Shown here: positions 1 through 64,000 of the stretch, one piece after another
Layout: each line of letters opens with the position of its first letter
Position numbering within the stretch: position 1 is the stretch's first letter
Assembly (NCBI RefSeq): GCF_002234535.1
Contig: NZ_CP022521.1
Coordinates: 3,782,001 to 3,846,000, forward strand
Source: Actinoalloteichus hoggarensis
GTDB lineage: Bacteria; Actinomycetota; Actinomycetes; Mycobacteriales; Pseudonocardiaceae
Length of the DNA stretch: 64,000 bases
Reading direction: 5' to 3'
Notes under the pieces: model-generated
Seen by the model: only the letters and a program-made list of their open reading frames with translations
Told to the model about the DNA's origin: nothing
Database searches by the model: none
Made by a program: the position numbers and the translations under genes

Positions 1-838
1 GACGCAGGTCGGCCAGCGCCGGATAGTGGTCGTCGTCGGTCACGTGGAGGTAGGCGAGCCCGAGCGGGTCCACCTCGGCCAGCAGTGCCCGGTAGACCGG
101 AGCCGGATCGGCCTCGACCATGCCGAACTGCGGATTGCCCGGTGAGATCCGCAGCGCGGTGCGATGCGCGCCGATCTCGGAGGCGACCGCGCGGACGACC
201 TCCACGGCGAAGCGGAGTCGGTTCGCGATGGAGCCGCGTCCGTACTCGTCGGCGCGGAGATTGGTGTTGTCGGCGAGGAACTGGTGGATCAGATAGCTGT
301 TGGCGCCGTGCAGCTCGACACCGTCGAAGCCCGCGTCGAGGGCACGGCGGGCCGCGTCGGCATGGTCCCGCACCGCCCGACGGATGTCGGCCACCGTCAG
401 CTCGGCGGGCGTGATCGCCTCGACCTTGCGCCCGTCCCGGATGCGTGCGGGCCCCGGCGCGGGCACCGCGGACGGTCCCGCGGGAAGATCGCCGTCCAGC
501 CGAGCCAGCGGATGGCCCTTGCGGCCGCCGTGCATCAGCTGGGCGAAGATCCGCCCGCCGCGCGCATGGACGGCCTCGGTGACGGCCCGCCAGCCCCGAA
601 CGTGGTCGGGGGTCTCCAGGCCGGGCAGCCGCCACTCGGCCTGGCCCCGGCTGCTCGGCCAGATCCCCTCGGAGACGATGAGTCCGGCGCCTGCCCGCTG
701 GGCGTAGTACTCGGCGACGATGGGCAGCGGAGTCCCGTCCTCGGCGGCGCGGTGCCGGGTCATCGGAGCCATGACCATTCGGTTCGGCAACCGCAGGGAG
801 CGTGAGTCGTACGCTTCGAGCAGGGGAGAGGTCGTCAT
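1..838 (-). CDS. Old Yellow Enzyme family NADH:flavin oxidoreductase (partial)
   Basis: Reading the minus strand from the ATG at 838 gives about 279 residues starting MTTSPLLEAYDSRSLRLPNR with no stop before the left edge, so the C-terminal part lies outside the window. Family features are the N-terminal NRMVMAPMTR segment of the FMN barrel, the QLMHGGRKGHP strand, and FDGVELHGANSYLIHQF, which carries the paired His and Asn that hold the carbonyl or nitro group of substrates. By family it is a cytosolic FMN enzyme that uses NAD(P)H to reduce activated alkenes, quinones or nitro compounds; the actual substrate cannot be read from sequence. It is divergent from a MerR gene 60 bp away, with a palindrome between them, so it is probably the MerR target. 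Confidence 0.9.
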   Translation of the reverse strand, partial: MTTSPLLEAYDSRSLRLPNRMVMAPMTRHRAAEDGTPLPIVAEYYAQRAGAGLIVSEGIWPSSRGQAEWRLPGLETPDHVRGWRAVTEAVHARGGRIFAQLMHGGRKGHPLARLDGDLPAGPSAVPAPGPARIRDGRKVEAITPAELTVADIRRAVRDHADAARRALDAGFDGVELHGANSYLIHQFLADNTNLRADEYGRGSIANRLRFAVEVVRAVASEIGAHRTALRISPGNPQFGMVEADPAPVYRALLAEVDPLGLAYLHVTDDDHYPALADLR

Positions 839-854
839 GCCGGTACGGTAGAAC

Positions 855-870
855 CTGACATCAATGTCAG
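855..870. promoter_or_regulatory. Inverted repeat in OYE/MerR divergent promoter
   Basis: CTGACATCAATGTCAG has two 6-base arms around a 4-base centre and sits between the divergent starts at 838 and 899. MerR proteins bind such short dyads in promoters with long -35/-10 spacing, so it is the likely operator. Binding is inferred. Confidence 0.6.
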
Positions 871-898
871 ATTCAAGTCGAGCGAGAGGACGGCCGCG

Positions 899-1258
899 AT
901 GCGCATCGGCGAGCTGGCCAGGCGGACGGCGGTGAGCGAGCGCTCCCTGCGCTACTACGAGAAGCAGGGCCTGCTCGCGGCCGAGCGCACGACCGGCGGT
1001 CACCGGGTCTATCCCGCCGGATCGGTGGACCGGGTCGTCCGCATCCAGGAGCTCTTCGCGGCGGGCCTGTGCAGCGCGAAGATCGCGGAGATCCTGCCCT
1101 GCGTTCGAGATGTCGACGGCGGGCCCGCCGAGACGGCCACCCCGTTCCTCGTGGAGGAGCTCACCGTCGAACGCGAGCGCATCACTCGCACGATCGACGA
1201 TCTTCTGCGCTCCCGGGATGTCCTGGACGAGGTGATCGACAACGCCTCCGGACGGTGA
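899..1258 (+). CDS. MerR family transcriptional regulator
   Basis: The 119-residue protein begins MRIGELARRTAVSERSLRYYEKQGLL, the classic MerR winged-helix N-terminus with the RYYE turn, followed by RVYPAGSVDRVVRIQEL and a short C-terminal dimerisation helix (about residues 80-115). The ATG at 899 is preceded by a GAGAGGA ribosome site at 884-890. There is no long effector domain and no clustered cysteine set as in metal sensors, so it resembles the small MerR regulators found beside oxidoreductases. It is divergent from the Old Yellow Enzyme gene and shares the dyad at 855-870, so it probably controls both. The inducer is unknown, perhaps an electrophile handled by that enzyme. Confidence 0.9.
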   Translation: MRIGELARRTAVSERSLRYYEKQGLLAAERTTGGHRVYPAGSVDRVVRIQELFAAGLCSAKIAEILPCVRDVDGGPAETATPFLVEELTVERERITRTIDDLLRSRDVLDEVIDNASGR

Positions 1259-1647
1259 GCCCGGGCGGGACGTCGGCAGCGAGGGGCGTCGGCCGGACGC
1301 CGATCGGCGTTCCGGTGGAAGGCGGGGCCCGGGATGAGCGGCGGTGGCCGTGGCGCGCACCGTGACCCTTCGGCCGGTCCTCGCCGCAGCGGCCGGCCCG
1401 GCGGAGTCCGACCCGCCCGACCCGATCGGCGCCCCGTGTGCCGGGCGTGCGCTGCCGGGGCGGCCTGCCTTTGCCGCGGGCGTCGCGGCCCGACCGACTC
1501 GAAGGCACCGACCGACTCGAAGGCCGGCGAGCTCTCGGCGCCGAGTGCCGATCGCACGGCCGTGAGAAGGACCGCACAGGATGCCCGTCGGCGCAGGCGG
1601 TCGGAATCCCCTCGAACGGGACCGTGTCCTGATCACCCGCGTCCTGA
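1259..1647. other. Intergenic DNA with two tandem microduplications
   Basis: No convincing gene on either strand. It contains two tandem duplications (1491-1525 and 1626-1655); the second overlaps the stop of the neighbouring broken gene. Confidence 0.6.
1491..1525. repeat. Tandem duplication, about 18 bp x2
   Basis: Unit CGACCGACTCGAAGGCAC at 1491-1508 is followed directly by a copy at 1509-1525 that differs only at its end. Confidence 0.85.
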
Positions 1648-1655
1648 TCACCCGC
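1626..1655. repeat. Tandem duplication, 15 bp x2
   Basis: GTCCTGATCACCCGC occurs at 1626-1640 and 1641-1655, perfectly repeated. It spans the stop codon (1648-1650, minus strand) of the GH114-like gene. Confidence 0.85.
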
Positions 1656-2524
1656 CGCCTGCGGGCCGCGCCGTGGACTCTCGGACGATGAGCGAGGTCC
1701 CGAGCAGCTGGCGCGGACACCGGTCCTCACCGTGGACGGCGGAGACCAGGACCTCGGCACAGGCGGCGTCGAAGTACCGCCGCTCGTACTCGACGGCGAT
1801 CAGGTTGTCGCCGTAGACCGCCCGGTAACCCTGACATTCGCGCCGGCGACCGCAGTGCTCGGCGATGGCGAAGTCGAAGCCCCGTTCGCGAGAGACCTCG
1901 GCGGACAGCTCGACGGTGTCTTCTGCGCCGACGCCAGGTCGAGCGAGTGGGCGACCTCGGTGAGCAGGGTGGCGAACGCGACGGCCTCCTCCTCATCGAA
2001 GGGCACCTGCCCCTCCAGCGGCGTTCCGTCGAATCGGATCCAGGAGTCCGGGTTGTCGTACTCCACGGCGGAGAAGCCCTTGGTCGTGCAGGTCTCGATC
2101 ACGGGACGCGGATGCTCGACCGCGTCCGCCCGCTTCTCGGGCGTGGAGACGTCGATCAGGTACTCCCCGCCCAGTCGGGATCGTCACCCAGCTCGCTGAG
2201 CACCAGGTGAGCGGGCCAGCGGGATCGCGCGTCCGGGCGGTGGAGGCCGCCGTCGTCGCTCTGGGTCTCGAAGGCGTTGACATAGCAGCTCCCGTAGACG
2301 CCCGCCGGTGCCTCGCCCGCGTACCGGCCTCGGGACACGACCTCGTCCCCGTCGGGCAGCGGGTAGTCACCGCCGATCCGGTAGTCGAAGGTCGCGTCGA
2401 TCGGCGGAGCGCTCCAGGCCTGCGCAGGCGCCTCGGTCACCCCGGAGGCGAGTTCGGGGGCGGCGACGGCGCAGCTCGTTGCCAGGGGGATCGTGAGGGC
2501 GAGAACCGAGACGCGACGGATCAT
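1648..2524 (-). pseudogene. GH114-type endo-alpha-1,4-polygalactosaminidase, two frameshifts
   Basis: Three reading frames join into one protein. From ATG 2524 an N-terminus with export signal (MIRRVSVLALTIPLATSCAVA, near-lipobox) runs to DDPDWAG. One base appears missing in the C run near 2165-2168; restoring it gives EYLIDVSTPEKR...CTTKGFSAVEYDNPD...EVAHSLDLASAQK. A second missing base near 1917-1920 leads into TVELSAEVSRERGFDFAIAEHC...YRAVYGDNLIAVEY and a stop at 1648-1650. GFSAVEYDN, the AQK segment (usually KND in the family) and FDFAIAEHC match GH114, which cleaves galactosamine-containing polymers. Intact length would be about 292 residues. Both lesions are single-base, so sequencing error is possible; otherwise this is a recent pseudogene. 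Confidence 0.7.
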
Positions 2525-2978
2525 GACGGCATCCTTCTCGATCGAACCGAGCGCGGCCGCGGGCCCGCTGTCGTCGGTGCCGCCGCCGCGCGGATCGATC
2601 TTGTGGACGGACTCGGCCTACGACGCACCCGGTTGGCGATCTCCCCATCCGCGCGCCATCCCGCCACCGGGACACCGGTCTGCCGTCGCCCGCCCGCCGT
2701 GGCCGCGTCGGACCGACGTCGGCGACGACGAGCACGTCGCCGCGCCGGTCGGCCGGGCACACGTCGCTCCACATCGACCACGCCGCCCACCACACAGGAC
2801 GATGTGACGTGGATCACGGCAATGATTCGAGAAGGTCTCGGGAACCAGCCGCCCCACCCCGACGACTTGTCGGTGCACGGATGGCACGAGCGACAGGTCG
2901 GGACGGCGGGGTCGGCAGGAGTTCGAGGATGCCTGCGGATTCGCGCGGCAGGGGCCCGCGTCGTCGTTCGGCGACGCT
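2525..2978. other. Intergenic region upstream of the peptide/SagB cassette
   Basis: No protein-like frame stands out. It separates the divergent GH114-like pseudogene from the peptide ORF at 2995 and presumably holds promoters for both. No clear dyad or riboswitch was seen. Confidence 0.5.
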
Positions 2979-2988
2979 GAGGAGGTGA
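2979..2988 (+). promoter_or_regulatory. Very strong ribosome-binding site for the 24-residue ORF
   Basis: GAGGAGGTGA ends 6 bases before the ATG at 2995, near-ideal spacing. It is the main reason to believe the small ORF is translated. Confidence 0.7.
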
Positions 2989-2994
2989 CCGCAG

Positions 2995-3069
2995 ATGCGC
3001 AAGAAGGTGATGACGGCGAAGATCCGCCGGAAGAAGACCCGTACTCGCACCCTCACCAACCACGGCTGA
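2995..3069 (+). CDS. Putative 24-residue basic peptide upstream of SagB-type dehydrogenase
   Basis: ATG 2995 to TGA 3067-3069 encodes 24 residues, starting MRKKVMTAKIRRKK, then a Thr/Arg-alternating stretch and ending LTNHG. About ten residues are Lys or Arg and five are Thr; there is no Cys or Ser. The upstream GAGGAGGTGA is one of the best ribosome sites in the window. The ORF ends 110 bp before the likely SagB start. Two readings fit: a substrate peptide for the dehydrogenase (SagB/ThcOx enzymes oxidise peptide azolines or residues in RiPP pathways), or a leader ORF controlling translation of the enzyme. No YcaO cyclodehydratase, protease or exporter lies nearby, which weakens a classical azole pathway. 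It matches no family I recognise. Confidence 0.5.
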   Translation: MRKKVMTAKIRRKKTRTRTLTNHG

Positions 3070-3179
3070 TCCACGCGGATCAGCGGCAGCACCCGGTCGG
3101 CGCCGCGGGCGGCGGAACCTCCCGCCCCGGCGCCGACCGGTCGGCGGACGACGACGCGGACGTGGAAGGCGAGGATCAG

Positions 3180-4358
3180 GTGGAGTACCGACGTTCCCGC
3201 AGCCTGGCGCTGTACTGGCATGACGGCGAACTGACCGTGGAGAACTATCTGGAGACCCGCTCCACGGATGAGGAGCAGGACAACGCGCTCGCCGTCGACG
3301 AGGAGACCGTGGCGCTGCTCAGCCGCTTCGAGGAGTTCACCGACGTCGACGAGGTCGTCGCGTCCTTCCCCGAGCACGATCCCGAGTCGGTGCGCAAGGC
3401 CGTCCTCGACCTGGCCGAGGACGGGCTGCTGTTGACCCGCGATGAGACCGCGCGCGAGGACCGGCTGCTGGAGACCTGGGGAGCGTGGGGCGAAGAGGCC
3501 CGCTACTTCCACTTCGGCACCCGCAACGCGATCTACTCCGGCGACAGCCTGGAACAGCGTCGCTCCGACGCCCGCTGGATTCGCGAGACCGGCGGCGATC
3601 CGCCCCCGATCTTCAAGAGCTACCCCGACGCGCCCCGCGTCTACCTGCCCCGGCTGCCCCGACGCATCGACGACGACTTCGTCGACGTCCTCACCCGGCG
3701 CCGCACCCATCGCGTGTTCACCGGCGAGAAGGTCGCCCTCGCCGACTTCGCGACGGCGCTGTACTACACCTTCGCGCCCATGCAGCTCTACGACGCGGGC
3801 GACCTGGGCACGCTCATGCTGCGGACGAGCCCGTGCGGCGGCGCCCGGCACGAGCTGGAGGGCTATGTCGGCGTGTTCGACGTCGAAGGAATCCCGCCCG
3901 GGCTCTACCACTACAACGCCGAGAGCCATGCGCTGGAGTTGATCGACGCCGACTTCGACCGCGACCGGCTGCACCGGCTGACCTACGAGTCGGAGATGTG
4001 CACGCCGTCGGCCTTCGTGTGCTTCGTGACCGCCGTCTTCGAGCGCACCATGTACAAGTACCGCCATCCGCGCGCCTATCGGGTCACCCTGCTGAGCGCG
4101 GGACACCTCGGGCAGACCTTCGTCCTCACCAGTACGGCGTTGGGGCTCGGCGCCTGGCAGACGGCCGCGTTCCGGGACGACGAACTCGACGCCGCGCTCG
4201 GCGTCGACGGCTTCGCCGAAGGCGTGCTGTACATGTTCGGCGCGGGCCTGCCGGTGTACGCGGCGGACGGCATGCCCTCGGGCATCTCCCGCGCGGGACT
4301 CGTCGAGCCCGCCGCCCTCATCGCGCGACACCCGCGGCCCGACGGCGGCGCGGAATGA
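3180..4358 (+). CDS. SagB/ThcOx-type FMN dehydrogenase (nitroreductase fold)
   Basis: The 392-residue protein starts at GTG 3180 (VEYRRSRSLALYWHDG) behind GGAAGG at 3164-3169. The frame stays open to a GTG at 2985, but that extension overlaps the peptide ORF and has no family character. N-terminal residues 1-130 form the small winged-helix-like lead domain (LTVENYLETR, EETVALLSRFEEF). The remainder is the nitroreductase-like domain: RRRTHRVFTGEKV, LRTSPCGGARHELEGYV, GLYHYNAESHALELI, RAYRVTLLSAGHLGQTF and LGLGAWQTAAF match SagB proteins. Relatives oxidise thiazolines or oxazolines in RiPPs; standalone members have largely unknown substrates. It is followed by a ferric-reductase-like haem protein that could take electrons from its flavin (inference). 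Confidence 0.88.
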   Translation: MEYRRSRSLALYWHDGELTVENYLETRSTDEEQDNALAVDEETVALLSRFEEFTDVDEVVASFPEHDPESVRKAVLDLAEDGLLLTRDETAREDRLLETWGAWGEEARYFHFGTRNAIYSGDSLEQRRSDARWIRETGGDPPPIFKSYPDAPRVYLPRLPRRIDDDFVDVLTRRRTHRVFTGEKVALADFATALYYTFAPMQLYDAGDLGTLMLRTSPCGGARHELEGYVGVFDVEGIPPGLYHYNAESHALELIDADFDRDRLHRLTYESEMCTPSAFVCFVTAVFERTMYKYRHPRAYRVTLLSAGHLGQTFVLTSTALGLGAWQTAAFRDDELDAALGVDGFAEGVLYMFGAGLPVYAADGMPSGISRAGLVEPAALIARHPRPDGGAE

Positions 4359-4718
4359 GGTACGGCGGCGAGTCGTCCGGGTGCCCGTCCGCGGGTCGAC
4401 GGCGAGTCGTCCGGGTGCCGTCCGCCGCCCGCCGCACGAGCACCCGGTGCCCCACGGCGGACCGGCGCCGTGATCGACTTCTCGTCGGTCTCGGTCGACG
4501 AGAACACGGCTCGACGTGCACACCGCGTTCCCGTCGCGCGCGAGCGCACACCACCGGGCCCCGTGCCGTCGGGCACGCGGGTGGCACGGCCTCCCGGCAG
4601 GGTCCGCCACGACACCCGCCGTCGCGCGGACGAGGCACGGGATCGCGCGGCGGGCACGCGGGCGTCCCCACGGGCGATGGCGGCGGCACAGACCGCTGGT
4701 GATGACAAGGAGATGACG
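4359..4718. other. Spacer between SagB-type gene and membrane cytochrome gene
   Basis: An open frame crosses this stretch in phase with the downstream gene, but its composition is not protein-like and the best start is at 4719. It carries a duplicated 19-bp word at 4367-4419. Confidence 0.5.
4367..4419. repeat. Direct repeat, 19 bp x2, offset 34
   Basis: GGCGAGTCGTCCGGGTGCC occurs identically at 4367-4385 and 4401-4419, just after the stop of the SagB-type gene. Confidence 0.9.
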
Positions 4719-5642
4719 GTGGAACGTACCGGCGAGAGCCCGAGACCGCCACGCGGCGATCTGCGGACCGACGTGAGCGCGACGGCCCTCGAACTGATCG
4801 TCGCCGCGGTGCTGACCGCCGCGGTGTACGTCCTGCTGTATCAGCGGATCGAGGCGGAGACCTCCGACACCACCCTGGTCATGCCGTTCATGGCCGACGC
4901 GGCGACGCACTGGCCGTACTGGCTCAGCCAGGCGTTCGGCTGGACGGCGCTGCTGTGGTCCTGGGTGACGGTGCTGCTCGGCCTGGCCGTCTCCGGCCGG
5001 TCCCCCGCCTGGCTGCCGCTGTCTCCGGCGCGGCTCGAACGACTGCATCGATCGACGAGTCTCACCACGATCGTGCTGATCTTCGCCCACGCGCTGGTGC
5101 TGGCCTGGGACCCGGCCGATCCCAACCTCGCGGGCAGCTTCATTCCGTGGATGTACTCGCACCCGCCCGGCCGGTTCGGGGTCGCGCTCGGCGTCATCGC
5201 CTTCTGGCTGGCCATCCCGCTGGGACTGTCGTTCTACCTGCGCAGGCGCATCGGTCCGCGGCTCTGGCGCATCGCGCATCGCTTCGTGATCATCGTCTAC
5301 ATCCTCGGCGTCTGGCACACCCTGCTGTGGGGTACGAACGTGTGGTTCGACGGAACCGCGCGGTTCGTGCTGTGGGCGTTCCAGATTCCCGTCGCGGTGC
5401 TGCTGGTCTGGCGACTGGTGGACCCGGCGCGGCGGCGCGAGCGGCTTCCGCTGCGCCCCACCGAACTGCGGGGCAGGCTCGACGCGGGAACCGTCGCCCG
5501 GCTCGGTGGCAGGCTCATCGCCGCGCTCGCCGCCGTCGCCCTCGTCGTCGTGGTCGTCACCGGCTCCATCGGCGGACGCGACCGAGACGACTACGAGCGG
5601 GTGCCCGCGAGCGAGATGCAGGACCACGATCACAGTCACTGA
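4719..5642 (+). CDS. Ferric-reductase-like transmembrane haem protein
   Basis: GTG 4719 is chosen because AAGGAG at 4707-4712 lies exactly 6 bases upstream; an ATG at 4713 abuts that site and one at 4677 lacks it. The 307-residue product has about six or seven membrane helices: ALELIVAAVLTAAVYVLLY, WTALLWSWVTVLLGLAV, HRSTSLTTIVLIFAHALVLAW, RFGVALGVIAFWLAIPLGLSF, WRIAHRFVIIVYILGVWHTL, a helix at WAFQIPVAVLLVWRL and a final helix before the end. His in LHR, FAH, AHR and WHT are spaced as bis-haem ligands of the ferric reductase/NOX-type core. It lacks the FAD/NAD domain of complete reductases, so it needs a partner; the preceding flavin dehydrogenase is an obvious candidate (inference). It ends in a His/Asp-rich tail. 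Confidence 0.85.
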   Translation: MERTGESPRPPRGDLRTDVSATALELIVAAVLTAAVYVLLYQRIEAETSDTTLVMPFMADAATHWPYWLSQAFGWTALLWSWVTVLLGLAVSGRSPAWLPLSPARLERLHRSTSLTTIVLIFAHALVLAWDPADPNLAGSFIPWMYSHPPGRFGVALGVIAFWLAIPLGLSFYLRRRIGPRLWRIAHRFVIIVYILGVWHTLLWGTNVWFDGTARFVLWAFQIPVAVLLVWRLVDPARRRERLPLRPTELRGRLDAGTVARLGGRLIAALAAVALVVVVVTGSIGGRDRDDYERVPASEMQDHDHSH

Positions 5643-6049
5643 CCCGCCGTCGCCGCGCGGGCGAGACAGGCCGGGCCGGTGCTGACTCACGGTGGGTCGC
5701 ACCGGCGCGGGCCCGATCGAGCGACATCGACCTCGGCCGTCCGATGCGGCATCGACCCCCGGCACGCACCGACGTCGTCGACCGGACCGCGCCCTGCGCC
5801 TCGGACGCGACCTCGCCGCCGGTGGCGGCGGCGTCGGAGACCGCCGCCGAGAGCCACGCGGCCATCGAGGCGGGCGCCGGTTCGTGGGCCGGCCGTTCCC
5901 CGCGATCGCCCCCCGGGGACAGGTCCCCGGGGCCGGCCCTCTCGAGAACCGACCGATGCCGCGCGATACCGGTGGCGCCGGCCGCGCCCGAGCGCCCGGT
6001 CCCCGTGACGAACGGGAGCCGGGCGAGACTCACGGCCCGCACCCGGGAA
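5643..6049. other. Convergent intergenic region
   Basis: No gene seen. It lies between the plus-strand cytochrome gene and the minus-strand amylase gene and contains the hairpin at 5911-5932. Confidence 0.55.
5911..5932. terminator. Perfect 10-bp hairpin between convergent genes
   Basis: CCCCGGGGAC and its exact complement flank a 2-base centre. There is no U-tract. The position between two converging genes suggests a bidirectional terminator. Confidence 0.5.
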
Positions 6050-7810
6050 TCAGCCGCGCCAGGCGTCGGTGGTCCGCACCATCCCGGTCGCGGGCACGGT
6101 GGCACTTCGATCCGCGCCGTTCTCCCAGGTGACGACGCCGTTCGAGTCCTTGCGCAGGTACTTGTACCGCAGCACGGTCCCGGCGGGCACCGAGACCTCC
6201 CCGGTCCAGACCGGATAACCCGCGGAGGACAGCGGCACCGCCGCCGCCGGATTCCACGCGCCGAGGGCCGCGTGATCCCCGACGACGAAGATGTTCTCGC
6301 CCCAGGTCGTCGTCGCGGTCACGCTGAACGTCGCGCCGGTCTGGCCGGGCCCGGGCCCCGGCGCGGCCGTGGCGCCGACATGCAGGGCCACGGCGTCTCC
6401 CGCGCCGACCGTCGCGGTGAACCGCCCGTCGCCACCCACGGTGTAGGTCGTCCCGGTACAGCCGCCGCCGGGAACGGGGTCGCCGTGCTGGACGTCGCAG
6501 TAGGTTCCGGCGGGCAGCGACGTCTGGAACGTCCGGGTGATGCTCGCGCCCTCGTGGTTGATCGCCACGAAGGCTCGATCCCCACGGCCGAAGGCGATCG
6601 CGTCGGCCCCGTCGTCCCACCAGTTCGTGACGCCCGCATCGCCTGCGGCGTTGCGGAAGCCGACCATGTTGGCGATCTGCGGCCAGGCATGCTGGCAACT
6701 CCAGCCGTCGTGGTAGCAGGCGCCGACGTTCCCGCCACCCGGCGCGCCTGCATCGTAATCGGAGAACTCGTAGCCGGAGTGCACCGAGGGAGTGCCGTAG
6801 GGGTGGGCCAGCATGAACACGTGGGCCAGGGTGTAGGCCGCGTCGTCACGATAGCTCAGGGTCGATCCGTTGCGCTCGGTGTCGTGATTGGCGACGAACA
6901 CACCGGACTGTTCGGACGGCAGGTATCCCCAGGCTTCGCCGTAGTTCTCGAGATACGCCAGGTTCTCGTTCGTGAAGACCCTCTTGAGGTCGGTGGCGTA
7001 GCGGAACTCCTGCACGTCTCCGTTCTGGAGGTACTCGCCGGGGCTCACCGCCTCATCCGCGCCGTAGACGGCCTCCTGAACCCAGTAGACGTCCGGATTC
7101 GACAACCTGTTCTTGATGGCGCGGAGGTCGTCGGTTGCCATGTGCTTCACCGCGTCGACGCGAAAGCCCGCGACGCCCATCGAGATCAGATCGTCGAGGT
7201 ACTCGGCGATCTCGGAGCGCACATAGTCGCTGCCGGTGTTCAGATCCGACAAGCCCACCAGTTCGCACTGCTGAACGTCGTACCGATTCCGGTAGTCGGT
7301 GATCGGCTGCCGACAGCCGTGGAAGTCCTGATTCTGGTAGTGGCCGGGGTAGTCGTACTTCGTGTATCGGGTCCCGCCCGTCCCGATGCCGGATCCGGCG
7401 GACATGTGGTTGACGACGGCGTCGACGATCACGCCGACGCCCGCGTCGCCACAGGTGGAGATCATCGACTGGAACGCCGCCCGGTCACCGAGCGGCCCGG
7501 CGATGCGGTAGCTCACGGGCTGGTAGGCGGTCCACCACTGCGGTCCCTGAATGCGCTCCTGTGGCGGGGAGACCTGCACGTGACCGTAGCCCTTCGGTCC
7601 GAGGACCTCGGTGCAGGCGCGCGCCACCGACGCGAAGGTCTGTTCGAAGAGGACGGCGGTGACGTCCCTGGCGCCAGGCGGCGCCGCGGGCTCGGCCGCG
7701 GCCGCGACGGGCACCGTGGTGGCCGTCGACGCGGCCAGCACGCCTGCAAGCAGGCCGGCCAGTAATCGACCTGGCCCGGTGCGCCGGGTGGAAGCGGAAC
7801 TCGATCTCAC
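6050..7810 (-). CDS. Secreted alpha-amylase (GH13) with C-terminal CBM20
   Basis: GTG 7810 is preceded by AAGGAGG with a 5-base gap. The product is 586 residues: signal peptide about 1-39 ([20 protein letters not shown]...AAAA), then the GH13 barrel, then a starch-binding CBM20 from about 489 ([25 protein letters not shown]) to the end. GH13 motifs are intact: DAVVNH at 130-135, GFRVDAVKH at 215-223 with nucleophile D219, acid/base E246 in WVQEAVYG, and FVANHD with D310. It therefore should be an active extracellular endo-acting amylase on starch. A sugar importer operon lies 1.8 kb away in the opposite orientation and may import its products. TTGCA-type words upstream (7935, 8189) recall maltose-regulated actinomycete amylase promoters, but this is weak. 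Confidence 0.96.
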
Positions 7811-8461
7811 GGTTACCTCCTTGGAACACGTGGATCGGCCCGGCGCGGCGGGCTTCGGGCGCCGTGGCCGTCGATCGACGCAGGGCAGGTCGACGACATG
7901 CGGCGTGACGCTGCCGTGCAATGCGCGGGAAGAGTTTGCAGACCTCCGAGGAGGTGATCCGAAGGTAAAGACTCCGAGGGTCGCCGTCAAGCCTCGGCCT
8001 CGTCGAGATGAACCGCGGACGGTTCCGATCCACTGCCCCGGTTCTCGGGAGAGCCGGTCGGTATCCGTGCAGTTGAGGCGATCGTCCACGCCCGTCCGGA
8101 CCGATCGGACCGGAATGCGATCGGCGACCGGGGTGACAGCGGGGCGCCCCGAGGCCGAACCGGGACACGCCGGTCTGGACTGAAAATTCTTGCAACAGGC
8201 GCCGGAGGCCGCCGTTCGCCGCCGTAGCGCGCCCGACCCGGACGCCTCACCGACCGACTCCCGCTCCAGGCGTGGCGGAGCACCGTGCGGTGGCGAGGCG
8301 GCGCCGATGGCGCCATGCTGCGGCGAGCGAGTATCGGACATCCGGCCCGTATCGGTCATCGCCTCCGCCGCCACGTCGACCGGAGCCTTGACTCAGTGTA
8401 GCCTTATATAAGCCGGTGCTGATATCATGCTCGCCTCAGCAGGCCGGAAGAGGGAGAAGGC
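7811..8461. other. Divergent promoter region, amylase / SRPBCC protein
   Basis: No credible gene. TTTGCAG at 7935-7941 and CTTGCAA at 8189-8195 are possible regulatory words on the amylase side. A perfect 10-bp palindrome CTTATATAAG at 8403-8412 is strikingly AT-rich for this genome and sits about 50 bp before the start at 8462, as expected for a promoter or repressor site. Confidence 0.45.
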
Positions 8462-9112
8462 ATGAGCGACATCGTCGACCAGGTCAATCAGACGCAGCGC
8501 GAGGTCGGCACGGGTCGCATTCCCGCGGGCGAAGGCCACACCGTCCTCCTGCGCAGGCATTACGCGGCCGACCCCGAGGACGTCTGGGACGCCTGCACCG
8601 ACGCGGACCGGATCGGCCGCTGGTTCCTGCCGATCACCGGCGATCTCCGCCTCGGCGGCCACTACCAGCTCCAGGGCAACGCGGGCGGCACGATCCTGCG
8701 CTGCGAGCCGCCACAGCTCTTGACCGTCACCTGGGTCTTCGGGGACGACCCGACCGAGGAGGACGTCACCGAGGTCGAGGTGCGGCTGACTCCCGCCCCC
8801 GAGGGCGGCACGCTGTTCGAACTGCGGCACACCGCCGTCGTCGATGAACTGCGCTGGGCCCAGTACGGCCCCGGTGCGGTCGGCGTGGGCTGGGATCTCA
8901 CCGTCATCGGCCTGCACCTGCACCTGAGCGGGCAGGTCATCGAGGACCCTGCCGCCTGGGAGTCCTCGCCGGAGGCACGAGAACTGGCCGCCGCGAGCAG
9001 CCTCGCCTGGGGAGCGGCGTTCCAGGCCTCGGGAGCCACCGCCGAGGAGGCCGCCATCGCCGCCGAGAACACCACCGCCTTCTACGCGCCGGACTCCGAC
9101 ACCACCCCGTGA
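8462..9112 (+). CDS. SRPBCC (AHSA1-like) domain protein
   Basis: The 216-residue protein starts MSDIVDQVNQTQREVGTGRI at ATG 8462, with GGGAGAAGG just upstream. Residues about 25-150 form the START-like AHSA1 fold: LRRHYAADPEDVWDACTDADRIGRWFLPITGDLRLGGHYQL and the LRCEPPQLLTVTWVFGDD strand. The C-terminal third (QVIEDPAAWESSPEARELAAAS...AAEENTTAFY) is the helical extension of actinobacterial members often paired with ArsR repressors. No ArsR gene is adjacent here. The role is unknown; the family binds hydrophobic ligands or assists proteins, and no catalytic residues can be named. Confidence 0.88.
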   Translation: MSDIVDQVNQTQREVGTGRIPAGEGHTVLLRRHYAADPEDVWDACTDADRIGRWFLPITGDLRLGGHYQLQGNAGGTILRCEPPQLLTVTWVFGDDPTEEDVTEVEVRLTPAPEGGTLFELRHTAVVDELRWAQYGPGAVGVGWDLTVIGLHLHLSGQVIEDPAAWESSPEARELAAASSLAWGAAFQASGATAEEAAIAAENTTAFYAPDSDTTP

Positions 9113-9601
9113 TCCGTCGTGCGGAGCGCCCGCGGCCGATCAGCCGTCTGGTCGGTCGCGGCATCCCGATCGGACAGCCGCCGCTGAGGCCGCTCCGAAC
9201 CAGACGGCGAGGGTGACCCGACGGCGCGCCGCACTTCTCATGCGAACTCATTCGACGTCCGATCTCGTCCATTCGATACGCCATCCCCTGCGACACGCCA
9301 TCGAATTCGACACGTCACCGAAATCGACTCGACGCGGAATTCGACTCGACGCGGAATTCGACGGCGTCGAGAACGGTCCGCAGGCACCTTCACTCGCAAT
9401 CGGTGGAACTTCATCCGTCGAGTGCGCGGACACCCGCCGCCGAATGTCTGATCACCGCGACGATCACCTTCTTTCCCAGTCGACAGTGCGCTAATCTCCT
9501 CGGCGCGGAGTCGCCGCCTGGGACGACGACTCGGCCGCGATGACGGGCGGAACAGGCCCTTCTCGCCCCCGAACGCCCCGGCTGCCGAGGGAGGTTCATG
9601 C
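9113..9601. other. Intergenic region upstream of the sugar-importer operon
   Basis: Near the SRPBCC stop, complementary 9-base words CCGTCTGGT (9144-9152) and ACCAGACGG (9199-9207) could close a long stem. It also carries the tandem repeat at 9324-9357 and is more AT-rich than its surroundings around 9240-9340, as expected for promoter DNA. No gene seen. Confidence 0.5.
9324..9357. repeat. Tandem repeat, 17 bp x2, upstream of importer operon
   Basis: TCGACTCGACGCGGAAT at 9324-9340 is repeated identically at 9341-9357, about 245 bp before the importer operon. It may be a slippage product or a regulator site. Confidence 0.9.
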
Positions 9602-10879
9602 GTGCGGAACACCCGCGGCTCGGCGAGCGACCCCGCATCATCCCGCCATTCGATCCCGCGCCGAACGATTCTGCGGGCAGCCGGACACGGGCTGCTCGCG
9701 ACGACTGCGCTCGGCGCGGTCACAGGCTGCGGAAGGGCCACCCGGGACGGCCCGGCACTGCAATGGTGGGATTACATCATCGAGCCCGAGCGTCAGGCGG
9801 GCGTGGCGGCACTGATCGCCGAGATCGAGCAGGCGAACCCCGATATCCGCATCGAACGCCGGGTCTTCCCCTACGCGGAACTGCAACCGGCGCTCCTACG
9901 GGGTGCGGTCTCCGGCGAACTGCCGGACATCGCCGTCGTCGACACCGTCGCGGTCGGCGTGCTCGGCGGCTACGGCCTGCTGGCCGATCTCAGCGACCAC
10001 GTCCGCCGCTGGGGCATGGCCGAGCAGTACGTGCCCGCCGCCTGGGACGCGGGCGTGATCGGCGACCGGGTGCTCTCGGTCCCCAACAACAGCAACTGCC
10101 TGGCCCTGATCTCCAACGTCGACCACCTCGACGAGGCAGAAGTCGACGTCCCCGCCGACTGGACCGAGCTCACGGAGGCAGGCCGCGCCCTGACGGCCCC
10201 GGACCGTCGCGGACTCGCGGTGGCCGCCACCGCCTCCGAGGAGGGCGTGTTCCAGTTCCTGCCCTTCCTCTGGCAGACCGGCGGCGATCTCGCCGACTTC
10301 GAGTCGGCAGGCGCCGAGGCACTGGACCTGCATCGACGGCTCGTCTCCGACGGCACGCTCTCCGCGCAGGCGGTGGGCTGGACACAGCAGGACGTCGCGG
10401 GACAGTTCACCTCGGGAGCCGTGTCGATGATGCTCAACGGCCCCTGGCAGCTGCCCACCCTGCGGGCCGCCGAGGGACTGCGGTTCCGGGTCGATCCCCT
10501 GCCCGCCGGTCGCACGCGGGCGAGCTGCCTGGGCGGGGAGGGCTGGACGGTCATCGCGGGTTCGAACAAGGTCGAGGCCGCCTGGCGCGTCATCGAGCAC
10601 AGCCAGCGCAGCGAGGTGCTCGTCCCCTACCTGGACACGATGGGTCTGCTGCCCGCCAGGACCGACCTGACCGACTCCGGTCCGTGGGCGCGAGACCCCG
10701 AGCTCCAGGTCTTCCTCGCCGAGCTGCACCATGCCCGCCCGAGGGCCTACGGCGCGGGCTATCCGGAGATCTCCCAGGAGGTCTCGCGTGCCCATCAGAC
10801 GGTGCTCTCCGATCCGGCGGCCGATCCGCGTTCGGTCGCGGAGGCGGCCTTCCAGCGCATCGCCGGGGACCTGCCGTGA
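9602..10879 (+). CDS. Sugar ABC transporter substrate-binding lipoprotein (CUT1 type)
   Basis: GTG 9602 is 8 bases after GGGAGG. The 425-residue protein has a lipoprotein signal: RRTILRAAGHGLLATTALGAVTGC, with the lipobox Cys at about residue 43. The mature part is a family-1 solute-binding fold: LQWWDYIIEPERQAGVAALIAEIEQANPDIRIERRVFPY, LPDIAVVDTVAVGVLGGYGLLADLSD, SVPNNSNCLALISN and VSMMLNGPWQLPTL. It should tether to the outer face of the membrane and deliver an oligosaccharide to the two permeases that follow. Its stop overlaps the next start (GTGA). Nearby amylase and LacI genes hint at maltose-type sugars, but the ligand is not determined by sequence. Confidence 0.94.
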   Translation: MRNTRGSASDPASSRHSIPRRTILRAAGHGLLATTALGAVTGCGRATRDGPALQWWDYIIEPERQAGVAALIAEIEQANPDIRIERRVFPYAELQPALLRGAVSGELPDIAVVDTVAVGVLGGYGLLADLSDHVRRWGMAEQYVPAAWDAGVIGDRVLSVPNNSNCLALISNVDHLDEAEVDVPADWTELTEAGRALTAPDRRGLAVAATASEEGVFQFLPFLWQTGGDLADFESAGAEALDLHRRLVSDGTLSAQAVGWTQQDVAGQFTSGAVSMMLNGPWQLPTLRAAEGLRFRVDPLPAGRTRASCLGGEGWTVIAGSNKVEAAWRVIEHSQRSEVLVPYLDTMGLLPARTDLTDSGPWARDPELQVFLAELHHARPRAYGAGYPEISQEVSRAHQTVLSDPAADPRSVAEAAFQRIAGDLP

Positions 10880-11862
10880 GGCGCGGCGCGGAGATCGACG
10901 GCCCTCGCACGCCGGCACCGGCCCCGGCCGGGAGACCGGGACGAGCGAGGAGCGGGCGGGCGAGCGGGCACGGCGCGGTGTCGACGGCCCGCAGGCGCGA
11001 GGGGCTGCTGCTCGCCGCGCCCGCATTGATCTTCCTCGTGGCGATGCTGGCCTTCCCGCTGTTCTACAACCTGGTGACCTCCGTCTTGGACGTGGACCTC
11101 GCGGGCCTGCTCGGCGAGGGCACGCCGTTCGTAGGCGCCGAGAACTACCGGACGGCGGTCTCGGAGTCGGCGTTCTGGTCGGCCGTCGCCCTGACCGTCG
11201 TGTTCACGGTCAGCTCCCTGGTCCTCCAGTTCGGCATCGGATTCGCGCTGGCGCTGCTGTTCGCCCGCGACTTCCCGTGGAACGGCCTGCTTCGCTCGCT
11301 GATGCTGGTCGCCTGGCTGCTGCCGCCCGTGGTCAGCGGGTCGCTGTTCCGCTGGATGCTCGACGCCGACGCGGGAGCCTACAACGCGATCCTGCGCTCG
11401 CTGGGGCTCGAGGTGCTGACCAACGCGTGGCTGACCGACACCGGCACCGCGCTCGCCGGGGTGATCTTCGCGAACGTGTGGATCGGCGTGCCCTTCAACA
11501 TGATCCTGCTGCTGGTCGGCCTGACCTCGCTGGACCGCGACCTCTATTCCTCCGCCGAGCTGGATGGAGCGAGCGCCTGGCAGCGGTTCCGGTATCTGAC
11601 CCTCCCCCTGATGCGGCCGGTGATGGCGGCCGTGCTGCTGCTGGGACTGATCTACACCTTCAAGGCCTTCGACCTGATCTTCGTGATGACCGGCGGCGGA
11701 CCGGTGGACGCCACCAGAGTGCTTCCGCTGCTCGCCTATGAGCGCTTCTTCGAGTTCTTCCGGTTCGGCGAGGGCGCCGCGATCACCGTCCTCCTGCTGG
11801 TGATCCCGCTGGTGGTGTCGCTCTGGTACGTCCGCGGGCTCGGCAAGGAGACCGATCGATGA
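10876..11862 (+). CDS. Sugar ABC transporter permease 1 (MalF/UgpA type)
   Basis: GTG 10876 overlaps the preceding TGA by 4 bases, indicating translational coupling. The 328-residue protein has a basic 35-residue lead, then six helices starting at GLLLAAPALIFLVAMLAFPLFYNLVTSVL. The EAA loop is SAELDGASAWQRFRYLTLPLMRPVMAAV, the contact point for the ATPase. The FVMTGGGPVDATRVLPLLAYERFFEFF segment is typical of MalF-like subunits. It forms the membrane channel with the next gene product. Confidence 0.95.
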   Translation: MRRGAEIDGPRTPAPAPAGRPGRARSGRASGHGAVSTARRREGLLLAAPALIFLVAMLAFPLFYNLVTSVLDVDLAGLLGEGTPFVGAENYRTAVSESAFWSAVALTVVFTVSSLVLQFGIGFALALLFARDFPWNGLLRSLMLVAWLLPPVVSGSLFRWMLDADAGAYNAILRSLGLEVLTNAWLTDTGTALAGVIFANVWIGVPFNMILLLVGLTSLDRDLYSSAELDGASAWQRFRYLTLPLMRPVMAAVLLLGLIYTFKAFDLIFVMTGGGPVDATRVLPLLAYERFFEFFRFGEGAAITVLLLVIPLVVSLWYVRGLGKETDR

Positions 11863-12686
11863 CGTCGACGCGACGACCGTGGCTGCTGACCGGGATCGCG
11901 ACGGCGATCGTCGCGGTGTTCCTGCTGCCGCTGTACTGGATGACGGCCACCGCGCTGAAACGCCCGGAGGACGTGCTGGCCATCCCGCCTCGATGGCTGC
12001 CGATCCCGCCGTCCGGCGCGGGATTCTCCTCGGCCGTGTCCGACCCGTTGCTGCTGCGGGCGCTGCTCAGCAGCGCGATCATCGCGACGGGGACCACGAT
12101 CCTGACGCTGCTGCTCGCCGCGCCGGTGACCTACGCGATCGCCCGCACCCGGGTGCCCGGCTCTCGACTGATGCTGCTGGCGATGATGGTCGCGCAACTG
12201 CTGCCGAGCATCGTGCTGGCCGCGCCGTTGCTGCTGCTCATGCGCATCGTCGGACTCACCGACACGCACCTGGGACTGATCCTGGCCGACACGACCCTGA
12301 CGCTGCCGTTCGCCGTCATCGTGCTGCGGCCGCTGATGGCGGCGCTGCCGGGAGAACTGGAGGAGGCGGCGCGCATGGACGGCGCCTCGGTGACCGCCCT
12401 GTTGCGGCGCATCGTACTGCCGATACTGCGGCCGGGGTTGATCGCCGCGGGCGCGTTCGCGTTCCTGCTGGCGTGGGGCGAGTTCGTCTTCGGCATCACG
12501 CTGGCCAGCTCGGAGTCGGTGCAGCCGGTGACGGTGCTGCTCAACTCCTTCGTCGGCCGCTACGGCACGGCGTGGGGGTCGCTGATGGCGGTGGCGACAC
12601 TGATCAGCGTGCCGATCGTCCTGATCTTCGCGGCGTTCCAGCGTTTCATCGTCAGCGGGCTCACCGCGGGCAGCGTCAAGTCCTGA
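11859..12686 (+). CDS. Sugar ABC transporter permease 2 (MalG/UgpE type)
   Basis: ATG 11859 overlaps the previous stop by 4 bases (ATGA). The 275-residue protein has six predicted helices, starting WLLTGIATAIVAVFLLPLYWMTATALK. Its EAA loop is EEAARMDGASVTALLRRIVLPILRPGLIAAG, followed by WGEFVFGITL. No nucleotide-binding subunit follows. CUT1 importers in actinomycetes commonly share one MsiK-like ATPase encoded elsewhere, which probably applies here. The operon is therefore binding protein-permease-permease only. Confidence 0.95.
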   Translation: MTSTRRPWLLTGIATAIVAVFLLPLYWMTATALKRPEDVLAIPPRWLPIPPSGAGFSSAVSDPLLLRALLSSAIIATGTTILTLLLAAPVTYAIARTRVPGSRLMLLAMMVAQLLPSIVLAAPLLLLMRIVGLTDTHLGLILADTTLTLPFAVIVLRPLMAALPGELEEAARMDGASVTALLRRIVLPILRPGLIAAGAFAFLLAWGEFVFGITLASSESVQPVTVLLNSFVGRYGTAWGSLMAVATLISVPIVLIFAAFQRFIVSGLTAGSVKS

Positions 12687-13357
12687 TCGCCTCCGGGGTG
12701 CGAGGGCCGCTGCGGCGGCCGGTAGCGCCGGAGCCCAGGGCGGCGAACGCCGGGAACGGCCGACCGGCGAGTGCGCGGTGGTCGACGGGGACGCTCCGGT
12801 CGGTGCGACGCCGCGGCGTCGATGGGCGGCGTGGAAACCGACGGACAGGTGATCGTCGGACGGCATGGCGGGGTTGATCGGTCACGGTCGTCCTCTCCGG
12901 GCGGGCGTCGTCGTCCCGATCCGCGAGGAGAGACGCGCGCGGCGACCGTCGGTCAGGACGCGGGCGCCGCGCCATCGCTCGACTCGACTCGAGTCGACTC
13001 GAAGCGACGAGGCGAGACGAGTGGCGGCCCCGACGTGGCGCGGCGCCGACGTCGTCTCAGGTCGTCTCCAAAGGCATGCCGACCACGTGCGGGCCGATCG
13101 ACGGTGGACAGGTCCGGTGCAGCGCCGAAATCGGTCGTTCCGGGCCCGCCGCCGACCCGTTCACCGTTTGCGTCACCGCTGCCCGCATCGGGGCCCCTGT
13201 CTGCCGTCGGTGACGCTGACCGGCGGACCGTAGGATCGCCGGTCAGTCGATCGAGAGTCCTGCCGCAGCGGCGTCGGGGCGAGCGCCGCTCCGGAGGAAC
13301 GGCCTCGCCGACGCTCGACACGGCCGGGTTCGCCGGCCGTGCGCCCAGGACCGTCCG
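12687..13357. other. Intergenic region after the importer operon
   Basis: Contains the hairpin at 12691-12733 and, near 12978-13005, alternating CGACTCGA words around a TCGACTCGAGTCGA palindrome. No gene recognised on either strand. Confidence 0.5.
12691..12733 (+). terminator. Nested hairpin after the importer operon
   Basis: Starting 5 bp after the operon stop, CTCCGG (12691-12696) pairs with CCGGAG (12728-12733), and inside it GGCCGC (12705-12710) pairs with GCGGCC (12715-12720). No U-tract. Placement fits a transcription terminator. Confidence 0.45.
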
Positions 13358-14155
13358 TCAGAGCCCGGCCATCAGATCCGTCTCGGTGATGCCGGGGCCC
13401 TGCCCCACACGGATGAACCACTCGATGCCGAAGGCGACCGAGAACGCCTCCTCCGGGATCGACAGGAAGAACGAGTCCTCACTGATCTGGCTGGCATGTG
13501 CCCGCATGGCCCGACGCTTGTACTCGTTGTAGGCGGTCACGTCGACCCTCGCGGTCAGCTCCGCCTCCGGCTTGCCGACCTCCTCGTCGCCGTCGTCCAG
13601 GTCGGTCATGTCCATCCCGGCGGCCTCGGCCTGTGCGGCGAAGGCCGCCATACCCTCCCGAAGGTGATCGCGGTTCATCGTGTTCTGGTACACGCGCGGC
13701 GTCCCCGCGAGCTCCGCAGCGCGCATCCCCACCCGGTGCACCTGGATGTGATCGGGGTGACCGTAGCCGCCGTTGTCGTCGTAACACGTCAGCACGTCCG
13801 CGTTCTCCTCGCGGAGGATCGCGGCGAGCTTCTCGGCCGCCTCCTCCACCGAGGCCGTCCAGAAGGAGCCCGGCGCGTCGTTGGTGGGCTCGCCCATCAT
13901 CCCGGAATCGACGTAACCGAGGAACTCCGTCCGTGCCACGCCGAGGATCTCGGCGGCGGCCTCCGTCTCGGCGACCCGTCGCTGCCACAGTTCCTCGCCT
14001 TCCGCCAGGAAGTCCGCGGGCACCTCGCCGTGCTCGCCGCGAGTGGCAACCACCAGGACCACCCGATGCCCCTCCTCGAACGCCTTGCGCATCACTCCCC
14101 CGCAGCCGATGCATTCGTCGTCGGGATGAGCGTGAAACGTCACCATCGTCGCCAT
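13358..14155 (-). CDS. PIG-L/LmbE family zinc deacetylase (Mca/MshB-like)
   Basis: ATG 14155 gives 265 residues starting MATMVTFHAHPDDECIGCGG. The AHPDDE motif near the N-terminus and GYGHPDHIQVHRVG at about 160 supply the metal ligands and catalytic Asp of the LmbE family. Family members remove acetyl or amide groups from GlcNAc conjugates, including mycothiol biosynthesis (MshB) and mycothiol S-conjugate cleavage (Mca). It is somewhat shorter than typical Mca and MshB, so it may be a third paralogue with another GlcNAc-type substrate. Cytosolic, no signal peptide. It stands alone, 690 bp from the next gene on the same strand. Confidence 0.92.
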   Translation of the reverse strand: MATMVTFHAHPDDECIGCGGVMRKAFEEGHRVVLVVATRGEHGEVPADFLAEGEELWQRRVAETEAAAEILGVARTEFLGYVDSGMMGEPTNDAPGSFWTASVEEAAEKLAAILREENADVLTCYDDNGGYGHPDHIQVHRVGMRAAELAGTPRVYQNTMNRDHLREGMAAFAAQAEAAGMDMTDLDDGDEEVGKPEAELTARVDVTAYNEYKRRAMRAHASQISEDSFFLSIPEEAFSVAFGIEWFIRVGQGPGITETDLMAGL

Positions 14156-14845
14156 GCGGCGAAGGTACTCGGTGGGGGCGACGACGCGGCGGCGGCGATG
14201 TGACGGCGGCGGCCGATCACGGCGCGGGTGTGGAAGCGGGTCCGTGTCGCCGCCGGACTGATACGCCCGAGAGAGCGAGATCTCCGGCCGCCGGGGCCTG
14301 CCGACGGCGTGATCCCCGACACCGCCGCGCCCATCCCCGTCGCCATGGTCGCCGGAGGCGCGGCGGTGGCCGTGACAGGCGGCATGGCCCCCGTCGCGTC
14401 CGTCCACGGCGTCCCGCGCGATCCGAACACGCTGCGCGTCGACCGTTCTCCTTCGGTCTCTCGGTCGATTCCACGGCCCCGACCGACTCCCGGGAACCGG
14501 CTGGTCTCGCGGCACCGGCTGATTCCCGCGCACCGGCTGATCTCCAGACGTCAGGCCGGTCGACGACGATCATCCGGTGTTCGACGGGATGCCGAGTCCC
14601 CGCCCGCCTGCGGCCCGCCCGCGCACCGGCGGTGGTCCGTGTCCCGAGACACCGTCGCTGGACGCGGCGACCGGCTTGTCAGGTCCGCCGCGAACCCGGC
14701 ACGTACCTCTCGGCCGCCGCCGAAGCTCCACAGGCGGCCGGAGCGCCGCCCCGCCGCCATCGGCACGGACAACACACTTGTCATGATCGTCTTCGGCCGC
14801 TGCCGGGAGCATGGCGGCGGCAGGCGGGCGGGGGACCGCGACGAC
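14156..14845. other. Intergenic region between LmbE and LacI genes
   Basis: No gene recognised. Around 14495-14545 a word close to CACCGGCTGATT is repeated about three times imperfectly. Long open frames here have no protein-like composition. Confidence 0.5.
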
Positions 14846-15859
14846 TCAGAAGATGCGGCGGCCGGGCACGGGCGGTCCGCTGGACTCGCGCACCGTGAGA
14901 CGCACCGCATCGGGCAGCGGGACCGAGTCGGCACGTCTGCCGCGGAGCGCGCCGAGGGCGATCTCGGCGACGTACCGGCCGAGCGCGCGATTGTCGATCG
15001 CGACCGTGGACAACGACGGCACCAACAGGCGTGCGACGGGGGTGTCGTCGAAGCCGAGTACCGACAGATCCGCGGGGACCCGAAGGCCGCCCCGCAACGC
15101 GGCGGACACCACGGCGGCGGCGAGTTCGTCGTCATAGCCGCAGATCGCCGTCACTCCCTCTCCGTCGACCCAGTCCCGCACGATGGCCGCGGCACCCGCG
15201 ACGTCGGGAGCGATCAGCGCCGTCCTCGGCGCGCCCAGCCCGTGGGCCGCACAGGCCTGCCGCAGGACCTCGGCCCGTAGGGCCGCCCGTGCGGCGAGCC
15301 GAGGCTCGGCCGGGAGCACGCAGCCGATCCGCCGATGCCCCGACTCCGCCAGGTGGCCGATCTGAAGTGCGACGCCCTGTGCGGCAGGCCAGAAGGCCGC
15401 CACCGGGCGGTCGCCCTCCGCGGGCAGGACGTGTTCCACCCCGGCACGTCGCATCGACAGCACGTCGGCCGCCGAGAACGGCTCGAAGCCCAACACCACC
15501 TCGGGCAGCAGCACCGACCACAGCGGCACGGCCGTCTCCACGACGTGGTGGTGCACGACCAGTTGATAACCGGCCTCGGCCAGCTGCACGGTGGCGGCTT
15601 CGAGGAGTTCACGCAGCGCGTGACCCACCGGCAGATCCGGCAGCACGAGCAGGACGATCCGACTGTGACCGCTGCGCAGCGCGCGGGCACCGCCGTGCGG
15701 CTGGTAGCCGAGTCGCTCCGCCGCGGCCAGGACTCGCTGCGCGGTGGCCGAGGAGATCGACTGTGAGGACGTCCGGTTGAGCACGAAGCCGACCGTCGCC
15801 CTGGACACGCCCGCCTCGGCGGCCACGTCGGTCGCCGTGATCCGTCGTCCCGCCCTCAT
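14846..15859 (-). CDS. LacI family transcriptional repressor
   Basis: ATG 15859 follows GAGGTG by 9 bases, giving 337 residues; a GTG at 15883 would add eight. Residues about 6-60 are the LacI HTH and hinge: ITATDVAAEAGVSRATVGFVLNR, SSATAQRVLAAAERLGYQPHGGARAL. The rest is a periplasmic-binding-protein-like ligand domain (RIVLLVLPDL, HRRIGCVLP, AICGYDDELAAAVVSAAL, DLSVLGFDDTPVARLLVPSLSTVAID). The ligand cleft is clear but the ligand is not deducible. A perfect 16-bp palindrome 70 bp upstream suggests autorepression. Possible targets are the importer operon or amylase, but no matching palindrome was found there. Confidence 0.95.
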   Translation of the reverse strand: MRAGRRITATDVAAEAGVSRATVGFVLNRTSSQSISSATAQRVLAAAERLGYQPHGGARALRSGHSRIVLLVLPDLPVGHALRELLEAATVQLAEAGYQLVVHHHVVETAVPLWSVLLPEVVLGFEPFSAADVLSMRRAGVEHVLPAEGDRPVAAFWPAAQGVALQIGHLAESGHRRIGCVLPAEPRLAARAALRAEVLRQACAAHGLGAPRTALIAPDVAGAAAIVRDWVDGEGVTAICGYDDELAAAVVSAALRGGLRVPADLSVLGFDDTPVARLLVPSLSTVAIDNRALGRYVAEIALGALRGRRADSVPLPDAVRLTVRESSGPPVPGRRIF

Positions 15860-15929
15860 CCCGGTGTGCACCTCGTTCGCCACCGCACCCCCGACTGCTC
15901 CAATCGGGCAATCTTAGCTGCTCGCCGGT

Positions 15930-15945
15930 ACTAGCACGTGCTAGT
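15930..15945. promoter_or_regulatory. Perfect 16-bp palindrome, probable LacI-family operator
   Basis: ACTAGCACGTGCTAGT is exactly self-complementary, with the central CG typical of LacI operators. It lies upstream of the LacI start. A TAAGAT hexamer on the minus strand (15911-15916) could be the -10 box downstream of it. Confidence 0.75.
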
Positions 15946-15971
15946 TTCGGGGCGTCGACACACTGTCGTGA

Positions 15972-16214
15972 TCACGGTTCGGCGCCGACGACCACCGGCT
16001 CCGACGGGGAGAAGACTCGCCCGTCACCGCCGTTCCACTCGATCGATATCTTGCCTGAATAGAACATCTGTTCGATAGTCGCGTCATGGTCGATCACCCG
16101 CTCGCCGTACTCGGCGTATTCGCCGTACTCGCCGTATTCGCCACACCAGTCATGCCCGCCGCGGTCGCCGTGTTCATCGTGTCGGCTGCCTCTCGCCACG
16201 CGTTCGGTTCCCAC
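15972..16214 (-). CDS. Hypothetical 80-residue protein with Glu-Tyr-Gly repeats
   Basis: GTG 16214 has GGAG 6 bases upstream. The frame shows elevated G/C at third positions (roughly three quarters), lower than its neighbours. The middle has a short acidic-aromatic repeat (four EYG/EYA units, about residues 26-38) encoded by a 9-bp tandem repeat. The C-terminal part DATIEQMFYSGKISIEWNGGDGRVF looks like real protein. Two Trp and one Cys; no signal peptide. It lies between the LacI operator and the P450 gene and matches no family I know. Shadow coding cannot be excluded. Confidence 0.4.
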   Translation of the reverse strand: MGTERVARGSRHDEHGDRGGHDWCGEYGEYGEYAEYGERVIDHDATIEQMFYSGKISIEWNGGDGRVFSPSEPVVVGAEP

Positions 16215-16524
16215 GCCTGTCTCCGATCACACGGCGCGGTCCAGCTCCATCACACGGACCCGTCCTCCGGTCGCCCGACGCCGAACGCCGTCCATGCCCG
16301 AGACCGAATCGCCGAGTCACCGAACGCGATCAGCCGTCCCGACCACCGCACCGACTGCTCGTCCGGCCCGCTCGGCCCGGGCCGCCCGCGAAGCCGAGCG
16401 GTCTGCTCCCCGGAACCGGGCCGCGTTCGAGGGCCGCCGTCACCCGCCCATCCCGATCGATCAACAGCCGAAGTGCAGACCTGGCGAGCCCCTCGCCCGC
16501 GCCGCCGTCCAAGGAGGACCACCA
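16215..16524. other. Region upstream of the P450 gene
   Basis: Holds the ribosome site AAGGAGG at 16511-16517 for the P450. An open plus-strand frame extends through here into the P450, but its composition is not P450-like, so it is treated as untranslated. Confidence 0.5.
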
Positions 16525-17736
16525 GTGACCACTGCGGACCGACAGCCGCTCGACTACCCCTTCGCCCTGCCGACGGCCGACGAGCCGCCGCCGGAGTGGG
16601 CACGCCTACGCCAGGAGTGTCCGGTCGCCGCGATCCGACTGGCCAGCGGTGACGAGGCGCTGCTGCTCACCCGCTACGAGGACGTGAGACAGGTGCTCGG
16701 CGACCCTCGTTTCACCCGCTCGCTCAGCGCGGACGACGCCGCGCGCGTCACGGCCAACGAATCCGGTGGCATCTTCGGGTCCGCCAGCGCGATCGACGCC
16801 TCGACGGACGCGCACCAGCAGTGGCGCAGGCTGGTCGGCAAGGCGTTCACCGCCAAGCGGATGTCTCAGATGCGGCCCGCCATCGAGGCGATGGCGGCTC
16901 GGCTGCTCGACGAGATGTGCGCACGGGGGGCGCCCGCCGATCTGGTCGCCTCGTTCGCCTTCCCGTTACCGGTCTGGGTGATCTGCGATCTGCTGGGCGT
17001 GCCGGATTCCGACCGCGACCGCTTCTCCTACTGGTCCGACACCATGCTCAGCCTCGATCGGTACGAGCAGACGGAGATCGACAGCGCTCAGCAGGAGTTC
17101 GGCGAGTACTTCGCGGCCCACATCGCGACTCGGCGGGCCGAGCCCGGCGACGATCTGCTCAGCGAGCTGATCGCCGTCACGGACGCCGCCGACGGCAGGC
17201 TTCCCGAGGAGCTGCTCATGCTCACCGGGCAGGGTCTGCTGGTGGCGGGGCATGAGACCACGGCGAACATGATCTCGAAGATGGTGGTGCTGCTGCTCAG
17301 CGAACGGAGCCGGTGGACGGCGGTGGTCGAGGATCCGTCGTTGGTGCGTACAGCCGCCGAGGAGGCGCTGCGGTTCGACGCCAACGCCGGCTTCGGCCTG
17401 CCCCGCTATCTCACCGAGGAGATCGAGGTCGGCGGCCGGACGATGCCGCGGGGGACGACGATCGTCACCAGCCTCGCGTCGGCGAATCGCGACGAGCAGG
17501 TCTTCGTCGATGCCGACGACATGGACCTTCGTCGTGCACCCAATCCGCACCTCGCCTTCGGGGTGGGTCCGCACTCCTGCCTCGGGCAGGCGTTGGCCCG
17601 TACCGAACTCCAGGCCGTGCTGAGTGTGCTGGTGCGGAGGCTGCCCGGTCTGGATCTCGCCGTCCCCGTCGAGGAGCTGCCGTTGCGTAAGGGGCTGCTC
17701 GTGGGCGGGCTCGAACGGCTGCCCGTGCGGTGGTGA
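16525..17736 (+). CDS. Cytochrome P450
   Basis: GTG 16525 follows AAGGAGG (16511-16517) by 7 bases. The 403 residues match class I bacterial P450 length. Motifs: I-helix AGHETTA near 238-244 with the acid-alcohol pair region replaced by E-T, ExxR as EEALRF near 280, and haem loop FGVGPHSCLGQALAR with Cys at about 352. Early landmarks PFALPTADEPPPEWARLRQECPV and DEALLLTRYEDVRQVLGDPRFTRS are typical of soluble actinomycete CYP105/107-like enzymes. It hydroxylates an unknown small molecule using electrons from a ferredoxin; a 3Fe-4S ferredoxin gene lies 406 bp downstream on the same strand. No reductase gene is adjacent. Confidence 0.96.
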   Translation: MTTADRQPLDYPFALPTADEPPPEWARLRQECPVAAIRLASGDEALLLTRYEDVRQVLGDPRFTRSLSADDAARVTANESGGIFGSASAIDASTDAHQQWRRLVGKAFTAKRMSQMRPAIEAMAARLLDEMCARGAPADLVASFAFPLPVWVICDLLGVPDSDRDRFSYWSDTMLSLDRYEQTEIDSAQQEFGEYFAAHIATRRAEPGDDLLSELIAVTDAADGRLPEELLMLTGQGLLVAGHETTANMISKMVVLLLSERSRWTAVVEDPSLVRTAAEEALRFDANAGFGLPRYLTEEIEVGGRTMPRGTTIVTSLASANRDEQVFVDADDMDLRRAPNPHLAFGVGPHSCLGQALARTELQAVLSVLVRRLPGLDLAVPVEELPLRKGLLVGGLERLPVRW

Positions 17737-18142
17737 CGGCCCGCTGGCCGCGGAACGCGATCCGCGGACGCCTCTGATGGGCGGAGGTTCGCCTCAGGTC
17801 CGTGGCCGACCGGCGTCGTCGGCGGGCAGCGGCACGGGGGAGTCGGAGACCGCCCGTGGGCGAGCGCCCGTGCGGCGGCACGACTTCTCGATCCCGCGCG
17901 GCGGACACGGTCTCCGATCACCGCGGGGCGTCGGCGCAGGGCGTCGGCGCGGGGCCGAATGCGGCTCCGAGTGGGGGTGCGGCAGCCTGTGCCGCTCCCG
18001 AGCCGGCCTGGCGCCCTTGCTGCTCAACGGCGACTTGATCGCTCAACGGGGGCCTTGTCGCTCGGCAGCGGGCCGGGTCGCTCAGTACGGTCTCCGCCTC
18101 GGTCGGCCTGCGCAGGTCGACTCCGATCCGAAGGGATTGCCG
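17737..18142. other. Spacer between P450 and ferredoxin genes
   Basis: No gene recognised. Around 18035-18085 a TCGCTCA/TCGCTCG word recurs three times. The gap is longer than usual for a P450-ferredoxin pair, so the ferredoxin may have its own promoter. Confidence 0.5.
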
Positions 18143-18337
18143 ATGCATGTGGACGTGGACACCGAGAAGTGCTGTGGTGCGGGCCAGTGCGTACTGCTCG
18201 CACCCGAGGTGTTCGATCAACGCGAAGAGGACGGCATCGTCGTGCTGCTCGACGCCGAGCCTGCCGAAGAGCAGCACGGACCTGTGCGGGAGGCGGCGGC
18301 CGTGTGTCCCGGTATGGCCATCTCCCTCACCCCGTGA
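18143..18337 (+). CDS. Ferredoxin, 3Fe-4S type (P450 partner)
   Basis: ATG 18143 follows GAAGGGA by 6 bases and gives 64 residues: MHVDVDTEKCCGAGQCVLL. Cluster ligands are the Cys of the CCGAGQC motif and CP near the C-terminus (AAVCPGMAISL). With Gly/Ala in place of the fourth Cys it fits single [3Fe-4S] actinomycete ferredoxins that feed P450s. It is cytosolic and acidic. The upstream P450 is the likely client. Confidence 0.92.
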   Translation: MHVDVDTEKCCGAGQCVLLAPEVFDQREEDGIVVLLDAEPAEEQHGPVREAAAVCPGMAISLTP

Positions 18338-18985
18338 GCACCGGTCTGAACCTCCGGCTGCCGAGGATCGACACACCGGACCCACGTCGATGGTCGGCCT
18401 GACGACACCGCGGCAGGCGGGCCGCGACAGCGATCCGACAGGGCGGAGGCCGCGAGACCACGCAACCACGCCGCTGTCGGCGCGTCGGACGGGACCGCGA
18501 CGCGATCCGATTCCGATATCGACCGACCGGGGCCTGTCCCGCCGGCGAGCGTCGACGCTCGTGTCGCGATCCGGCGGCGGCGGAGGTCGAACGCCTTCCG
18601 GGGTCACGGCGGCGTCCGGTCAGTACGTCGCCGCCACCACAGCGCCTCCACCACAGCGCGTCCGACGGAGGCGTCGCCCTGCCGACGGGTAGGCGGGAGA
18701 GCCGACGCGCTCGGCCGGCTGCGCCGATCGTGCGATTCGCGCGCCGCGCCGGAGGCGCCGCTCTCTCGGGGCGGCGCGTCGTCCCGGGTCCGCGGGGTCT
18801 CACCACCATCCAGGACGTCACCACGCGCGCCTGTACCGCGTCGGGCGAAGCTCCGTACGACCGGGGCGGCCGCGGTGCTCCCCTGGGGGCCGTCCGTCTC
18901 CGCTCGGTCCCCCAGCCGGTGCACGGTGTGCTTTCGACGTCGGTGTGAGCCCGCGGTGAAGACGATGTCTTCCTCCGCGTCGTCC
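18338..18985. other. Intergenic region upstream of the cobalamin riboswitch
   Basis: No gene recognised on either strand. It must contain the promoter for the riboswitch-controlled operon, but no clear -35/-10 pair stands out. Confidence 0.5.
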
Positions 18986-19124
18986 GATGGGCTACCGTCG
19001 AGACGTCGTCCCTCCACAGGGGACGAATGCACGACGCCGTTCGACGGGGGAAGCCGGTGGGAGTCCGGCACTGTCCCGCAGCCGTGAGCATCCGAGTCCT
19101 CGGGTGTGAGTCGGAATGCCCGTC
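18986..19124 (+). promoter_or_regulatory. Cobalamin (AdoCbl-type) riboswitch
   Basis: The conserved core GGGAAGCCGGTGGGAGTCC (from 19047) with CGGCACTGTCCCGCAGCCGTGA after it is the B12-box signature. The end GAGTCGGAATGCCCGTC matches the 3' consensus of this class. GATGGGC (18986-18992) pairs with GCCCGTC (19118-19124) as closing stem P1. It sits about 105 bp upstream of the first gene of a three-gene operon. The class normally lowers expression when cobalamin is plentiful, so the operon should be induced by B12 shortage. Confidence 0.93.
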
Positions 19125-19229
19125 AACGGTTCTGTTCAGCTCCTCTGTCGCGGTGTGCAGACCGGAGCTTCGGTGCCCCTAAGGCGGGTCCGGGCTGCGG
19201 TGTGCCCGAACCGAAGGGAACTCCAGGAC

Positions 19230-19811
19230 ATGTCCTCGAGCCGCTCCGTCCGACGTCGTCTCTTAGCCGGTCTCTTCGCAGGTTCGCTTCTTCTCTTCGG
19301 CGGCACCGCCGCCGCGGCCGTCCCGGCCGAGACCTCCGCCGCCGACTCGGCCGCCGTCGTCTTCGCCGAGGGTCCCTGCACGGGCCCGACCGGTGTCACG
19401 GTCGTCGTCGACTTCACCGGTCACGCGGGCGGCGACGTCGTCCGGCACTGCACCGAGAGCGACCCGGCGACGGCCTTCGCCGCGCTGGCCGGGCTGGGTC
19501 TCGCCCCCGAGCACGGCATCGGCCAGGGCGAGGCGGGTCCCTACCAGTACCTGTGCCGGATCGACGGTCTCCCCTCGCTCGCCGACGATGCGTGCGACGG
19601 CTTCCTGCCCAACGCGCCGTACTGGGCGTTCTGGGTGCCGAACGCGACCGCCGATGCGTGGGGTTACGCCGATGAGGGCGTCGACACCTACGACCCGCCG
19701 CAGGGCGACGTCCTCGGCTTCTCCTTCGGTGCGGGCACCGCGGCCGACCCGAACGAGATGAGCCTGACGCTCGAGGAGGCGCTCGACCCGAACTGGACGT
19801 CGACTCCCTGA
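19230..19811 (+). CDS. Secreted DUF4430 (transcobalamin C-domain-like) protein
   Basis: ATG 19230 is preceded by AGGA at a short distance and gives 193 residues. Signal peptide about 1-31: SRSVRRRLLAGLFAGSLLLFGGTAAAAVPA. The mature part is a DUF4430-like beta domain: GVTVVVDFTGHAGGDVVRHC, FAALAGLGLAPEHG, QYLCRIDGLPSL, APYWAFWVPNATADAWGY and GDVLGFSFGAG. In animals this domain forms the C-terminal half of transcobalamin and intrinsic factor, contacting the upper face of B12. Four Cys could make two disulfides. There is no membrane anchor, so it is likely released or held by partners. It is directly under the cobalamin riboswitch, and its stop overlaps the next start (TGATG). Confidence 0.85.
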   Translation: MSSSRSVRRRLLAGLFAGSLLLFGGTAAAAVPAETSAADSAAVVFAEGPCTGPTGVTVVVDFTGHAGGDVVRHCTESDPATAFAALAGLGLAPEHGIGQGEAGPYQYLCRIDGLPSLADDACDGFLPNAPYWAFWVPNATADAWGYADEGVDTYDPPQGDVLGFSFGAGTAADPNEMSLTLEEALDPNWTSTP

Positions 19812-21394
19812 TGTTCAGGTCCCTTCTCGGCCTGACGGCGGGAGCGCTGCTCCTCGTCTCAACGGTCGTCCCCTCTGCTGCCTCGGCCGACCCGGCGTTC
19901 GACGTCGGGTCGGCCGAGGCCGGTACGGCGGCGGAGTTCCTGGAACGGGAGCTCGTCCGGCTCGACTACGTCTATCCCAGCGCCATGCCGGGGACCCCGG
20001 ACCCTGGTCTGCAGGCCGACGCCCTGTTGGGGCTGTATGCGGCAGGTCGAACGGGAACCACCTTCGATCTCGGCGTCCGCGCACTGCGCGACATGTACTA
20101 CAACGGCAATCTGGCCAACTCCGGCGTCATCGCGAAACGCCTGCTGGTGGCCCTGCGTGCCGGGGTCGATCCGACGAACTGGGGCGTCGACTCCAATGGG
20201 GACCGGATCGATCTGGTGGACCGGCTGGAATCGACGCTCGACGTCGACGGCCGTTACCGCAACCTGAACGCGGGTGACTACGATCCCCGCCGAGATCTGT
20301 CGAACACGTTCTCCCAGGCGTTGGCGCTGATCGCCGTGGACGAGTACGCCGCGCGCACCGGGACGCCCGTCGACCAGCGCGCCGCCGTGGACTACCTCCT
20401 CCGCCAGCAGTGTCCGAGCGGCGGCTTCCGTCCGAACCCCCCACCGGAGGACGTCGGCTCCCGCTGCTCCGAGGCCGACGACAAGCTCGTCAGCGTCGAC
20501 AACACCGCGATGGCGGTCTGGGCGCTCGCCGAGGTCGGCGGCAGTCCCGGCGCGCTGGACCGGGGTGTGCGCTGGCTGCTCGACCGTCAGCATCCCGACG
20601 GCGCCTTCGGCTTCGACTCGTCGTCACCGGAGTTGATCGCCTCGACGCTCAACGCCAACAGCACCGGGCTCGCCGCCCTCGCGCTCACCGTCGCGAATCA
20701 GGCCGGACCCGCTGGACGCGCGGGCGGCTGGTTGACGTCGATCCAGCTGGGCAACGGCGTCGATCCGGGCGCCATGATCGGCGCCGTCTCCTATTCGGCA
20801 CGCGACTATCTGGACGCCCAGGTCGACGGGCCGCTGTACTGGAGCCGCGCGGGCAATCAAGACCGGCTGCGGCGGGCGACGGCACAGGCGCTGCTGGGTC
20901 TGTCGGCGACCCCGCCCGCCGAACCGCCCGACTCGCCGACGGTCCCGCCGACGACGAATCCGCCTGGTGAACCAGGTCCGACCGGCCCCCCCGGTGCACC
21001 CGGGCAGCCGGGACAACCCGGCGCGCCGGGACAGCCGGGCCTTCCCGGGCAGCCGGGCCTGCCGGGTGAGCCGGGACATCCCGGCTATCCGGGAGCAGCC
21101 GGAGACGCGGGGGCGCCAGGACTCGGTGGGGCGCCGGGTTCGGGGGCCGAACCACCGAGCGCGGTCGCTCAGACACCTCGGCCCGAGCCGCCGCCCGCCG
21201 TCGCGCAGGCGCCGTCGCCCGGTGGCGAGCCGACCGGACAGGGCGCCGCGCCGGAAACCTCGCTCGCGTCCTCGGTGAGCGACTTCCTACGCAGTCCGGC
21301 GGGCCTGACGTCCTCGGCGGTGGTGGCGTTGCTGCTGGCCACGATCAGTTACCTGCTGATCAGCAGGCCTCGACGACGGGGCGGTGCGGTGTGA
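19811..21394 (+). CDS. Transcobalamin-like alpha/alpha-barrel surface protein with collagen-like stalk and membrane anchor
   Basis: ATG 19811 shares a base with the previous stop. The 527 residues divide as follows: signal peptide 1-26; helical barrel about 30-370 of the prenyltransferase/squalene-cyclase-repeat type ([88 protein letters not shown]); Gly-X-Y collagen-like run of about 20 triplets at 385-444; Pro/Ala-rich linker; single helix [17 protein letters not shown]; basic tail RPRRRGGAV. The N-terminal half of transcobalamin is an alpha6/alpha6 barrel of this class. With the riboswitch and flanking DUF4430 genes, cobalamin capture at the cell surface is the best inference. No catalytic DXDD or isoprenoid pathway context is seen. 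Confidence 0.85.
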
Positions 21395-22266
21395 TGAGCC
21401 TCGCCCGTCTCGTCACGGCGGGGCTGCTCGCCGCGGCCATGCTGATCGCTCCGACCCCCGCCCCGGGCGCCGCGCAGACCTGCACGACCGAGACCGGCGT
21501 CGTGGTGGTCGTCGACTTCGGGGCCCTCGGCGGCACCGTGTCCCGCTGCGTCCCCGGCACCCCGGACACGGGTTACGCGGCGCTGCAGGAGGCCGGCTTC
21601 CGGCTCGCGGGGACCGCGCACGACGGCGCCGGGTTCATCTGCCGTATCGACGATCGGCCGGGGCCAGAACAGGAGCCGTGTGACGACACGCCCTCCGGGA
21701 ACGCCTACTGGTCGTACTGGATCGACGAGGGCGGCAGCGGCTGGTCGTACAGCACGCGCGGCGCGTTGGCGTCCTATCCGACGGCCGATCGGGTGGAGGG
21801 CTGGTCCTTCGGTGCGGGCGAGCCACCGGGGATGACGGCGGCGGCGGCCAGGGCTCGGTTCGCCGCGGGCGGGGATGACGGCGCGCCGAATCCCGGTGAT
21901 CCCGCGCCGCCCGCCGCGCCGGGAGATCCTGCGCCCGGCGGCGCGGCCGACCAGCCGCGTCAGCCTGCGCCGCCCCCCGACGGCCGGCCGGCCCCGACGG
22001 ACGTCGAGTCCGGCCGGGGTGCGCCGGATTCGGGCGGTCCCGAGGACACGGACGGGGAAGGACCGTCGGGGGCCGAGAGCACGCCCGCCGCCGAGGGAGC
22101 GAGCGGCCGAGACCCCGCCGGCGCGGCGGAAGGCACCGAGCAGACCGCCCAGGAGGCCGCGGAGACCGGCGGCGTGCCGTGGGCGACGATCATCGCCTTC
22201 GCCGCGATCTGGGTGCTGGGCATCGGCGCCGGGATCATCGCCCGCCGTCGCCGCGCGGCCGAATGA
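21391..22266 (+). CDS. Membrane-anchored DUF4430 protein
   Basis: The start is GTG 21391 or ATG 21394; both overlap the upstream TGA, so translation is coupled. About 291 residues: signal peptide to about 30 (ARLVTAGLLAAAMLIAPTPAPGAAQ), DUF4430 domain about 31-150 (GVVVVVDFGALGGTVSRC, YAALQEAGFRLAG, FICRIDDRPG, NAYWSYWIDEGGSGWSYS, VEGWSFGAG), a Pro/Gly/Asp-rich linker of about 100 residues, then helix WATIIAFAAIWVLGIGAGII and a basic tail. It is a clear paralogue of the first operon gene, with the same four Cys positions, but wall-spanning and anchored. It probably supplies the second half of a two-part B12-binding site with the barrel protein. Confidence 0.85.
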   Translation: MMSLARLVTAGLLAAAMLIAPTPAPGAAQTCTTETGVVVVVDFGALGGTVSRCVPGTPDTGYAALQEAGFRLAGTAHDGAGFICRIDDRPGPEQEPCDDTPSGNAYWSYWIDEGGSGWSYSTRGALASYPTADRVEGWSFGAGEPPGMTAAAARARFAAGGDDGAPNPGDPAPPAAPGDPAPGGAADQPRQPAPPPDGRPAPTDVESGRGAPDSGGPEDTDGEGPSGAESTPAAEGASGRDPAGAAEGTEQTAQEAAETGGVPWATIIAFAAIWVLGIGAGIIARRRRAAE

Positions 22267-23142
22267 CGCGTTCGGCGATCGACGTCGCGCGGCGGCCGGG
22301 CGGTGGTGCGGCCGTCCGGCGCCCGGCCGGCTCCGGGCGGTGAGCCGCGGGGCAGGCCTAGCGGCCTGCACGGCCTCCCGCCTCCCCGTGCGGGGCTGTC
22401 GGCGCGGGGAGCCGCACGTCGCCCGACCTCGGGGCGACGTCGCGGCGACTCGCCGAGGCGGATCGACGTCACGGCCCCGGAAGCCGGTCTCCGCGGGAGC
22501 AGAGCGCATCATCGCACCTCGGCGCCGCACCCGCGGCCGGGCGCGCGAAGGTGGTGCCACGAGTGACTGCGCACCGGCCACCCGAGGCGCCGCCGTCGTA
22601 CGAGCGGCGGGACCGCGACGGCCCGTACACCCCGTCAGCCCGCTCGGCGAGACGGCGTCGAACCGACTCGGCGGTGGGCCGGAGGTCCGCGGCCGGGAAC
22701 GCGCGGTCATCGGACGGCGGCGAGCGCACGGCAGTCCCGGCCCGGCGGTCTTCGCCGTCACGAGGACAGCCGTGTTCCCGCGTGGGGTTCGCCGGCGAAG
22801 GCGGACAGGAGGTCGGGGACGTCGCATCGGCCGGGGCGCATCGCCCGGCCGGGTCGTCCGCGGGCGGGGACCGAACGCCTGGTCGGTTCGGCGGCGGCAT
22901 CCGCGCCGAACTGCTCCGGCCGGGCCGACAGGCCGGACACGACGCGGAGCCGCCGTCCCCCTCGCCGCGTGACACCGCGCCGTCTGGACACCTGCGGGTC
23001 GTCACACGACGGTGGAGCCGTCGAACAGGAACAACACGTTCACCAACGCGGCCGTCACCACGACGACGCGGAATCGCCGCTGATTCCCACTCTCCGCCCG
23101 TCCCCGCGCCATCCGTCCCCGCGCCGCCCGGCACCCGGGTCG
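22267..23142. other. Long spacer with a decayed copy of the UbiA gene end
   Basis: Open frames here look like GC-rich noise, except for the duplicated UbiA gene 3' end at about 22993-23080. No ECF or BtuCD-type transporter gene follows the riboswitch operon. Confidence 0.5.
22993..23080 (-). repeat. Diverged duplicate of the 3' end of the UbiA gene
   Basis: About 85 bp here align to about 23134-23221 (offset 141 bp, a multiple of three) with most bases identical. Read on the minus strand it encodes FRVVVVTAALVNVLFLFDG...VV-stop against FRAAVLTAALAIVLFLFNG...VV-stop at the true gene end. Differences are largely conservative at the protein level. Confidence 0.75.
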
Positions 23143-24009
23143 TCACACGACGGCGGAGCCGTTGAACAGGAACAACACGATCGCCAGGGCTGCCGTCAAC
23201 ACGGCGGCGCGGAAGGGTCGGCGGCTGTCCGGGGCGGCGGGGATCGCCGTCCCCGCGATCGCCACCGCCGCCGCCACCGCCGCGATGAGCAGACTCGGCA
23301 GTCCGATCCGTCCCGGGGTCCCCACCAGCAGCACGCCCACGGCGGCGAGCATCACCAGCGGCGTCAGCGTCCGGCAGGCGGTCCGACCGATGCGCTGCGG
23401 GAAGCCGCGGACCCCCGTCACCAGGTCGCCCTCGATGTCCGGCAGCGCGTTGACCAGGTGTGCGCCCATCCCCAGCAGTGCGGCGGCGACCACCGCCCAC
23501 CAGGCGGGCCAGGGAGCGCCCGGCAGGCCGAGTGTCACGAACGCGGGCAGACTGCCGAAGCCCACCGCGTAGGCGAGCGGGGAGAGCACCGTGCGTTTGA
23601 GGCCGACGTTGTAGGCCCAGCCGGCCGCCACCATGCCGAACAGGTGCACCGAACCGGCGATCAGCCCGTTGGCCAGCGACAGCGGGATGCACACCAGCAC
23701 CGCGATCACCGCGGCGACACCGACGGAGCGCGGCGACAGCAGGCCCGCGGCCACGGGCTTGTCTCGGCGGCCGGTGGCGAGATCGCGGCGGGCATCCCAC
23801 GCGTCGTTGGACCAGCCGATCGACAGCTGTCCGGCCAGCACCGTGGCGGCGACCAGCACCGAGCCGCCCACGCCACGGCCGATCGCCGCGGCGAGCACGG
23901 TGGTGAACAGGGTGACCGCCACGGCGGGCTCGGGATGGGCGCTGCCCAGCAGCGCGCTCAGGCGGGCGGTCGGGGACACCGACGGGGCTGATCGACGCTC
24001 CAGGTCCAC
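23143..24009 (-). CDS. UbiA family prenyltransferase
   Basis: The 288-residue protein starts MDLERRSAPSVSPTARLSALLG. Two Asp-rich motifs are present: SNDAWDARRDLATGRRDKP (the NDxxDxxxD type) at about 66-83 and DIEGDLVTGVRGFPQRIG in the second half. Seven to nine hydrophobic helices surround them. UbiA enzymes transfer a prenyl chain to an aromatic or quinone acceptor in the membrane using Mg2+. Together with the ICMT-type methyltransferase, FAD oxidoreductase and type III PKS that follow on the other side, it suggests a prenylated or quinone-type phenolic product. No ribosome site stands out before ATG 24009. A degenerate copy of its 3' end lies just downstream. Confidence 0.92.
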   Translation of the reverse strand: MDLERRSAPSVSPTARLSALLGSAHPEPAVAVTLFTTVLAAAIGRGVGGSVLVAATVLAGQLSIGWSNDAWDARRDLATGRRDKPVAAGLLSPRSVGVAAVIAVLVCIPLSLANGLIAGSVHLFGMVAAGWAYNVGLKRTVLSPLAYAVGFGSLPAFVTLGLPGAPWPAWWAVVAAALLGMGAHLVNALPDIEGDLVTGVRGFPQRIGRTACRTLTPLVMLAAVGVLLVGTPGRIGLPSLLIAAVAAAVAIAGTAIPAAPDSRRPFRAAVLTAALAIVLFLFNGSAVV

Positions 24010-24466
24010 CAGCCCAGTGATACACGCGAAACGCCGTCATCCGCCCGATCGCCACGCCGACACCCTGTCTGCTTCGCCGCCCGTCGACGCCGGCCGTTCT
24101 GATCGACCGGACGGCGCGGCACCGATCCGATCTCGCGCTTGAAGCCGACGCGGGCGTCACGATGCGTCTGCTGCGACTCGGTCTGTCCTACGGCAGGTCG
24201 ACACACCGTCCACGGCGACGAGCTCCATCGCAGGGCCGCCGCAGGGCCGCGAGTCCGCGCGACGGGCCGGAGTCGATTCCGCCGGACGCGCCGAGAACAC
24301 CCGAACGCTGAAGCCGATCACGGCCGCACAGGCGCGTCGGCCACGAGCCGCACCGGGTGCACCGGAAGGAGGCGGCAGGCACCGCCGCCCGGGTGACAGG
24401 CCGCACACAGTCCGAGGTGGTGGCCGGCAACGACCGTGTCGGCCGCCTCGGAGACGGCGGATCGGG
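24010..24466. other. Intergenic region upstream of UbiA gene
   Basis: No recognisable gene. It presumably contains promoters for the UbiA gene (minus) and the genes starting at 24467/24973 (plus). Confidence 0.45.
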
Positions 24467-24967
24467 GTGAGCGTCATCTCGGCGGCCGCCTCGCCGCCAC
24501 GTCCGCGGCTCGCCGCCCACGGCAGAGCCATCGCCCAACCGCTCGCCGAGGCCGTCGCCGCCGTCCCCATCGACGTCGCGGGTGCCGCGATCAGAATCAC
24601 CATCAGCACCGATCGTCCCGCCGAGCGGGCCTGCCACGACCTCGGGGACGACCCTCTCGCGTCGGGCCGGCAGGTCTGCTTCGCGCTGTCGGTCGCCTCC
24701 CGGTCGGTGATCGGCGTCTACCGACCGCTGTCGGAGCCGCTGGGACTCGCCCACCCGCGGTGCCTCGTCATGCGGTCCGAGCGACCTGATCCGGCAGGGG
24801 CGGGCACGCACCCGCCGGACGATCGCATTGGACGGATGCCGGTCGGGACGATCCGGCGCCTCGGCCGGCGGATCGGCGTGGCGACGGGAGGCGGGGGCGG
24901 GACGATGCCGGTTATCGTCGACGGGAAGATCCGCACGAGACCGGTCCCGACCTTCGACGACGGGTAG
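24467..24967 (+). CDS. Hypothetical 166-residue protein (doubtful)
   Basis: GTG 24467 to TAG 24967. For the first 100 codons nearly every third base is G or C, as in real genes here. The sequence IRITISTDRPAERACHDLGDD and RQVCFALSVASRSVIGVYRPL has ordinary protein composition, but the last 60 residues are Gly/Arg-rich and less convincing. No family match. It ends 5 bp before the ICMT-type gene, so if real it would be co-transcribed. A competing open frame covers the same DNA on the other strand. Confidence 0.3.
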   Translation: MSVISAAASPPRPRLAAHGRAIAQPLAEAVAAVPIDVAGAAIRITISTDRPAERACHDLGDDPLASGRQVCFALSVASRSVIGVYRPLSEPLGLAHPRCLVMRSERPDPAGAGTHPPDDRIGRMPVGTIRRLGRRIGVATGGGGGTMPVIVDGKIRTRPVPTFDDG

Positions 24968-24972
24968 TCCCC

Positions 24973-25488
24973 ATGCTGTTCTACACCCTCCTCGTCCTGG
25001 CCGTCGCGCTCGAGCGACTCGCCGAACTCGTCGTGGCGCGGCGCAACGGCCGACGCAGCCTGGCCCGCGGCGCGGTGGAGTCCGGCCGAGGCCACTACCC
25101 GGTGATGGTCGCGCTGCACACCGGGCTGCTCGTCGCCTGCCTCGCCGAGGCCGCGCTGCTGGACCGGCCCTTCATCCCCGCGCTCGGCATCCCGATGGTC
25201 GTGCTGGTGGTGCTGGCCCAGGCCTTGCGCTGGTGGTGCATCGTCTCACTCGGCGACGCCTGGAACACCCGCGTCCTGGTGGTGCCGGGCGCGGAACCGG
25301 TCCGCGGCGGCCCGTACCGCCTTCTCCGACACCCCAACTACGTGGCGGTGGTGGTGGAGATCGTCGCGCTGCCGTTGGTGCATTCGGCCTGGCTGACGGC
25401 GGTGGTGTTCACCCTGGCCAACGCGGCGCTGCTCACGGTCCGCATCCGCTGCGAGGACAAGGCTCTGACACAGCTCGCGACCGTATGA
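24973..25488 (+). CDS. Isoprenylcysteine carboxyl methyltransferase-family membrane methyltransferase
   Basis: The 171-residue protein begins MLFYTLLVLAVALERLAELVVARRNGR and has about four hydrophobic helices. The SAM-binding ICMT/PEMT signature is PYRLLRHPNYVAVVVEI, with AWNTRVLVVPGAEPVRGG upstream of it. Members next to type III PKS genes (SrsB-like) O-methylate alkylresorcinol- or quinone-type lipids in the membrane, the most likely role here. Its stop overlaps the start of the FAD enzyme gene by 4 bases (ATGA). The ribosome site at the ATG is weak. Confidence 0.9.
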   Translation: MLFYTLLVLAVALERLAELVVARRNGRRSLARGAVESGRGHYPVMVALHTGLLVACLAEAALLDRPFIPALGIPMVVLVVLAQALRWWCIVSLGDAWNTRVLVVPGAEPVRGGPYRLLRHPNYVAVVVEIVALPLVHSAWLTAVVFTLANAALLTVRIRCEDKALTQLATV

Positions 25489-26522
25489 GGCTCGATCACG
25501 ACCTGCTGATCGCGGGCGGCGGACCCGCCGGGCTGGCCACCGCCCTGTACGCCGTCCGGGCCGGGCTGCGGCCGGTGGTGCTGGAGCCGCGTGCCGCACC
25601 GGCGGACAAGGCCTGCGGCGAGGGGTTGATGCCCGGCGCGGTGCGGGCGTTGACCGCGCTCGACGTGGCGGTGCCCGGACTGCCGATCGAGGGCGTGCAC
25701 TACGTCCAGGGTGCCCATCGGGTGCGGGCGGCCTTCCGCGCCGGTCCCGGCCGCGGGGTGCGCCGGACCGTGCTCCATGCGGCGCTGCACGAGGCGGTGC
25801 TGGCCGCGGGCGTGCCCATCGTGTCCGCCCGAGTCGACGAGGTGCGGGCGGACGCGACGGGGGTGACCGTGCTCGGCCCGGATCTGCGCGGCCGCTGGCT
25901 GGCGGCCGCCGACGGGCTGCACTCGCCGACGGCCCGCGCCTTCGGTCTCCGAATCGAGGATCCGAGGCCGGCCCGGTACGGCCTGCGCAGACACTTCGCC
26001 GTCGCTCCAGGCTCGCCGGCCGTGGAAGTGCACTATGGAACGTTCGGCGAGGCCTATCTGACTCCGCTGGGCCCCGACCTGACCGGTGTCGCCCTGCTGA
26101 CCAGCCGCCGAGCGTCGTTCGACGAGCAGTTGGGCGGGTATCCCGCGCTGGCGGAGCGGTTCCCCTCGCAGCTGGCCGTGACGGCCGTCCGCGGTGCGGG
26201 GCCGCTGCGGCAGCGGATGCGACGACGAGTCGCCGCCGGCGGCCGTGTGCTGTTCGTCGGAGACGCGGCAGGCTATGTGGACGCGCTGACCGGCGAGGGC
26301 ATCGCTCTCGCGCTGGCGGGGGCGGCGGCCCTGGTCGACAGCCTTCGCCGAGGCAGGCCGCAGGACTACGAACGATCCTGGTCGCGGGCGACCCGACGGC
26401 ACCGACTGCTGACGGAGTGTCTGGTGGCGGCGCGGCGGAATCCCCTCACCGCGAGCAGGATCGTCCCCGCCGCCACGCGCCTGCCCGTGGTCTTCGGCGC
26501 GGTCGTCAACGCGCTGGCGTGA
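25485..26522 (+). CDS. FAD-dependent oxidoreductase (geranylgeranyl-reductase / SrsC-like hydroxylase family)
   Basis: ATG 25485 overlaps the previous stop. The 345 residues start MRLDHDLLIAGGGPAGLATALYAVRAGLRPVVLEPR, a GxGxxG FAD fold, then KACGEGLMPGAVRAL. ADGLHSPTARAFGL is the DG motif, and LFVGDAAGYVDALTGEGIALAL is the second FAD contact. In phenolic-lipid loci such flavoproteins hydroxylate the aromatic ring toward a quinone; relatives reduce prenyl double bonds, which would also fit beside a UbiA gene. It is coupled to the methyltransferase and about 840 bp from the PKS. Confidence 0.92.
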   Translation: MRLDHDLLIAGGGPAGLATALYAVRAGLRPVVLEPRAAPADKACGEGLMPGAVRALTALDVAVPGLPIEGVHYVQGAHRVRAAFRAGPGRGVRRTVLHAALHEAVLAAGVPIVSARVDEVRADATGVTVLGPDLRGRWLAAADGLHSPTARAFGLRIEDPRPARYGLRRHFAVAPGSPAVEVHYGTFGEAYLTPLGPDLTGVALLTSRRASFDEQLGGYPALAERFPSQLAVTAVRGAGPLRQRMRRRVAAGGRVLFVGDAAGYVDALTGEGIALALAGAAALVDSLRRGRPQDYERSWSRATRRHRLLTECLVAARRNPLTASRIVPAATRLPVVFGAVVNALA

Positions 26523-27364
26523 ACGGAGGTTGATCGACCATCGAGGCGGAAGGGGGGCGCGTCGACACCCGACCATCGGTCCATCGCGGAGCCCACCCGG
26601 GATGACGCGTCACAGACGAATGACGCCCGAGCCGCACCGCAGGTCACCAAGGGCAGGCCCCGCAGGTGCAGCATGTGCGGGGGATCGGGTCGAGGTCGCG
26701 CTCGACGTGCGCGATCTCGCGTGGGCCCCGCGCAATACGGGGGTGTCCGGCGGCCTGCTAGGCGACGTGGCCGACGGGGCCGCGGGCCCGCAGGACCGCA
26801 CGCGCGGGGGTGATCCGCTGCCGGGCTACGCGTGGGACAGCCGCGCGGCGTAAGCCCCGCACCCGCAGGGTCGAACCGTTCCTCGCGGCGTCAACGCGGT
26901 CCCGATCGAGGTGGTCCCCGTGCGGGGCGGTGACTCGACCCAGGTTCGCCTCACCCCCGCCCATCGGTGGCGCATAGGCCCGGCGCGCTCTGGGGTGGAG
27001 GCCGCTCGACATGAAGCCGACGAGACGAGGGTGATTCCCGGCACCTGCGGGGACAGCCCGAGCCAGGACGCCGTGCACAGATCGACGCCGGCAAGCCCCG
27101 CGCACTCCGGGCCGCCCCGCGGACCCGGCCGTCGCTCTCGCCGGCATAGCACCCGCGCACCCGGAGACGATCCGTCCGCATCGGGAACGAGACGACCGGC
27201 GGACATCCGACCGTGACCACCTCACTCCTGCAAGGTCACGAAGTGCGCCCGAGCCGCCGCCCCTCACCCTGCCGTGCGTCGGCGACCGTGCCGGGCCCCG
27301 CCGCCGGGCCCCGCGATCGGCGCGACCCAGGCCGTCCGCAGCCCGATCACGTCGGGAACTCCGC
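26523..27364. other. Region between FAD enzyme and PKS genes
   Basis: No protein gene. Most of it is occupied by the degenerate repeat array described at 26592-27175. Confidence 0.6.
26592..27175. CRISPR. Degenerate CRISPR-like array (type I-E-like repeats), no cas genes in window
   Basis: Nine imperfect copies of a GC-rich palindromic repeat with core CCCCGCGCAC...GCGGGG followed by TG/ATG and CC. The left arm (CCCCG or variant) ends at 26662, 26730, 26798, 26859, 26920, 26982, 27040, 27100 and 27155, giving intervals 68, 68, 61, 61, 62, 58, 60 and 55. Actinomycete type I-E repeats are about 29 bp with 32-bp spacers, period 61, and share this arm pair. Copies differ at many positions, while the interspersed segments (about 32-33 bp in the middle) share nothing. 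A possible tenth, poorer copy is near 26592. The array looks old and decayed; orientation is uncertain. Confidence 0.5.
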
Positions 27365-28630
27365 TCACCAGCGGAGCAGGACCAGCTCCGCGCAGAAGCC
27401 TGGGCCCATCGCGAGCAGCAGGCCAGGGGTGCCCCCGGGCGGGAGCGGTTCGGCGAGGTTGCGACGCAACACGTCGAGGACGGACGCCGAGGAGAGGTTG
27501 CCGAGGTCCGCCAGCGACGCGCGGGTGTGCGCCAGCGCGGTCTCGGGCAGTCCGAGCGACTCGGTGACGGCGTCGATGACCTTCGGTCCGCCAGGATGGC
27601 AGATCCACGTGCCGACGTCCTCGACCGTGAGCCCGTGATCGGCGAGGAAGCCGAAGACGTCCTTGCTGAGGAAGTCGCGGGCGATGGTCGGGACGTCGGC
27701 GGAGAGCACGAGCCGGAAGCCCCCGGTGCCGATGTCCCAACCCATGACGTCCTCGGTGTCGGGGTAGAGCCTGCTGCGCGTGGCCGTGATCGCGGGAAGC
27801 GCCTGTCTCTCGTCCGTGAGCCGGATCTCCGGGCCGCCGTCGGGCCCGGCCGCCGTGGCCGATCCCCGAGCGGAACGGCCGGCCGCGGGGGATTCCGCCG
27901 CCTGCCCCGCCGCGGGGAGCCGCGCCGACCCGCCTGTCGTCCGGCGACGGCCGCCGAGCAGCACGACGGCGGCCGCGCCGTCGCCGAAGAGGCTGCTGCC
28001 GACGACGTTGGCGACGGAGACGTCGTCGCGTTGGAGGGTCAACGAGCACAGCTCCACGGACAACAGCACCGCCACCTGGTCCGGCCACGCTCGCAGGTAG
28101 TCGGCCACCCGCGCGATGCCCGCCGCGCCCGCGACGCAGCCCAGGCCGAAGAGCGGAACTCGTCTCACGTCCTCCCGGAACCCGAGTCGCCCGGCCAGGC
28201 GGGCCTCCAGCGAGGGAACGGCGAGGCCGGTCACCGTCGTGGACACCACCAGGTCGACCTCGTCGGGCCGCACCCCCGCCTCGGCCAGCGCACGGCGCAC
28301 GGCGCGCTCGCCGAGGTCGAGTGCCGCCGCCAGGTAGGCCTGGTTGGCCTCGGTGAAGCTCTCGAGCGACCGAAGCCGATCGATCGGGACCGCGAAGTGC
28401 CGCGTGTCCACTCCCGAGTTCGCCGAGATCCGCTCCGCCGCCCGACGTCGCGGACTTCCGACCGGCAGGAACTCGTCGACGAAGGCCGCCAGGATCTCCT
28501 CCTGGCGGTAGACGTGCTCCGGCAGGGCCGTGGCGGCCGCCGCGATCCGAGGAGCCGGGGTCGGCCACGCCTCGGCGTCGCTCCCCTGCTCCTCGTGATG
28601 ACCGCGGCGCGTTCCCGTGACCTGAGACAT
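27365..28630 (-). CDS. Type III polyketide synthase (chalcone/alkylresorcinol synthase-like)
   Basis: Of two ATGs at 28636 and 28630, the second has GGAAGG at a 6-base gap and is chosen, giving 421 residues. The triad is complete: Cys165 in FGLGCVAGAAG, His345 in TWICHPGGPK and Asn378 in LGNLSSAS. AMGPGFCAELVLLRW is the usual C-terminal GFGPG-like loop. The enzyme condenses malonyl-type extender units on an acyl-CoA starter to make resorcinols, pyrones or chromones. A low-complexity Ala/Gly/Ser/Arg insert at about 227-268 is unusual for the family and probably forms a surface loop. Nearby UbiA, ICMT-type and FAD genes are the likely tailoring set. Confidence 0.95.
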   Translation of the reverse strand: MSQVTGTRRGHHEEQGSDAEAWPTPAPRIAAAATALPEHVYRQEEILAAFVDEFLPVGSPRRRAAERISANSGVDTRHFAVPIDRLRSLESFTEANQAYLAAALDLGERAVRRALAEAGVRPDEVDLVVSTTVTGLAVPSLEARLAGRLGFREDVRRVPLFGLGCVAGAAGIARVADYLRAWPDQVAVLLSVELCSLTLQRDDVSVANVVGSSLFGDGAAAVVLLGGRRRTTGGSARLPAAGQAAESPAAGRSARGSATAAGPDGGPEIRLTDERQALPAITATRSRLYPDTEDVMGWDIGTGGFRLVLSADVPTIARDFLSKDVFGFLADHGLTVEDVGTWICHPGGPKVIDAVTESLGLPETALAHTRASLADLGNLSSASVLDVLRRNLAEPLPPGGTPGLLLAMGPGFCAELVLLRW

Positions 28631-29064
28631 CGACATCCTTCCCGCTCGCGTCGCCGACCCCCGTCGAGCCTGGGCCCGAAGCGGTCTTCCGGTGCGATGG
28701 GCACCCGATCGTGTCCCGGTACCGCGCACCCGTCCTCCGCCGCGGGCGGCGGATCGGCGCCGACCGGCCGCTCCGCCGCCGACGAGGGAGAAGGTGGACC
28801 GTCGCCCTTCATCATCCACGGGTTCTCGTCGCACGGCAGTCACGCGGGAGCCGGATCGGCCGGTGTGGGCGAAGCACGGTGGTGGTCGGCGGCCGTCAGG
28901 GGCGGCCGCGACGCCGGAACCCGCGTGCCGGGTGATGCTGTCGGGTGATCCCCCGAACCGGTGGCGGAGCGCGCGCCCCGCCCCGAGCACGGGGCGTGCC
29001 GGGCGCGATGATCTGCTGGGCGTCGACGCCTCGCGGGGTGCGCGGGGCGGGAGGAGAGGTGCGC
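28631..29064. other. Divergent promoter region, PKS / COG0523 GTPase
   Basis: No gene recognised. CGCCCCGC-type words recur near 28977-29050. GAGGAGAGG at 29051-29059 is the ribosome site for the GTPase. Confidence 0.5.
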
Positions 29065-30162
29065 GTGGTGGCAGGCCGGTCAAGGAGACGGATTCCCGTC
29101 GTCATCGTCGCGGGGTTCCTCGGTGCGGGGAAGACGACGCTGCTCAATCACCTGTTGACCAACCGCGCCGGGGTACGGATCGGTGTCCTGGTCAACGACT
29201 TCGGCAGTATCGAGATCGACGCGATGACGGTGGCGGGTCAGGTCGACTCGATGGTCTCGCTCGGCAACGGCTGCCTCTGCTGTGCCGTGGACACCAGCAC
29301 GGTGGACGAGCTGCTCGACCGGCTGGCCCGCCCGGCCGCCGGGATCGACGTCATCGTCATCGAGGCGAGCGGCCTGGCCGAGCCACGCGACATGATCCGG
29401 CTGGTGTTGGCGAGCGAGAACCCGCGGGTCGAGTACGGCGGGCTCGTCGAGGTGGTCGACGCCGCCGAGTTCGAGAGCACGCGATCCCGTCATCCCGATC
29501 TGGGCACCCGGCTGTCCCTGGCCGACCTCGTCGTCGTCAACAAGTCCGACCGCCTGCCCGCCGAGGGACGGGCCGCCCTGCTCGCGTCGGTGCGGGCACT
29601 GGGCGGCGGCACGCCCGTGGTCACGACCTCCCACGGTCGGATCGACCCCGAACTCCTCTTCGAGCCGCCGGAGCGCCCGCGCCCCGAGGAGCGCTTCGGC
29701 CAGCTCTCCTTCGACCAGCTCGCCCCAGGAGGCGCCGAAGGGTCCGCGCGGACGAGTGAGCAGGCGCGGCGAGACCACCAGGAGGACGGCTGCGTCGACG
29801 AGTCGCACCTGCACCACGGCTATCAGACGGTCTCCTTCAGTTCCGTGACGCCGCTGCATCCCCGTCGGCTGATGGCCTTTCTGGACGATCGGCCACCGGG
29901 GCTGTACCGGACGAAGGGCTTCGTCTACTTCGGTGTCGCCGGGCACCGGCAGAAGTTCAGTCTGCATACCGTGGGCGCGTTCCTGCGCTTCCGACGTTCT
30001 CGGTGGGCGGCGGGCGAGGATCGCGCCACGCGGCTGGTGCTGATCGGCTTCGGCATCGACGTCGAGGCCGTGCACGCGGCGCTGACGGCATGTCTGGAAC
30101 CGCGTCCCGCCGGGCTGACCGAGCAGGACATGCTGCGTGTGCTGACCTTCGTCGAGCCCTGA
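29065..30162 (+). CDS. CobW/COG0523 family GTP-binding metallochaperone-like protein
   Basis: Several GTGs cluster at 29059-29068; 29065 lies 8 bases after GAGGAG and gives 365 residues. Walker A is GFLGAGKTTLLNH; then the hallmark CxCC motif GCLCC; guanine specificity VVVNKSD; C-terminal CobW_C domain with YQTVSFSSVTPLHPRRLMAFL and GFVYFGVAGHRQKFSLH. Between them is an acidic, His-containing linker (DESHLHHGYQ). These GTPases hand Zn2+ or other metals to client enzymes or act under metal limitation. The next gene is too distant to define a client, and no Zur-like box was recognised. The cobalamin operon is 7 kb away, and a link to cobalt is speculative. Confidence 0.92.
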   Translation: MVAGRSRRRIPVVIVAGFLGAGKTTLLNHLLTNRAGVRIGVLVNDFGSIEIDAMTVAGQVDSMVSLGNGCLCCAVDTSTVDELLDRLARPAAGIDVIVIEASGLAEPRDMIRLVLASENPRVEYGGLVEVVDAAEFESTRSRHPDLGTRLSLADLVVVNKSDRLPAEGRAALLASVRALGGGTPVVTTSHGRIDPELLFEPPERPRPEERFGQLSFDQLAPGGAEGSARTSEQARRDHQEDGCVDESHLHHGYQTVSFSSVTPLHPRRLMAFLDDRPPGLYRTKGFVYFGVAGHRQKFSLHTVGAFLRFRRSRWAAGEDRATRLVLIGFGIDVEAVHAALTACLEPRPAGLTEQDMLRVLTFVEP

Positions 30163-30500
30163 CGGCCGTCCGCCTCGACACCGGCCCCGGCGGCCCGGCA
30201 CGCAGACGCCCGGCGCGGCGGAACCCGGTTCCGCGACTCTCGACGGGCAGGACGCGACGTCGCACGCTCTCCGCGGGATCCTCTCCACACGATCCGCGAC
30301 GCCCGACCAAGGACGCCCGACCCCCGCGGTCGGGTTCGCCCCGACGTCGCGTCGTCCGCACGCCGCGGCACACGCCCCGGCCCTGCCCCTCGAAGAGCCG
30401 GGAGACGACGTCGCGTGCCGCGGCGGATCGGCGCGACCGAGGCGAGACGTCCGTCCCCGAGCGGCATCCGTCCGCTACGGACGCCCGCTCCCCACGCGGT
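30163..30500. other. Convergent intergenic region
   Basis: Between the plus-strand GTPase and the minus-strand methyltransferase. No gene or strong hairpin seen. Confidence 0.5.
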
Positions 30501-31631
30501 TCAATCCAGGACGAGCACCGGGTGCTCCGGGCAGTCCAGCCACAGCGTGTGGACCCCGTCGGGCGTGATGGTGAGCCCGTATCGGGCGGGTTCCGGCCTG
30601 CCGTGCTCGTTCCACAGCTGGGCGATCCGCATGTAGTCGTCCCAGAGGTCCCGGACGCCGCCGTGCACGATGGCGGCACGGGACGAGCCGATGAACCGGG
30701 CGCGGGCCCACGAGCCGGTCGCGGGATCGCCGAGCACGTGTGCCTCCCCGCCCCCATCGTGTCGGATCACCTTGTGCACGTCGGGATGCACCAGCGCCCG
30801 CAGGCATTCCAGCGGGCGAGCACCGAGGTAGTCGGGGAATCCGTCGATGCGGACGGTGCTCCGCGCGCCCTCCTCGGTGGCCATCTCGACGATCTCGCGG
30901 CCGGTCGGCGTCCGATAGGCCGGATGCGGCCGGAGGCGCATGAAGGCCGCGTAGTCGGTGAACGGGCCGGTGGCCCGCCCGTCGGCGTCGACGGTCAGCC
31001 GCGCCAGGGCATAGCCGAGATTGACCAGGATCACGCCGTCCGGGGCGACCTGGCGCAGCCAGGAGGCGGGCACCCTGGCGACTCCGCAGGTCGCGATCAG
31101 CCGGTCGTACGGCGCGTACTCGACGACGCCCTGCGTGCCGTCGCCGATGATCAGGTGCGGGTGGTGCCCGAGCCCGTCGAGCGCGTCGCGGGCGCGGACG
31201 ACCAGGCCGGGGTCGATGTCGATGCTCGTCACCGTGTGGTCTCCCAGGACATGGCAGAGCAGCGCGGTGTTGTAGCCGGTGCCGGTGCCGATCTCCAGTA
31301 CCGAGTGTCCCTGCCAGAGGTCCAGTCGTTCCAGCATCAGGGCCATCAGGCTGGGCGTGGTGGAGGAGCTGGTCGCCGTGCCCCCCGCGTCGCGCTGGGT
31401 CAGCAGGTTCGTGTCGCGATAGACGGCCTCCAGCGCGAGGGGCCGGTCGACGGCGAGGTCGAAGAGGGTCTGCTCCCCGGTGGGACTGCTGATGATGAAG
31501 CGGTCGACGAAGGCCTCCCGCGGCACCGTGCGAAACGCCTCCAGCCAGCGACGGCTCTGGAGATAGCCGCTCGCCCGCAGCGAGTCGGCCAGCCGGTGGC
31601 GGAGTCGGTAGCTGTCGACGGTGGTGATCAT
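30501..31631 (-). CDS. PCMT-like (protein-L-isoaspartate methyltransferase family) SAM methyltransferase
   Basis: ATG 31631 follows GGAG by 7 bases; the product is 376 residues. Residues 10-75 are the PCMT lead region (LRASGYLQSRRWLEAFRTVPREAFVDRF), and the SAM motif I is VLEIGTGTGYNTALL at about 98-112, with ATCGVARVPASWLRQVAPDGVILVNLG later. The C-terminal 150 residues (RTPTGREIVEMATEEGARSTVRIDGFPDYLGARPLEC...DLWDDYMRIAQLWNEHGRPEPARYGLTITPDGVHTLWLD) are the extension of actinobacterial members associated with RiPP systems (FxLD or ATP-grasp-linked). No ATP-grasp or lanthionine gene is nearby. It is divergent from an HTH-TPR regulator, which may control it. Confidence 0.85.
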   Translation of the reverse strand: MITTVDSYRLRHRLADSLRASGYLQSRRWLEAFRTVPREAFVDRFIISSPTGEQTLFDLAVDRPLALEAVYRDTNLLTQRDAGGTATSSSTTPSLMALMLERLDLWQGHSVLEIGTGTGYNTALLCHVLGDHTVTSIDIDPGLVVRARDALDGLGHHPHLIIGDGTQGVVEYAPYDRLIATCGVARVPASWLRQVAPDGVILVNLGYALARLTVDADGRATGPFTDYAAFMRLRPHPAYRTPTGREIVEMATEEGARSTVRIDGFPDYLGARPLECLRALVHPDVHKVIRHDGGGEAHVLGDPATGSWARARFIGSSRAAIVHGGVRDLWDDYMRIAQLWNEHGRPEPARYGLTITPDGVHTLWLDCPEHPVLVLD

Positions 31632-32176
31632 GTGCACGCTCCGATGAGTGTCCTCGGCCGGTGGCGGCCATGGCACGGGATGCGAAGGTCCCGGCGGGCC
31701 TGCCGTCGGTGTGGTGGCTTCCAGTGGCCGTCGGGCCTGGGCCTGCGGCGACGGGCTCGGCGGTGGGGGCGAGGGCTCGGCCGCCTCAGCGGCGCCGGAA
31801 CCTCGTTCTCGCCCGGCCCGGCGGAGGGATGTACGCACCTCGCGCCGGACTGCTTCCCACGGCGATCGCGACGGAGGTGCGGGCGGGCGCGGGCGGGTCC
31901 TGTCGCGGCGGCGGGCGGTTCGCGAGGTGGGACGCCGAAGCGCACCGGGGGGCGGCCGCAGCGGAGCCGCGCGGAGTCGCCCGCGGCGACGCCGGGAACC
32001 GCGTCATGACGCGGTGCGCGCCACCCGACGGGTTCACGGCCGCCGGAACGGCGGAGCGTTCCCGTCGTCGCCCGATGATCTCGGCGGTCGGCTGCTCTTC
32101 CCAGGTCATGGCGCACGCACGCCGAGGACGACGATGGATCGACTCTGGACGAGCGAATCTCGGTCGATGAGACGGG

Positions 32177-32266
32177 TCATGGACTCCCCCTTGATTGACA
32201 CGCACAGTGCTCGTGCGGACACTCAGAGTGTCCATCCTGGTGGGCTCGCGAACATTCACAGTCCAT
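32177..32266 (-). CDS. Possible 29-residue Cys/His-rich peptide ORF (doubtful)
   Basis: ATG 32266 to TGA 32177-32179. The peptide starts MDCECSRAHQDGHSEC and continues PHEHCAC, with five Cys and four His in 29 residues, a metal-finger-like density. The ribosome site (AGGCGG) is weak. The same DNA carries the operator-like dyad of the HTH gene, which dictates part of the codon pattern, so chance is likely. It matches no known family. Confidence 0.2.
   Translation of the reverse strand: MDCECSRAHQDGHSECPHEHCACQSRGSP
32217..32233. promoter_or_regulatory. Dyad upstream of HTH-TPR regulator
   Basis: GGACACTCAGAGTGTCC has perfect 8-base arms around one base. It lies 16 bp after a TTGACA hexamer and 128 bp before the ATG at 32361, suggesting autoregulation by the HTH protein. 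Confidence 0.6.
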
Positions 32267-32360
32267 GCACAACCGCCTACCCTGTGAAGTCAACCGCACG
32301 GGTCCGCCACTCCACGAGTCCCCGTCACGGGGGCGCGACCAGAAGAGAAGAGACGTAGTC

Positions 32361-33557
32361 ATGGTCGAGGACGCTTCCCATGTCGGCGCCGCCATTCGTC
32401 GCGCACGACTGGCCGCCAACCTCACCCAACCCCGGCTTGCCAGGCAGGCCGCCGTCTCACTCAGTCTTCTCGGCAAGGTCGAATGCGGCGATCGCGTCGC
32501 GACACACGCCCTGTTGACCGCCGTGTCCCGAGCCTTGAAGATCCCGGTCGAGCGCCTCACCGGCCAGCCCTACGCCGACAACCGTCGGGATGAACAGACC
32601 CACCGCGCCGTGGAGGCGTTACGCACGGTGCTGCGGCACTACGACCTGCCCGGCGACATCACGCCCCGCCCGCTTCCCGAGCTGGCCGCCGACGTCGAGT
32701 GCATCGCGCGCATGCGGCGCAATGCCCAGTACGGCGCGCTCGCCGCGCGGCTGCCGTCGCTGGTGGAGGAGCTGACCGCCGCGAGCCAACTGGCCGGGAC
32801 CACCGACGTGCCCCAGGTCTTCGGGCTGCTGGTCACCGTCTATCACGCCACGCACACCCTGCTGCACCGACTCGGCTACGCCGATCTCGCGGAGTCGGTG
32901 GAACACCACCTCACCCAGGCCGCCCATCGGGCGAGCGACCCGCTGGCAGGCGGGCTGGCGCACTGGGCGCGGGTGCAGAGCTTCCAGTCGGCGGGCGACT
33001 ACGCCCACGGGCTTCGCCTGATGGACACCGCCCGGGCCGAACTCGACGACACCCTGAGGGCACCCGACGAGGCGGCCATCACCGTCTACGGCAGCCTGCA
33101 TCTGCGGTCGGTCACCCTCGCCTCACGGGCGGGCGACGCGGACACGGCGCGCTCGCACCTGGCCGCCGCCCGTGACCTGGCCAAGGACCTGAACACCGAC
33201 CACGTCCACTATGGACTCACGTTCGGGCCCGCCAACATCACCACCCACGAGGTCGCCGCCCACGTCGAACTGGGCGACGGCGCGGCGGCACTCACCGCCG
33301 CCACCGGATGGGCACCGCCGCGCACGATGCCCAGGACCCGACGGGGACACCACCACCTCGACCTCGCACGGGCCCATCTGATTCTCGGGGACCGGCACAG
33401 CTGCCTCAACGCGCTCCAACACGCGAAGCACATCGCACCGCAGCAGACCAGGCTGCATCCGATGGTGCGGGAGACCACGTCGGTGCTCATCAGTCTGTAT
33501 CGGAGGTCGCATCCCGAGCTGTCGCACTACGCGGACTGGCTCGGTCTGACCGCCTGA
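32361..33557 (+). CDS. XRE-family HTH regulator with C-terminal TPR-like region
   Basis: ATG 32361 gives 398 residues. The HTH is about 8-65: VGAAIRRARLAANLTQPRLARQAAVSLSLLGKVECGDRVATHALLTAVSRAL. Residues about 80-390 are helical repeats (LPSLVEELTAASQLAGT, QVFGLLVTVYHATHTLLHRLG, RSHLAAARDLAKDLN, HLDLARAHLILGDRHSCLNALQHAKHI) of the kind that sense peptides or form dimers in this actinobacterial family. Its ribosome site is a loose purine run (AGAAGAGAAGAG). It is divergent from the PCMT-like gene across about 730 bp with an operator-like dyad. The signal is unknown. Confidence 0.9.
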   Translation: MVEDASHVGAAIRRARLAANLTQPRLARQAAVSLSLLGKVECGDRVATHALLTAVSRALKIPVERLTGQPYADNRRDEQTHRAVEALRTVLRHYDLPGDITPRPLPELAADVECIARMRRNAQYGALAARLPSLVEELTAASQLAGTTDVPQVFGLLVTVYHATHTLLHRLGYADLAESVEHHLTQAAHRASDPLAGGLAHWARVQSFQSAGDYAHGLRLMDTARAELDDTLRAPDEAAITVYGSLHLRSVTLASRAGDADTARSHLAAARDLAKDLNTDHVHYGLTFGPANITTHEVAAHVELGDGAAALTAATGWAPPRTMPRTRRGHHHLDLARAHLILGDRHSCLNALQHAKHIAPQQTRLHPMVRETTSVLISLYRRSHPELSHYADWLGLTA

Positions 33558-34110
33558 GGCGGCCGAGGGTCGGCGGTCCGGCGCGACCGCTTCGGCGCGT
33601 CCGCTTCGGCGCGTCCGCGTCAAGCGCCGCCGGCCCTCCTCCGGTTCGTCGACGGGGCCGACGGGCAGGGCGGCCTGAGTCCGGCGATGCCTCCTCGATG
33701 GTCGAGGGCGCCAGGCCGCGGGCGGAGTCGGTCGGCCCAAGCCGCCGGTGCGCGCGGGCGGTCATCACGATCCGGCCCGGCGGGCGGGAAGCGGCGTTCA
33801 GGCGGCTGCCGTCGGCTCACCCGCGTCGGCCGCGGCGGGCGAGCGTCTCCCGCGGAACGCGTCGCACCGATGGCCCCCGGCCGGACCGACGACCATGCCG
33901 ACGGCTCGGTCACCGGGCCGGCGCGCGCGGTCGGGGCGGTCCGTGCCCCGTCGGGCCACGGGATCGACGGCGCGGGAGTCGGCGTCCTCGATCAGCCTCG
34001 ACGTCGCCGAAGCCCGGGGCGGGCGTGTTCTGCGGCGCCCGGCGACGTCAGTCACAGCCCGCCGAGACCGCCCGTCCCGCCCCTCGTCCGCACCGAACAG
34101 GACGGAGTCC
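33558..34110. other. Convergent intergenic region
   Basis: No gene seen. It begins with a tandem 14-bp duplication (33587-33614). Confidence 0.5.
33587..33614. repeat. Tandem duplication, 14 bp x2
   Basis: CCGCTTCGGCGCGT at 33587-33600 is repeated at 33601-33614, 30 bp past the regulator stop. Confidence 0.85.
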
Positions 34111-36399
34111 TCACCCCGTCACGGTGTAGGTCTCCCCCGCCGTCGCGGCCAGCAGCAGAACCTCCGTCGCTCGATCGACGTCCACCACGGCACCCGCCGA
34201 ATCGGTGACCGTGACGCGGGCCGCGCCGCCCGCGAACCGACCGACGCCGATGCGCAGCGGGCCGTCCCGCCCCGCGCGCAGCTCCGCTCTCGTCGGCAGG
34301 CCCGCCGACCACTTGACGCCCACCGTGACGTCGCCGCGCGCCCGCAGGCCCGTCACCGAGCCCGAAGGCCACGCCGCGGGCAGCGCGGGCAGCAGGTCGA
34401 CGACACCGAGGTGACTCTGCACCAGCATCTCGGCGATGCCCGCGGTGGCGCCGAGGTTCCCGTCGATCTGGAACGGCGGATGGGTGTCCCAGAGATTCGG
34501 CAGCACCGAGTGTCGCAGCTGGCCTGCGAGCATGGCGTGCGCACGGTCGCCGTCGCGCAGCCGCGCCCAGAGACCGATCCGCCAGGCCCGGCTCCAGCCG
34601 GTGCCGCCGTCACCGCGGGCGGTCAGGGAGACTCCGGCGGCCTCGGCGGCCGGACTGCCGGGTCTGATCGCCGTGCCGGGGTACAGCGCGAACAGCTGAG
34701 AGACGTGTCGGTGATCGTCGTCCGGGTCGTCCCAGTCCTGCCGCCATTCCTGCAGCTGGCCCCACGAGCCGATCCGGATGCCGGGGTCCAGCGCGGCGAG
34801 CGCCACGTCGAGCCTGGCGCGCAGCTCCTCGTCCCCGCCCAGCCGCGCGGCGGCGGCCAGGGTGGTCGTGAACAGGTGCGTCACGATCTGCTGCGACATC
34901 GCCGCGCCCGAGGTGAAGTCGCCGTGCTCCGGCGAGTAGCTCGGCGAGACCACCAGCGCCCCGTCACGGGGATCGGTGTGCAGGGTGTCCAGCCAGAACT
35001 CGCTCGCCTCCCGCAGCACCGGATACACGACGTCGCGCAGATAACGCTCGTCACCGGAGAACAGATACTGGTCGTAGAGCTGCTGTGTCAGCCAGGCCGC
35101 CGCCTCCGGAAACCAGAACGCCGTCGCCCAGTCGTGGACTCCGGTGAAGCCGAAGGGGTTGGTCTCGTTGTGCACCAGCCAGCCGCGGGCCCCGTGCATC
35201 GTCGCCGCGGTGCGGCGGCCCGGTGCGCGCAGGGCGTCGACGAAGGCATCGTAGGGGCCGGTCGTCTCGGCGAGGTTCGTCGACATCGCGGGCCAGTAGT
35301 TCATCTGAAGGTTGATGTTGACGTGGTAGTCGCCGCTCCACGGCGGGGTGGTGGAGTCGTTCCACACGCCCTGGAGGTTGGCGGGCAGCGATCCGTCCCG
35401 GGATGAGGCGATGAGCAGATAACGGCCGTAGGCGAAGAACAAGGCCTCCAGCGCGCGATCGGCGGCCGACGACCCACCGGTGTAGTCGGCGAGCAGGACG
35501 TCGGTGGCCGCGGCGGGCCACTGCTGTCCCACGTCCAGACTGACGCGCCCGAACAGGGCGGCGTGGTCGCCGACGTGGTCGGCGCGGAGGGTCGGATACC
35601 CTGCGGCGACGGCCCGATCCAGCGTCGCCGTGATCCGCTCGTGTGGATCGACTCCCCGGTAGTCGGGATACGCGCAGGCGTAGTCGGTGCCTGCCGCGAG
35701 CAGCACGGTCACCGCGTCGGCGCCGCTGACGGTGATCGACTCGCCGTCGTCGGTGACACTGCCGCCCTCGGCGAGCACCTGAATCTGTGCCTCGTACCGG
35801 AGTCCGTTGTCGGGCAGCGCGCCGCGCAGCGTCAGCCTGCCGCCCACGACGGTGCGGACCCCGCCCGGGTGCGGCGTCGCCATGCGCAGCGTGACGGACA
35901 CCGAACCGGGCCGGTCGGCGCTCAGTCTGCCCGCGATGACGCCGTGCGGATGGCTGGCGAGGTACTCGCGCTCGTGCCGGACCTCGCCGTCGCGATAGGC
36001 GACCCGCGCGACGGCCTCGGCCAGGTCGAGCTCGCGGCGGTAGTCGGCGGGTTCGACGGGTCCGTCCGGGAAGTGCAAGAGGACGTCGCCGAAGGGTTGG
36101 TAGGCGCCGAAGCCGCGGCGGGGCAGGCCGAGCCGATCGGCGACCCACTCCGGCGCGGCCCGCTGCTCGACGTCCAGTGTCCTTCGGACCTCGTCGAGCG
36201 CCGCGGGGCGCGGTGCTTCCCAGTCGCCGTGGTCGTAGCCCTGGGCCGATCCCGGCCCGCCGGTCCACAGGGTCTTCTCGTTGAACTGGAGTCGTTCGAC
36301 GGCCACCCCGCCGAACACGGCACCGCCGAGCGCGCCGTTGCCGATGGGCAACGACTCGGACTCCCAGGACTCGGCAGGCTCGTCGTACCAGAGGATCAT
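34111..36399 (-). CDS. GH95 alpha-L-fucosidase-like glycoside hydrolase
   Basis: ATG 36399 follows GGAGGTG by about 10 bases and gives 762 residues. It starts MILWYDEPAESWESESLPIGNGALGGAVFG, the GH95 N-terminal signature. GYDHGDWEAPRPAALDEVRR, LPANLQGVWNDSTTPPWSGDYHVNINLQMNYWPA (with the paired catalytic-site Asn), LVVSPSYSPEHGDF and HPPFQIDGNLGATAGIAEMLVQS follow in family order. GH95 enzymes are inverting exo-acting 1,2-alpha-L-fucosidases or related galactosidases. There is no signal peptide, so it acts on sugars inside the cell. No importer is adjacent; the importers at 9.6 and 47.9 kb are candidates. Confidence 0.94.
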   Translation of the reverse strand: MILWYDEPAESWESESLPIGNGALGGAVFGGVAVERLQFNEKTLWTGGPGSAQGYDHGDWEAPRPAALDEVRRTLDVEQRAAPEWVADRLGLPRRGFGAYQPFGDVLLHFPDGPVEPADYRRELDLAEAVARVAYRDGEVRHEREYLASHPHGVIAGRLSADRPGSVSVTLRMATPHPGGVRTVVGGRLTLRGALPDNGLRYEAQIQVLAEGGSVTDDGESITVSGADAVTVLLAAGTDYACAYPDYRGVDPHERITATLDRAVAAGYPTLRADHVGDHAALFGRVSLDVGQQWPAAATDVLLADYTGGSSAADRALEALFFAYGRYLLIASSRDGSLPANLQGVWNDSTTPPWSGDYHVNINLQMNYWPAMSTNLAETTGPYDAFVDALRAPGRRTAATMHGARGWLVHNETNPFGFTGVHDWATAFWFPEAAAWLTQQLYDQYLFSGDERYLRDVVYPVLREASEFWLDTLHTDPRDGALVVSPSYSPEHGDFTSGAAMSQQIVTHLFTTTLAAAARLGGDEELRARLDVALAALDPGIRIGSWGQLQEWRQDWDDPDDDHRHVSQLFALYPGTAIRPGSPAAEAAGVSLTARGDGGTGWSRAWRIGLWARLRDGDRAHAMLAGQLRHSVLPNLWDTHPPFQIDGNLGATAGIAEMLVQSHLGVVDLLPALPAAWPSGSVTGLRARGDVTVGVKWSAGLPTRAELRAGRDGPLRIGVGRFAGGAARVTVTDSAGAVVDVDRATEVLLLAATAGETYTVTG

Positions 36400-37416
36400 G
36401 CCGTTCGAACACCTCCGTCTGTCGTCGGCGGCCCGGTGCCATGACGAGCGACGCCGAGCCGAGATGCGACGGGCACGGCTGCCGTCCCCTCGACAACGAG
36501 GCGTCGGCCCGCGGGTCCTTCCGGGTGGTGCGACGACGTGCCACACCCCTGCACACCGCCACCGCCGACGCCGTGTGCCGGTCGTCACCGACGAACGTCA
36601 CCGGAGGGCGGTCCGCGTCGCCGCGGTGGTCGACGGCATGCGGACAGTCTGCCGCAGCGCCGCCGACACCGGCGGCGCGCCGCCCCGGTCCCCAGCGGCC
36701 GCGCAGCCACATCGCCGGCAGCTCCACCAACATCACCGTGGCGAAGTTCAGGACCAGCACCGTGGTGACGACGCCGAAGTCCACCACCCGCGCGGTGTTG
36801 ATCAGGGAGAACCCGATGCCGCCCGCCCCGACGATCTCGGCAGGGCCGCGGAGCGGATGCTCGTGTCCCGCAGGTAGAACGCGGGCCCGACCAGCGCCGT
36901 GCCGCGCCCGCGATCGACGCGACGACGATCGCGGCGCTGAGCAGCGCGTACGTGACGCCGCGTCGACGAACCGCCCACGGCGGCGTCACACGTCCCTCGG
37001 CCCGCGCCGCCGCGGAGCGACCGCTCGGCTCGACGGATGCCGGTGCCGGTGCCGCCGTGGTCGGGTCAGGCGACGGATCGGGCCGCTGACGCCCCGTCGA
37101 GGCCGGTCGCCGCCCCACCGAGCAGCGCGGCGCGGATCGTCCCCGAGACGAGCTCCACCGCGATGCACAGCGCCAGCACGACCCGTCAAGCCCGTCCCGG
37201 TCGTGCCGCGGGCTGTTCACCTCTCGTTCGGCTCGACCGACTCCTGTTCACTCGGTCACCCGATCGATCGGTCCCCTGACCGGCTGATCGGTCTGCGGGC
37301 CCTGTCGAGTGAGTCCGCACACCGCCTGCGCCGAACAACACCGACGCCCCCGGCGGCCACCCGGTCGCCTCCAGCCGAGAACGGCGTCCCGAGGGTGACG
37401 TGGGCGCGACCCGAGG
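36400..37416. other. Long spacer with a transporter remnant
   Basis: Only the permease-like remnant at 36660-36989 is recognisable. Confidence 0.55.
36660..36989 (-). pseudogene. Phosphonate ABC transporter permease (PhnE-like) remnant
   Basis: From GTG 36989 the minus strand reads VTPPWAVRRRGVTYALLSAAIVVASIAGA, like a PhnE first helix. After a frame change it gives TALVGPAFYLRDTSIRSAAL, and after another near 36840 EIVGAGGIGFSLINTARVVDFGVVTTVLVLNFATVMLVELPAMWLRGRWG. The last part matches the GAGGIGF...LRRR end of PhnE-type permeases. About 150 middle residues, including most helices, are absent. No partner ATPase or binding-protein gene is present. The 3' boundary is not sharp; the frame has no obvious stop before the GH95 start. 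Confidence 0.6.
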
Positions 37417-38262
37417 TCAGGGGCGCCAGTCGTCCGAGGGCAGCGACAGCCCCGCCTCGACGCCCATCAGTGACACTCCCCCGTCGACGAGGATCGAGGC
37501 GCCCGTGACGTAGGACGCGGCGGGCGAGGCGAGGAAGGCCGTCAGCGCCGCGACCTCCGTGACGCCGCCGGGTCTGCCCAGTGGCACACCTGGCCGGGGC
37601 AGCTCCCGCGGATCGACGTCCTCGCGCCGGTTCATCGCCGTGTTGATCTCGCCGGGCGCGACGGCGTTGACGGTGATCCCGTGGCGGGCGAGCTCCAGGG
37701 CCATCACCTTGCACAGCGCGCCCGCGCCCGCCTTCGCCGCCGAGTAGGCCGCGAATCCGACGCGGGGCAGATGCTCGTGCACGCTGGTGACGGTGATGAT
37801 CCGACCGCCTCGACCCGCCGCGATCATCCGTCTGGCGGCCCGCTGCGAGCAGAGGAACACCGCGTCCAGGTCGACGCGGTGCGTGTCGCGCCAGGTCTCA
37901 TACGAGGTGTCGAGGAAGTTCGAGTCGGTGGTGATCCCCGCGTTGTTCACCAGGATGTCGAGGCCGCCGAGGTCCTCGGCGAGAGCGTCGACCACGTCGG
38001 CGGCCCCGGGCAGCTCGGTCAACTCCACCTGCCGGATCGCGGCCCGCACCCCGAGTTCGCCGACCTCGTCGGCGAGTTCCCGGGCTGCCCGCTCGTCGGT
38101 GCGGTAGGTGATGCCCACGTGCACGCCTTGGCGAGCCAGTTCGAGCGCGACCGCCCTGCCGATGCCGGACTCCGAGCCGGTGACCACGGCGGCCCGATCG
38201 GCGGAGGGGACATCGGCGGGCAACGGGGCGAACGGGGTGGACATGCTGATCGAGTCCGTCAT
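37417..38262 (-). CDS. Short-chain dehydrogenase/reductase
   Basis: ATG 38262 gives 281 residues; an internal ATG at 38244 (MSTPFAPLP) is an alternative start. The NAD(P) motif is VVTGSESGIGRAVALELARQG, then the ILVNNAGIT motif and catalytic Y-x3-K in FAAYSAAKAGAGALCKVMALELARHGITVNAVAPGEINTAM. The end GASILVDGGVSLMG is typical of glucose-dehydrogenase-like classical SDRs. Substrate unknown. It is monocistronic, 368 bp from the upstream gene on the same strand. Confidence 0.93.
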   Translation of the reverse strand: MTDSISMSTPFAPLPADVPSADRAAVVTGSESGIGRAVALELARQGVHVGITYRTDERAARELADEVGELGVRAAIRQVELTELPGAADVVDALAEDLGGLDILVNNAGITTDSNFLDTSYETWRDTHRVDLDAVFLCSQRAARRMIAAGRGGRIITVTSVHEHLPRVGFAAYSAAKAGAGALCKVMALELARHGITVNAVAPGEINTAMNRREDVDPRELPRPGVPLGRPGGVTEVAALTAFLASPAASYVTGASILVDGGVSLMGVEAGLSLPSDDWRP

Positions 38263-38630
38263 GGTCCGGGATATACCGGACCTCGACGACAGACGCACGG
38301 CGGACGGGCACCGGGTACCGGGTACCGCCGAGCGTGCCAGAGATGACGCGACCACGCCGAGGCCCACGCCGCGCCGCCGGGTCACGGCTGGACCACGGCA
38401 CCGCTCGGCGGGCGTCGAGCGCACGTGGGAGCGGGGACGGCGGAGCGGAGCAGGCCGCTCGGTTCCGCGCGGGTGGGCCCGTTCGCCGTGTCCCGGCCCG
38501 CTGACCGGGTCCGGCCCGCACGACCGTCCTTCGACGGAGGGGGTCTCACCGATCCCTGATCCGCCCGCCGGCCCGCCCATCGGGCCGAGGGTGCCGCGCC
38601 GACGGATCGTGTCGCTCGGCGAGGCGTCCG
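38263..38630. other. Spacer upstream of the SDR gene
   Basis: No gene recognised. GGTACCGGGTACC near 38317-38329 is a short imperfect dyad. Confidence 0.45.
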
Positions 38631-39371
38631 TCAGGCATCGTCCACCGGAGGCGTGCGGTCGTCTCGGCGGGCCGCGCCGCCTCGGAGACGCGGTCGCCCG
38701 CAGCAGCCCCGACCTGCCGCCCGCAGTCGGGAGGAACGCCGGGGGCCGCCGCCGAGCCTGCGGCTCACCGCGGCACCGACGGCCGTCCCGGCCACCCCCT
38801 CCGCACCCATCACCATCAGGGACGCGGCCAGGCAGACACCGCAGGGCATCGCCGTCGCCGCGTCGATCACGTCCAGGATGTCGAGGTCGACGATCGCGAG
38901 CTCGGCCCCGCACCGCGCCCGCAACAGGGCCGGCCCCGGGTCCGGCGGCGGGCAGACGTGCACCAGCCTCCCCTGTTCCGACACCAGTCCGCTGCGCAGC
39001 CGGACCAGGCGTACCGGATCGAACTCCAGGACGTTCGGCGGCGGTGGACGCCTCCCCGCGGCGACCTCCGCGCACTCCCAGCACAGCCGGAAGCCCGGAG
39101 CACCGATACGGCGTCGGGCGCCCGATGCTCCGCCCGCGGTGTCTCGGCAGGTGTCGTCCCCCGGCTCGGGCCCGCCCGGGCCCGCCGCTTCGATGTCGAT
39201 CACGTCGGTGTCGGGTTCGGTCGCCGCACCGACGATCACGGAGCGGCAGCAGAGCGTGACCACCACGGTGCCGGTCGCCGGCCGCAGGCCGGCCACGAGG
39301 TGTCTGTCGCGACGCAGTCCGGTCTCGGACGTGGTGTCCTCGGCGAACCAGGCGTCGCGCTCGGCGTTCAT
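38631..39371 (-). CDS. Hypothetical protein with paired Cys motifs
   Basis: ATG 39371 overlaps the stop of the preceding small gene by 4 bases (ATGA), so the two are co-translated. The 246 residues start MNAERDAWFAEDTTSETGLRRDRHLVAGL. CxxC pairs occur in FRLCWECAEVA and MPCGVCLAA, with further Cys/His in LCCRS, HVCPPP and RARCGAELA, suggesting one or two zinc ribbons. The C-terminal 45 residues are Arg/Gly-rich. No known domain is recognised. The gene pair is divergent from the Scr1-type regulator. Confidence 0.65.
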   Translation of the reverse strand: MNAERDAWFAEDTTSETGLRRDRHLVAGLRPATGTVVVTLCCRSVIVGAATEPDTDVIDIEAAGPGGPEPGDDTCRDTAGGASGARRRIGAPGFRLCWECAEVAAGRRPPPPNVLEFDPVRLVRLRSGLVSEQGRLVHVCPPPDPGPALLRARCGAELAIVDLDILDVIDAATAMPCGVCLAASLMVMGAEGVAGTAVGAAVSRRLGGGPRRSSRLRAAGRGCCGRPRLRGGAARRDDRTPPVDDA

Positions 39372-39580
39372 CGGTTCGCCGCCACCCGCGTCTCCGCGGC
39401 ACGTATCCGTGCCCAGTCGCGCCTGCTGGGGCTTCTGCGCCTCGGATGGGTCTGGCGCCAGCAGCGCCAGGCGCAGTCCAGCGCGCCGAAGGCAAGCAAC
39501 GCGATACCGGTCGCGGCCACCACCGGGAACAGATGGTCTCCCGCGGTGTCCAGCGCACCGCTCAAGAACTGATCTCCCAT
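39368..39580 (-). CDS. Small single-span membrane protein
   Basis: ATG 39580 is preceded by GGAGGAG at a 3-base gap; an ATG at 39592 lacks a site. The 70 residues are MGDQFLSGALDTAGDHLF, one hydrophobic span PVVAATGIALLAFGALDCAW, and a strongly basic cytosolic tail (CWRQTHPRRRSPSRRDWARIRAA). It overlaps the next gene by 4 bases. Role unknown; the topology suggests an anchor or a small membrane partner for the Cys-motif protein. It is divergent from the Scr1/DUF397 pair, with about 300 bp between. Confidence 0.7.
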   Translation of the reverse strand: MGDQFLSGALDTAGDHLFPVVAATGIALLAFGALDCAWRCWRQTHPRRRSPSRRDWARIRAAETRVAANR

Positions 39581-39877
39581 GGTCTCCTCCATGAATGCTC
39601 TCGGGTGAGCCTGTCGTCGATCCACGCGAACGGCCTCGCACGGGCCGGGCCGACGATCCGAGGTGTCGCCACACGCTTCACCGGGCGCGGATCTCGCTCT
39701 GCGATCCACGGGGATCACCCGACACGCCCTCGGCAGGGAAGGTATCGAACCTTGTTCGCAAAACCTGAACTCAAGATTGAAATTCAGCCTTCCGAGTGAG
39801 TCCGACGACACGATGATGACGTTTGGGTACGGTGGGGGGCCGTTGATCCGCTGCCCGAGAAGGAAGGCAAGGCTGCG

Positions 39878-40726
39878 ATGTCTCTCGGACCCACCGCGCG
39901 GCGGCGCAGACTCGGCACGTCGCTCACCGAACTCCGAGCCGGTGCACGGCGCAGCCTCGCCGAGGCCGCGGAGCACATCGGCTGCAGTGCCGGGAAGATT
40001 CGAAACTGGGAGACCGGGCGGTCGGGCATCAAGAAGTTCGAGCTGACGGCACTGCTCGACTACTACGAGACACCCGAGACAGTACGGGATCTACTGGAAG
40101 AACTACGCAGAGAGGGCGCACAACGCGGATGGTGGTCGACATATCGGCTGCCCGAGTGGTTCAAACCCTATGTCGGTCTCGAACAGGCCGCCTCGGAGGT
40201 GCACAACTTCGAGATCGAGCTGGTTCCCGGTCTGATGCAGACCGAGGCGTACGCCAGGGAGATCCACTCGGCGGGCCGCCACATCACCGACCCGGCCGAC
40301 GTGGAGAAGCGGGTCGCCGCCCGGATGGAGCGCCAGCAGCGCCTGACGACTCCCGTGCCTCTCGAGCTGCGCGCCGTGGTCAGCGAGTCCGCGCTGTACC
40401 GTCAGATCGGCGGCCCGGCGACCATGGCGGAGCAGCTGCACCATCTGCGGCGGCTGAGCAGACTTCCTAATGTGATTCTTCAAGTTCTTCCGAACAGCGT
40501 CGGCACTCATCCGAGCCTGGCGGGCGGATTCACCCTTCTCCGGTTCGCCGCCCAGGAGGATCCCGATGTCGGATGGTCGGAGAATCCCTTGGGCGGGCAC
40601 ATCATCGAGGATCGTGACGACGTCGCAGCGCTGACATTCATGTTCGACGAGCTGCGCGGACTGGCTCTGTCCAAACGAGAGACGGCACAGCTCATCGCTA
40701 GGATAGTCGCGGAATTCACTCCCTGA
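39878..40726 (+). CDS. Scr1-type HTH regulator (DUF5753)
   Basis: ATG 39878 lies downstream of a GAGAAGGAAGG purine run. The 282 residues carry an N-terminal HTH at 12-65 (RLGTSLTELRAGARRSLAEAAEHIGCSAGKIRNWETGRSG) and a DUF5753 domain: WWSTYRLPEWFKPYVGLEQAASEVHNFEIELVPGLMQTEAYAREIH, LSRLPNVILQVLPNSVG and LRFAAQEDPDVGWSENP. WhiJ-like regulators of this family are normally followed by a small DUF397 gene, as here (18-bp gap). Such pairs act like antitoxin/toxin or repressor/anti-repressor modules in development. Confidence 0.94.
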   Translation: MSLGPTARRRRLGTSLTELRAGARRSLAEAAEHIGCSAGKIRNWETGRSGIKKFELTALLDYYETPETVRDLLEELRREGAQRGWWSTYRLPEWFKPYVGLEQAASEVHNFEIELVPGLMQTEAYAREIHSAGRHITDPADVEKRVAARMERQQRLTTPVPLELRAVVSESALYRQIGGPATMAEQLHHLRRLSRLPNVILQVLPNSVGTHPSLAGGFTLLRFAAQEDPDVGWSENPLGGHIIEDRDDVAALTFMFDELRGLALSKRETAQLIARIVAEFTP

Positions 40727-40743
40727 AGAGGAAGAGGCGCGGC

Positions 40744-40938
40744 GTGCATCCATTGACCAGTGTCCGGTGGCGTACCAGTAGTCGCAGCGCAAACGGCGGC
40801 CAATGCGTCGAGATCGGACAGACGGCCGATGTCGTCGGCATCCGTGATACGAAGGATCGCCAAGGCGGCGTGATCACCGTGGCACCTCGCGCATTCGACG
40901 CATTCCTGGCCGCCGCCAAGGACGATCGGCTCAGCTGA
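40744..40938 (+). CDS. DUF397 domain protein, partner of Scr1 regulator
   Basis: GTG 40744 follows GAGGAAGAGG. The 64 residues contain the DUF397 pattern VRWRTSSRSANGGQCVEIGQ, GIRDTKDRQGGVITVAPRAFDAFLAAAK. These small proteins work with the preceding Scr1/WhiJ-like regulator, probably by modulating its DNA binding. Placement 18 bp after the regulator supports one operon. Confidence 0.95.
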   Translation: MHPLTSVRWRTSSRSANGGQCVEIGQTADVVGIRDTKDRQGGVITVAPRAFDAFLAAAKDDRLS

Positions 40939-41348
40939 GCACCCCGGCACGTCGGCCGATGTCGATGTCGATGTGGTGACAATGGACCGGAGCGGGTGCC
41001 GCGCGAATAGCAGGCCACGCTCTTTCCACCCGTGAGCAGGCTGCGGAGTTCGACTTCTCCACGGTAAACGGGAAGTCCGGCCGGCCCCGTCGACGACGCA
41101 GTCATCCGGCAGCAGGCAGACCGATGACGGTCGTTCGATCCACGATCGCGTGATATGTCGACCGGACGGATGGCGATAACGGATCGGAAACGGTGCGGAG
41201 AGTCCGCCGGTGAATGTCCGGGGCTTCGTCCGCCCGACTGGCGCGGGCCCGCCTGCTCCAGGCGGGCCCGCGTGCGGCCTCGACGCCCGGCTCCGTCACT
41301 CGCCGCGAGGCCGCCCCCGTCCCGGTGCTCCCCGCGGCCGGAGCGGTC
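40939..41348. other. Convergent intergenic region
   Basis: No gene seen. Contains the strong hairpin at 41242-41272. Confidence 0.55.
41242..41272 (-). terminator. Perfect 14-bp hairpin downstream of fdhA
   Basis: CGCGGGCCCGCCTG and its exact complement flank a 3-base loop (CTC). It is 77 bp past the fdhA stop. No U-tract, but stability and position indicate a terminator, possibly for both converging units. Confidence 0.65.
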
Positions 41349-42572
41349 TCAGTTCCGCTGCGGCAGCAGGCCGTGCGGATCGAGCACGTACTTGCGGGCG
41401 GCGCCCTGATCGAACTCCTGGTATCCGCGCGGCGCCTCGGTCAGCGGGATCGTCCGCGCGTCGACGGCCTTGGCGATCTGCACCCGGTCGTGCAGGATCG
41501 CCATCATCAGCCTGCGGTGATACCGCATCACGGGGCACTGCCCGGTGGCGAAGGAATGCGACTTCGCCCAGCCGAGTCCGAAGTTCAGCGACAGCGAGCC
41601 CTGGCGTGCCGCCGCGTCCTCGGCGCCGGGATCTCCGGTGACGTACAGACCGGGGATCCCCAGGGAGCCGCCCGCCCTCGTCAGGTCCATCAGCGAGTTG
41701 AGCACCGTCGCGGGCTTCTCGGTGGTCGCGTCGCCGCCGTGGCCGCGTGCCTCGAACCCGACGGCGTCGACCGCCGAGTCGACCTCCGCGACGCCCAGCA
41801 GCTGCTCGATCTGCTCCCTCGGCTCGCCCTGCGAGATGTCGATGGTCTCGCACCCGAAGCTGCGTGCCTGGGCAAGCCGGTCCGCGTTGAGATCACCGAC
41901 GATGACCACCGCGGCACCGAGCAGCTGCGCGGAGGCCGCCGCGGCCAGCCCCACGGGGCCCGCGCCCGCGATGTAGACCGTCGACCCGACGCCGACCCCC
42001 GCCGTGACGCAGCCGTGGAACCCGGTCGGGAAGATGTCCGACAGCATCGTGAGGTCCAGGATCTTCTCCATCGCCTGGTCGCGATCGGGGAAGCGCAGCA
42101 CGTTCCAGTCGGCGTAGGGCACCATCACGTACTCGGCCTGGCCGCCGACCCAGCCGCCCATGTCGACGTATCCGTAGGCGGAGCCCGCCCGATCCGGGTT
42201 CACGTTCAGACAGATGCCCGTCTGACCCTCCTTACAGTTCCGGCATCGACCGCAGGCGATGTTGAACGGCACCGAGACGAGATCGCCCTGTTTGACGAAC
42301 TCGACATCGCGGCCGACCTCCACCACCTCGCCGGTGATCTCGTGGCCGAGCACCAGGCCCTCCGGCGCGGTCGTCCTGCCGCGCACCATGTGCTGATCCG
42401 AGCCGCAGATGTTCGTCGCGACGCATTTCAGGATCACTCCGTGATCGCAGCGGCGTCCCACATTGGCCGGATTGACGCCGGGACCGTCCTGCAGGGTGAG
42501 GCTCGGATAGCCGATGTCACGCACCTCGACCGCACCCTTGCCGACATAGGCGATCGCCTTGTTCCCCGTCAT
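41349..42572 (-). CDS. fdhA: Glutathione-independent formaldehyde dehydrogenase (zinc ADH family)
   Basis: The 407-residue product starts MTGNKAIAYVGKGAVEVRDIGYP, characteristic of FdhA. Catalytic zinc ligands are Cys in VATNICGSDQHMVRGR and His in LGHEITGEVV; the structural zinc site is ACGRCRNCKEGQTGIC. VYIAGAGPVGLAAAASAQLLGA is the NAD fold. The SDAVDAVGFEARGHG and GLGWAKSHSFATGQCPV segments also match FdhA. The enzyme oxidises formaldehyde, or dismutates aldehydes, with bound NAD and no glutathione. It is monocistronic and closed by a strong hairpin; GAGGTGA lies upstream of ATG 42572. Confidence 0.95.
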   Translation of the reverse strand: MTGNKAIAYVGKGAVEVRDIGYPSLTLQDGPGVNPANVGRRCDHGVILKCVATNICGSDQHMVRGRTTAPEGLVLGHEITGEVVEVGRDVEFVKQGDLVSVPFNIACGRCRNCKEGQTGICLNVNPDRAGSAYGYVDMGGWVGGQAEYVMVPYADWNVLRFPDRDQAMEKILDLTMLSDIFPTGFHGCVTAGVGVGSTVYIAGAGPVGLAAAASAQLLGAAVVIVGDLNADRLAQARSFGCETIDISQGEPREQIEQLLGVAEVDSAVDAVGFEARGHGGDATTEKPATVLNSLMDLTRAGGSLGIPGLYVTGDPGAEDAAARQGSLSLNFGLGWAKSHSFATGQCPVMRYHRRLMMAILHDRVQIAKAVDARTIPLTEAPRGYQEFDQGAARKYVLDPHGLLPQRN

Positions 42573-43087
42573 ATCGATCTGTCACCTCGCTCCTGACCGT
42601 CTCGTGCACACGGCGGCGTCGGGCACCGTGACCGGCGTCACCTCGAACCGGTCATCCTAGGAGCACCTCACGCGCGGTGCCACACCGACGACCTCGTCCC
42701 GCACGGGGAACGACCCAGCTGAGCTGCGACGACACCGCGTCGAGGTTCGATGTGCGGCCCGGTGGCACGACGTCACGTCGACACCATCCGTCGCACCATC
42801 ACCGACGGGGCGACGCCCACAGGGTCGTGCTGCGAGAGGGCGTCCCAGCCGGCGACGTCGCCGGCTGGGCGGACGGCCGCGGGATCCGATGGTCACCGAT
42901 CTAGGCGGTCGCCGCTCATGGTCCCCCGGTCCGCATCGATCGGTGCCGGCCCGGGCGCGGTCTGCCGGGCGGAGCAGGTGTCCGGGGCGATCCGCGACCC
43001 GTCGACCACGTCCCCGTTCACCGCCGCAGGATGACCTCTCGTCGTCAATCGGCCCGACGGCGCTGGTCATCGACGCAGACTGTCCGC
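42573..43087. other. Divergent promoter region, fdhA / SDR
   Basis: No gene recognised. CCGGCGACGTCGCCGG near 42850-42865 is a self-complementary word and might be an operator or hairpin. Confidence 0.5.
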
Positions 43088-43933
43088 ATGGGACTTCTGG
43101 ACGGCAGGGCAGTGGTGATCACGGGAGCGGGGCGCGGACTCGGCAGGGCGTATGCGCTGCATGCCGCCGAACGAGGTGCCGCCGTCCTGGTGAACGACGT
43201 CGACGTCGAGACGGCACATGCCGTGGTGGCCGAGATCAGGGCCGCGGGCGGCACGGCGGCGGCCGACGGCGGCTCGGTGGCCCGCGCCGTCGACGCGGCG
43301 GCGTTGATCGACCGGTGTGTCGCGTACTTCGGGTCGATCGACGGACTGGTCAACAATGCCGCGGTGAACTATCAGGCTCCGGCATGGGAGCTCGAGCCGG
43401 ATCTGATGCGAGAGCTGATCGAGATCAATGTGCTCGGCCCGTTGTACTGCGGAGCCGCCGCCATCGCGGCGATGCGTGAGCAGGGCGGCGGTCGGATCGT
43501 GAACATCGTGTCCGGCTCGATGCTCGGCCAGCGCGGCGCGGCGGCCTATTCCGCGTCCAAGGGGGCGCTGGCCTCGCTGACCTTCTCCTGGGCCGCGGAC
43601 CTCGCCGAACACGGCATCCGGGTCAACGGCGTCGCCCCGCTCGCCTACACGCGGATGGTGCGGTCCGAGGCCGCCCGACGGGCGTGCCCGCCCGAGTTGA
43701 CTCCCGATCAGGTGGCGCCGGTGGTGACCTATCTGCTCAGCGAGCTGTCCGGCGCGCTCACCGGGCAGATCATCCGGTTCGTCGGCGGCAGGCTCCACCT
43801 GCTCCGGCAGCCGGGCGTGAAGGAACCGGTGCTGGCACGTGACGAATGGGCCGTGCACCACGTCGCCGAGGCCTTCACCGGTCCGCTCGCCGCGGCGACG
43901 GAGCCGCCGCCCGCCGCACGATGGCGGCTGTAG
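43088..43933 (+). CDS. Short-chain dehydrogenase/reductase
   Basis: ATG 43088 gives 281 residues starting MGLLDGRAVVITGAGRGLGRAYALHAAERGAAVLVND. NNAA follows at about 90, the serine in NIVSGSMLGQRG, and YSASKGALASLTFSWAADLAEHGIRVNGVAP supplies Y-x3-K. The C-terminal part (LLSELSGALTGQIIRFVGGRLHLLRQPGV) deviates from core SDRs and resembles multifunctional-enzyme-like dehydrogenases acting on CoA esters. No clear ribosome site. Substrate unknown. Confidence 0.9.
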   Translation: MGLLDGRAVVITGAGRGLGRAYALHAAERGAAVLVNDVDVETAHAVVAEIRAAGGTAAADGGSVARAVDAAALIDRCVAYFGSIDGLVNNAAVNYQAPAWELEPDLMRELIEINVLGPLYCGAAAIAAMREQGGGRIVNIVSGSMLGQRGAAAYSASKGALASLTFSWAADLAEHGIRVNGVAPLAYTRMVRSEAARRACPPELTPDQVAPVVTYLLSELSGALTGQIIRFVGGRLHLLRQPGVKEPVLARDEWAVHHVAEAFTGPLAAATEPPPAARWRL

Positions 43934-44235
43934 GACGGCGCCACTCCCACGGCGGCGCCACTCCCACGGCGGTGGTCGGCCACGTGACGACGGCATTGCA
44001 CGAGGTGACGACAGGCGTGGTCTCGCAGAACCTGCTCGGATGACCACATAGGGACGGGACCGCACCAGGATGGGACGGTGCCGGGCTCGGCCTCGGGTTC
44101 GAGCCGCCGGGCCACCACGCCCCCCGTCCTCCGCGGCGGAGCGAGGACGAGTCTCGACGGCCCGTCACGCCGGCGGACCTAGGGTCGCGGTCGGTCGAGA
44201 TCGACGCCGTGCCGTCGTCGACGATCGCACCCTGC
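43934..44235. other. Convergent intergenic region
   Basis: Contains the tandem duplication at 43936-43969; no gene. Confidence 0.5.
43936..43969. repeat. Tandem duplication, 17 bp x2
   Basis: CGGCGCCACTCCCACGG at 43936-43952 and again at 43953-43969, directly after the SDR stop. Confidence 0.9.
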
Positions 44236-45228
44236 TCAGCGCGACGCCGTGAACGGGGTCGTCCGCCGTCGGTGCAGCCGACGATACGCCGACGGCGTCG
44301 TGTCGTAGGCGGCCAGGAAGGCCTGGCGCAGCGTCTCCCCGCTGCCGAAGCCGCAACGGCGGGCGATGGTGCCGAGCGGCAGCGCGGTGTCGCTCAACAG
44401 GACGGCCGCCGCCTCGGTCCGCACCGATCGGACGTACCGCGTGGGCGTGGTGTCGAGCTCCTCGGCGAACAGCCGCGCCAGGTGTCGGGCGCCGATCCCG
44501 ACGTGTCCGGCCAGGACCGACACCCGTAGATCCCCGTCGAGATGGGTCTGCACGTAGGCCGACGCCTCACGGACCGGCCCCGAGTCGGGCGGCCGGCTGG
44601 ACAGGAACAGACTCACCTGCGCCTGGTTCCCCGGCCGCTGGAGATAGGTGACCATCCCCCTGGCGACCTGCCGGGCCACCGCCGAGCCGTGATCGTCCTC
44701 CACGAAGGACAGCGCCAGGTCGAGCCCGCTGGTGACCCCGGCCGAGGTGTAGACGTTGCCGTCCCGGACGAAGAGCGGCGCCGGATCGAAGGACACCGCC
44801 GGGTACCGACGGGCGATCTCGTCGAGGAAGATCCAGTGCGTGGTCGCCCGGCGGCCGTCCAGCAGGCCCGCGCCCGCGAGCACGCTGGCCCCGGTGCACA
44901 CCGAGGCGACGCGCCTGCTCATCGCCGCGATGCGGCGGATCTGGTCGGTGACGCGCACATCCTCGGCCGCGGCGCGATGCCCGTGGCCGCCCGCGACGAT
45001 CAGCGTGTCCACCGGCCCCGCCACCCGCTCCAGCGGGTACCGGGCGGACACGACGATCCCGCAGGTGGTGCGGAACTCCCGACCGCCGAGGCTGGCCGTG
45101 GTGACCTGGTAGCCGGGCTCGATCCCGAGGTGGTTCACGGCGTCGAGCACGTCGGCCGGGGAGGCGAGGTCCAGCAGGGTCGCGTCGGGGAAACCGACGA
45201 TCACGACCCGGCGCGGCGTCTCGGACAC
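44236..45228 (-). CDS. GlxA-type regulator: DJ-1/PfpI domain fused to AraC HTH
   Basis: The 330 residues start MSETPRRVVIVGFPDATLLDLASPADVL. Residues 1-185 form a DJ-1/PfpI domain with SVCTGASVLAGAGLLDGRRATTHW around the nucleophilic-elbow Cys. Residues about 225-325 are an AraC HTH pair: LRVSVLAGHVGIGARHLARLFAEELDTTPTRYV and PLGTIARRCGFGSGETLRQAFLAAYDTTPSAYRR. Such proteins sense small metabolites and activate nearby catabolic genes. Neighbouring targets could be the SDR or the stand-alone DJ-1 protein across the divergent gap. Confidence 0.94.
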   Translation of the reverse strand: MSETPRRVVIVGFPDATLLDLASPADVLDAVNHLGIEPGYQVTTASLGGREFRTTCGIVVSARYPLERVAGPVDTLIVAGGHGHRAAAEDVRVTDQIRRIAAMSRRVASVCTGASVLAGAGLLDGRRATTHWIFLDEIARRYPAVSFDPAPLFVRDGNVYTSAGVTSGLDLALSFVEDDHGSAVARQVARGMVTYLQRPGNQAQVSLFLSSRPPDSGPVREASAYVQTHLDGDLRVSVLAGHVGIGARHLARLFAEELDTTPTRYVRSVRTEAAAVLLSDTALPLGTIARRCGFGSGETLRQAFLAAYDTTPSAYRRLHRRRTTPFTASR

Positions 45229-45693
45229 GCGGTGAGTCTAGTCGGCCGGACCCAGCCGACCGCGTGCTGTGGACTCGTAGACCGCCGCCGGGCCGACGAC
45301 GGCGATCCGACAGCACCGGGCCGACGACGGCGATCCGACATCGCGGCCGGGCATCACATGCCCGCGCACGGCCGACGGCGGCTGATCGAGCCCGCTGAGA
45401 CCGCTGAGACCGGACGTCGACGCCCGGCCGATGCCCGGCAGGCGCCCGGTCGCGAGCCACGTGCGGGCGGCGCCTCGCGGGCTCCCGATCACCGGCGGCA
45501 GCGGCGAGCTCGGCGACGGCGACAGCCGAGCGCGACGGAACGGCGTGGCCCGCATCGATTCCCGCGGAGGCGGTCGCCGCCTCATGCGAGGCCCGCCGTT
45601 CCGGCATCCTCCGCCCCGGAAATCAGACCGGCTTCGCAGGATCTCGGACATCGGCATGGCGGCGGTACGTCCCGCGACGGCAGCGTGTCGTTC
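45229..45693. other. Divergent region between two DJ-1/PfpI genes
   Basis: No gene. Contains the 25-bp direct repeat at 45288-45340. Confidence 0.5.
45288..45340. repeat. Direct repeat, 25 bp x2, offset 28
   Basis: Identical 25-base words starting CCGGGCCGACGACGG occupy 45288-45312 and 45316-45340, about 60 bp upstream of the GlxA-type start. Confidence 0.9.
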
Positions 45694-46413
45694 ATGAGTG
45701 AACAACAGCGCACCATCGCCATGGTCGTGTATCCGGGACTGACCCCGTTGGACATGGTCGGTCCGCTTCAGGTGTTGGGCGGGTTGTCGGCGTTGGACCC
45801 GCGATTCGAGATCGCCGTGGTCGGCGAGCACACCGATCCGATGCCGACCGACACCCCGTTGCAAATCTGCGCCGACCGCGCCTTCGACGAGGTCCCCGAC
45901 CCCTTCGCGGTGATCGTGCCCGGCGGGATGGCGCCGACCATGCGGGCGATGACCGACGAGCGACTTCAGGAGTATCTGCGGGACACCGCGCCCGGCGCGC
46001 GGCTGATGGGCTCGGTGTGCACCGGGTCGCTGGTCCTCGGGGCGGCGGGCCTGCTCACGGGCCGAGAGGCGACGAGCCACTGGGCGTTCCTGCCGTTGCT
46101 GGCCGCCTTCGGCGCGACCCCGGTACGCCGCCGCTGGGTGACGGACGGCCCCGTGGTCACCGCCGCCGGGGTCGCCGCGGGCATCGACATGGCCCTGCAC
46201 CTGGTGTCGACGCTCGCAGGGGAGGACGCGGCCCGCCGGGTCCAGCTCGTCATCGAGTACGACCCGGAGCCGCCGCTGGGCCCGCTGGACTGGGAGACCG
46301 CCGACACGGCGGCGTTCTCTCCCTCGATGCCCGAGTACGCGATCCGAGAGGGCCTCGGGGACTACCCGGAGCTGCGGGAGCGGCTGGCCACGCAGCTGCG
46401 CGCCCAGAGCTGA
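45694..46413 (+). CDS. DJ-1/PfpI family protein
   Basis: ATG 45694 gives 239 residues starting MSEQQRTIAMVVYPGLTPLDMVGPLQVLGG. The nucleophilic elbow is LMGSVCTGSLVLGAAGLLTGREATSHW, with Cys in the family position. VTAAGVAAGIDMALHLVSTLAGED closes the domain, and a 40-residue C-terminal tail is typical of isonitrile-hydratase-like members. No HTH, so it is an enzyme rather than a regulator. It pairs divergently with the GlxA-type regulator, which shares its fold and may regulate it. The ribosome site is weak. Confidence 0.9.
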   Translation: MSEQQRTIAMVVYPGLTPLDMVGPLQVLGGLSALDPRFEIAVVGEHTDPMPTDTPLQICADRAFDEVPDPFAVIVPGGMAPTMRAMTDERLQEYLRDTAPGARLMGSVCTGSLVLGAAGLLTGREATSHWAFLPLLAAFGATPVRRRWVTDGPVVTAAGVAAGIDMALHLVSTLAGEDAARRVQLVIEYDPEPPLGPLDWETADTAAFSPSMPEYAIREGLGDYPELRERLATQLRAQS

Positions 46414-46423
46414 CGGGCATCGG

Positions 46424-46885
46424 TCACACGGGGTCCAGCGGACAGTCCTCGGCGGCGGCCTTGAGTCGATTGAGCCAGGTCAGCAGCGAGGCGTCGAGCA
46501 GCTCCTGCATGCCCTCGACGTCGGCTCGCACCGGGTCGCCGCCCCAGGACACCAGCGTGTCGACCAGCACGCCGCGCTCATGGGACCGGAACACCCACAG
46601 GTGTGTCCCGGTGATGCCGTCGACGTGTCCGGTCCACCGGGTCTGTCGCATGGGCTTGACGTCGAGGACGGTGGAGGCGATGTCCAGACCCTGCGGGCGC
46701 AGGCCGAAGGAGGCGCCCTCGACGAGCAGCGGCGCGCCGCTGACCGTGCCGAGCTCGGGATGCCAGTCCTGCCAGCGTGCTACGTCGGTGTGCAGCCGCC
46801 AGATCGTCGTCAGCGGCGCCCGGATGACGATGCGGCGCCGTGCCAGGACGACGGCGTCGGCCTCGGCGTCGCGGTGAGGTGTCAT
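46424..46885 (-). CDS. SRPBCC/polyketide-cyclase-like protein
   Basis: ATG 46885 gives 153 residues; the frame extends upstream but only this start follows a GAGAGGA site. The START-like fold is recognisable: VVLARRRIVIRAPLTTIWRLHTDVARWQDWHPEL, GASFGLRPQGLDIASTVLDVKPMRQTRWTG, GTHLWVFRSHERGVLVDTLVSWGGDP and LDASLLTWLNRLKAAAE. It probably binds or shields a hydrophobic ligand. It follows a TetR gene on the same strand at about 150 bp and may be in its regulon. Confidence 0.88.
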   Translation of the reverse strand: MTPHRDAEADAVVLARRRIVIRAPLTTIWRLHTDVARWQDWHPELGTVSGAPLLVEGASFGLRPQGLDIASTVLDVKPMRQTRWTGHVDGITGTHLWVFRSHERGVLVDTLVSWGGDPVRADVEGMQELLDASLLTWLNRLKAAAEDCPLDPV

Positions 46886-47032
46886 CGACGGTGGTCCTCT
46901 CGGAGACGGGAGCGGGCGGTGCGGCGTGTCGGGCATTCCCGCCGACGAGTGTGAGCAGTCAGTCACTTCTTCACGCCGAAGAAGGCCGCCCGCGCGGCGG
47001 CGAATCGAGCGGCTCCTACGGTCCGTCCGGGG

Positions 47033-47629
47033 TCATCCCGGGCGCGGGCCGTCCGCCTTCACCCGGGGGAGACCGTGGCACAGCCCCTCGGTCGGGACGC
47101 GGGCCCGCGGCTCGTCCGCCGTGTCGAACCCGGCCGCGGCGATCAGATGACAGAGTCGGCTCCTCGCCAGGAGGTGCCGCACCCGCTCCGGCGTCCCGCC
47201 GGAGAGTTCGCCCGCCAGCAGGACCACCGAGGCGTGACCACGTCGGATCGCCGCGCGGATCTCCGGGATGTCGGCCGCGCTCTGCGCGTGCACCTGCAGC
47301 ATCAGCAGGTCACGATCGGCGATCAGCTCCGCGTAGGCCGCGCACATGCCGTCCAGGATCTCGGCGGGCGTGCCGTCGGACACCGTCTCGGCTCCCGAGC
47401 GCAGCGCGGCGCGGACCAGTTCATGGCAGCGCTCCAACGCGGCGACGAACAGACCGAGCTTGCCGTCGAACTGACGGAAGACATAGGCCTGGGAGATCCC
47501 CGCGGCGGCGGCCGCCTCCCCGACGGGGGTGGCGTGATAACCGGTCGCGGCGAAGACCGACACGGCCTCGCGCACCACCGTGCCGCGACGCGCCTCGGCC
47601 GTCGAACGAGGGGCGTCGTCCTCCTGCAT
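47033..47629 (-). CDS. TetR family transcriptional regulator
   Basis: ATG 47629 gives 198 residues starting MQEDDAPRSTAEARRGTVVREAVSVFAATGYHATPVGEAAAAAGISQAYVFRQFDGKLGLFVAALERC, a textbook TetR HTH. The C-terminal ligand domain (PAEILDGMCAAYAELIADRDLLMLQVHAQSAADIPEIRAAI) resembles AcrR-like members. Ligand unknown. The neighbour on the same strand is an SRPBCC gene. Confidence 0.93.
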   Translation of the reverse strand: MQEDDAPRSTAEARRGTVVREAVSVFAATGYHATPVGEAAAAAGISQAYVFRQFDGKLGLFVAALERCHELVRAALRSGAETVSDGTPAEILDGMCAAYAELIADRDLLMLQVHAQSAADIPEIRAAIRRGHASVVLLAGELSGGTPERVRHLLARSRLCHLIAAAGFDTADEPRARVPTEGLCHGLPRVKADGPRPG

Positions 47630-47888
47630 GGCGCTGAGCAGACACGCGCGACGAAGCACTGTCAAGCGCGTTCTCTCCCGCCGGGCGGGGGCCGCCCGGG
47701 GCTTCCTCTCCCGAGCGGCGCGGTCGCCGATTCCGGGCATCCCGGCCGGGCGGGTCCTGTCCGGGGTGGACGTGGGTGATCGGGCCGTCCCGGGCCGACG
47801 GTGGTGCGCGGCCGGGACGGCGATGGGGGAACCGGGTTCCCCATCGCACCGCGCTCCACGAGCGACGTGCGCTGATCGTGCCGGGGGC

Positions 47889-48893
47889 CTACCGACGTTG
47901 CACCTTGGCCAGCCACTGCTGGACGGTCACCACGATGAGCAGGATCGTGCCGCTGACGACGGCCTGCCAGTTCGAGTTCAGCGAGCCCACCTGGTTGATG
48001 ACGTTCATGATCACCTGAAGCAGCAGCACGCCGACCAGGGTCCCCAGCACCGTGCCCGCGCCGCCGGTGAGCAGCGTGCCGCCCAGGACGACGGCCGCGA
48101 TCGCCTCCAGTTCCATCCCGACGCCGAGCACCGTCACCCCCGAGGAGGTGTAGGAGGCCATCAGCGTCCCGCCGAAGCCGGCGAGCAGCCCGGAGGTGAC
48201 ATACGCGATGACCTTGGTGCGGGCCACCGGCAGACCCATCAGGTCGGCGGCGTCCTCCTGACCGCCGATGGCCAGCACGGTCGCGCCATAGGACGTCCGG
48301 TGCAGGACGATGCCGCCGACGGCGAACGCGACGATCATCAGCCAGATCGGGAGGCCGATGCCGAACAGCGAGCCCTGCGCCAGCGCGCGGAACGCGGACT
48401 CGGCGGGCACCTTGTAGGTCGTGGCGCCCTCGTCGCTGATGAGCAGCAGCACGCCGCGCGCGAACAACAGCCCGGCCAGGGTGACGATGAACGGCGGCAG
48501 TCCTCCCCTGGCGATGATCAACCCCTGGACCAGGCCGATCGCCCCGCACACCAGCAGGGGCACCAGCAGCGCCGCCCAGGTTCCGTACTGCGCCGCCCAG
48601 GCGGCCAGCACGCCGCCGAGGGCGAAGACCGATCCCACCGACAGATCGATGCCGCCGGTCATGATCACGAAGGTCATGCCGAGCGCCACGACGGCGAGGA
48701 ACGAGGCCTGCAGCCCGATGTTCGTCAGGTTGCCCGGCGTGCCGAAGGAGTCGAAGGCGAGCGTGGCGGCGAGGACCGCGACGACGAGGATCACCAACGC
48801 GCCCTGCCGCTGGGCCAGACGGGCCAGCCGCGCCCGGGTGCTCGGGACGCCCTGGTTCGCCCGCGGCGAGGTCGGGGCGGCGGAGCTGGTCAT
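47889..48893 (-). CDS. CUT2 (ribose-type) ABC transporter permease B
   Basis: The 334-residue protein begins MTSSAAPTSPRANQGVPSTRARLARLAQRQGALVI. RbsC-family signatures are LGMTFVIMTGGIDLSVGSVFALGG, IARGGLPPFIVTLAGLLFARGVLLL, ALGG-like LAIGGQEDAADLMGLPVARTKVIAYVTSGLLAG and AIAAVVLGGTLLTGG. Eight to ten helices. It is last in the operon, and its ATG overlaps the stop of the other permease by 4 bases. The two permeases probably form a heterodimer. Confidence 0.95.
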   Translation of the reverse strand: MTSSAAPTSPRANQGVPSTRARLARLAQRQGALVILVVAVLAATLAFDSFGTPGNLTNIGLQASFLAVVALGMTFVIMTGGIDLSVGSVFALGGVLAAWAAQYGTWAALLVPLLVCGAIGLVQGLIIARGGLPPFIVTLAGLLFARGVLLLISDEGATTYKVPAESAFRALAQGSLFGIGLPIWLMIVAFAVGGIVLHRTSYGATVLAIGGQEDAADLMGLPVARTKVIAYVTSGLLAGFGGTLMASYTSSGVTVLGVGMELEAIAAVVLGGTLLTGGAGTVLGTLVGVLLLQVIMNVINQVGSLNSNWQAVVSGTILLIVVTVQQWLAKVQRR

Positions 48894-50053
48894 GGCGACG
48901 CCTTTCTTCCCGATCGTCCCGGCCTGCCCGATCTCCGGCGACCGAGTTGCACGTAGACGGCGGCGATCACGATGACGGCCTGCACCACCTGCGCGGTGGA
49001 GTCCGGGATGTTGTGGAAGATCAACGTCGCCGTGATGAGCTGCATGAGCAGCGCGCCCGCGATGGTGCCCGCGACCCGCACCTGACCACCGGACAGCGGG
49101 GTTCCGCCGATCACCACCGCCGTGATGGCCGACAACTCGACGAGCAGCCCGAGCCTGGTGGGATCGCTGGCCTGGGAACGTGCCGCGAGCAGCACGCCCG
49201 CCAGCGCCGCCAGCAGCCCGCAGACGACGTACGTCGTGATCAGCACCCGCTTCACCGGCAGGCCCGCCAGCTCGGCGGCGCGCTGGTTGCCGCCGACGGC
49301 GACGAGCCTGCGGCCGTACAGCGTGCGGCGGACCGCGAACCACACGACGACGGACACCGCGGCGGCGATGAGGACCACGTAGGGGATGCCCAGGAGACTG
49401 CCGGAGCCCAGCAGGACGATGCCCGGCTCGCGAATGCTCTTGATCTCGCCGCCGATGAGGTTCGCGACGCCGCGGCCCGCGACCATCAGGCCGAGCGTCG
49501 CGACGATCGGCTGGACGCCGATCCTGGCGATCAGTGAGCCTGCCAGCGCTCCGGAGACGCAGCCCGCGAGCACGGCGATCAGGATCGCGATCGCCGCCCC
49601 GTAGCCGATGTACAACGGGATCAATGCCGCGGCCAGCGCCATCACCGCGCCCACCGAGAGGTCGATGCCCTGGGTGCCGATGACCAGGGCCATCCCCAGC
49701 GCCACGATCAGCACCGGTGCGACCTGGATCAGCTGTAGCCGCAGTGTCCCCTCGCTGACGAAGTTCGGCGTGATCACGACGTTGACCAGGATCAGCAGGG
49801 CCAGCGCGACGAAGACGCCGTTGCGCCGGACCCAGTCGGCGTCGAGGCGGGGACGCGGGCGACGTGGCCGAGGCGCGCCGTCCACGACGGTTGAGCCGCC
49901 GCGGGCATCGCCTGCCGAGCCGCTCGCGGGATCGCCGGGTGCGTCGCCGGGCACCTCGGCGGTGACCGCCGGATCGCCGCCGGTCGACCGCTGCCCGCCG
50001 GCGTGCCCGGGTGCGGCGGACGGCCGCCGACCCGCCTGGGTGGAGTCAGTCAC
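48890..50053 (-). CDS. CUT2 (ribose-type) ABC transporter permease A
   Basis: GTG 50053 overlaps the ATPase stop by 8 bases. The 387 residues have an unusually long hydrophilic, Gly/Pro/Asp-rich N-terminal tail of about 75 residues before NGVFVALALLILVNVVITPNF. Core motifs: LGMALVIGTQGIDLSVGAVMAL, IARIGVQPIVATLGLMVAGRGVANLI, LVAVGGNQRAAELAGLPVKRVLITTYVVCGLLA and ITAVVIGGTPLSGG. It pairs with the downstream permease. Confidence 0.95.
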   Translation of the reverse strand: MTDSTQAGRRPSAAPGHAGGQRSTGGDPAVTAEVPGDAPGDPASGSAGDARGGSTVVDGAPRPRRPRPRLDADWVRRNGVFVALALLILVNVVITPNFVSEGTLRLQLIQVAPVLIVALGMALVIGTQGIDLSVGAVMALAAALIPLYIGYGAAIAILIAVLAGCVSGALAGSLIARIGVQPIVATLGLMVAGRGVANLIGGEIKSIREPGIVLLGSGSLLGIPYVVLIAAAVSVVVWFAVRRTLYGRRLVAVGGNQRAAELAGLPVKRVLITTYVVCGLLAALAGVLLAARSQASDPTRLGLLVELSAITAVVIGGTPLSGGQVRVAGTIAGALLMQLITATLIFHNIPDSTAQVVQAVIVIAAVYVQLGRRRSGRPGRSGRKASP

Positions 50054-51635
50054 CGGCGTCCTCCTTCTTCTTCTCGGCCGCGGCCTGCGGATCATGGGCC
50101 AGCGCCGCGAGCAGTGCGGCGGTCGTGCGCTGCTCCCCCGTCAGTTCTCGGACCACGCCGCCGTCGTGCAGCACGACGATCCGATCGGCGCCCTCCACCA
50201 GCTCCTCCATCTCGCTGGAGACCAGCACGACCGCCAGGCCTTGCTCGGCCAGCTCGTCGATGAGCGACTGCACCTCGCTCTTGGCGCCGACGTCGATTCC
50301 TCTGGTGGGCTCGTCGAGTAGGAACACCTTCGGCTCCGTGCACAGCCACCGAGCGATCAGCACCTTCTGCTGGTTGCCGCCGGACAGTTCCCGCACCGGC
50401 TGGGCCGGGCTCGACGCCTTGATGCGCAGCCGCGCCATGAAGGTCGCCACCAGCGCGTCGACCTTCGACTCCGACACGAGTCCCCAGCGGGAGAGCCGGG
50501 GCAGGACGGCGAGCGCGATGTTCTCCCGGACCGAGAGCTCCGGGATGATGCCCTCCGCCTTGCGGTCCTCCGACAGCAGGGCGATGCCCGACCGGAGGGC
50601 GTGGCCGACGGAGTTCGCCCGTACCTCGGTGCCGTCGACTCGGACGGTGCCCGCCTCACGCGGCAGCGCCCCGTAGACGGTCTGCACCGTCTCGGTGCGG
50701 CCGGAGCCGAGGAGGCCGCCCAGGCCGACGACCTCGCCGGGGCGGACGGCCAGGCCGACGCCGTGCAGTCTGCCTCCGACGTCCAGGCCAGCGGCGGTGA
50801 GCACCGGCTCCCGATCCTGCCGACGCGTCTCGCCGAAGTCGGTCGCCCCGGTGCGCCGCACGTCGTCCAGGTCACGACCCAGCATGTGCGAGATCAGGGC
50901 GAGCCTGCCGAGGTCGGCCATCCGGCCGGTGTGCACCTGCCTGCCGTCGCGCAGGATCGTCACTCGGTCGCACAGCTCCCAGAGTTCGTCGAGCCGGTGC
51001 GAGACGAAGACCAGGCCCACACCGGCGTCGCGCAGGGTCCGTGCGACGCCGAACAGGGTGGCGACCTCCCTGGCCTCCAGCGACGACGTCGGCTCGTCCA
51101 TGATCACCACGCGGGCGGAGACCGACACGGCCCGCGCCAGCGCGACCATCTGCTGGACGCCCAAGCCGAGGCGGCCCAGGTCGGCCCGGACGTCGACGCC
51201 GACGCCGAGTGACTCGACGAGCGTGGCGGCCTCCCGGTTCATCCGCGCGACGTCGACGAGGCCGAGTCGAGTCCTGGGTTCGCGACCCAGGAAGATGTTG
51301 CGCGCCACCGACAGCAGCGGCACCAGGTTGACCTCTTGATAGATGGTGGAGATCCCGGCGCGCTGCGCGTCGGCGGGCCGGTGGAAGTCGACGCGGTCAC
51401 CCGCGAAGCGGACCTCCCCGTCGTCCGGCGGGTGCACGCCCGTCAGCACCTTGATCAGAGTGGACTTGCCTGCGCCGTTCTCGCCGACCAGCGCGTGGAT
51501 CTCGCCCGCGCCGAGCTGGAAGTCCACGCCGCGGAGCGCCTGCACGCCGCCGAAGGACTTGGTGACGCCCTCGGTCTCCAGGATGGCGGCCGCCGAGGGC
51601 GACTCGGGCGAATCGGTGCCGGTGGAACTGATCAC
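50046..51635 (-). CDS. CUT2 sugar ABC transporter ATP-binding protein (two ABC domains)
   Basis: GTG 51635 lies after AAGGA. The 529 residues have two fused nucleotide-binding domains. The first has Walker A GENGAGKSTLIKVL and VIMDEPTSSLEAREV. The second has the usual degenerate Walker A (GLGGLLGSGRTETVQ), signature VRELSGGNQQKVLIARWL and Walker B VFLLDEPTRGIDVGAK. Two-domain ATPases of RbsA/XylG/AraG type energise monosaccharide import. The linker and RPADAQRAGISTIYQEVNLVPLLSVARNIFLGREP are diagnostic. Confidence 0.96.
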   Translation of the reverse strand: MISSTGTDSPESPSAAAILETEGVTKSFGGVQALRGVDFQLGAGEIHALVGENGAGKSTLIKVLTGVHPPDDGEVRFAGDRVDFHRPADAQRAGISTIYQEVNLVPLLSVARNIFLGREPRTRLGLVDVARMNREAATLVESLGVGVDVRADLGRLGLGVQQMVALARAVSVSARVVIMDEPTSSLEAREVATLFGVARTLRDAGVGLVFVSHRLDELWELCDRVTILRDGRQVHTGRMADLGRLALISHMLGRDLDDVRRTGATDFGETRRQDREPVLTAAGLDVGGRLHGVGLAVRPGEVVGLGGLLGSGRTETVQTVYGALPREAGTVRVDGTEVRANSVGHALRSGIALLSEDRKAEGIIPELSVRENIALAVLPRLSRWGLVSESKVDALVATFMARLRIKASSPAQPVRELSGGNQQKVLIARWLCTEPKVFLLDEPTRGIDVGAKSEVQSLIDELAEQGLAVVLVSSEMEELVEGADRIVVLHDGGVVRELTGEQRTTAALLAALAHDPQAAAEKKKEDAGD

Positions 51636-51719
51636 GACGACGTCCTTCCTCAGGTGGGCCGTCGTCGGCGCGGTCTCGATCCGAGACCGCGCCGGCGGGG
51701 TGACGAGGAGCGGACGACG

Positions 51720-52805
51720 TCAGAAGGCGTTGCCGAGGTTCGCCTCGGCGTTCTCGCTGTCGTACATGTCGTCCTCGATGATGACGTCCTCCGGGATCGT
51801 CTCGCCGTCGTAGAACCGCTGCGCGGTCTCGAAGGCCAGCGGGCCGAAGCGCGGGTTGGACTCGATCACCGCGTTGATCTGACCGTCCACGATGGCCTCC
51901 ACCGCGTTGCGAGTGCCGTCGATGGACACGATCTTGACGTCGACACCGGGCTGGAGTCCCGCCGACTGCACGGCGGTGACGGCGCCGAGCGCCATCTCGT
52001 CGTTGTGCGCGTAGATCGCGGTGATGTCCGGGTTGGACTGCAACAGCTGCTCGGCCACGGCCTGTCCCTCGTCGCGCGCGAAGTTGGCGGGCTGCTCGGC
52101 GACGATCTCCAGGCCGGGATGCTCGGCCTCGACCTGATCCTTGAAACCGGCGTTGCGGTCGTCGGTGACGTTGTTGCCCGAGGAGCCCAACAGGATCGCG
52201 ACCTGTGCCTCGCCGCCCGTGGCCTCGCTCATCGCGTCGGCCGCGCGGGCGCCCTGGTCGTAGAAGTCGGAGCCGAGGAAGGTGACGTAGTCCTCGCAGG
52301 GAGTGTTGGTCACCTTGCGGTCGATCGTGATGACCGGGACGCCTGCCTCCCTGGCCGCATCCAGGGCCGGGTCGAGCCCGTCGGAGTTGACCGGTGCCAC
52401 CAGCAACAGCTCGACACCCCTGTTGAGCAGATCCTGGATGTCGGCGATCTGCTTGGGCAGCTCGTTGTCGGCGTTGGTGACCAGCAGCTCGCCGACCCCG
52501 ACCTCGTCGGCCGCCGCCCGGATCGAGGCGGTCTCGGCGGCGCGGAACGCGGCCGTGTCGGGCTCGGACTGGGAGAAGCCGACCACGGCGCCTTCCAGGT
52601 CGAGCGGCTCGGCGCCGTACTCCTCCAGCGTGCAGCCCTCGCCCGTGTCCTCGGTCTCGCGGACGACCTGACCGTCGCCACCGTCCGCCGGGGCCGAGGA
52701 CGGTGCGTCCTCCTCCCCGGTGTTGGTGCAGCCCGTCAACACGATCCCCGCCGCCGCGACCGCCGCGAACAGCCGTCGCGACCGAGGAACTCCTGTGCGT
52801 GTCAT
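51720..52805 (-). CDS. CUT2 sugar-binding lipoprotein (RbsB-like)
   Basis: ATG 52805 follows AAGGAG by about 6 bases and gives 361 residues. The lipobox is AAAGIVLTGC at about residue 26. Mature motifs: GAVVGFSQSEPDTAAFRAAETASIRAAADEVG, LLVTNADNELPKQIADIQDLLNRGVELLLVAPVNSDGLDPAL, GVPVITIDRKVTNTPCEDYVTFLGSDFYDQG and ITAIYAHNDEMALGAVTAVQSAGLQPG. The FLGSDF and DRKV segments resemble the galactose/galactofuranose (YtfQ-like) subgroup, fitting the nearby GH2 beta-galactosidase-like gene. First gene of the importer operon, preceded by DeoR-like direct repeats. Confidence 0.95.
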   Translation of the reverse strand: MTRTGVPRSRRLFAAVAAAGIVLTGCTNTGEEDAPSSAPADGGDGQVVRETEDTGEGCTLEEYGAEPLDLEGAVVGFSQSEPDTAAFRAAETASIRAAADEVGVGELLVTNADNELPKQIADIQDLLNRGVELLLVAPVNSDGLDPALDAAREAGVPVITIDRKVTNTPCEDYVTFLGSDFYDQGARAADAMSEATGGEAQVAILLGSSGNNVTDDRNAGFKDQVEAEHPGLEIVAEQPANFARDEGQAVAEQLLQSNPDITAIYAHNDEMALGAVTAVQSAGLQPGVDVKIVSIDGTRNAVEAIVDGQINAVIESNPRFGPLAFETAQRFYDGETIPEDVIIEDDMYDSENAEANLGNAF

Positions 52806-52877
52806 GCCGAACTCCTTGTTGCCGGGGGCCACCACGTCGTGTCCATCGGTGATGCCAATCACACGATTTCCCCCAAC

Positions 52878-52907
52878 GATCAAACATGATCGAACATGTT
52901 CCTGCAA
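52878..52907 (-). promoter_or_regulatory. Importer promoter with 10-bp direct repeats (DeoR-type operator)
   Basis: On the plus strand GATCAAACAT (52878-52887) is followed directly by GATCGAACAT (52888-52897). On the minus strand TTGCAG (52907-52902) and TTTGAT (52884-52879) are 17 bases apart and would be -35/-10, with the repeats between and over them. A repressor bound here would block the importer operon. Confidence 0.55.
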
Positions 52908-52939
52908 GAATTCTTTGACACGAAACAACAACGGCTGCG

Positions 52940-53050
52940 TGATACGACCCCGTTGGTGCGCAATGAGTCGGATGACTCAGACATTCGGCCTAAGCTCAGC
53001 GGACATCCGTCGTAACCGACGGACCGGTGTGGCCGAGTGTCGGTCTTTTT
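52940..53050 (+). ncRNA. Possible small RNA or attenuator ending in a U-tract terminator
   Basis: TCCGTCG/CGACGGA (53006-53012 with 53017-53023) forms one stem. The overlapping ACCGAC/GTCGGT (53015-53020 with 53039-53044) forms a second stem followed by TCTTTTT. The two are mutually exclusive, like an antiterminator/terminator pair, and a run of five T is rare in this GC-rich DNA. No plus-strand gene follows. A TTGACA hexamer at 52915-52920 may be its -35 box, though the -10 is weak. Confidence 0.35.
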
Positions 53051-53414
53051 GATGACCGATCGCCGAAAGTCCGATTCGGACTGGAGTGGGAGAATCGTCG
53101 CTATCGCGCAGTCCCTTTCCTCGCCGCCGGACTCCGACGAAGACGGTCGCCGGCTGGACAGACTGCCGGCTGAACCAACATCCGTCGGCACGAACCGGAC
53201 CGCACGCGGCACGGCCACGCGAATCCGAATCCCGCGAATCGCGGCGGCGCGAATCTCGGCGGGCGCGCGGCCCCTACATGTGGACGAACTGCCGCGGCGC
53301 GGGTCGCGGCGAGACGGACCGGCCGACCGGGTTCGAGCCGGTGTGCTCGCGGAAGGCGACGGCCACCGGAGTGCGACGTGATGCGCGGCGGCCCGTTCTC
53401 GACTGAGCAGACCT

Positions 53415-53453
53415 GCCTCGGGCGGGAGCCGAGGAACGGCCCCCGCCCGAGGC
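53415..53453 (-). terminator. Perfect 12-bp hairpin downstream of the GH2 gene
   Basis: GCCTCGGGCGGG (53415-53426) and CCCGCCCGAGGC (53442-53453) pair exactly, 17 bp past the GH2 stop. No U-tract. Probable terminator. Confidence 0.65.
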
Positions 53454-53469
53454 GCGGTGCGTCTGCCGG

Positions 53470-56034
53470 TCAGTGCCTGTGTACGGCGGCCAGCTCGGCG
53501 ACCTCCGCGTCCGACAGCGCCCGGTCGAAGAGACGCACGTCGTCGACGGCACCACGCAGATGATCGACCGGCTCGCCGCCGTACTGGCCGCGTCCGATCA
53601 TCGTGTTGCCGGTGGACTCCGCCGCCGAGCACGCACTCTTGCTGTCCACCTTCTCACCGTCGACGTACAGGGCGAGGGTGCCTGCCTGGGCGTCCCGGAC
53701 GCCGGTCAGGTGATACCAGCGATTCGGCTCCGGCTTCTCCGGAGACAGGGCACGCAGACCGATGAAGCTCATCGCCCAACGCTGGTCCTGCCCGGAGTAC
53801 TGGAGGAAGAACGCGCTCTCCCGACCGGTGTCCTGACTGACCACCGTCTGGAAGCCGTCGCCCGCCTCGTTGAGCTTCGCCCACGCCGAGACGCTGTAGT
53901 CGCCCGCCGTGTCGACCAGCGGGGCACCGGTGTCGGCCTGGCCCGCGCCGTCGAACGCGACGGCACCGCCCTCGACGCCCTCGGTCCACGCCGCTCCGGT
54001 GAGCGTCGCGTGGGCGTCGCCCACCGCGTCGGCCGCCGTGACGCCGCTGCCCTCGTCGAACTTGTAGGCGTGGACCCCGTCGATGCCCGGCGTGCCCGGG
54101 TCGGGGTCAGGGCCGCCGACTCCGGTGCCGTCCGCCGAGCGGATGATCGCCTCGTTGATCTCCCGCACCTGGGCGAAGTCCATCTTCTCCACCTGCCGGT
54201 CATAGGTGAAGAAGCCGTTGACCTCGTGTTCGACGTCGGTGATCTGCGTGTAGATCGCCCCGCTGATCGCGCAGCTCGCCGCGCCCTCCAGGACGTCCTG
54301 CTGATTCTCGACGTAGCGTCGGGTCAGCGTCTCGGAGTCCGGCGTCATCTCGTAGGCGTGCCCCTTGCCGAACCACATGTGGCCCTCGACCTCGAGCCCG
54401 AAGCCGCCGTGCTCGCCGTCCATCGACACCCGCGTCGCGTCCGGGGCAGGCAGGGCCGGTCCGACGTAGGCGTGCCAGTCGATGACGTCGCCCTTGCCGG
54501 AGTCGCCGAGCGAGGCACAGCAGTTCACGCCGCTGTGCGCGTTGACGAGCCGAGTCGGGTCCTGTGCCTTGACGTCCTCGGCGATGCGGCCGGTGGCCTC
54601 CTGCGACCACTCGCCCCAGCCCTCGTTGAACGGCACCCAGCCGATGATCGAGGTCCAGTTCTTCTTCTGCTCGACCAGTTCGCGCAGCTCGGCCTCGAAC
54701 TGCTCGCCCGCCTCGGCGGGCGGCCTGCCGCCGGTCCGCATCGACGGCATGTCCTGCCAGACCAGCAGGCCGAGCCGGTCGGCGTGGTAGTACCAGCGGT
54801 CCGGCTCGGTCTTGATGTGCTTGCGAACCGTGTTGAAGCCGAGCACCTTGTGCTGCTCGAGGTCGAAGGCCAGCGCCTCGTCGGTCGGCGCGGTGTAGAT
54901 GCCGTCCGGCCAGTATCCCTGGTCCAGCGTGGACATGTGGAAGAGGATCTCGCCGTTGAGCGTCATCCGAAGGCGGCCGTCCTCGCCCTCGGTCATGCCG
55001 ATCTCACGCATGCCGAAGTACGAGTTCACCCGGTCGACCGGTCGTCTGCCGTCTTGGAGCACGACCTCCAGGTCGTAGAGGAACGGCGAGTCCGGCGACC
55101 ATGTCTTGGTGTTCGGGACGGGCAGCGCGAGGGGCTCGTCCGCGGCACCGCGGGTGCGGCTCACCGTGCGGCGGCCGTCCTTGACGATCGCCTCGACGTT
55201 CAGTCCCTCCGCGTCGCCGCCGGTGCGGACGGTCAGGTTCAGGGTCTCGGCGTCCAGGTCGGGAACCATGTCGAGCGTCTCGACGTGGCCTGTCGGCACC
55301 GGTTCGATCCACACCGTCTGCCAGATTCCCGAGGCGCCCTCGTAGAAGATGCCCTCGTCGGGCACCAGCCGCTGTTTGCCGACCGGCTGCCAGGTGGCGT
55401 CGACGAGGTCTTCGACGCCGACGACGATCTCCTGCGGGCCTCGACCCGTCAGCGCGTCGGTGACGTCGGCGGAGAACGCGCCGTAGCCGCCTCGGTGGGA
55501 GGCCACCTCCTGACCGTTGACGTAGACGACGGCGTCGTAGTCGACGGCTCCGAAGTGGAGCTTCAAGGCGTTCGCCGAGCCGACCCGCCAACCGCGTGGC
55601 ACCTCGAACGTCCGCCGGTACCACATGCGATCGTCGTGCCGTTCGATGCCGGAGAGGACCGATTCGGGCGGATAAGGCACGAGGATCCGCTCGTCGAGCG
55701 TCTCACCGAAGGGCGGCGCCTCGCCTTCGGAGGCGGCGGCGTACTCCCAGACGCCGTTGAGGTTCTCCCAGTTCTTCCTGGTGAGCTGTGGTCTCGGATA
55801 CTCCGGCAGCGCGTTGTCCGGCGAGACCTCGGCGGTCCAGGGCGTGGGCAGTCTCGGCTCGCCCATCTGCCAGTCCTCGGAATTCTGAGCCGACGCGACG
55901 GGAGACACCACCGCCGTCGCCAGCAGCGCGGAAAGGAACAGTGCACCGGCGGAAACGGAGCCACGTCGTCTGTGCCGTCGTTTCGACGATCCAGGAGGAG
56001 TCAAGGTCGAACACCCTTCTAAACCGGTCGCCAT
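53470..56034 (-). CDS. Secreted GH2 beta-galactosidase-like glycosidase with C-terminal LamG domain
   Basis: ATG 56034 gives 854 residues. A TTG at 56004 has the better ribosome site (GAAGGG, 9-base gap) and would yield MTPPGSSKRRHRRRG..., so the true start may be there. Signal peptide: SVSAGALFLSALLATAVVSPVASA. GH2 sugar-binding domain (LTRKNWENLNGVWEYA, WYRRTFEVPRGW, GAVDYDAVVYVNGQEVASHRGGYGAFSADVT), immunoglobulin-like domain, then the barrel with acid/base Glu in IGWVPFNEGWGEWSQEATG and nucleophile in VSMDGEHGGFG. After a linker (GGPDPDPGTPGIDG) a concanavalin/LamG domain (HAYKFDEGSGVTAADAVGDAH...RGAVDDVRLFDRALSDAEVAELA) probably binds glycan. It is divergent from the DeoR gene; likely releases sugar for the CUT2 importer. 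Confidence 0.93.
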   Translation of the reverse strand: MATGLEGCSTLTPPGSSKRRHRRRGSVSAGALFLSALLATAVVSPVASAQNSEDWQMGEPRLPTPWTAEVSPDNALPEYPRPQLTRKNWENLNGVWEYAAASEGEAPPFGETLDERILVPYPPESVLSGIERHDDRMWYRRTFEVPRGWRVGSANALKLHFGAVDYDAVVYVNGQEVASHRGGYGAFSADVTDALTGRGPQEIVVGVEDLVDATWQPVGKQRLVPDEGIFYEGASGIWQTVWIEPVPTGHVETLDMVPDLDAETLNLTVRTGGDAEGLNVEAIVKDGRRTVSRTRGAADEPLALPVPNTKTWSPDSPFLYDLEVVLQDGRRPVDRVNSYFGMREIGMTEGEDGRLRMTLNGEILFHMSTLDQGYWPDGIYTAPTDEALAFDLEQHKVLGFNTVRKHIKTEPDRWYYHADRLGLLVWQDMPSMRTGGRPPAEAGEQFEAELRELVEQKKNWTSIIGWVPFNEGWGEWSQEATGRIAEDVKAQDPTRLVNAHSGVNCCASLGDSGKGDVIDWHAYVGPALPAPDATRVSMDGEHGGFGLEVEGHMWFGKGHAYEMTPDSETLTRRYVENQQDVLEGAASCAISGAIYTQITDVEHEVNGFFTYDRQVEKMDFAQVREINEAIIRSADGTGVGGPDPDPGTPGIDGVHAYKFDEGSGVTAADAVGDAHATLTGAAWTEGVEGGAVAFDGAGQADTGAPLVDTAGDYSVSAWAKLNEAGDGFQTVVSQDTGRESAFFLQYSGQDQRWAMSFIGLRALSPEKPEPNRWYHLTGVRDAQAGTLALYVDGEKVDSKSACSAAESTGNTMIGRGQYGGEPVDHLRGAVDDVRLFDRALSDAEVAELAAVHRH

Positions 56035-56147
56035 GCCGGTGCAGGTCCGGCGTGGTGACGTTGGGACGTCGATTTCACGCCCAGCACACTCGGGCGCGTG
56101 ATCCATTTCACACAGATGACGATCGGATGTCAACGATCACCACCAGG

Positions 56148-56213
56148 TTCGATCAGATTTCAACAGGACGGTGCAGAGAAGGGGGCGACAAACACACAGT
56201 CTCGATCAAGAAT
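56148..56213. promoter_or_regulatory. Two TCGATCA motifs in the GH2/DeoR divergent promoter
   Basis: TTCGATCAGATTT (56148-56160) and TCGATCAAGAAT (56202-56213) lie between the divergent starts. The same heptamer core appears at the importer promoter (minus strand GTTCGATCATG at 52898-52888). Shared sites suggest one DeoR regulon. Confidence 0.5.
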
Positions 56214-56290
56214 GCCCATCGACGTGCTTGACTGATGACACGCCGAGTGGAGGCATCCGACTCGGCGCCCCGAGCGAAAGAGGACACGCC

Positions 56291-57094
56291 GTGCTCGCAG
56301 CCGAGAGGCAGGCACACATTCTCGAAGAGGTTCAGCGACGCGGCGCGGTACGGGTGAGCGAGCTGTCGCAGCTGCTCAACGTCTCGGACATGACGATCCG
56401 GCGCGACCTCGACATCCTCGCCGCGCATCACCGACTGGACAAGGTGCACGGCGGCGCGACGGTCCGCCGCGCGCCCAGCACCGAGGAGCCGGGCTTCGAG
56501 GCGAAATGGGTGCAGCAGACGTCCGAGAAGCAGGCCATCGCGGCCGAGGCGGCCGCACTGATCAGCCCCGGTTCCGCCATCGGCCTGTCCGCCGGGACGA
56601 CGACCTGGACGCTGGCCCGGCTGCTGTGGGAGATCCCCGATCTCACGGTGGTCACGAACTCGATGCGCATCGCGGGCGTGCTGCACGGCTCCGGCCCCAC
56701 CGCGCCCAACGTCGTGCTCACCGGCGGCGTGCGCACTCCCTCCGACGCCCTGGTCGGGCCCGTCGCCGTCTCGACCCTCCAGATGCTGCACCTGGACATC
56801 GTGTTCCTCGGGGTCCACGGCATGGACTCACAGGCGGGCTTCACCACCCCGAACCTGCTGGAGGCCGACACCGATCGCGCGTTGATCGCCGCGGGCCGCA
56901 GGCTCGTCGTGCTCGCCGATCACACGAAGTGGGGCACCATCGGGATCAGCACCATCGCCCGGTTGGACCAGGCCGACGTCCTCATCACCGACGATCAGCT
57001 GAGCAGCGGCGCGCAGCAGTCCCTCCGCGAGGCGGTCGGCGAGCTGCGGGTGACCCGGTCGCGGTCCGGAGACGAGGAGGAGGAGCAGGACTGA
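56291..57094 (+). CDS. DeoR family sugar-responsive repressor
   Basis: GTG 56291 follows AAAGAGGA. The 267 residues start MLAAERQAHILEEVQRRGAVRVSELSQLLNVSDMTIRRDLDILAAHHRLDKVHGGATV, the textbook DeoR HTH. The sensor domain has the phosphosugar-binding landmarks IGLSAGTTTWTLARLL, LTVVTNSMRIAGVL, NVVLTGG and VVLADHTKWG. These repressors are released by phosphorylated sugars. Neighbouring GH2, GH16-like and CUT2 genes form the probable regulon. It ends in an acidic GDEEEEQD tail. Confidence 0.95.
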   Translation: MLAAERQAHILEEVQRRGAVRVSELSQLLNVSDMTIRRDLDILAAHHRLDKVHGGATVRRAPSTEEPGFEAKWVQQTSEKQAIAAEAAALISPGSAIGLSAGTTTWTLARLLWEIPDLTVVTNSMRIAGVLHGSGPTAPNVVLTGGVRTPSDALVGPVAVSTLQMLHLDIVFLGVHGMDSQAGFTTPNLLEADTDRALIAAGRRLVVLADHTKWGTIGISTIARLDQADVLITDDQLSSGAQQSLREAVGELRVTRSRSGDEEEEQD

Positions 57095-57523
57095 GCGCCG
57101 GGCGCGTCGCCGAGCCGTACACCGGGGCCCGATCGCGTCCGCCGCCGAGGAGACTCGACCGGACGGGGCCGTCGGGCCCGCGTGGCGGACGGCGACTCGA
57201 TCATCCGATCGGCCTACCGGGATGCCGTCCGTCGTCCGGACATCGGAGCGGCCCGCCGGACCGCCCGCGGCGTACGTCCGTCATTCGCCGCCCGCCGTGC
57301 CTGCCTGCTTCCTGCCGACGCGTCCGGCCGTCCCGGTGGCGACGTGCTCGGTTCCGCCGGGTGTCCCCGCACAGCACGGTCATCCGCGTTCCCCTCGTCC
57401 GAGTCCGCCGGTCCGGTCGACGTCCGCGGGGCGCCGTGGCGGACACGGGCATCGACGACGTCGGCCCGAGCCGTCGGGCGGCGGGCCCTCGACCCCCGAC
57501 CGAGCGCGAGGGCCCGCCCACGC
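57095..57523. other. Convergent intergenic region
   Basis: No gene seen between the DeoR stop and the broken GH16 gene. GGGCCCTCGACCCCCGACCGAGCGCGAGGGCCC spans 57484-57516: GGGCCCTCG and CGAGGGCCC form a 9-bp hairpin, a likely terminator. Confidence 0.5.
57484..57516. terminator. 9-bp hairpin after the GH16-like gene
   Basis: GGGCCCTCG (57484-57492) pairs with CGAGGGCCC (57508-57516), 8 bp past the repaired GH16 stop. No U-tract. Confidence 0.5.
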
Positions 57524-58346
57524 TCAGGCGGTGCTCCGGCCGATGTAGACGTCGCGGGCGCGATAGTGGGTGTCGCCGTCGGGGCCGGGCGAACCCGAGG
57601 AACCCTCCATCTGGATGGTTGGTGATCACCCAGAGCGACTGGTTCACGAAGTCCGCCGCGCGGTGCTGGGCGACCCACCTGCCGTCCAGGTAGTAGTGGA
57701 TGTCGACGTCGGTGTCATCGACCTTGGCGATCCAGGCCCGATACTCGTGCCAGCTGCCCGGCTCGGCGACGTCGACGATGGTCGTGGAGACGTCGGTCGG
57801 GCTGCGGAAGGTGTTGAACCAGTTCCGGGAGTCGCCCTTGAACTCGAGGATGTCGCTCTCCGGCGGCCGGCTGTTCACGCCGGTCAGCCAGAACGCCGGC
57901 CAGGTCCCCCTGGTGGATGGGGCCTGGAACTCGCCACGCACCTCATAGGTCGGGTCCCGATCGTTGACGACGATGTGGTCCTTGGCGTGCACCGCGCCGG
58001 AGTGATAGCGGATCGGCAGGAACGGATCGGCGCCGCTGTTGCCCTCGTCCCAGTCGATACGGGTCGCCTTGAGGTTCAGCACGCCGCCGTCGAGCCACAC
58101 GTGTCCGTGGTCGGTCGGGCTGCCGTACATCCGCGCGGTGCCGTTGTGATCCGATCCCCACGGGTAGCCGTAGTTCCATTCGGACTCCAACGCGGCGTAG
58201 CTGCCGAAGGAGTCGCTCACCACGTGTTCCCACGCGGCGTCCCGCGCGACGACCGGGTCCGCTGCGATCGGTCCGGCGGCGACGGCAGGTCCGGCCGTCG
58301 ACCCGACGAGCAGGGCGAGGCCGAGCAGGCCGACTCCGATACGCAT
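57524..58346 (-). pseudogene. Secreted GH16 family glycoside hydrolase, frameshifted near the C-terminus
   Basis: ATG 58346 has GAGGGGA upstream. Signal peptide: MRIGVGLLGLALLVGSTAGPAVAA. The catalytic motif E-x-D-x-x-E is intact in PPESDILEFKGD, with STRGTWPAFWLTG before it and IHYYLDGRWVAQHRAADFVNQSLWVITN after, matching GH16 agarase/carrageenase/beta-glucanase relatives. One extra base near 57614 breaks the frame after ITN. Removing it restores LQMEGSSGSPGPDGDTHYRARDVYIGRSTA and a stop at 57524-57526. Unrepaired, the protein would lose its last strand and gain an unrelated Arg-rich tail. It may be a sequencing error or recent loss. It is convergent with the DeoR gene and probably belonged to the same glycan locus. 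Confidence 0.75.
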
Positions 58347-58478
58347 CTCGCGTCCCCTCGTCGCCGGTGCGGCGGACACAGTTCCGTGTGACCACGATCA
58401 CGTACAGACCCGCGGGGGAGGCAACCGCCGCCCGGCGCAATGTGCGTTCACCGCGGGTCGCGCGAACGACACTGCGGT

Positions 58479-59267
58479 CTACCTCGCGGCCGCGCGTGCC
58501 TCGTGCACCAGGATCGCCACCTCACCCGATCGGCGCGCTCCAGCTTGGCCGGCACACGGGAGACGTAGGCCTTGACCGTGGCGACGGTGACGTACGGCTC
58601 GGCGCTGATCTCGGCGTTCGATCGCCCCGCGCCGACGGCCTCGGCGACCTCGCGTTCCCGCTGCGTCAGCACGGCCGGCGCCGCGCGCCCGCTCGGCCCG
58701 GCCGCGTCGGCAGGGAACGGCGGCGGTCTCCAGAGGATCGGGATTCGTCGAATCCCCACCTCTCGAACCCCAGTTCGTCGGGCCCGGGCCCTCCGAGTCG
58801 TGGCCCGCGGACTGGTGGCCGGCAGACTCCTGGCCCGCCGCCTCCCGGCCCCGGACGACGCGGCCGATGAGCTGTCGATGACGGCGGGCGAGAGCATCGT
58901 CTCCCCTTCCGCGACCCGACGGATCGACTCCAGGATGCGGAGCGGAGGCGTGTCCTCGAGCAGGAGGCCGTCGGCACCGAGCCGCAGCGCCCGCACGACG
59001 TGGTCGTCGGTGTCGAGGGTGGTCAACATGATCGCGGGCTCGGGACGGCCGCACGCAGAGCCTCGGTCGCGGCGAGCCCGTCCATCCTGGGCATCCGGAT
59101 GTCCATCAGGCGACGGGCTGCTCCCCGTCGGATCACGTCGAGTCCGGCACGCCCGTCGGCGGCCTGCCCGACCACCGCGATGTCGTCCCGCGCCGAGCAT
59201 CATCGACGAGTCCCGCTCGGACGAGCGCGTCGTCGTCCACGATGACGACCCGGATCACGTCGGCCAC
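58479..59267 (-). pseudogene. NarL/LuxR-type response regulator, multiple frameshifts
   Basis: From GTG 59267 the frame reads VADVIRVVIVDDDALVRAGLV, a receiver N-terminus, then breaks. Other frames supply MMLGA, DDIAVVGQAADGRAGLDVI, LMDIRMPRMDGLAATEALRAAVP, then EPAIMLTTLDTDDHVVRALRLGADGLLLEDTPPLRILESIRRVAEGE, an Arg/Ser-rich linker, the HTH VLTQREREVAEAVGAGRSNAEISAE...VTVATVKAYVSRVPAKLERADRV and, after another shift, EVAILVHEARAAAR to a stop at 58479-58481. At least four single-base frame changes are needed, so this is a real pseudogene rather than an error. No partner kinase is present. Confidence 0.75.
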
Positions 59268-59291
59268 TGACGCGCGGGAGGGAGAAGGCAC

Positions 59292-59322
59292 GGCGGGCGG
59301 CTCGGGGAGGGAGCCGCCCGCC
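59292..59322 (-). terminator. Perfect 12-bp hairpin after the short Cys-ending ORF
   Basis: GGCGGGCGGCTC (59292-59303) pairs with GAGCCGCCCGCC (59311-59322) around a 7-base loop. Next to it GCCTGCT/AGCAGGC (59329-59335 with 59341-59347) forms a second stem over the stop of the small ORF. No U-tract. Confidence 0.5.
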
Positions 59323-59338
59323 GGATCGGCCTGCTGCT

Positions 59339-59410
59339 TCAGCAGGCAGCCACGGCCGTCCACGAGAACTCGCCGACCAGTGACGCCTGGGAACGCGGGG
59401 GCCTCGGCAT
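59339..59410 (-). CDS. Putative 23-residue peptide ending in Cys
   Basis: ATG 59410 is preceded by GAGAGGTGAG at an 8-base gap, a strong site. The peptide starts MPRPPRSQASLVGEFSW and ends TAVAAC; TGA is at 59339-59341. The ORF is followed at once by two hairpins, so it looks like a complete small transcription unit, about 70 bp upstream of the decayed response regulator on the same strand. A terminal Cys with a Thr five residues before it has the spacing seen in aminovinyl-cysteine RiPP cores, but no modifying enzyme lies in the window. It could instead be a regulatory leader peptide. No family match. Confidence 0.35.
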   Translation of the reverse strand: MPRPPRSQASLVGEFSWTAVAAC

Positions 59411-60919
59411 GATGAGAACTCACCTCTCTGACATGACGCCCGATTCGAGTCGCCGCCCGGAAAGGGGGTGCCGATCCGTCGACTCGCCTCGCACGCCGAT
59501 CTGTCGACCTGACAAGACCGGCAGCAGTCGACTCGTCTCGTCTCATCGGGGGCGATGACGATTCGATGCGGAGTCAGGCGCTGCCGGGTTCTCCGCCCGG
59601 AGTCTCGATGCGTGATGATCCGCGCCGCCGAGAATCGACGGCGCGGAGTTCACGGCGCGTCGACGACACACGCCCGCGAACTGCCGCATCACCCGAGAAG
59701 ACGGCTCCCCACAGCCGTTCGAATCGAGGTCAGCCCCCCCAGAGCGCCGCGTCCCGCCTCCCGAAACCCCCAAGAACCCGGGAGACAGGACGCGGCGCGC
59801 CGTCGTCTCATCACACACGTCCGAGCTGTTTCGACGACCGATGTTCCGGGCGACCGCCGAGACGTTCGCCGCCCGATCGGTTCGAATGACGGCGGTGGCG
59901 GCCCGGCGGCCACGGATTCAGATCATCGGCGCGAAATCGACTGTGAAGCTCTTCTCTGAACTGTGCATCACTTCCGTTCTCACCGGGCAGCCGGCGACAA
60001 TGACAGAACCGAGTGGGATCGACCGATCGCGTCGCGCGGATTCCACGCGAGAAGGTCGCCGCGATCGGCGGGGCGGGCGGCGAGGACCACGGTCTCCGAA
60101 CAGCCGAGGAAGACTGGTCGCCGGGGATGTCTCCCGGCGGATGGTCCGTGCTCGCGGTCGCGGAAACGGACCCGGCCTCGCCTGCCGCGTCGGAACCGCC
60201 TGCGGCGAAGCGTGCCGTCGGCGTGGTGGGGGTTCCTGACGTGGTCACGAGACGTCGCGGGTGGAGCAGCGGAGGGCGCACGCCACAGGACCACGGGCCG
60301 GACGCCTGCGGGGCCGCATCCGATGCGGCGGGTGATCGCGTGTGCCGGGCGGGACACCGTCGCGTCGGTCCGGTCCGGTGTGTGTCCGACACTCCGGGTG
60401 GTGTGCACTGTCCTCCCTGCGTTCTCGACGCCTGCGGGCGTCCGATCCACCACCGGTATCCCGAGGACACCCGGTCGCCGGGTGCGCCGCGTCGCGCGGA
60501 GCGACGTCGCCATACATCCGATCAATCCGTGTCCCTGAGCGTCCGGCAGCCGACTGGACGACACGGACGTCTCGACCAGGCCGCTCGTCGATCCTCGGCT
60601 GTGGTCGTTCCGTCCCGTGTGGGTCGATCATGCCGCATCGTCCGCCCAGATCGCGCACAGGCGATCGTCTGATCGTCGGACGTCCCGTGCCGCGAGCGGG
60701 CGAGTCGCAGCGTGTCCGCGCAGGCGAGACCCGACGTGATCCGGGGGAGCCACGTCTGCCTCGTCCAGGGTGAACCTCCATGATCCCAGCCGGGCCGCAC
60801 AGATCGTGCACAGTCCGGACGCGAGTGACGGTAGATTTCGAAGATCAATCGAGAACTGCGTGAGCAGCCCGCCGCATGACGGTTCTGATCGACGATGCTT
60901 CGGTGACTGTGGACACGGG

Positions 60920-63772
60920 GTGACTGTGGAGTTTCGACTCTTGGGACCGTTGGAGGCTCGCCGGGACGGCGCGGTCGTCTCGTTGGGCGGTCGTCGGCAG
61001 CGCTCCGTGCTCGCGGCGTTGCTGCTTCGTTCGAACGAGGTCGCCGGAACCGGTTACCTCGCCGAGGCGATCTGGGAGACCCCGCCCGCCGCCCCCGAGT
61101 CCAACATCCGTACCTATGTCGCGGGGCTGCGGCGAGCCCTGCGCGGGGTCGGCGAGTCCGACGACCGGATCGCCACCCGCTCCGGCGGGTATCTGCTCGC
61201 GGTCCGCCCCGGTGAACTGGACCTCGCCGTCTTCGAGGAACACGCCCGTGAGGGCGAGCACGCGGTGCGACGACGGGACTTCACCAGGGCCGTCGACCAC
61301 CTCGAACGGGCACTCGCGTTGTGGCGGGGCAGACCTCTGGAGGGCAGCACGCTGGGGACGCTGCTGGCCGCGGAGGCGGACCGGATCGAGGATCGCCGAC
61401 TGGCCGTGGTGGAACAGCACGCGCAGGCCTGGATCGCCCTGGGCAGGCCCGACCTCGTGATCGGCGGCCTGCGAGCCCTCGTCGCCGAGCATCCCTACCG
61501 CGAGGAACTGTGGGCGCAGCTCATGCTGGCGCTCTACCACGGCGACCGGCAGGCCGACGCGCTCGCCGCCTTCACCCAGGTCCGGCAGCGGCTGGTCACC
61601 GATCTCGGGATCGAACCCGGTCCGCGCCTGCAACGCCTGCACCAGGAGATCCTGTCCGTCGAGCCGATCGAGGCCGGCGTGCGGGACGGGTCCGCCCACG
61701 CCGACGACGCCGTCTCGGTGGCACGCGCCTATCGACAGCTGCCGATGGACATCGTCGAGTTCACCGGCCGCACGGCCGAGCTCACCAGGATGCTGCGCAT
61801 CGTCGAGGAGCACGGCGACCCGGCGGCCACGGCCGTGCCCGTCATCGCGATCGAGGGGATGGCCGGGGTCGGCAAGACCCGGCTCGCCGTGCACGCGGCA
61901 CATCGGATCGTCGGGCAGGGCCGCTTCGACGAGATGCAGCTCTGGACGGACCTGCACGGCTTCGACCCGGAGCATCCGCCCGCCGACCCGGCCGAGGTGC
62001 TGGCGGGATTCCTGCGGCTGCTCGGCGTGCCGGGGCAGCACATCCCGCATGGTCTGGACGCGCGCGCGGCGCTGTACCGGGACCGGCTGGTGGGCAGACG
62101 GGTGCTGGTGCTGCTCGACAACGCGGCCACCGAAGAACAGGTCAGGCCGCTGCTGCCGGGCACGGCGGACTGTCTCGTGCTGATCACGACCCGACGCAGG
62201 CTGTCCGGGCTGGACGGCACCCGGCCGCTGCCGTTGGGCGTGCTGGGCACCGCGGAGGCAGTCGCGCTGCTCGCCCACATCGCGGGGGACGGTCGGGTCG
62301 AGGCCGAGCCCACGGCGGCCCGGCGGGTCGTCGAGCTGTGCGGCGGGCTGCCGCTGGCGGTGGTCCTGGCGGCACGCAGGCTGCGCAACCGTCCGTCCTG
62401 GACGGTCGGCGACCTGGTCGAGCGGCTCGCCGACGCCGAGCGACGACTGGCCCGGCTCTCGGCGGGCGCCCTGGGCGTGCATGTCATCTTCGACCTCTCC
62501 TATCGCGCGCTGCCGCCCCGGCATCGCCGCCTGTTCCGGCTGCTCGGCGTGCACCCCGGCGACGACATCACCGCGCACACCGCCGCCGCGCTCGGCGACC
62601 TGCACCCCGACGACGCCGAGAGCCTGCTGGAGGACCTGCTCGACGAACATCTGCTGCACCAGTCCACGCCCGGCCGTTACCACTTCCACGACCTGCTGCG
62701 CAGCTTCGCCCGGGAGCGCGCCCACGCCGAGGAGTCGGCGTCGGACCGCGACGGGGCCGTGACCCGGCTCCTCAGCTGGTACCTGCACGCCGCCGAGGGC
62801 GCCAGGCGACTCCTGGAGCCGCACCGCGGCCAACCGGTCCGGCTGCACCCGCTGCTGACCCGGCATCCCGTGCCGGTCCCCGCCGACCACGAACAGGCCC
62901 TCGCCTGGTGTGAGGCCGAGCGGGGCGGGCTGCTCGCCGCCGTGCACGCGGCGCTGGAGATCGAACAGCTCTCGATCGCCTGGCAGCTTCCGTCGATCCT
63001 GCTGAACTTCTACTACCGGCGCAGCCACTGGGCGGACTGGTTGACGACGCACCGCATCGCCTTGAAGGCGGCCCGGGCGCTCGATGAGCAGCACGGACAG
63101 GGCCTCATCTGGCGTGGGCTCGGCATCGCACAGCACGATCTCCGGCATTTCACCGAGGCCGTGGACTGCTATCAACGGGCGCAGCGCATCCTGGACACGG
63201 TGGGCGATCGCAACGGGCAGGCCTGGAACCTGAACAACCTGGGCATCGGCTACATCGATCTGGAGCGGCTCGACGACGCTCGCGGCTGCTTCGCGGCGGC
63301 GCTGCCGGGCTTCCGGGAGACCGGCGACCGTCAGGGCGAGGGCATCTGTCTGAGCAATCTCGGCGACACGCTGCGCAGACTGGGCCTGCGTGCCGAGGCC
63401 ACCGCGCACCTTCAGGAGGCCCTGCACATCCAGCATGACATGACCGATCAGGCGAGTCTGCGCTTCACCCTGACCTGTCTCGGCGATCTGCTGCACGACG
63501 GCGGCGACTGGGCCGAGGCGGCGCGACATCATCGGGAGGCCGTCGTGGTGAGCGAGCGCGTCGGCGATCAGCGGATGGTGGCCCGCGCGTTGATCGGCCT
63601 GGCCCGTGCACTGGAGGCGACGGGCGACACGGACACAGCACTGCGTCACCGACGCCGGGCCCTGGTCATCTTCGACGAACTCGGCGACCCGCAGGCCGAG
63701 GTCCTGCGGCCGCTGCTCGGCCGACCGCCGATCGATCGGTCCGAACACCAGGGCACGTCGGACGACCCGTGA
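60920..63772 (+). CDS. SARP (AfsR/DnrI/RedD-like) regulator with NB-ARC and TPR domains
   Basis: GTG 60920 or 60926 begins V(TV)EFRLLGPLEARRDGAVVSLGGRRQRSVLAALLLRSNEV, the SARP winged helix (about 1-95). The bacterial transcriptional activation domain follows (about 100-245: LAVFEEHAREGEHAVRRRDFTRAVDHLERALALWRGRPLEG...PYREELWAQLMLALYHGDRQADALAAFTQVRQRLVTDLGIEPGPRLQRLHQEIL). The NB-ARC ATPase has P-loop GMAGVGKTRLA near 315 and VLVLLDNA. The C-terminal third is tetratricopeptide repeats (WNLNNLGIGYIDLERLDDARGCFAAAL, ICLSNLGDTLRRLGLRAEATAHLQEAL). 950 residues match AfsR-type regulators that activate secondary metabolism. A target cluster is not visible and may lie beyond the right edge. Confidence 0.94.
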   Translation: MTVEFRLLGPLEARRDGAVVSLGGRRQRSVLAALLLRSNEVAGTGYLAEAIWETPPAAPESNIRTYVAGLRRALRGVGESDDRIATRSGGYLLAVRPGELDLAVFEEHAREGEHAVRRRDFTRAVDHLERALALWRGRPLEGSTLGTLLAAEADRIEDRRLAVVEQHAQAWIALGRPDLVIGGLRALVAEHPYREELWAQLMLALYHGDRQADALAAFTQVRQRLVTDLGIEPGPRLQRLHQEILSVEPIEAGVRDGSAHADDAVSVARAYRQLPMDIVEFTGRTAELTRMLRIVEEHGDPAATAVPVIAIEGMAGVGKTRLAVHAAHRIVGQGRFDEMQLWTDLHGFDPEHPPADPAEVLAGFLRLLGVPGQHIPHGLDARAALYRDRLVGRRVLVLLDNAATEEQVRPLLPGTADCLVLITTRRRLSGLDGTRPLPLGVLGTAEAVALLAHIAGDGRVEAEPTAARRVVELCGGLPLAVVLAARRLRNRPSWTVGDLVERLADAERRLARLSAGALGVHVIFDLSYRALPPRHRRLFRLLGVHPGDDITAHTAAALGDLHPDDAESLLEDLLDEHLLHQSTPGRYHFHDLLRSFARERAHAEESASDRDGAVTRLLSWYLHAAEGARRLLEPHRGQPVRLHPLLTRHPVPVPADHEQALAWCEAERGGLLAAVHAALEIEQLSIAWQLPSILLNFYYRRSHWADWLTTHRIALKAARALDEQHGQGLIWRGLGIAQHDLRHFTEAVDCYQRAQRILDTVGDRNGQAWNLNNLGIGYIDLERLDDARGCFAAALPGFRETGDRQGEGICLSNLGDTLRRLGLRAEATAHLQEALHIQHDMTDQASLRFTLTCLGDLLHDGGDWAEAARHHREAVVVSERVGDQRMVARALIGLARALEATGDTDTALRHRRRALVIFDELGDPQAEVLRPLLGRPPIDRSEHQGTSDDP

Positions 63773-63783
63773 CCGGCCACGAG

Positions 63784-63802
63784 CCCTGCCGGCACGGCAG
63801 GG
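63784..63802 (+). terminator. 8-bp hairpin after the SARP gene
   Basis: CCCTGCCG and CGGCAGGG flank GCA, 12 bp past the SARP stop. No U-tract; probable terminator. From here to the window end no gene was recognised. Confidence 0.6.
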
Positions 63803-64000
63803 CGGCCGAACGCGACAGGAGAGCGGATCCTTGTCGGCGCGGCGATCTCCGTCGAACTCCTGATCACCTCGACGGCTGTCACGCACGGTTCGACCATCAC
63901 TCGTCGGCGGTGAGGTGCCATGTCTCTCGCCCTGACCGCGTCGACCCGTTCGGGCGGCCGGCAGCCGGGCGTCCCGGCCACGCGGGGGTCCGCCGTCCCG

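Follow-up and report, generated by a model that had tools for sequence, protein, structure and literature searches.

Three overlapping genes behind a cobalamin riboswitch most probably encode the extracellular half of an import system for B12 (or another corrinoid) that has become separated from its ECF transporter. They lie in the window, here the whole 64-kb stretch of DNA that was analysed, and specify a secreted beta protein (D1), an alpha/alpha barrel (BAR) and a second beta protein (D2) (Table 1). To our knowledge, little is known of how Gram-positive bacteria capture scarce B12 outside the membrane. The original prediction assigned such a capture role to these genes, and its core is supported by the riboswitch, the beta fold, natural fusions of the two domains, the presence of an ECF transporter in 62 of 80 related loci and predicted B12 auxotrophy; no comparable support was found for the equation of the barrel with the alpha part of transcobalamin. 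The proposal supplies a testable assignment for beta/barrel genes and their ECF transporters. It would also describe a natural split form of the B12 carrier design, which bears on the origin of animal transcobalamin.

The riboswitch operon and its surroundings

Table 1. Features of the B12-controlled locus, in window coordinates
Feature	Position	Strand	Basis or remark
Cobalamin riboswitch aptamer (RF00174)	19004..19141	+	cmscan
Leader, candidate expression platform	19142..19229	+	separates the aptamer from the D1 start codon
D1, secreted beta protein without a visible C-terminal anchor	19230..19811	+	
BAR, exported alpha/alpha toroid, collagen-like stalk, C-terminal membrane anchor	19811..21394	+	
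BAR toroid domain (modelled region)	19892..20923	+	
BAR collagen-like Gly-X-Y stalk	20966..21130	+	PF01391
BAR C-terminal transmembrane segment	21305..21361	+	hydrophobic run then RPRRR, by inspection
D2, exported beta protein, Pro-rich linker, C-terminal membrane anchor	21391..22266	+	
D2 beta domain (modelled region)	21466..21864	+	AlphaFold2
D2 C-terminal transmembrane segment	22180..22239	+	hydrophobic run then RRRR, by inspection
UbiA prenyltransferase	23146..24009	-	~0.9 kb downstream of the three genes

The riboswitch is the sole Rfam match at gathering level within the window (42 bits against a gathering threshold of 31.5, E 3.4e-07), which bears out the claim of a clear B12 aptamer, and both sister species (L040, L041) carry one ahead of the same genes. 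In the window it probably acts as an OFF switch. The leader is conserved across three species of the genus and contains a CTTCGGT (19168-19174) that can pair with ACCGAAG (19210-19216) just 5' of the D1 start codon. Folding of single sequences gave no significant structure for it (z 0.02 in the window and z -1.35 in a sister), so the mechanism of this candidate expression platform is unproven.

The three genes overlap as had been described. The BAR start shares one base with the D1 stop, and the D2 start, either GTG at 21391 or ATG at 21394, overlaps the BAR stop. By inspection, all three proteins begin with a signal-peptide-like stretch; a C-terminal hydrophobic run followed by an Arg-rich tail is seen on BAR and D2 and none on D1. 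A P450 gene lies upstream of the operon, and downstream of UbiA there are ICMT, FAD and type III PKS genes, so that the statement that the locus lacks isoprenoid context is wrong locally. Of the 101 sequences scanned, the two sister species alone gave matches to UbiA, ICMT, FAD and PKS (E up to 1e-20); these genes therefore seem to lie outside the B12 system, as does the P450 gene.

Folds of the beta proteins and the barrel

D1 and D2 are homologous to each other (phmmer E 1.3e-13). They had been labelled DUF4430, a name that Pfam does not uphold: PF14478 matches neither protein at E up to 10 and nothing in the organism's own genome at E 0.001. The NCBIfam family SCO2322_fam reaches 24.9 bits for D1 and 21.9 for D2, below its curated cutoff of 85. 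A search of PDB sequences with profile A2 returned antibody chains only, and hhalign placed A5 in register with a single DUF4430 sequence but without reaching significance. As the sequence-only links gave nothing significant, the identity of the beta domain was settled by fold comparison alone. The AlphaFold2 model of the D2 domain (pLDDT 92.7, pTM 0.88) has as its top 15 PDB matches the beta domains of B12 carriers and the R. gnavus protein 3u7z, and its beta-grasp element order, with a hairpin after the helix, fits the transcobalamin-like SLBB clade. The transcobalamin-type domain behind the label therefore holds for D2, and D1 would join the clade through its homology to D2. On the strength of this model D2, and with it D1, is predicted to resemble the lid that grips B12 in the human carriers. 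The beta family was detected in 64 of 396 sampled Actinomycetota genomes, weak partial matches included, and the Pfam and NCBIfam families that catch it are given no function.

The modelled domain of BAR has the toroid fold of class II terpene cyclases (pLDDT 93.0, pTM 0.92). Toroid and beta domain were modelled apart, so the models carry no information on their mutual arrangement. The expected alpha/alpha toroid is present, but sequence and fold alike place type II terpene cyclases nearest to BAR among solved structures; the best 50 fold matches listed include terpene cyclases, epimerases and hydrolases, and transcobalamin is not among them. SCO2321_fam scores 76.7 bits against BAR, below its cutoff of 300.

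This resemblance raises the question of whether BAR instead belongs to the UbiA/type III PKS cluster, as a class II terpene cyclase or a prenyl-binding protein that is exported, with the riboswitch there by accident. The kinship to cyclases would suit such a role, as would the UbiA gene on the other strand with the ICMT, FAD and PKS genes beyond it. The acid motif is not intact, however: DXDD is replaced by SVDN in BAR and is absent from 59 of 60 aligned barrels, the remaining one having DVDD. In addition, inspection points to an exported and anchored protein, the isoprenoid neighbours are confined to the genus in the sequences scanned, and linkage to ECF genes and riboswitches recurs in many families, all of which makes this explanation very improbable. 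A terpene cyclase serving the neighbouring PKS cluster was rejected as a candidate on the broken DXDD and the genus-only neighbourhood.

Linkage to ECF transporters and the B12 regulon

Genome contigs were scanned with a barrel profile. Of the 250 loci, the 80 that ranked best by this single criterion were searched with profiles for the barrel, the beta protein and the ECF T, A and S components. A beta gene was found in 71 of the 80, an ECF T gene in 66 and all five in 62; nine of the 14 loci lacking T are shorter than 14 kb and five are longer than 20 kb. The commonest gene order in these relatives is barrel-beta-T-A-S. Amycolatopsis antarctica, the nearest relative outside the genus among the matches listed (57% barrel identity), has a riboswitch followed by beta-BAR-beta-T-A-S in a row, and its barrel groups with that of the window (100/100).

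The riboswitch is linked to these genes in many relatives. At Rfam gathering level, a cobalamin riboswitch lies within about 0.6 kb upstream of the barrel or beta gene, on the same strand, at 11 of 16 barrel loci (L040-L055, with L056 left out) and at 10 of 14 scanned loci from among the 80; the two sets overlap by at least two genomes (L048/L064 and L051/L069). A pattern for the riboswitch core, which recovered 19 of 19 tested Rfam matches, was then present in the upstream 900 bp of 67 of the 80 loci with at most one mismatch and in 73 with at most two, against none in reversed sequence in either case; with up to three mismatches the counts are 75 and 4. The linkage may fail in some Streptomyces, since the part of the S. 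lividans annotation drawn on here places RNA-seq-checked cobalamin riboswitches only ahead of cbiM and cobD (PMC8079986).

No ECF genes of the CbiO/CbiQ type adjoin the barrel locus in the window or in the two sister species, and to this extent it is true that an uptake transporter is missing nearby. Two candidates occur elsewhere in the single-contig genome of 6.6 Mb, each behind a cobalamin riboswitch. The first is an ECF operon about 0.98 Mb from the window genes. It begins with the only CbiQ-type T match of the genome and directly follows a second cobalamin riboswitch (45.5 bits). Close relatives of this T (732 and 611 bits) are present in the sister genomes, away from the barrel locus, with a cobalamin riboswitch before and an A gene after them in the stretches examined, which covered T and A. 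In one of the sisters there is a further CbiQ-type gene, and this lacks a riboswitch. The T of the window genome groups with the T proteins of barrel operons, although the fork is not a strong one (86/89). These data suggest that an ancestral operon came apart within the genus and that B12 control was retained by both pieces.

The second candidate is a BtuFCD-like operon encoding a Peripla_BP_2 binding protein, an FecCD permease and an ATPase. This ABC transporter shares the regulon of the three surface proteins and could be the one that they feed, in place of the ECF system. In favour are its riboswitch, although sub-threshold (27.9 bits), and the match of its binding protein to the NCBIfam BtuF model, although below cutoff (66.4 of 234 bits). 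Against such a partnership, the barrel and beta genes of relatives, whose loci were searched for ECF components, sit with T-A-S, and the T of this genome falls, if not strongly, among those of barrel operons; delivery to the BtuFCD-like transporter is thus unlikely.

Physiological context is provided by the remainder of the regulon. The genome has five cobalamin riboswitches, four of them above cutoff, which precede the ECF, window and BtuFCD-like operons as well as nrdAB and metE, both encoding B12-independent enzymes. The search for B12 synthesis genes covered CbiC, which is required for corrin synthesis. It was not found in any of the four genomes searched, both sisters included, while the control search detected it in 7 of 14. 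The organism does have MetH (1183.7 bits against a cutoff of 1010.85) as well as a B12 domain of methylmalonyl-CoA mutase, and from this gene content the organism is probably a B12 auxotroph. The same facts bear on a further reading, in which the proteins do not serve the cell's own uptake but bind a corrinoid precursor, an analogue or a cobalt complex, or else keep B12 out of the reach of competitors. D1 might diffuse away, as it carries no anchor, many barrels of the family likewise show none (see below), and the beta domain of human transcobalamin (TC) binds cobinamide too (PMC5599065). A regulon that joins nrdAB, metE and importers, in a genome with no CbiC, fits own uptake instead, and a precursor-binding or withholding function is decidedly unlikely.

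Known carriers and a possible surface relay

Exported transcobalamin-like SLBB proteins encoded with toroids and CbiO/CbiQ were described by Burroughs et al. in 2007 and predicted to scavenge B12; that clade is found in low-GC Gram-positives, planctomycetes and euryarchaea (PMC1796856). Those systems and the present one share an exported beta-grasp protein and an alpha/alpha toroid, often with a second beta paralogue. Their operons contain CbiO/CbiQ-type genes, as do those of the actinobacterial relatives, whereas in the window genus the transporter is detached. The actinobacterial family further differs in that D1 and D2 of the window escape PF14478, in that its domains are mostly on separate chains and in its frequent riboswitch control; the word riboswitch is absent from the main text of the 2007 paper. 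The window system is very likely of the same broad kind, within a divergent actinobacterial clade outside PF14478.

This actinobacterial version appears to be undescribed in the open-access literature searched, which yielded one unrelated paper for SCO2321/SCO2322/SCO2323/SCO2325 and none combining at least two of the terms transcobalamin-like, DUF4430 and riboswitch. The weak matches of BAR and D1/D2 to SCO2321_fam and SCO2322_fam lead to descriptions that assign no function; SCO2323-2325 are presumably ECF transporter genes.

Among importers, ECF-CbrT of Lactobacillus delbrueckii is likewise an ECF system for B12 (PMC5997447). That source, in the part drawn on here, says nothing of a capture protein at the surface, and the S component of the window genome has no significant match among solved structures (best E 0.25). 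BtuG of Bacteroides works alike in catching B12 at the surface for a transporter, but it is an outer-membrane lipoprotein of a Gram-negative that feeds BtuB, and the likeness drawn here is one of role (PMC6143338).

In animal transcobalamin, intrinsic factor and haptocorrin a single chain carries alpha and then beta (PMC1796856), whereas the window uses separate genes. Both domains do occur in one open frame in eight of the 101 sequences scanned (L044, L045, L046, L050, L071, L090, L105 and L126), always with beta first and the barrel second, the reverse of the animal order; the barrel of L050 continues in other frames and L090 contains a masked run. In a tree of 66 beta domains, D1 forms a group (96/97) with the D1 proteins of the sisters and A. 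antarctica and with the beta parts of the L046 and L050 fusions. Those of the L071 and L105 fusions join this group, apart from D2 (98/94), though their placement is unsure because long branches meet there. D1 would accordingly be the beta protein that pairs with the barrel in this organism. The separated alpha and beta parts of human TC assemble in a cobalamin-dependent manner (PMC5599065) and may serve by analogy as a model for D1 and the barrel.

A crude tail scan covered 115 barrel and 108 beta frames from the window, the two sisters and the 80 loci. Barrels end in an LPXTG/LAXTG-like sorting motif in 40 cases, in a plain membrane segment in 19 and in neither in 56; for the beta proteins a membrane segment is seen in 67, a sorting motif in one and neither in 40. 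Such an arrangement, in which barrels sit on the wall and beta proteins on the membrane, would fit a relay from outside to inside.

The likely task of D1, D2 and the barrel is thus to capture B12 at the surface of the cell and supply the transporter with it. Under B12 shortage the riboswitch would permit expression of the three genes, and the barrel would stand on its membrane-anchored collagen-like stalk. Secreted D1 probably shuts onto the barrel and encloses B12 between the two, like beta onto alpha in animal transcobalamin. Membrane-anchored D2 is probably the next to take up the vitamin, near the membrane, and would deliver it to the ECF S component, encoded elsewhere under the second riboswitch; the hand-off would run in this direction. 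A more specific version, possible though doubtful, is a split transcobalamin glued by its ligand, in which a D1 lid and a stalked barrel, perhaps a trimer, are clamped together by B12 before transfer to D2 and then to ECF S. If true, transcobalamin parts would here form a surface relay in a Gram-positive bacterium. Its barrel would have come from the terpene-cyclase lineage, either independently of the animal carrier or as the ancestral form of it.

The collagen-like stalk of BAR was not part of the original prediction. It matches PF01391 at residues 386-440 (33.4 bits, cutoff 27.2), and its longest run comprises 20 consecutive Gly-X-Y triplets, with 21 and 17 in the sister species. No barrel frame of the 80 loci has a run of six or more, and runs of 7 and 6 occur there in two beta frames.

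Genes flanking the window riboswitch

A small cluster downstream of the proposed split capture system in A. hoggarensis resembles those for meroterpenoid or alkyl-phenol biosynthesis (see table). In a scan of 101 sequences its only matches outside the window were in the two sister species that carry the same riboswitch and barrel genes. On the other side, a Pfam search with the tiny frame near 18147-18337 gave no match.

Features of the window and of locus L039
Feature	Location	Content or context
Cytochrome P450 gene	window 16294-17736	upstream of cobalamin riboswitch
Small cluster	window 23146-29083	UbiA prenyltransferase (-), ICMT-like methyltransferase (+), FAD oxidoreductase (+), type III polyketide synthase (-)
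BtuFCD-like operon	L039 4800-8374, own genome	preceded by probable cobalamin riboswitch

The riboswitch before the BtuFCD-like operon scores 27.9 bits, below the Rfam cutoff, and is probably a genuine element overlooked by the Rfam gathering score.

Barrels and riboswitches in relatives

Among relatives' barrel loci, tandem barrels in a single frame (BAR-BAR) occur in L053, L055, L069, L094, L103, L106, L109, L110, L116 and L117, and L045 and L090 have a beta-BAR-BAR architecture, in which a beta domain comes before the two barrels. Tandem barrels perhaps provide two putative binding sites, or one copy may be idle. In L042, L047, L081, L111 and L126 the ECF transporter operon has additional barrel genes next to it on the other strand, suggesting that barrel and beta cassettes are often reshuffled.

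Single loci can hold four cobalamin riboswitches, as in L043 (genome G073) and L077 (Micromonospora antibiotica), and in L053 and L055 riboswitches form divergent pairs, each predicted to drive one barrel gene. These multiple riboswitches point to repeated duplication of riboswitch and barrel. L042, L043, L077 and L081 each encode one extra barrel that lacks an anchor; these proteins share the short terminal motif APVLTCP and are probably secreted freely.
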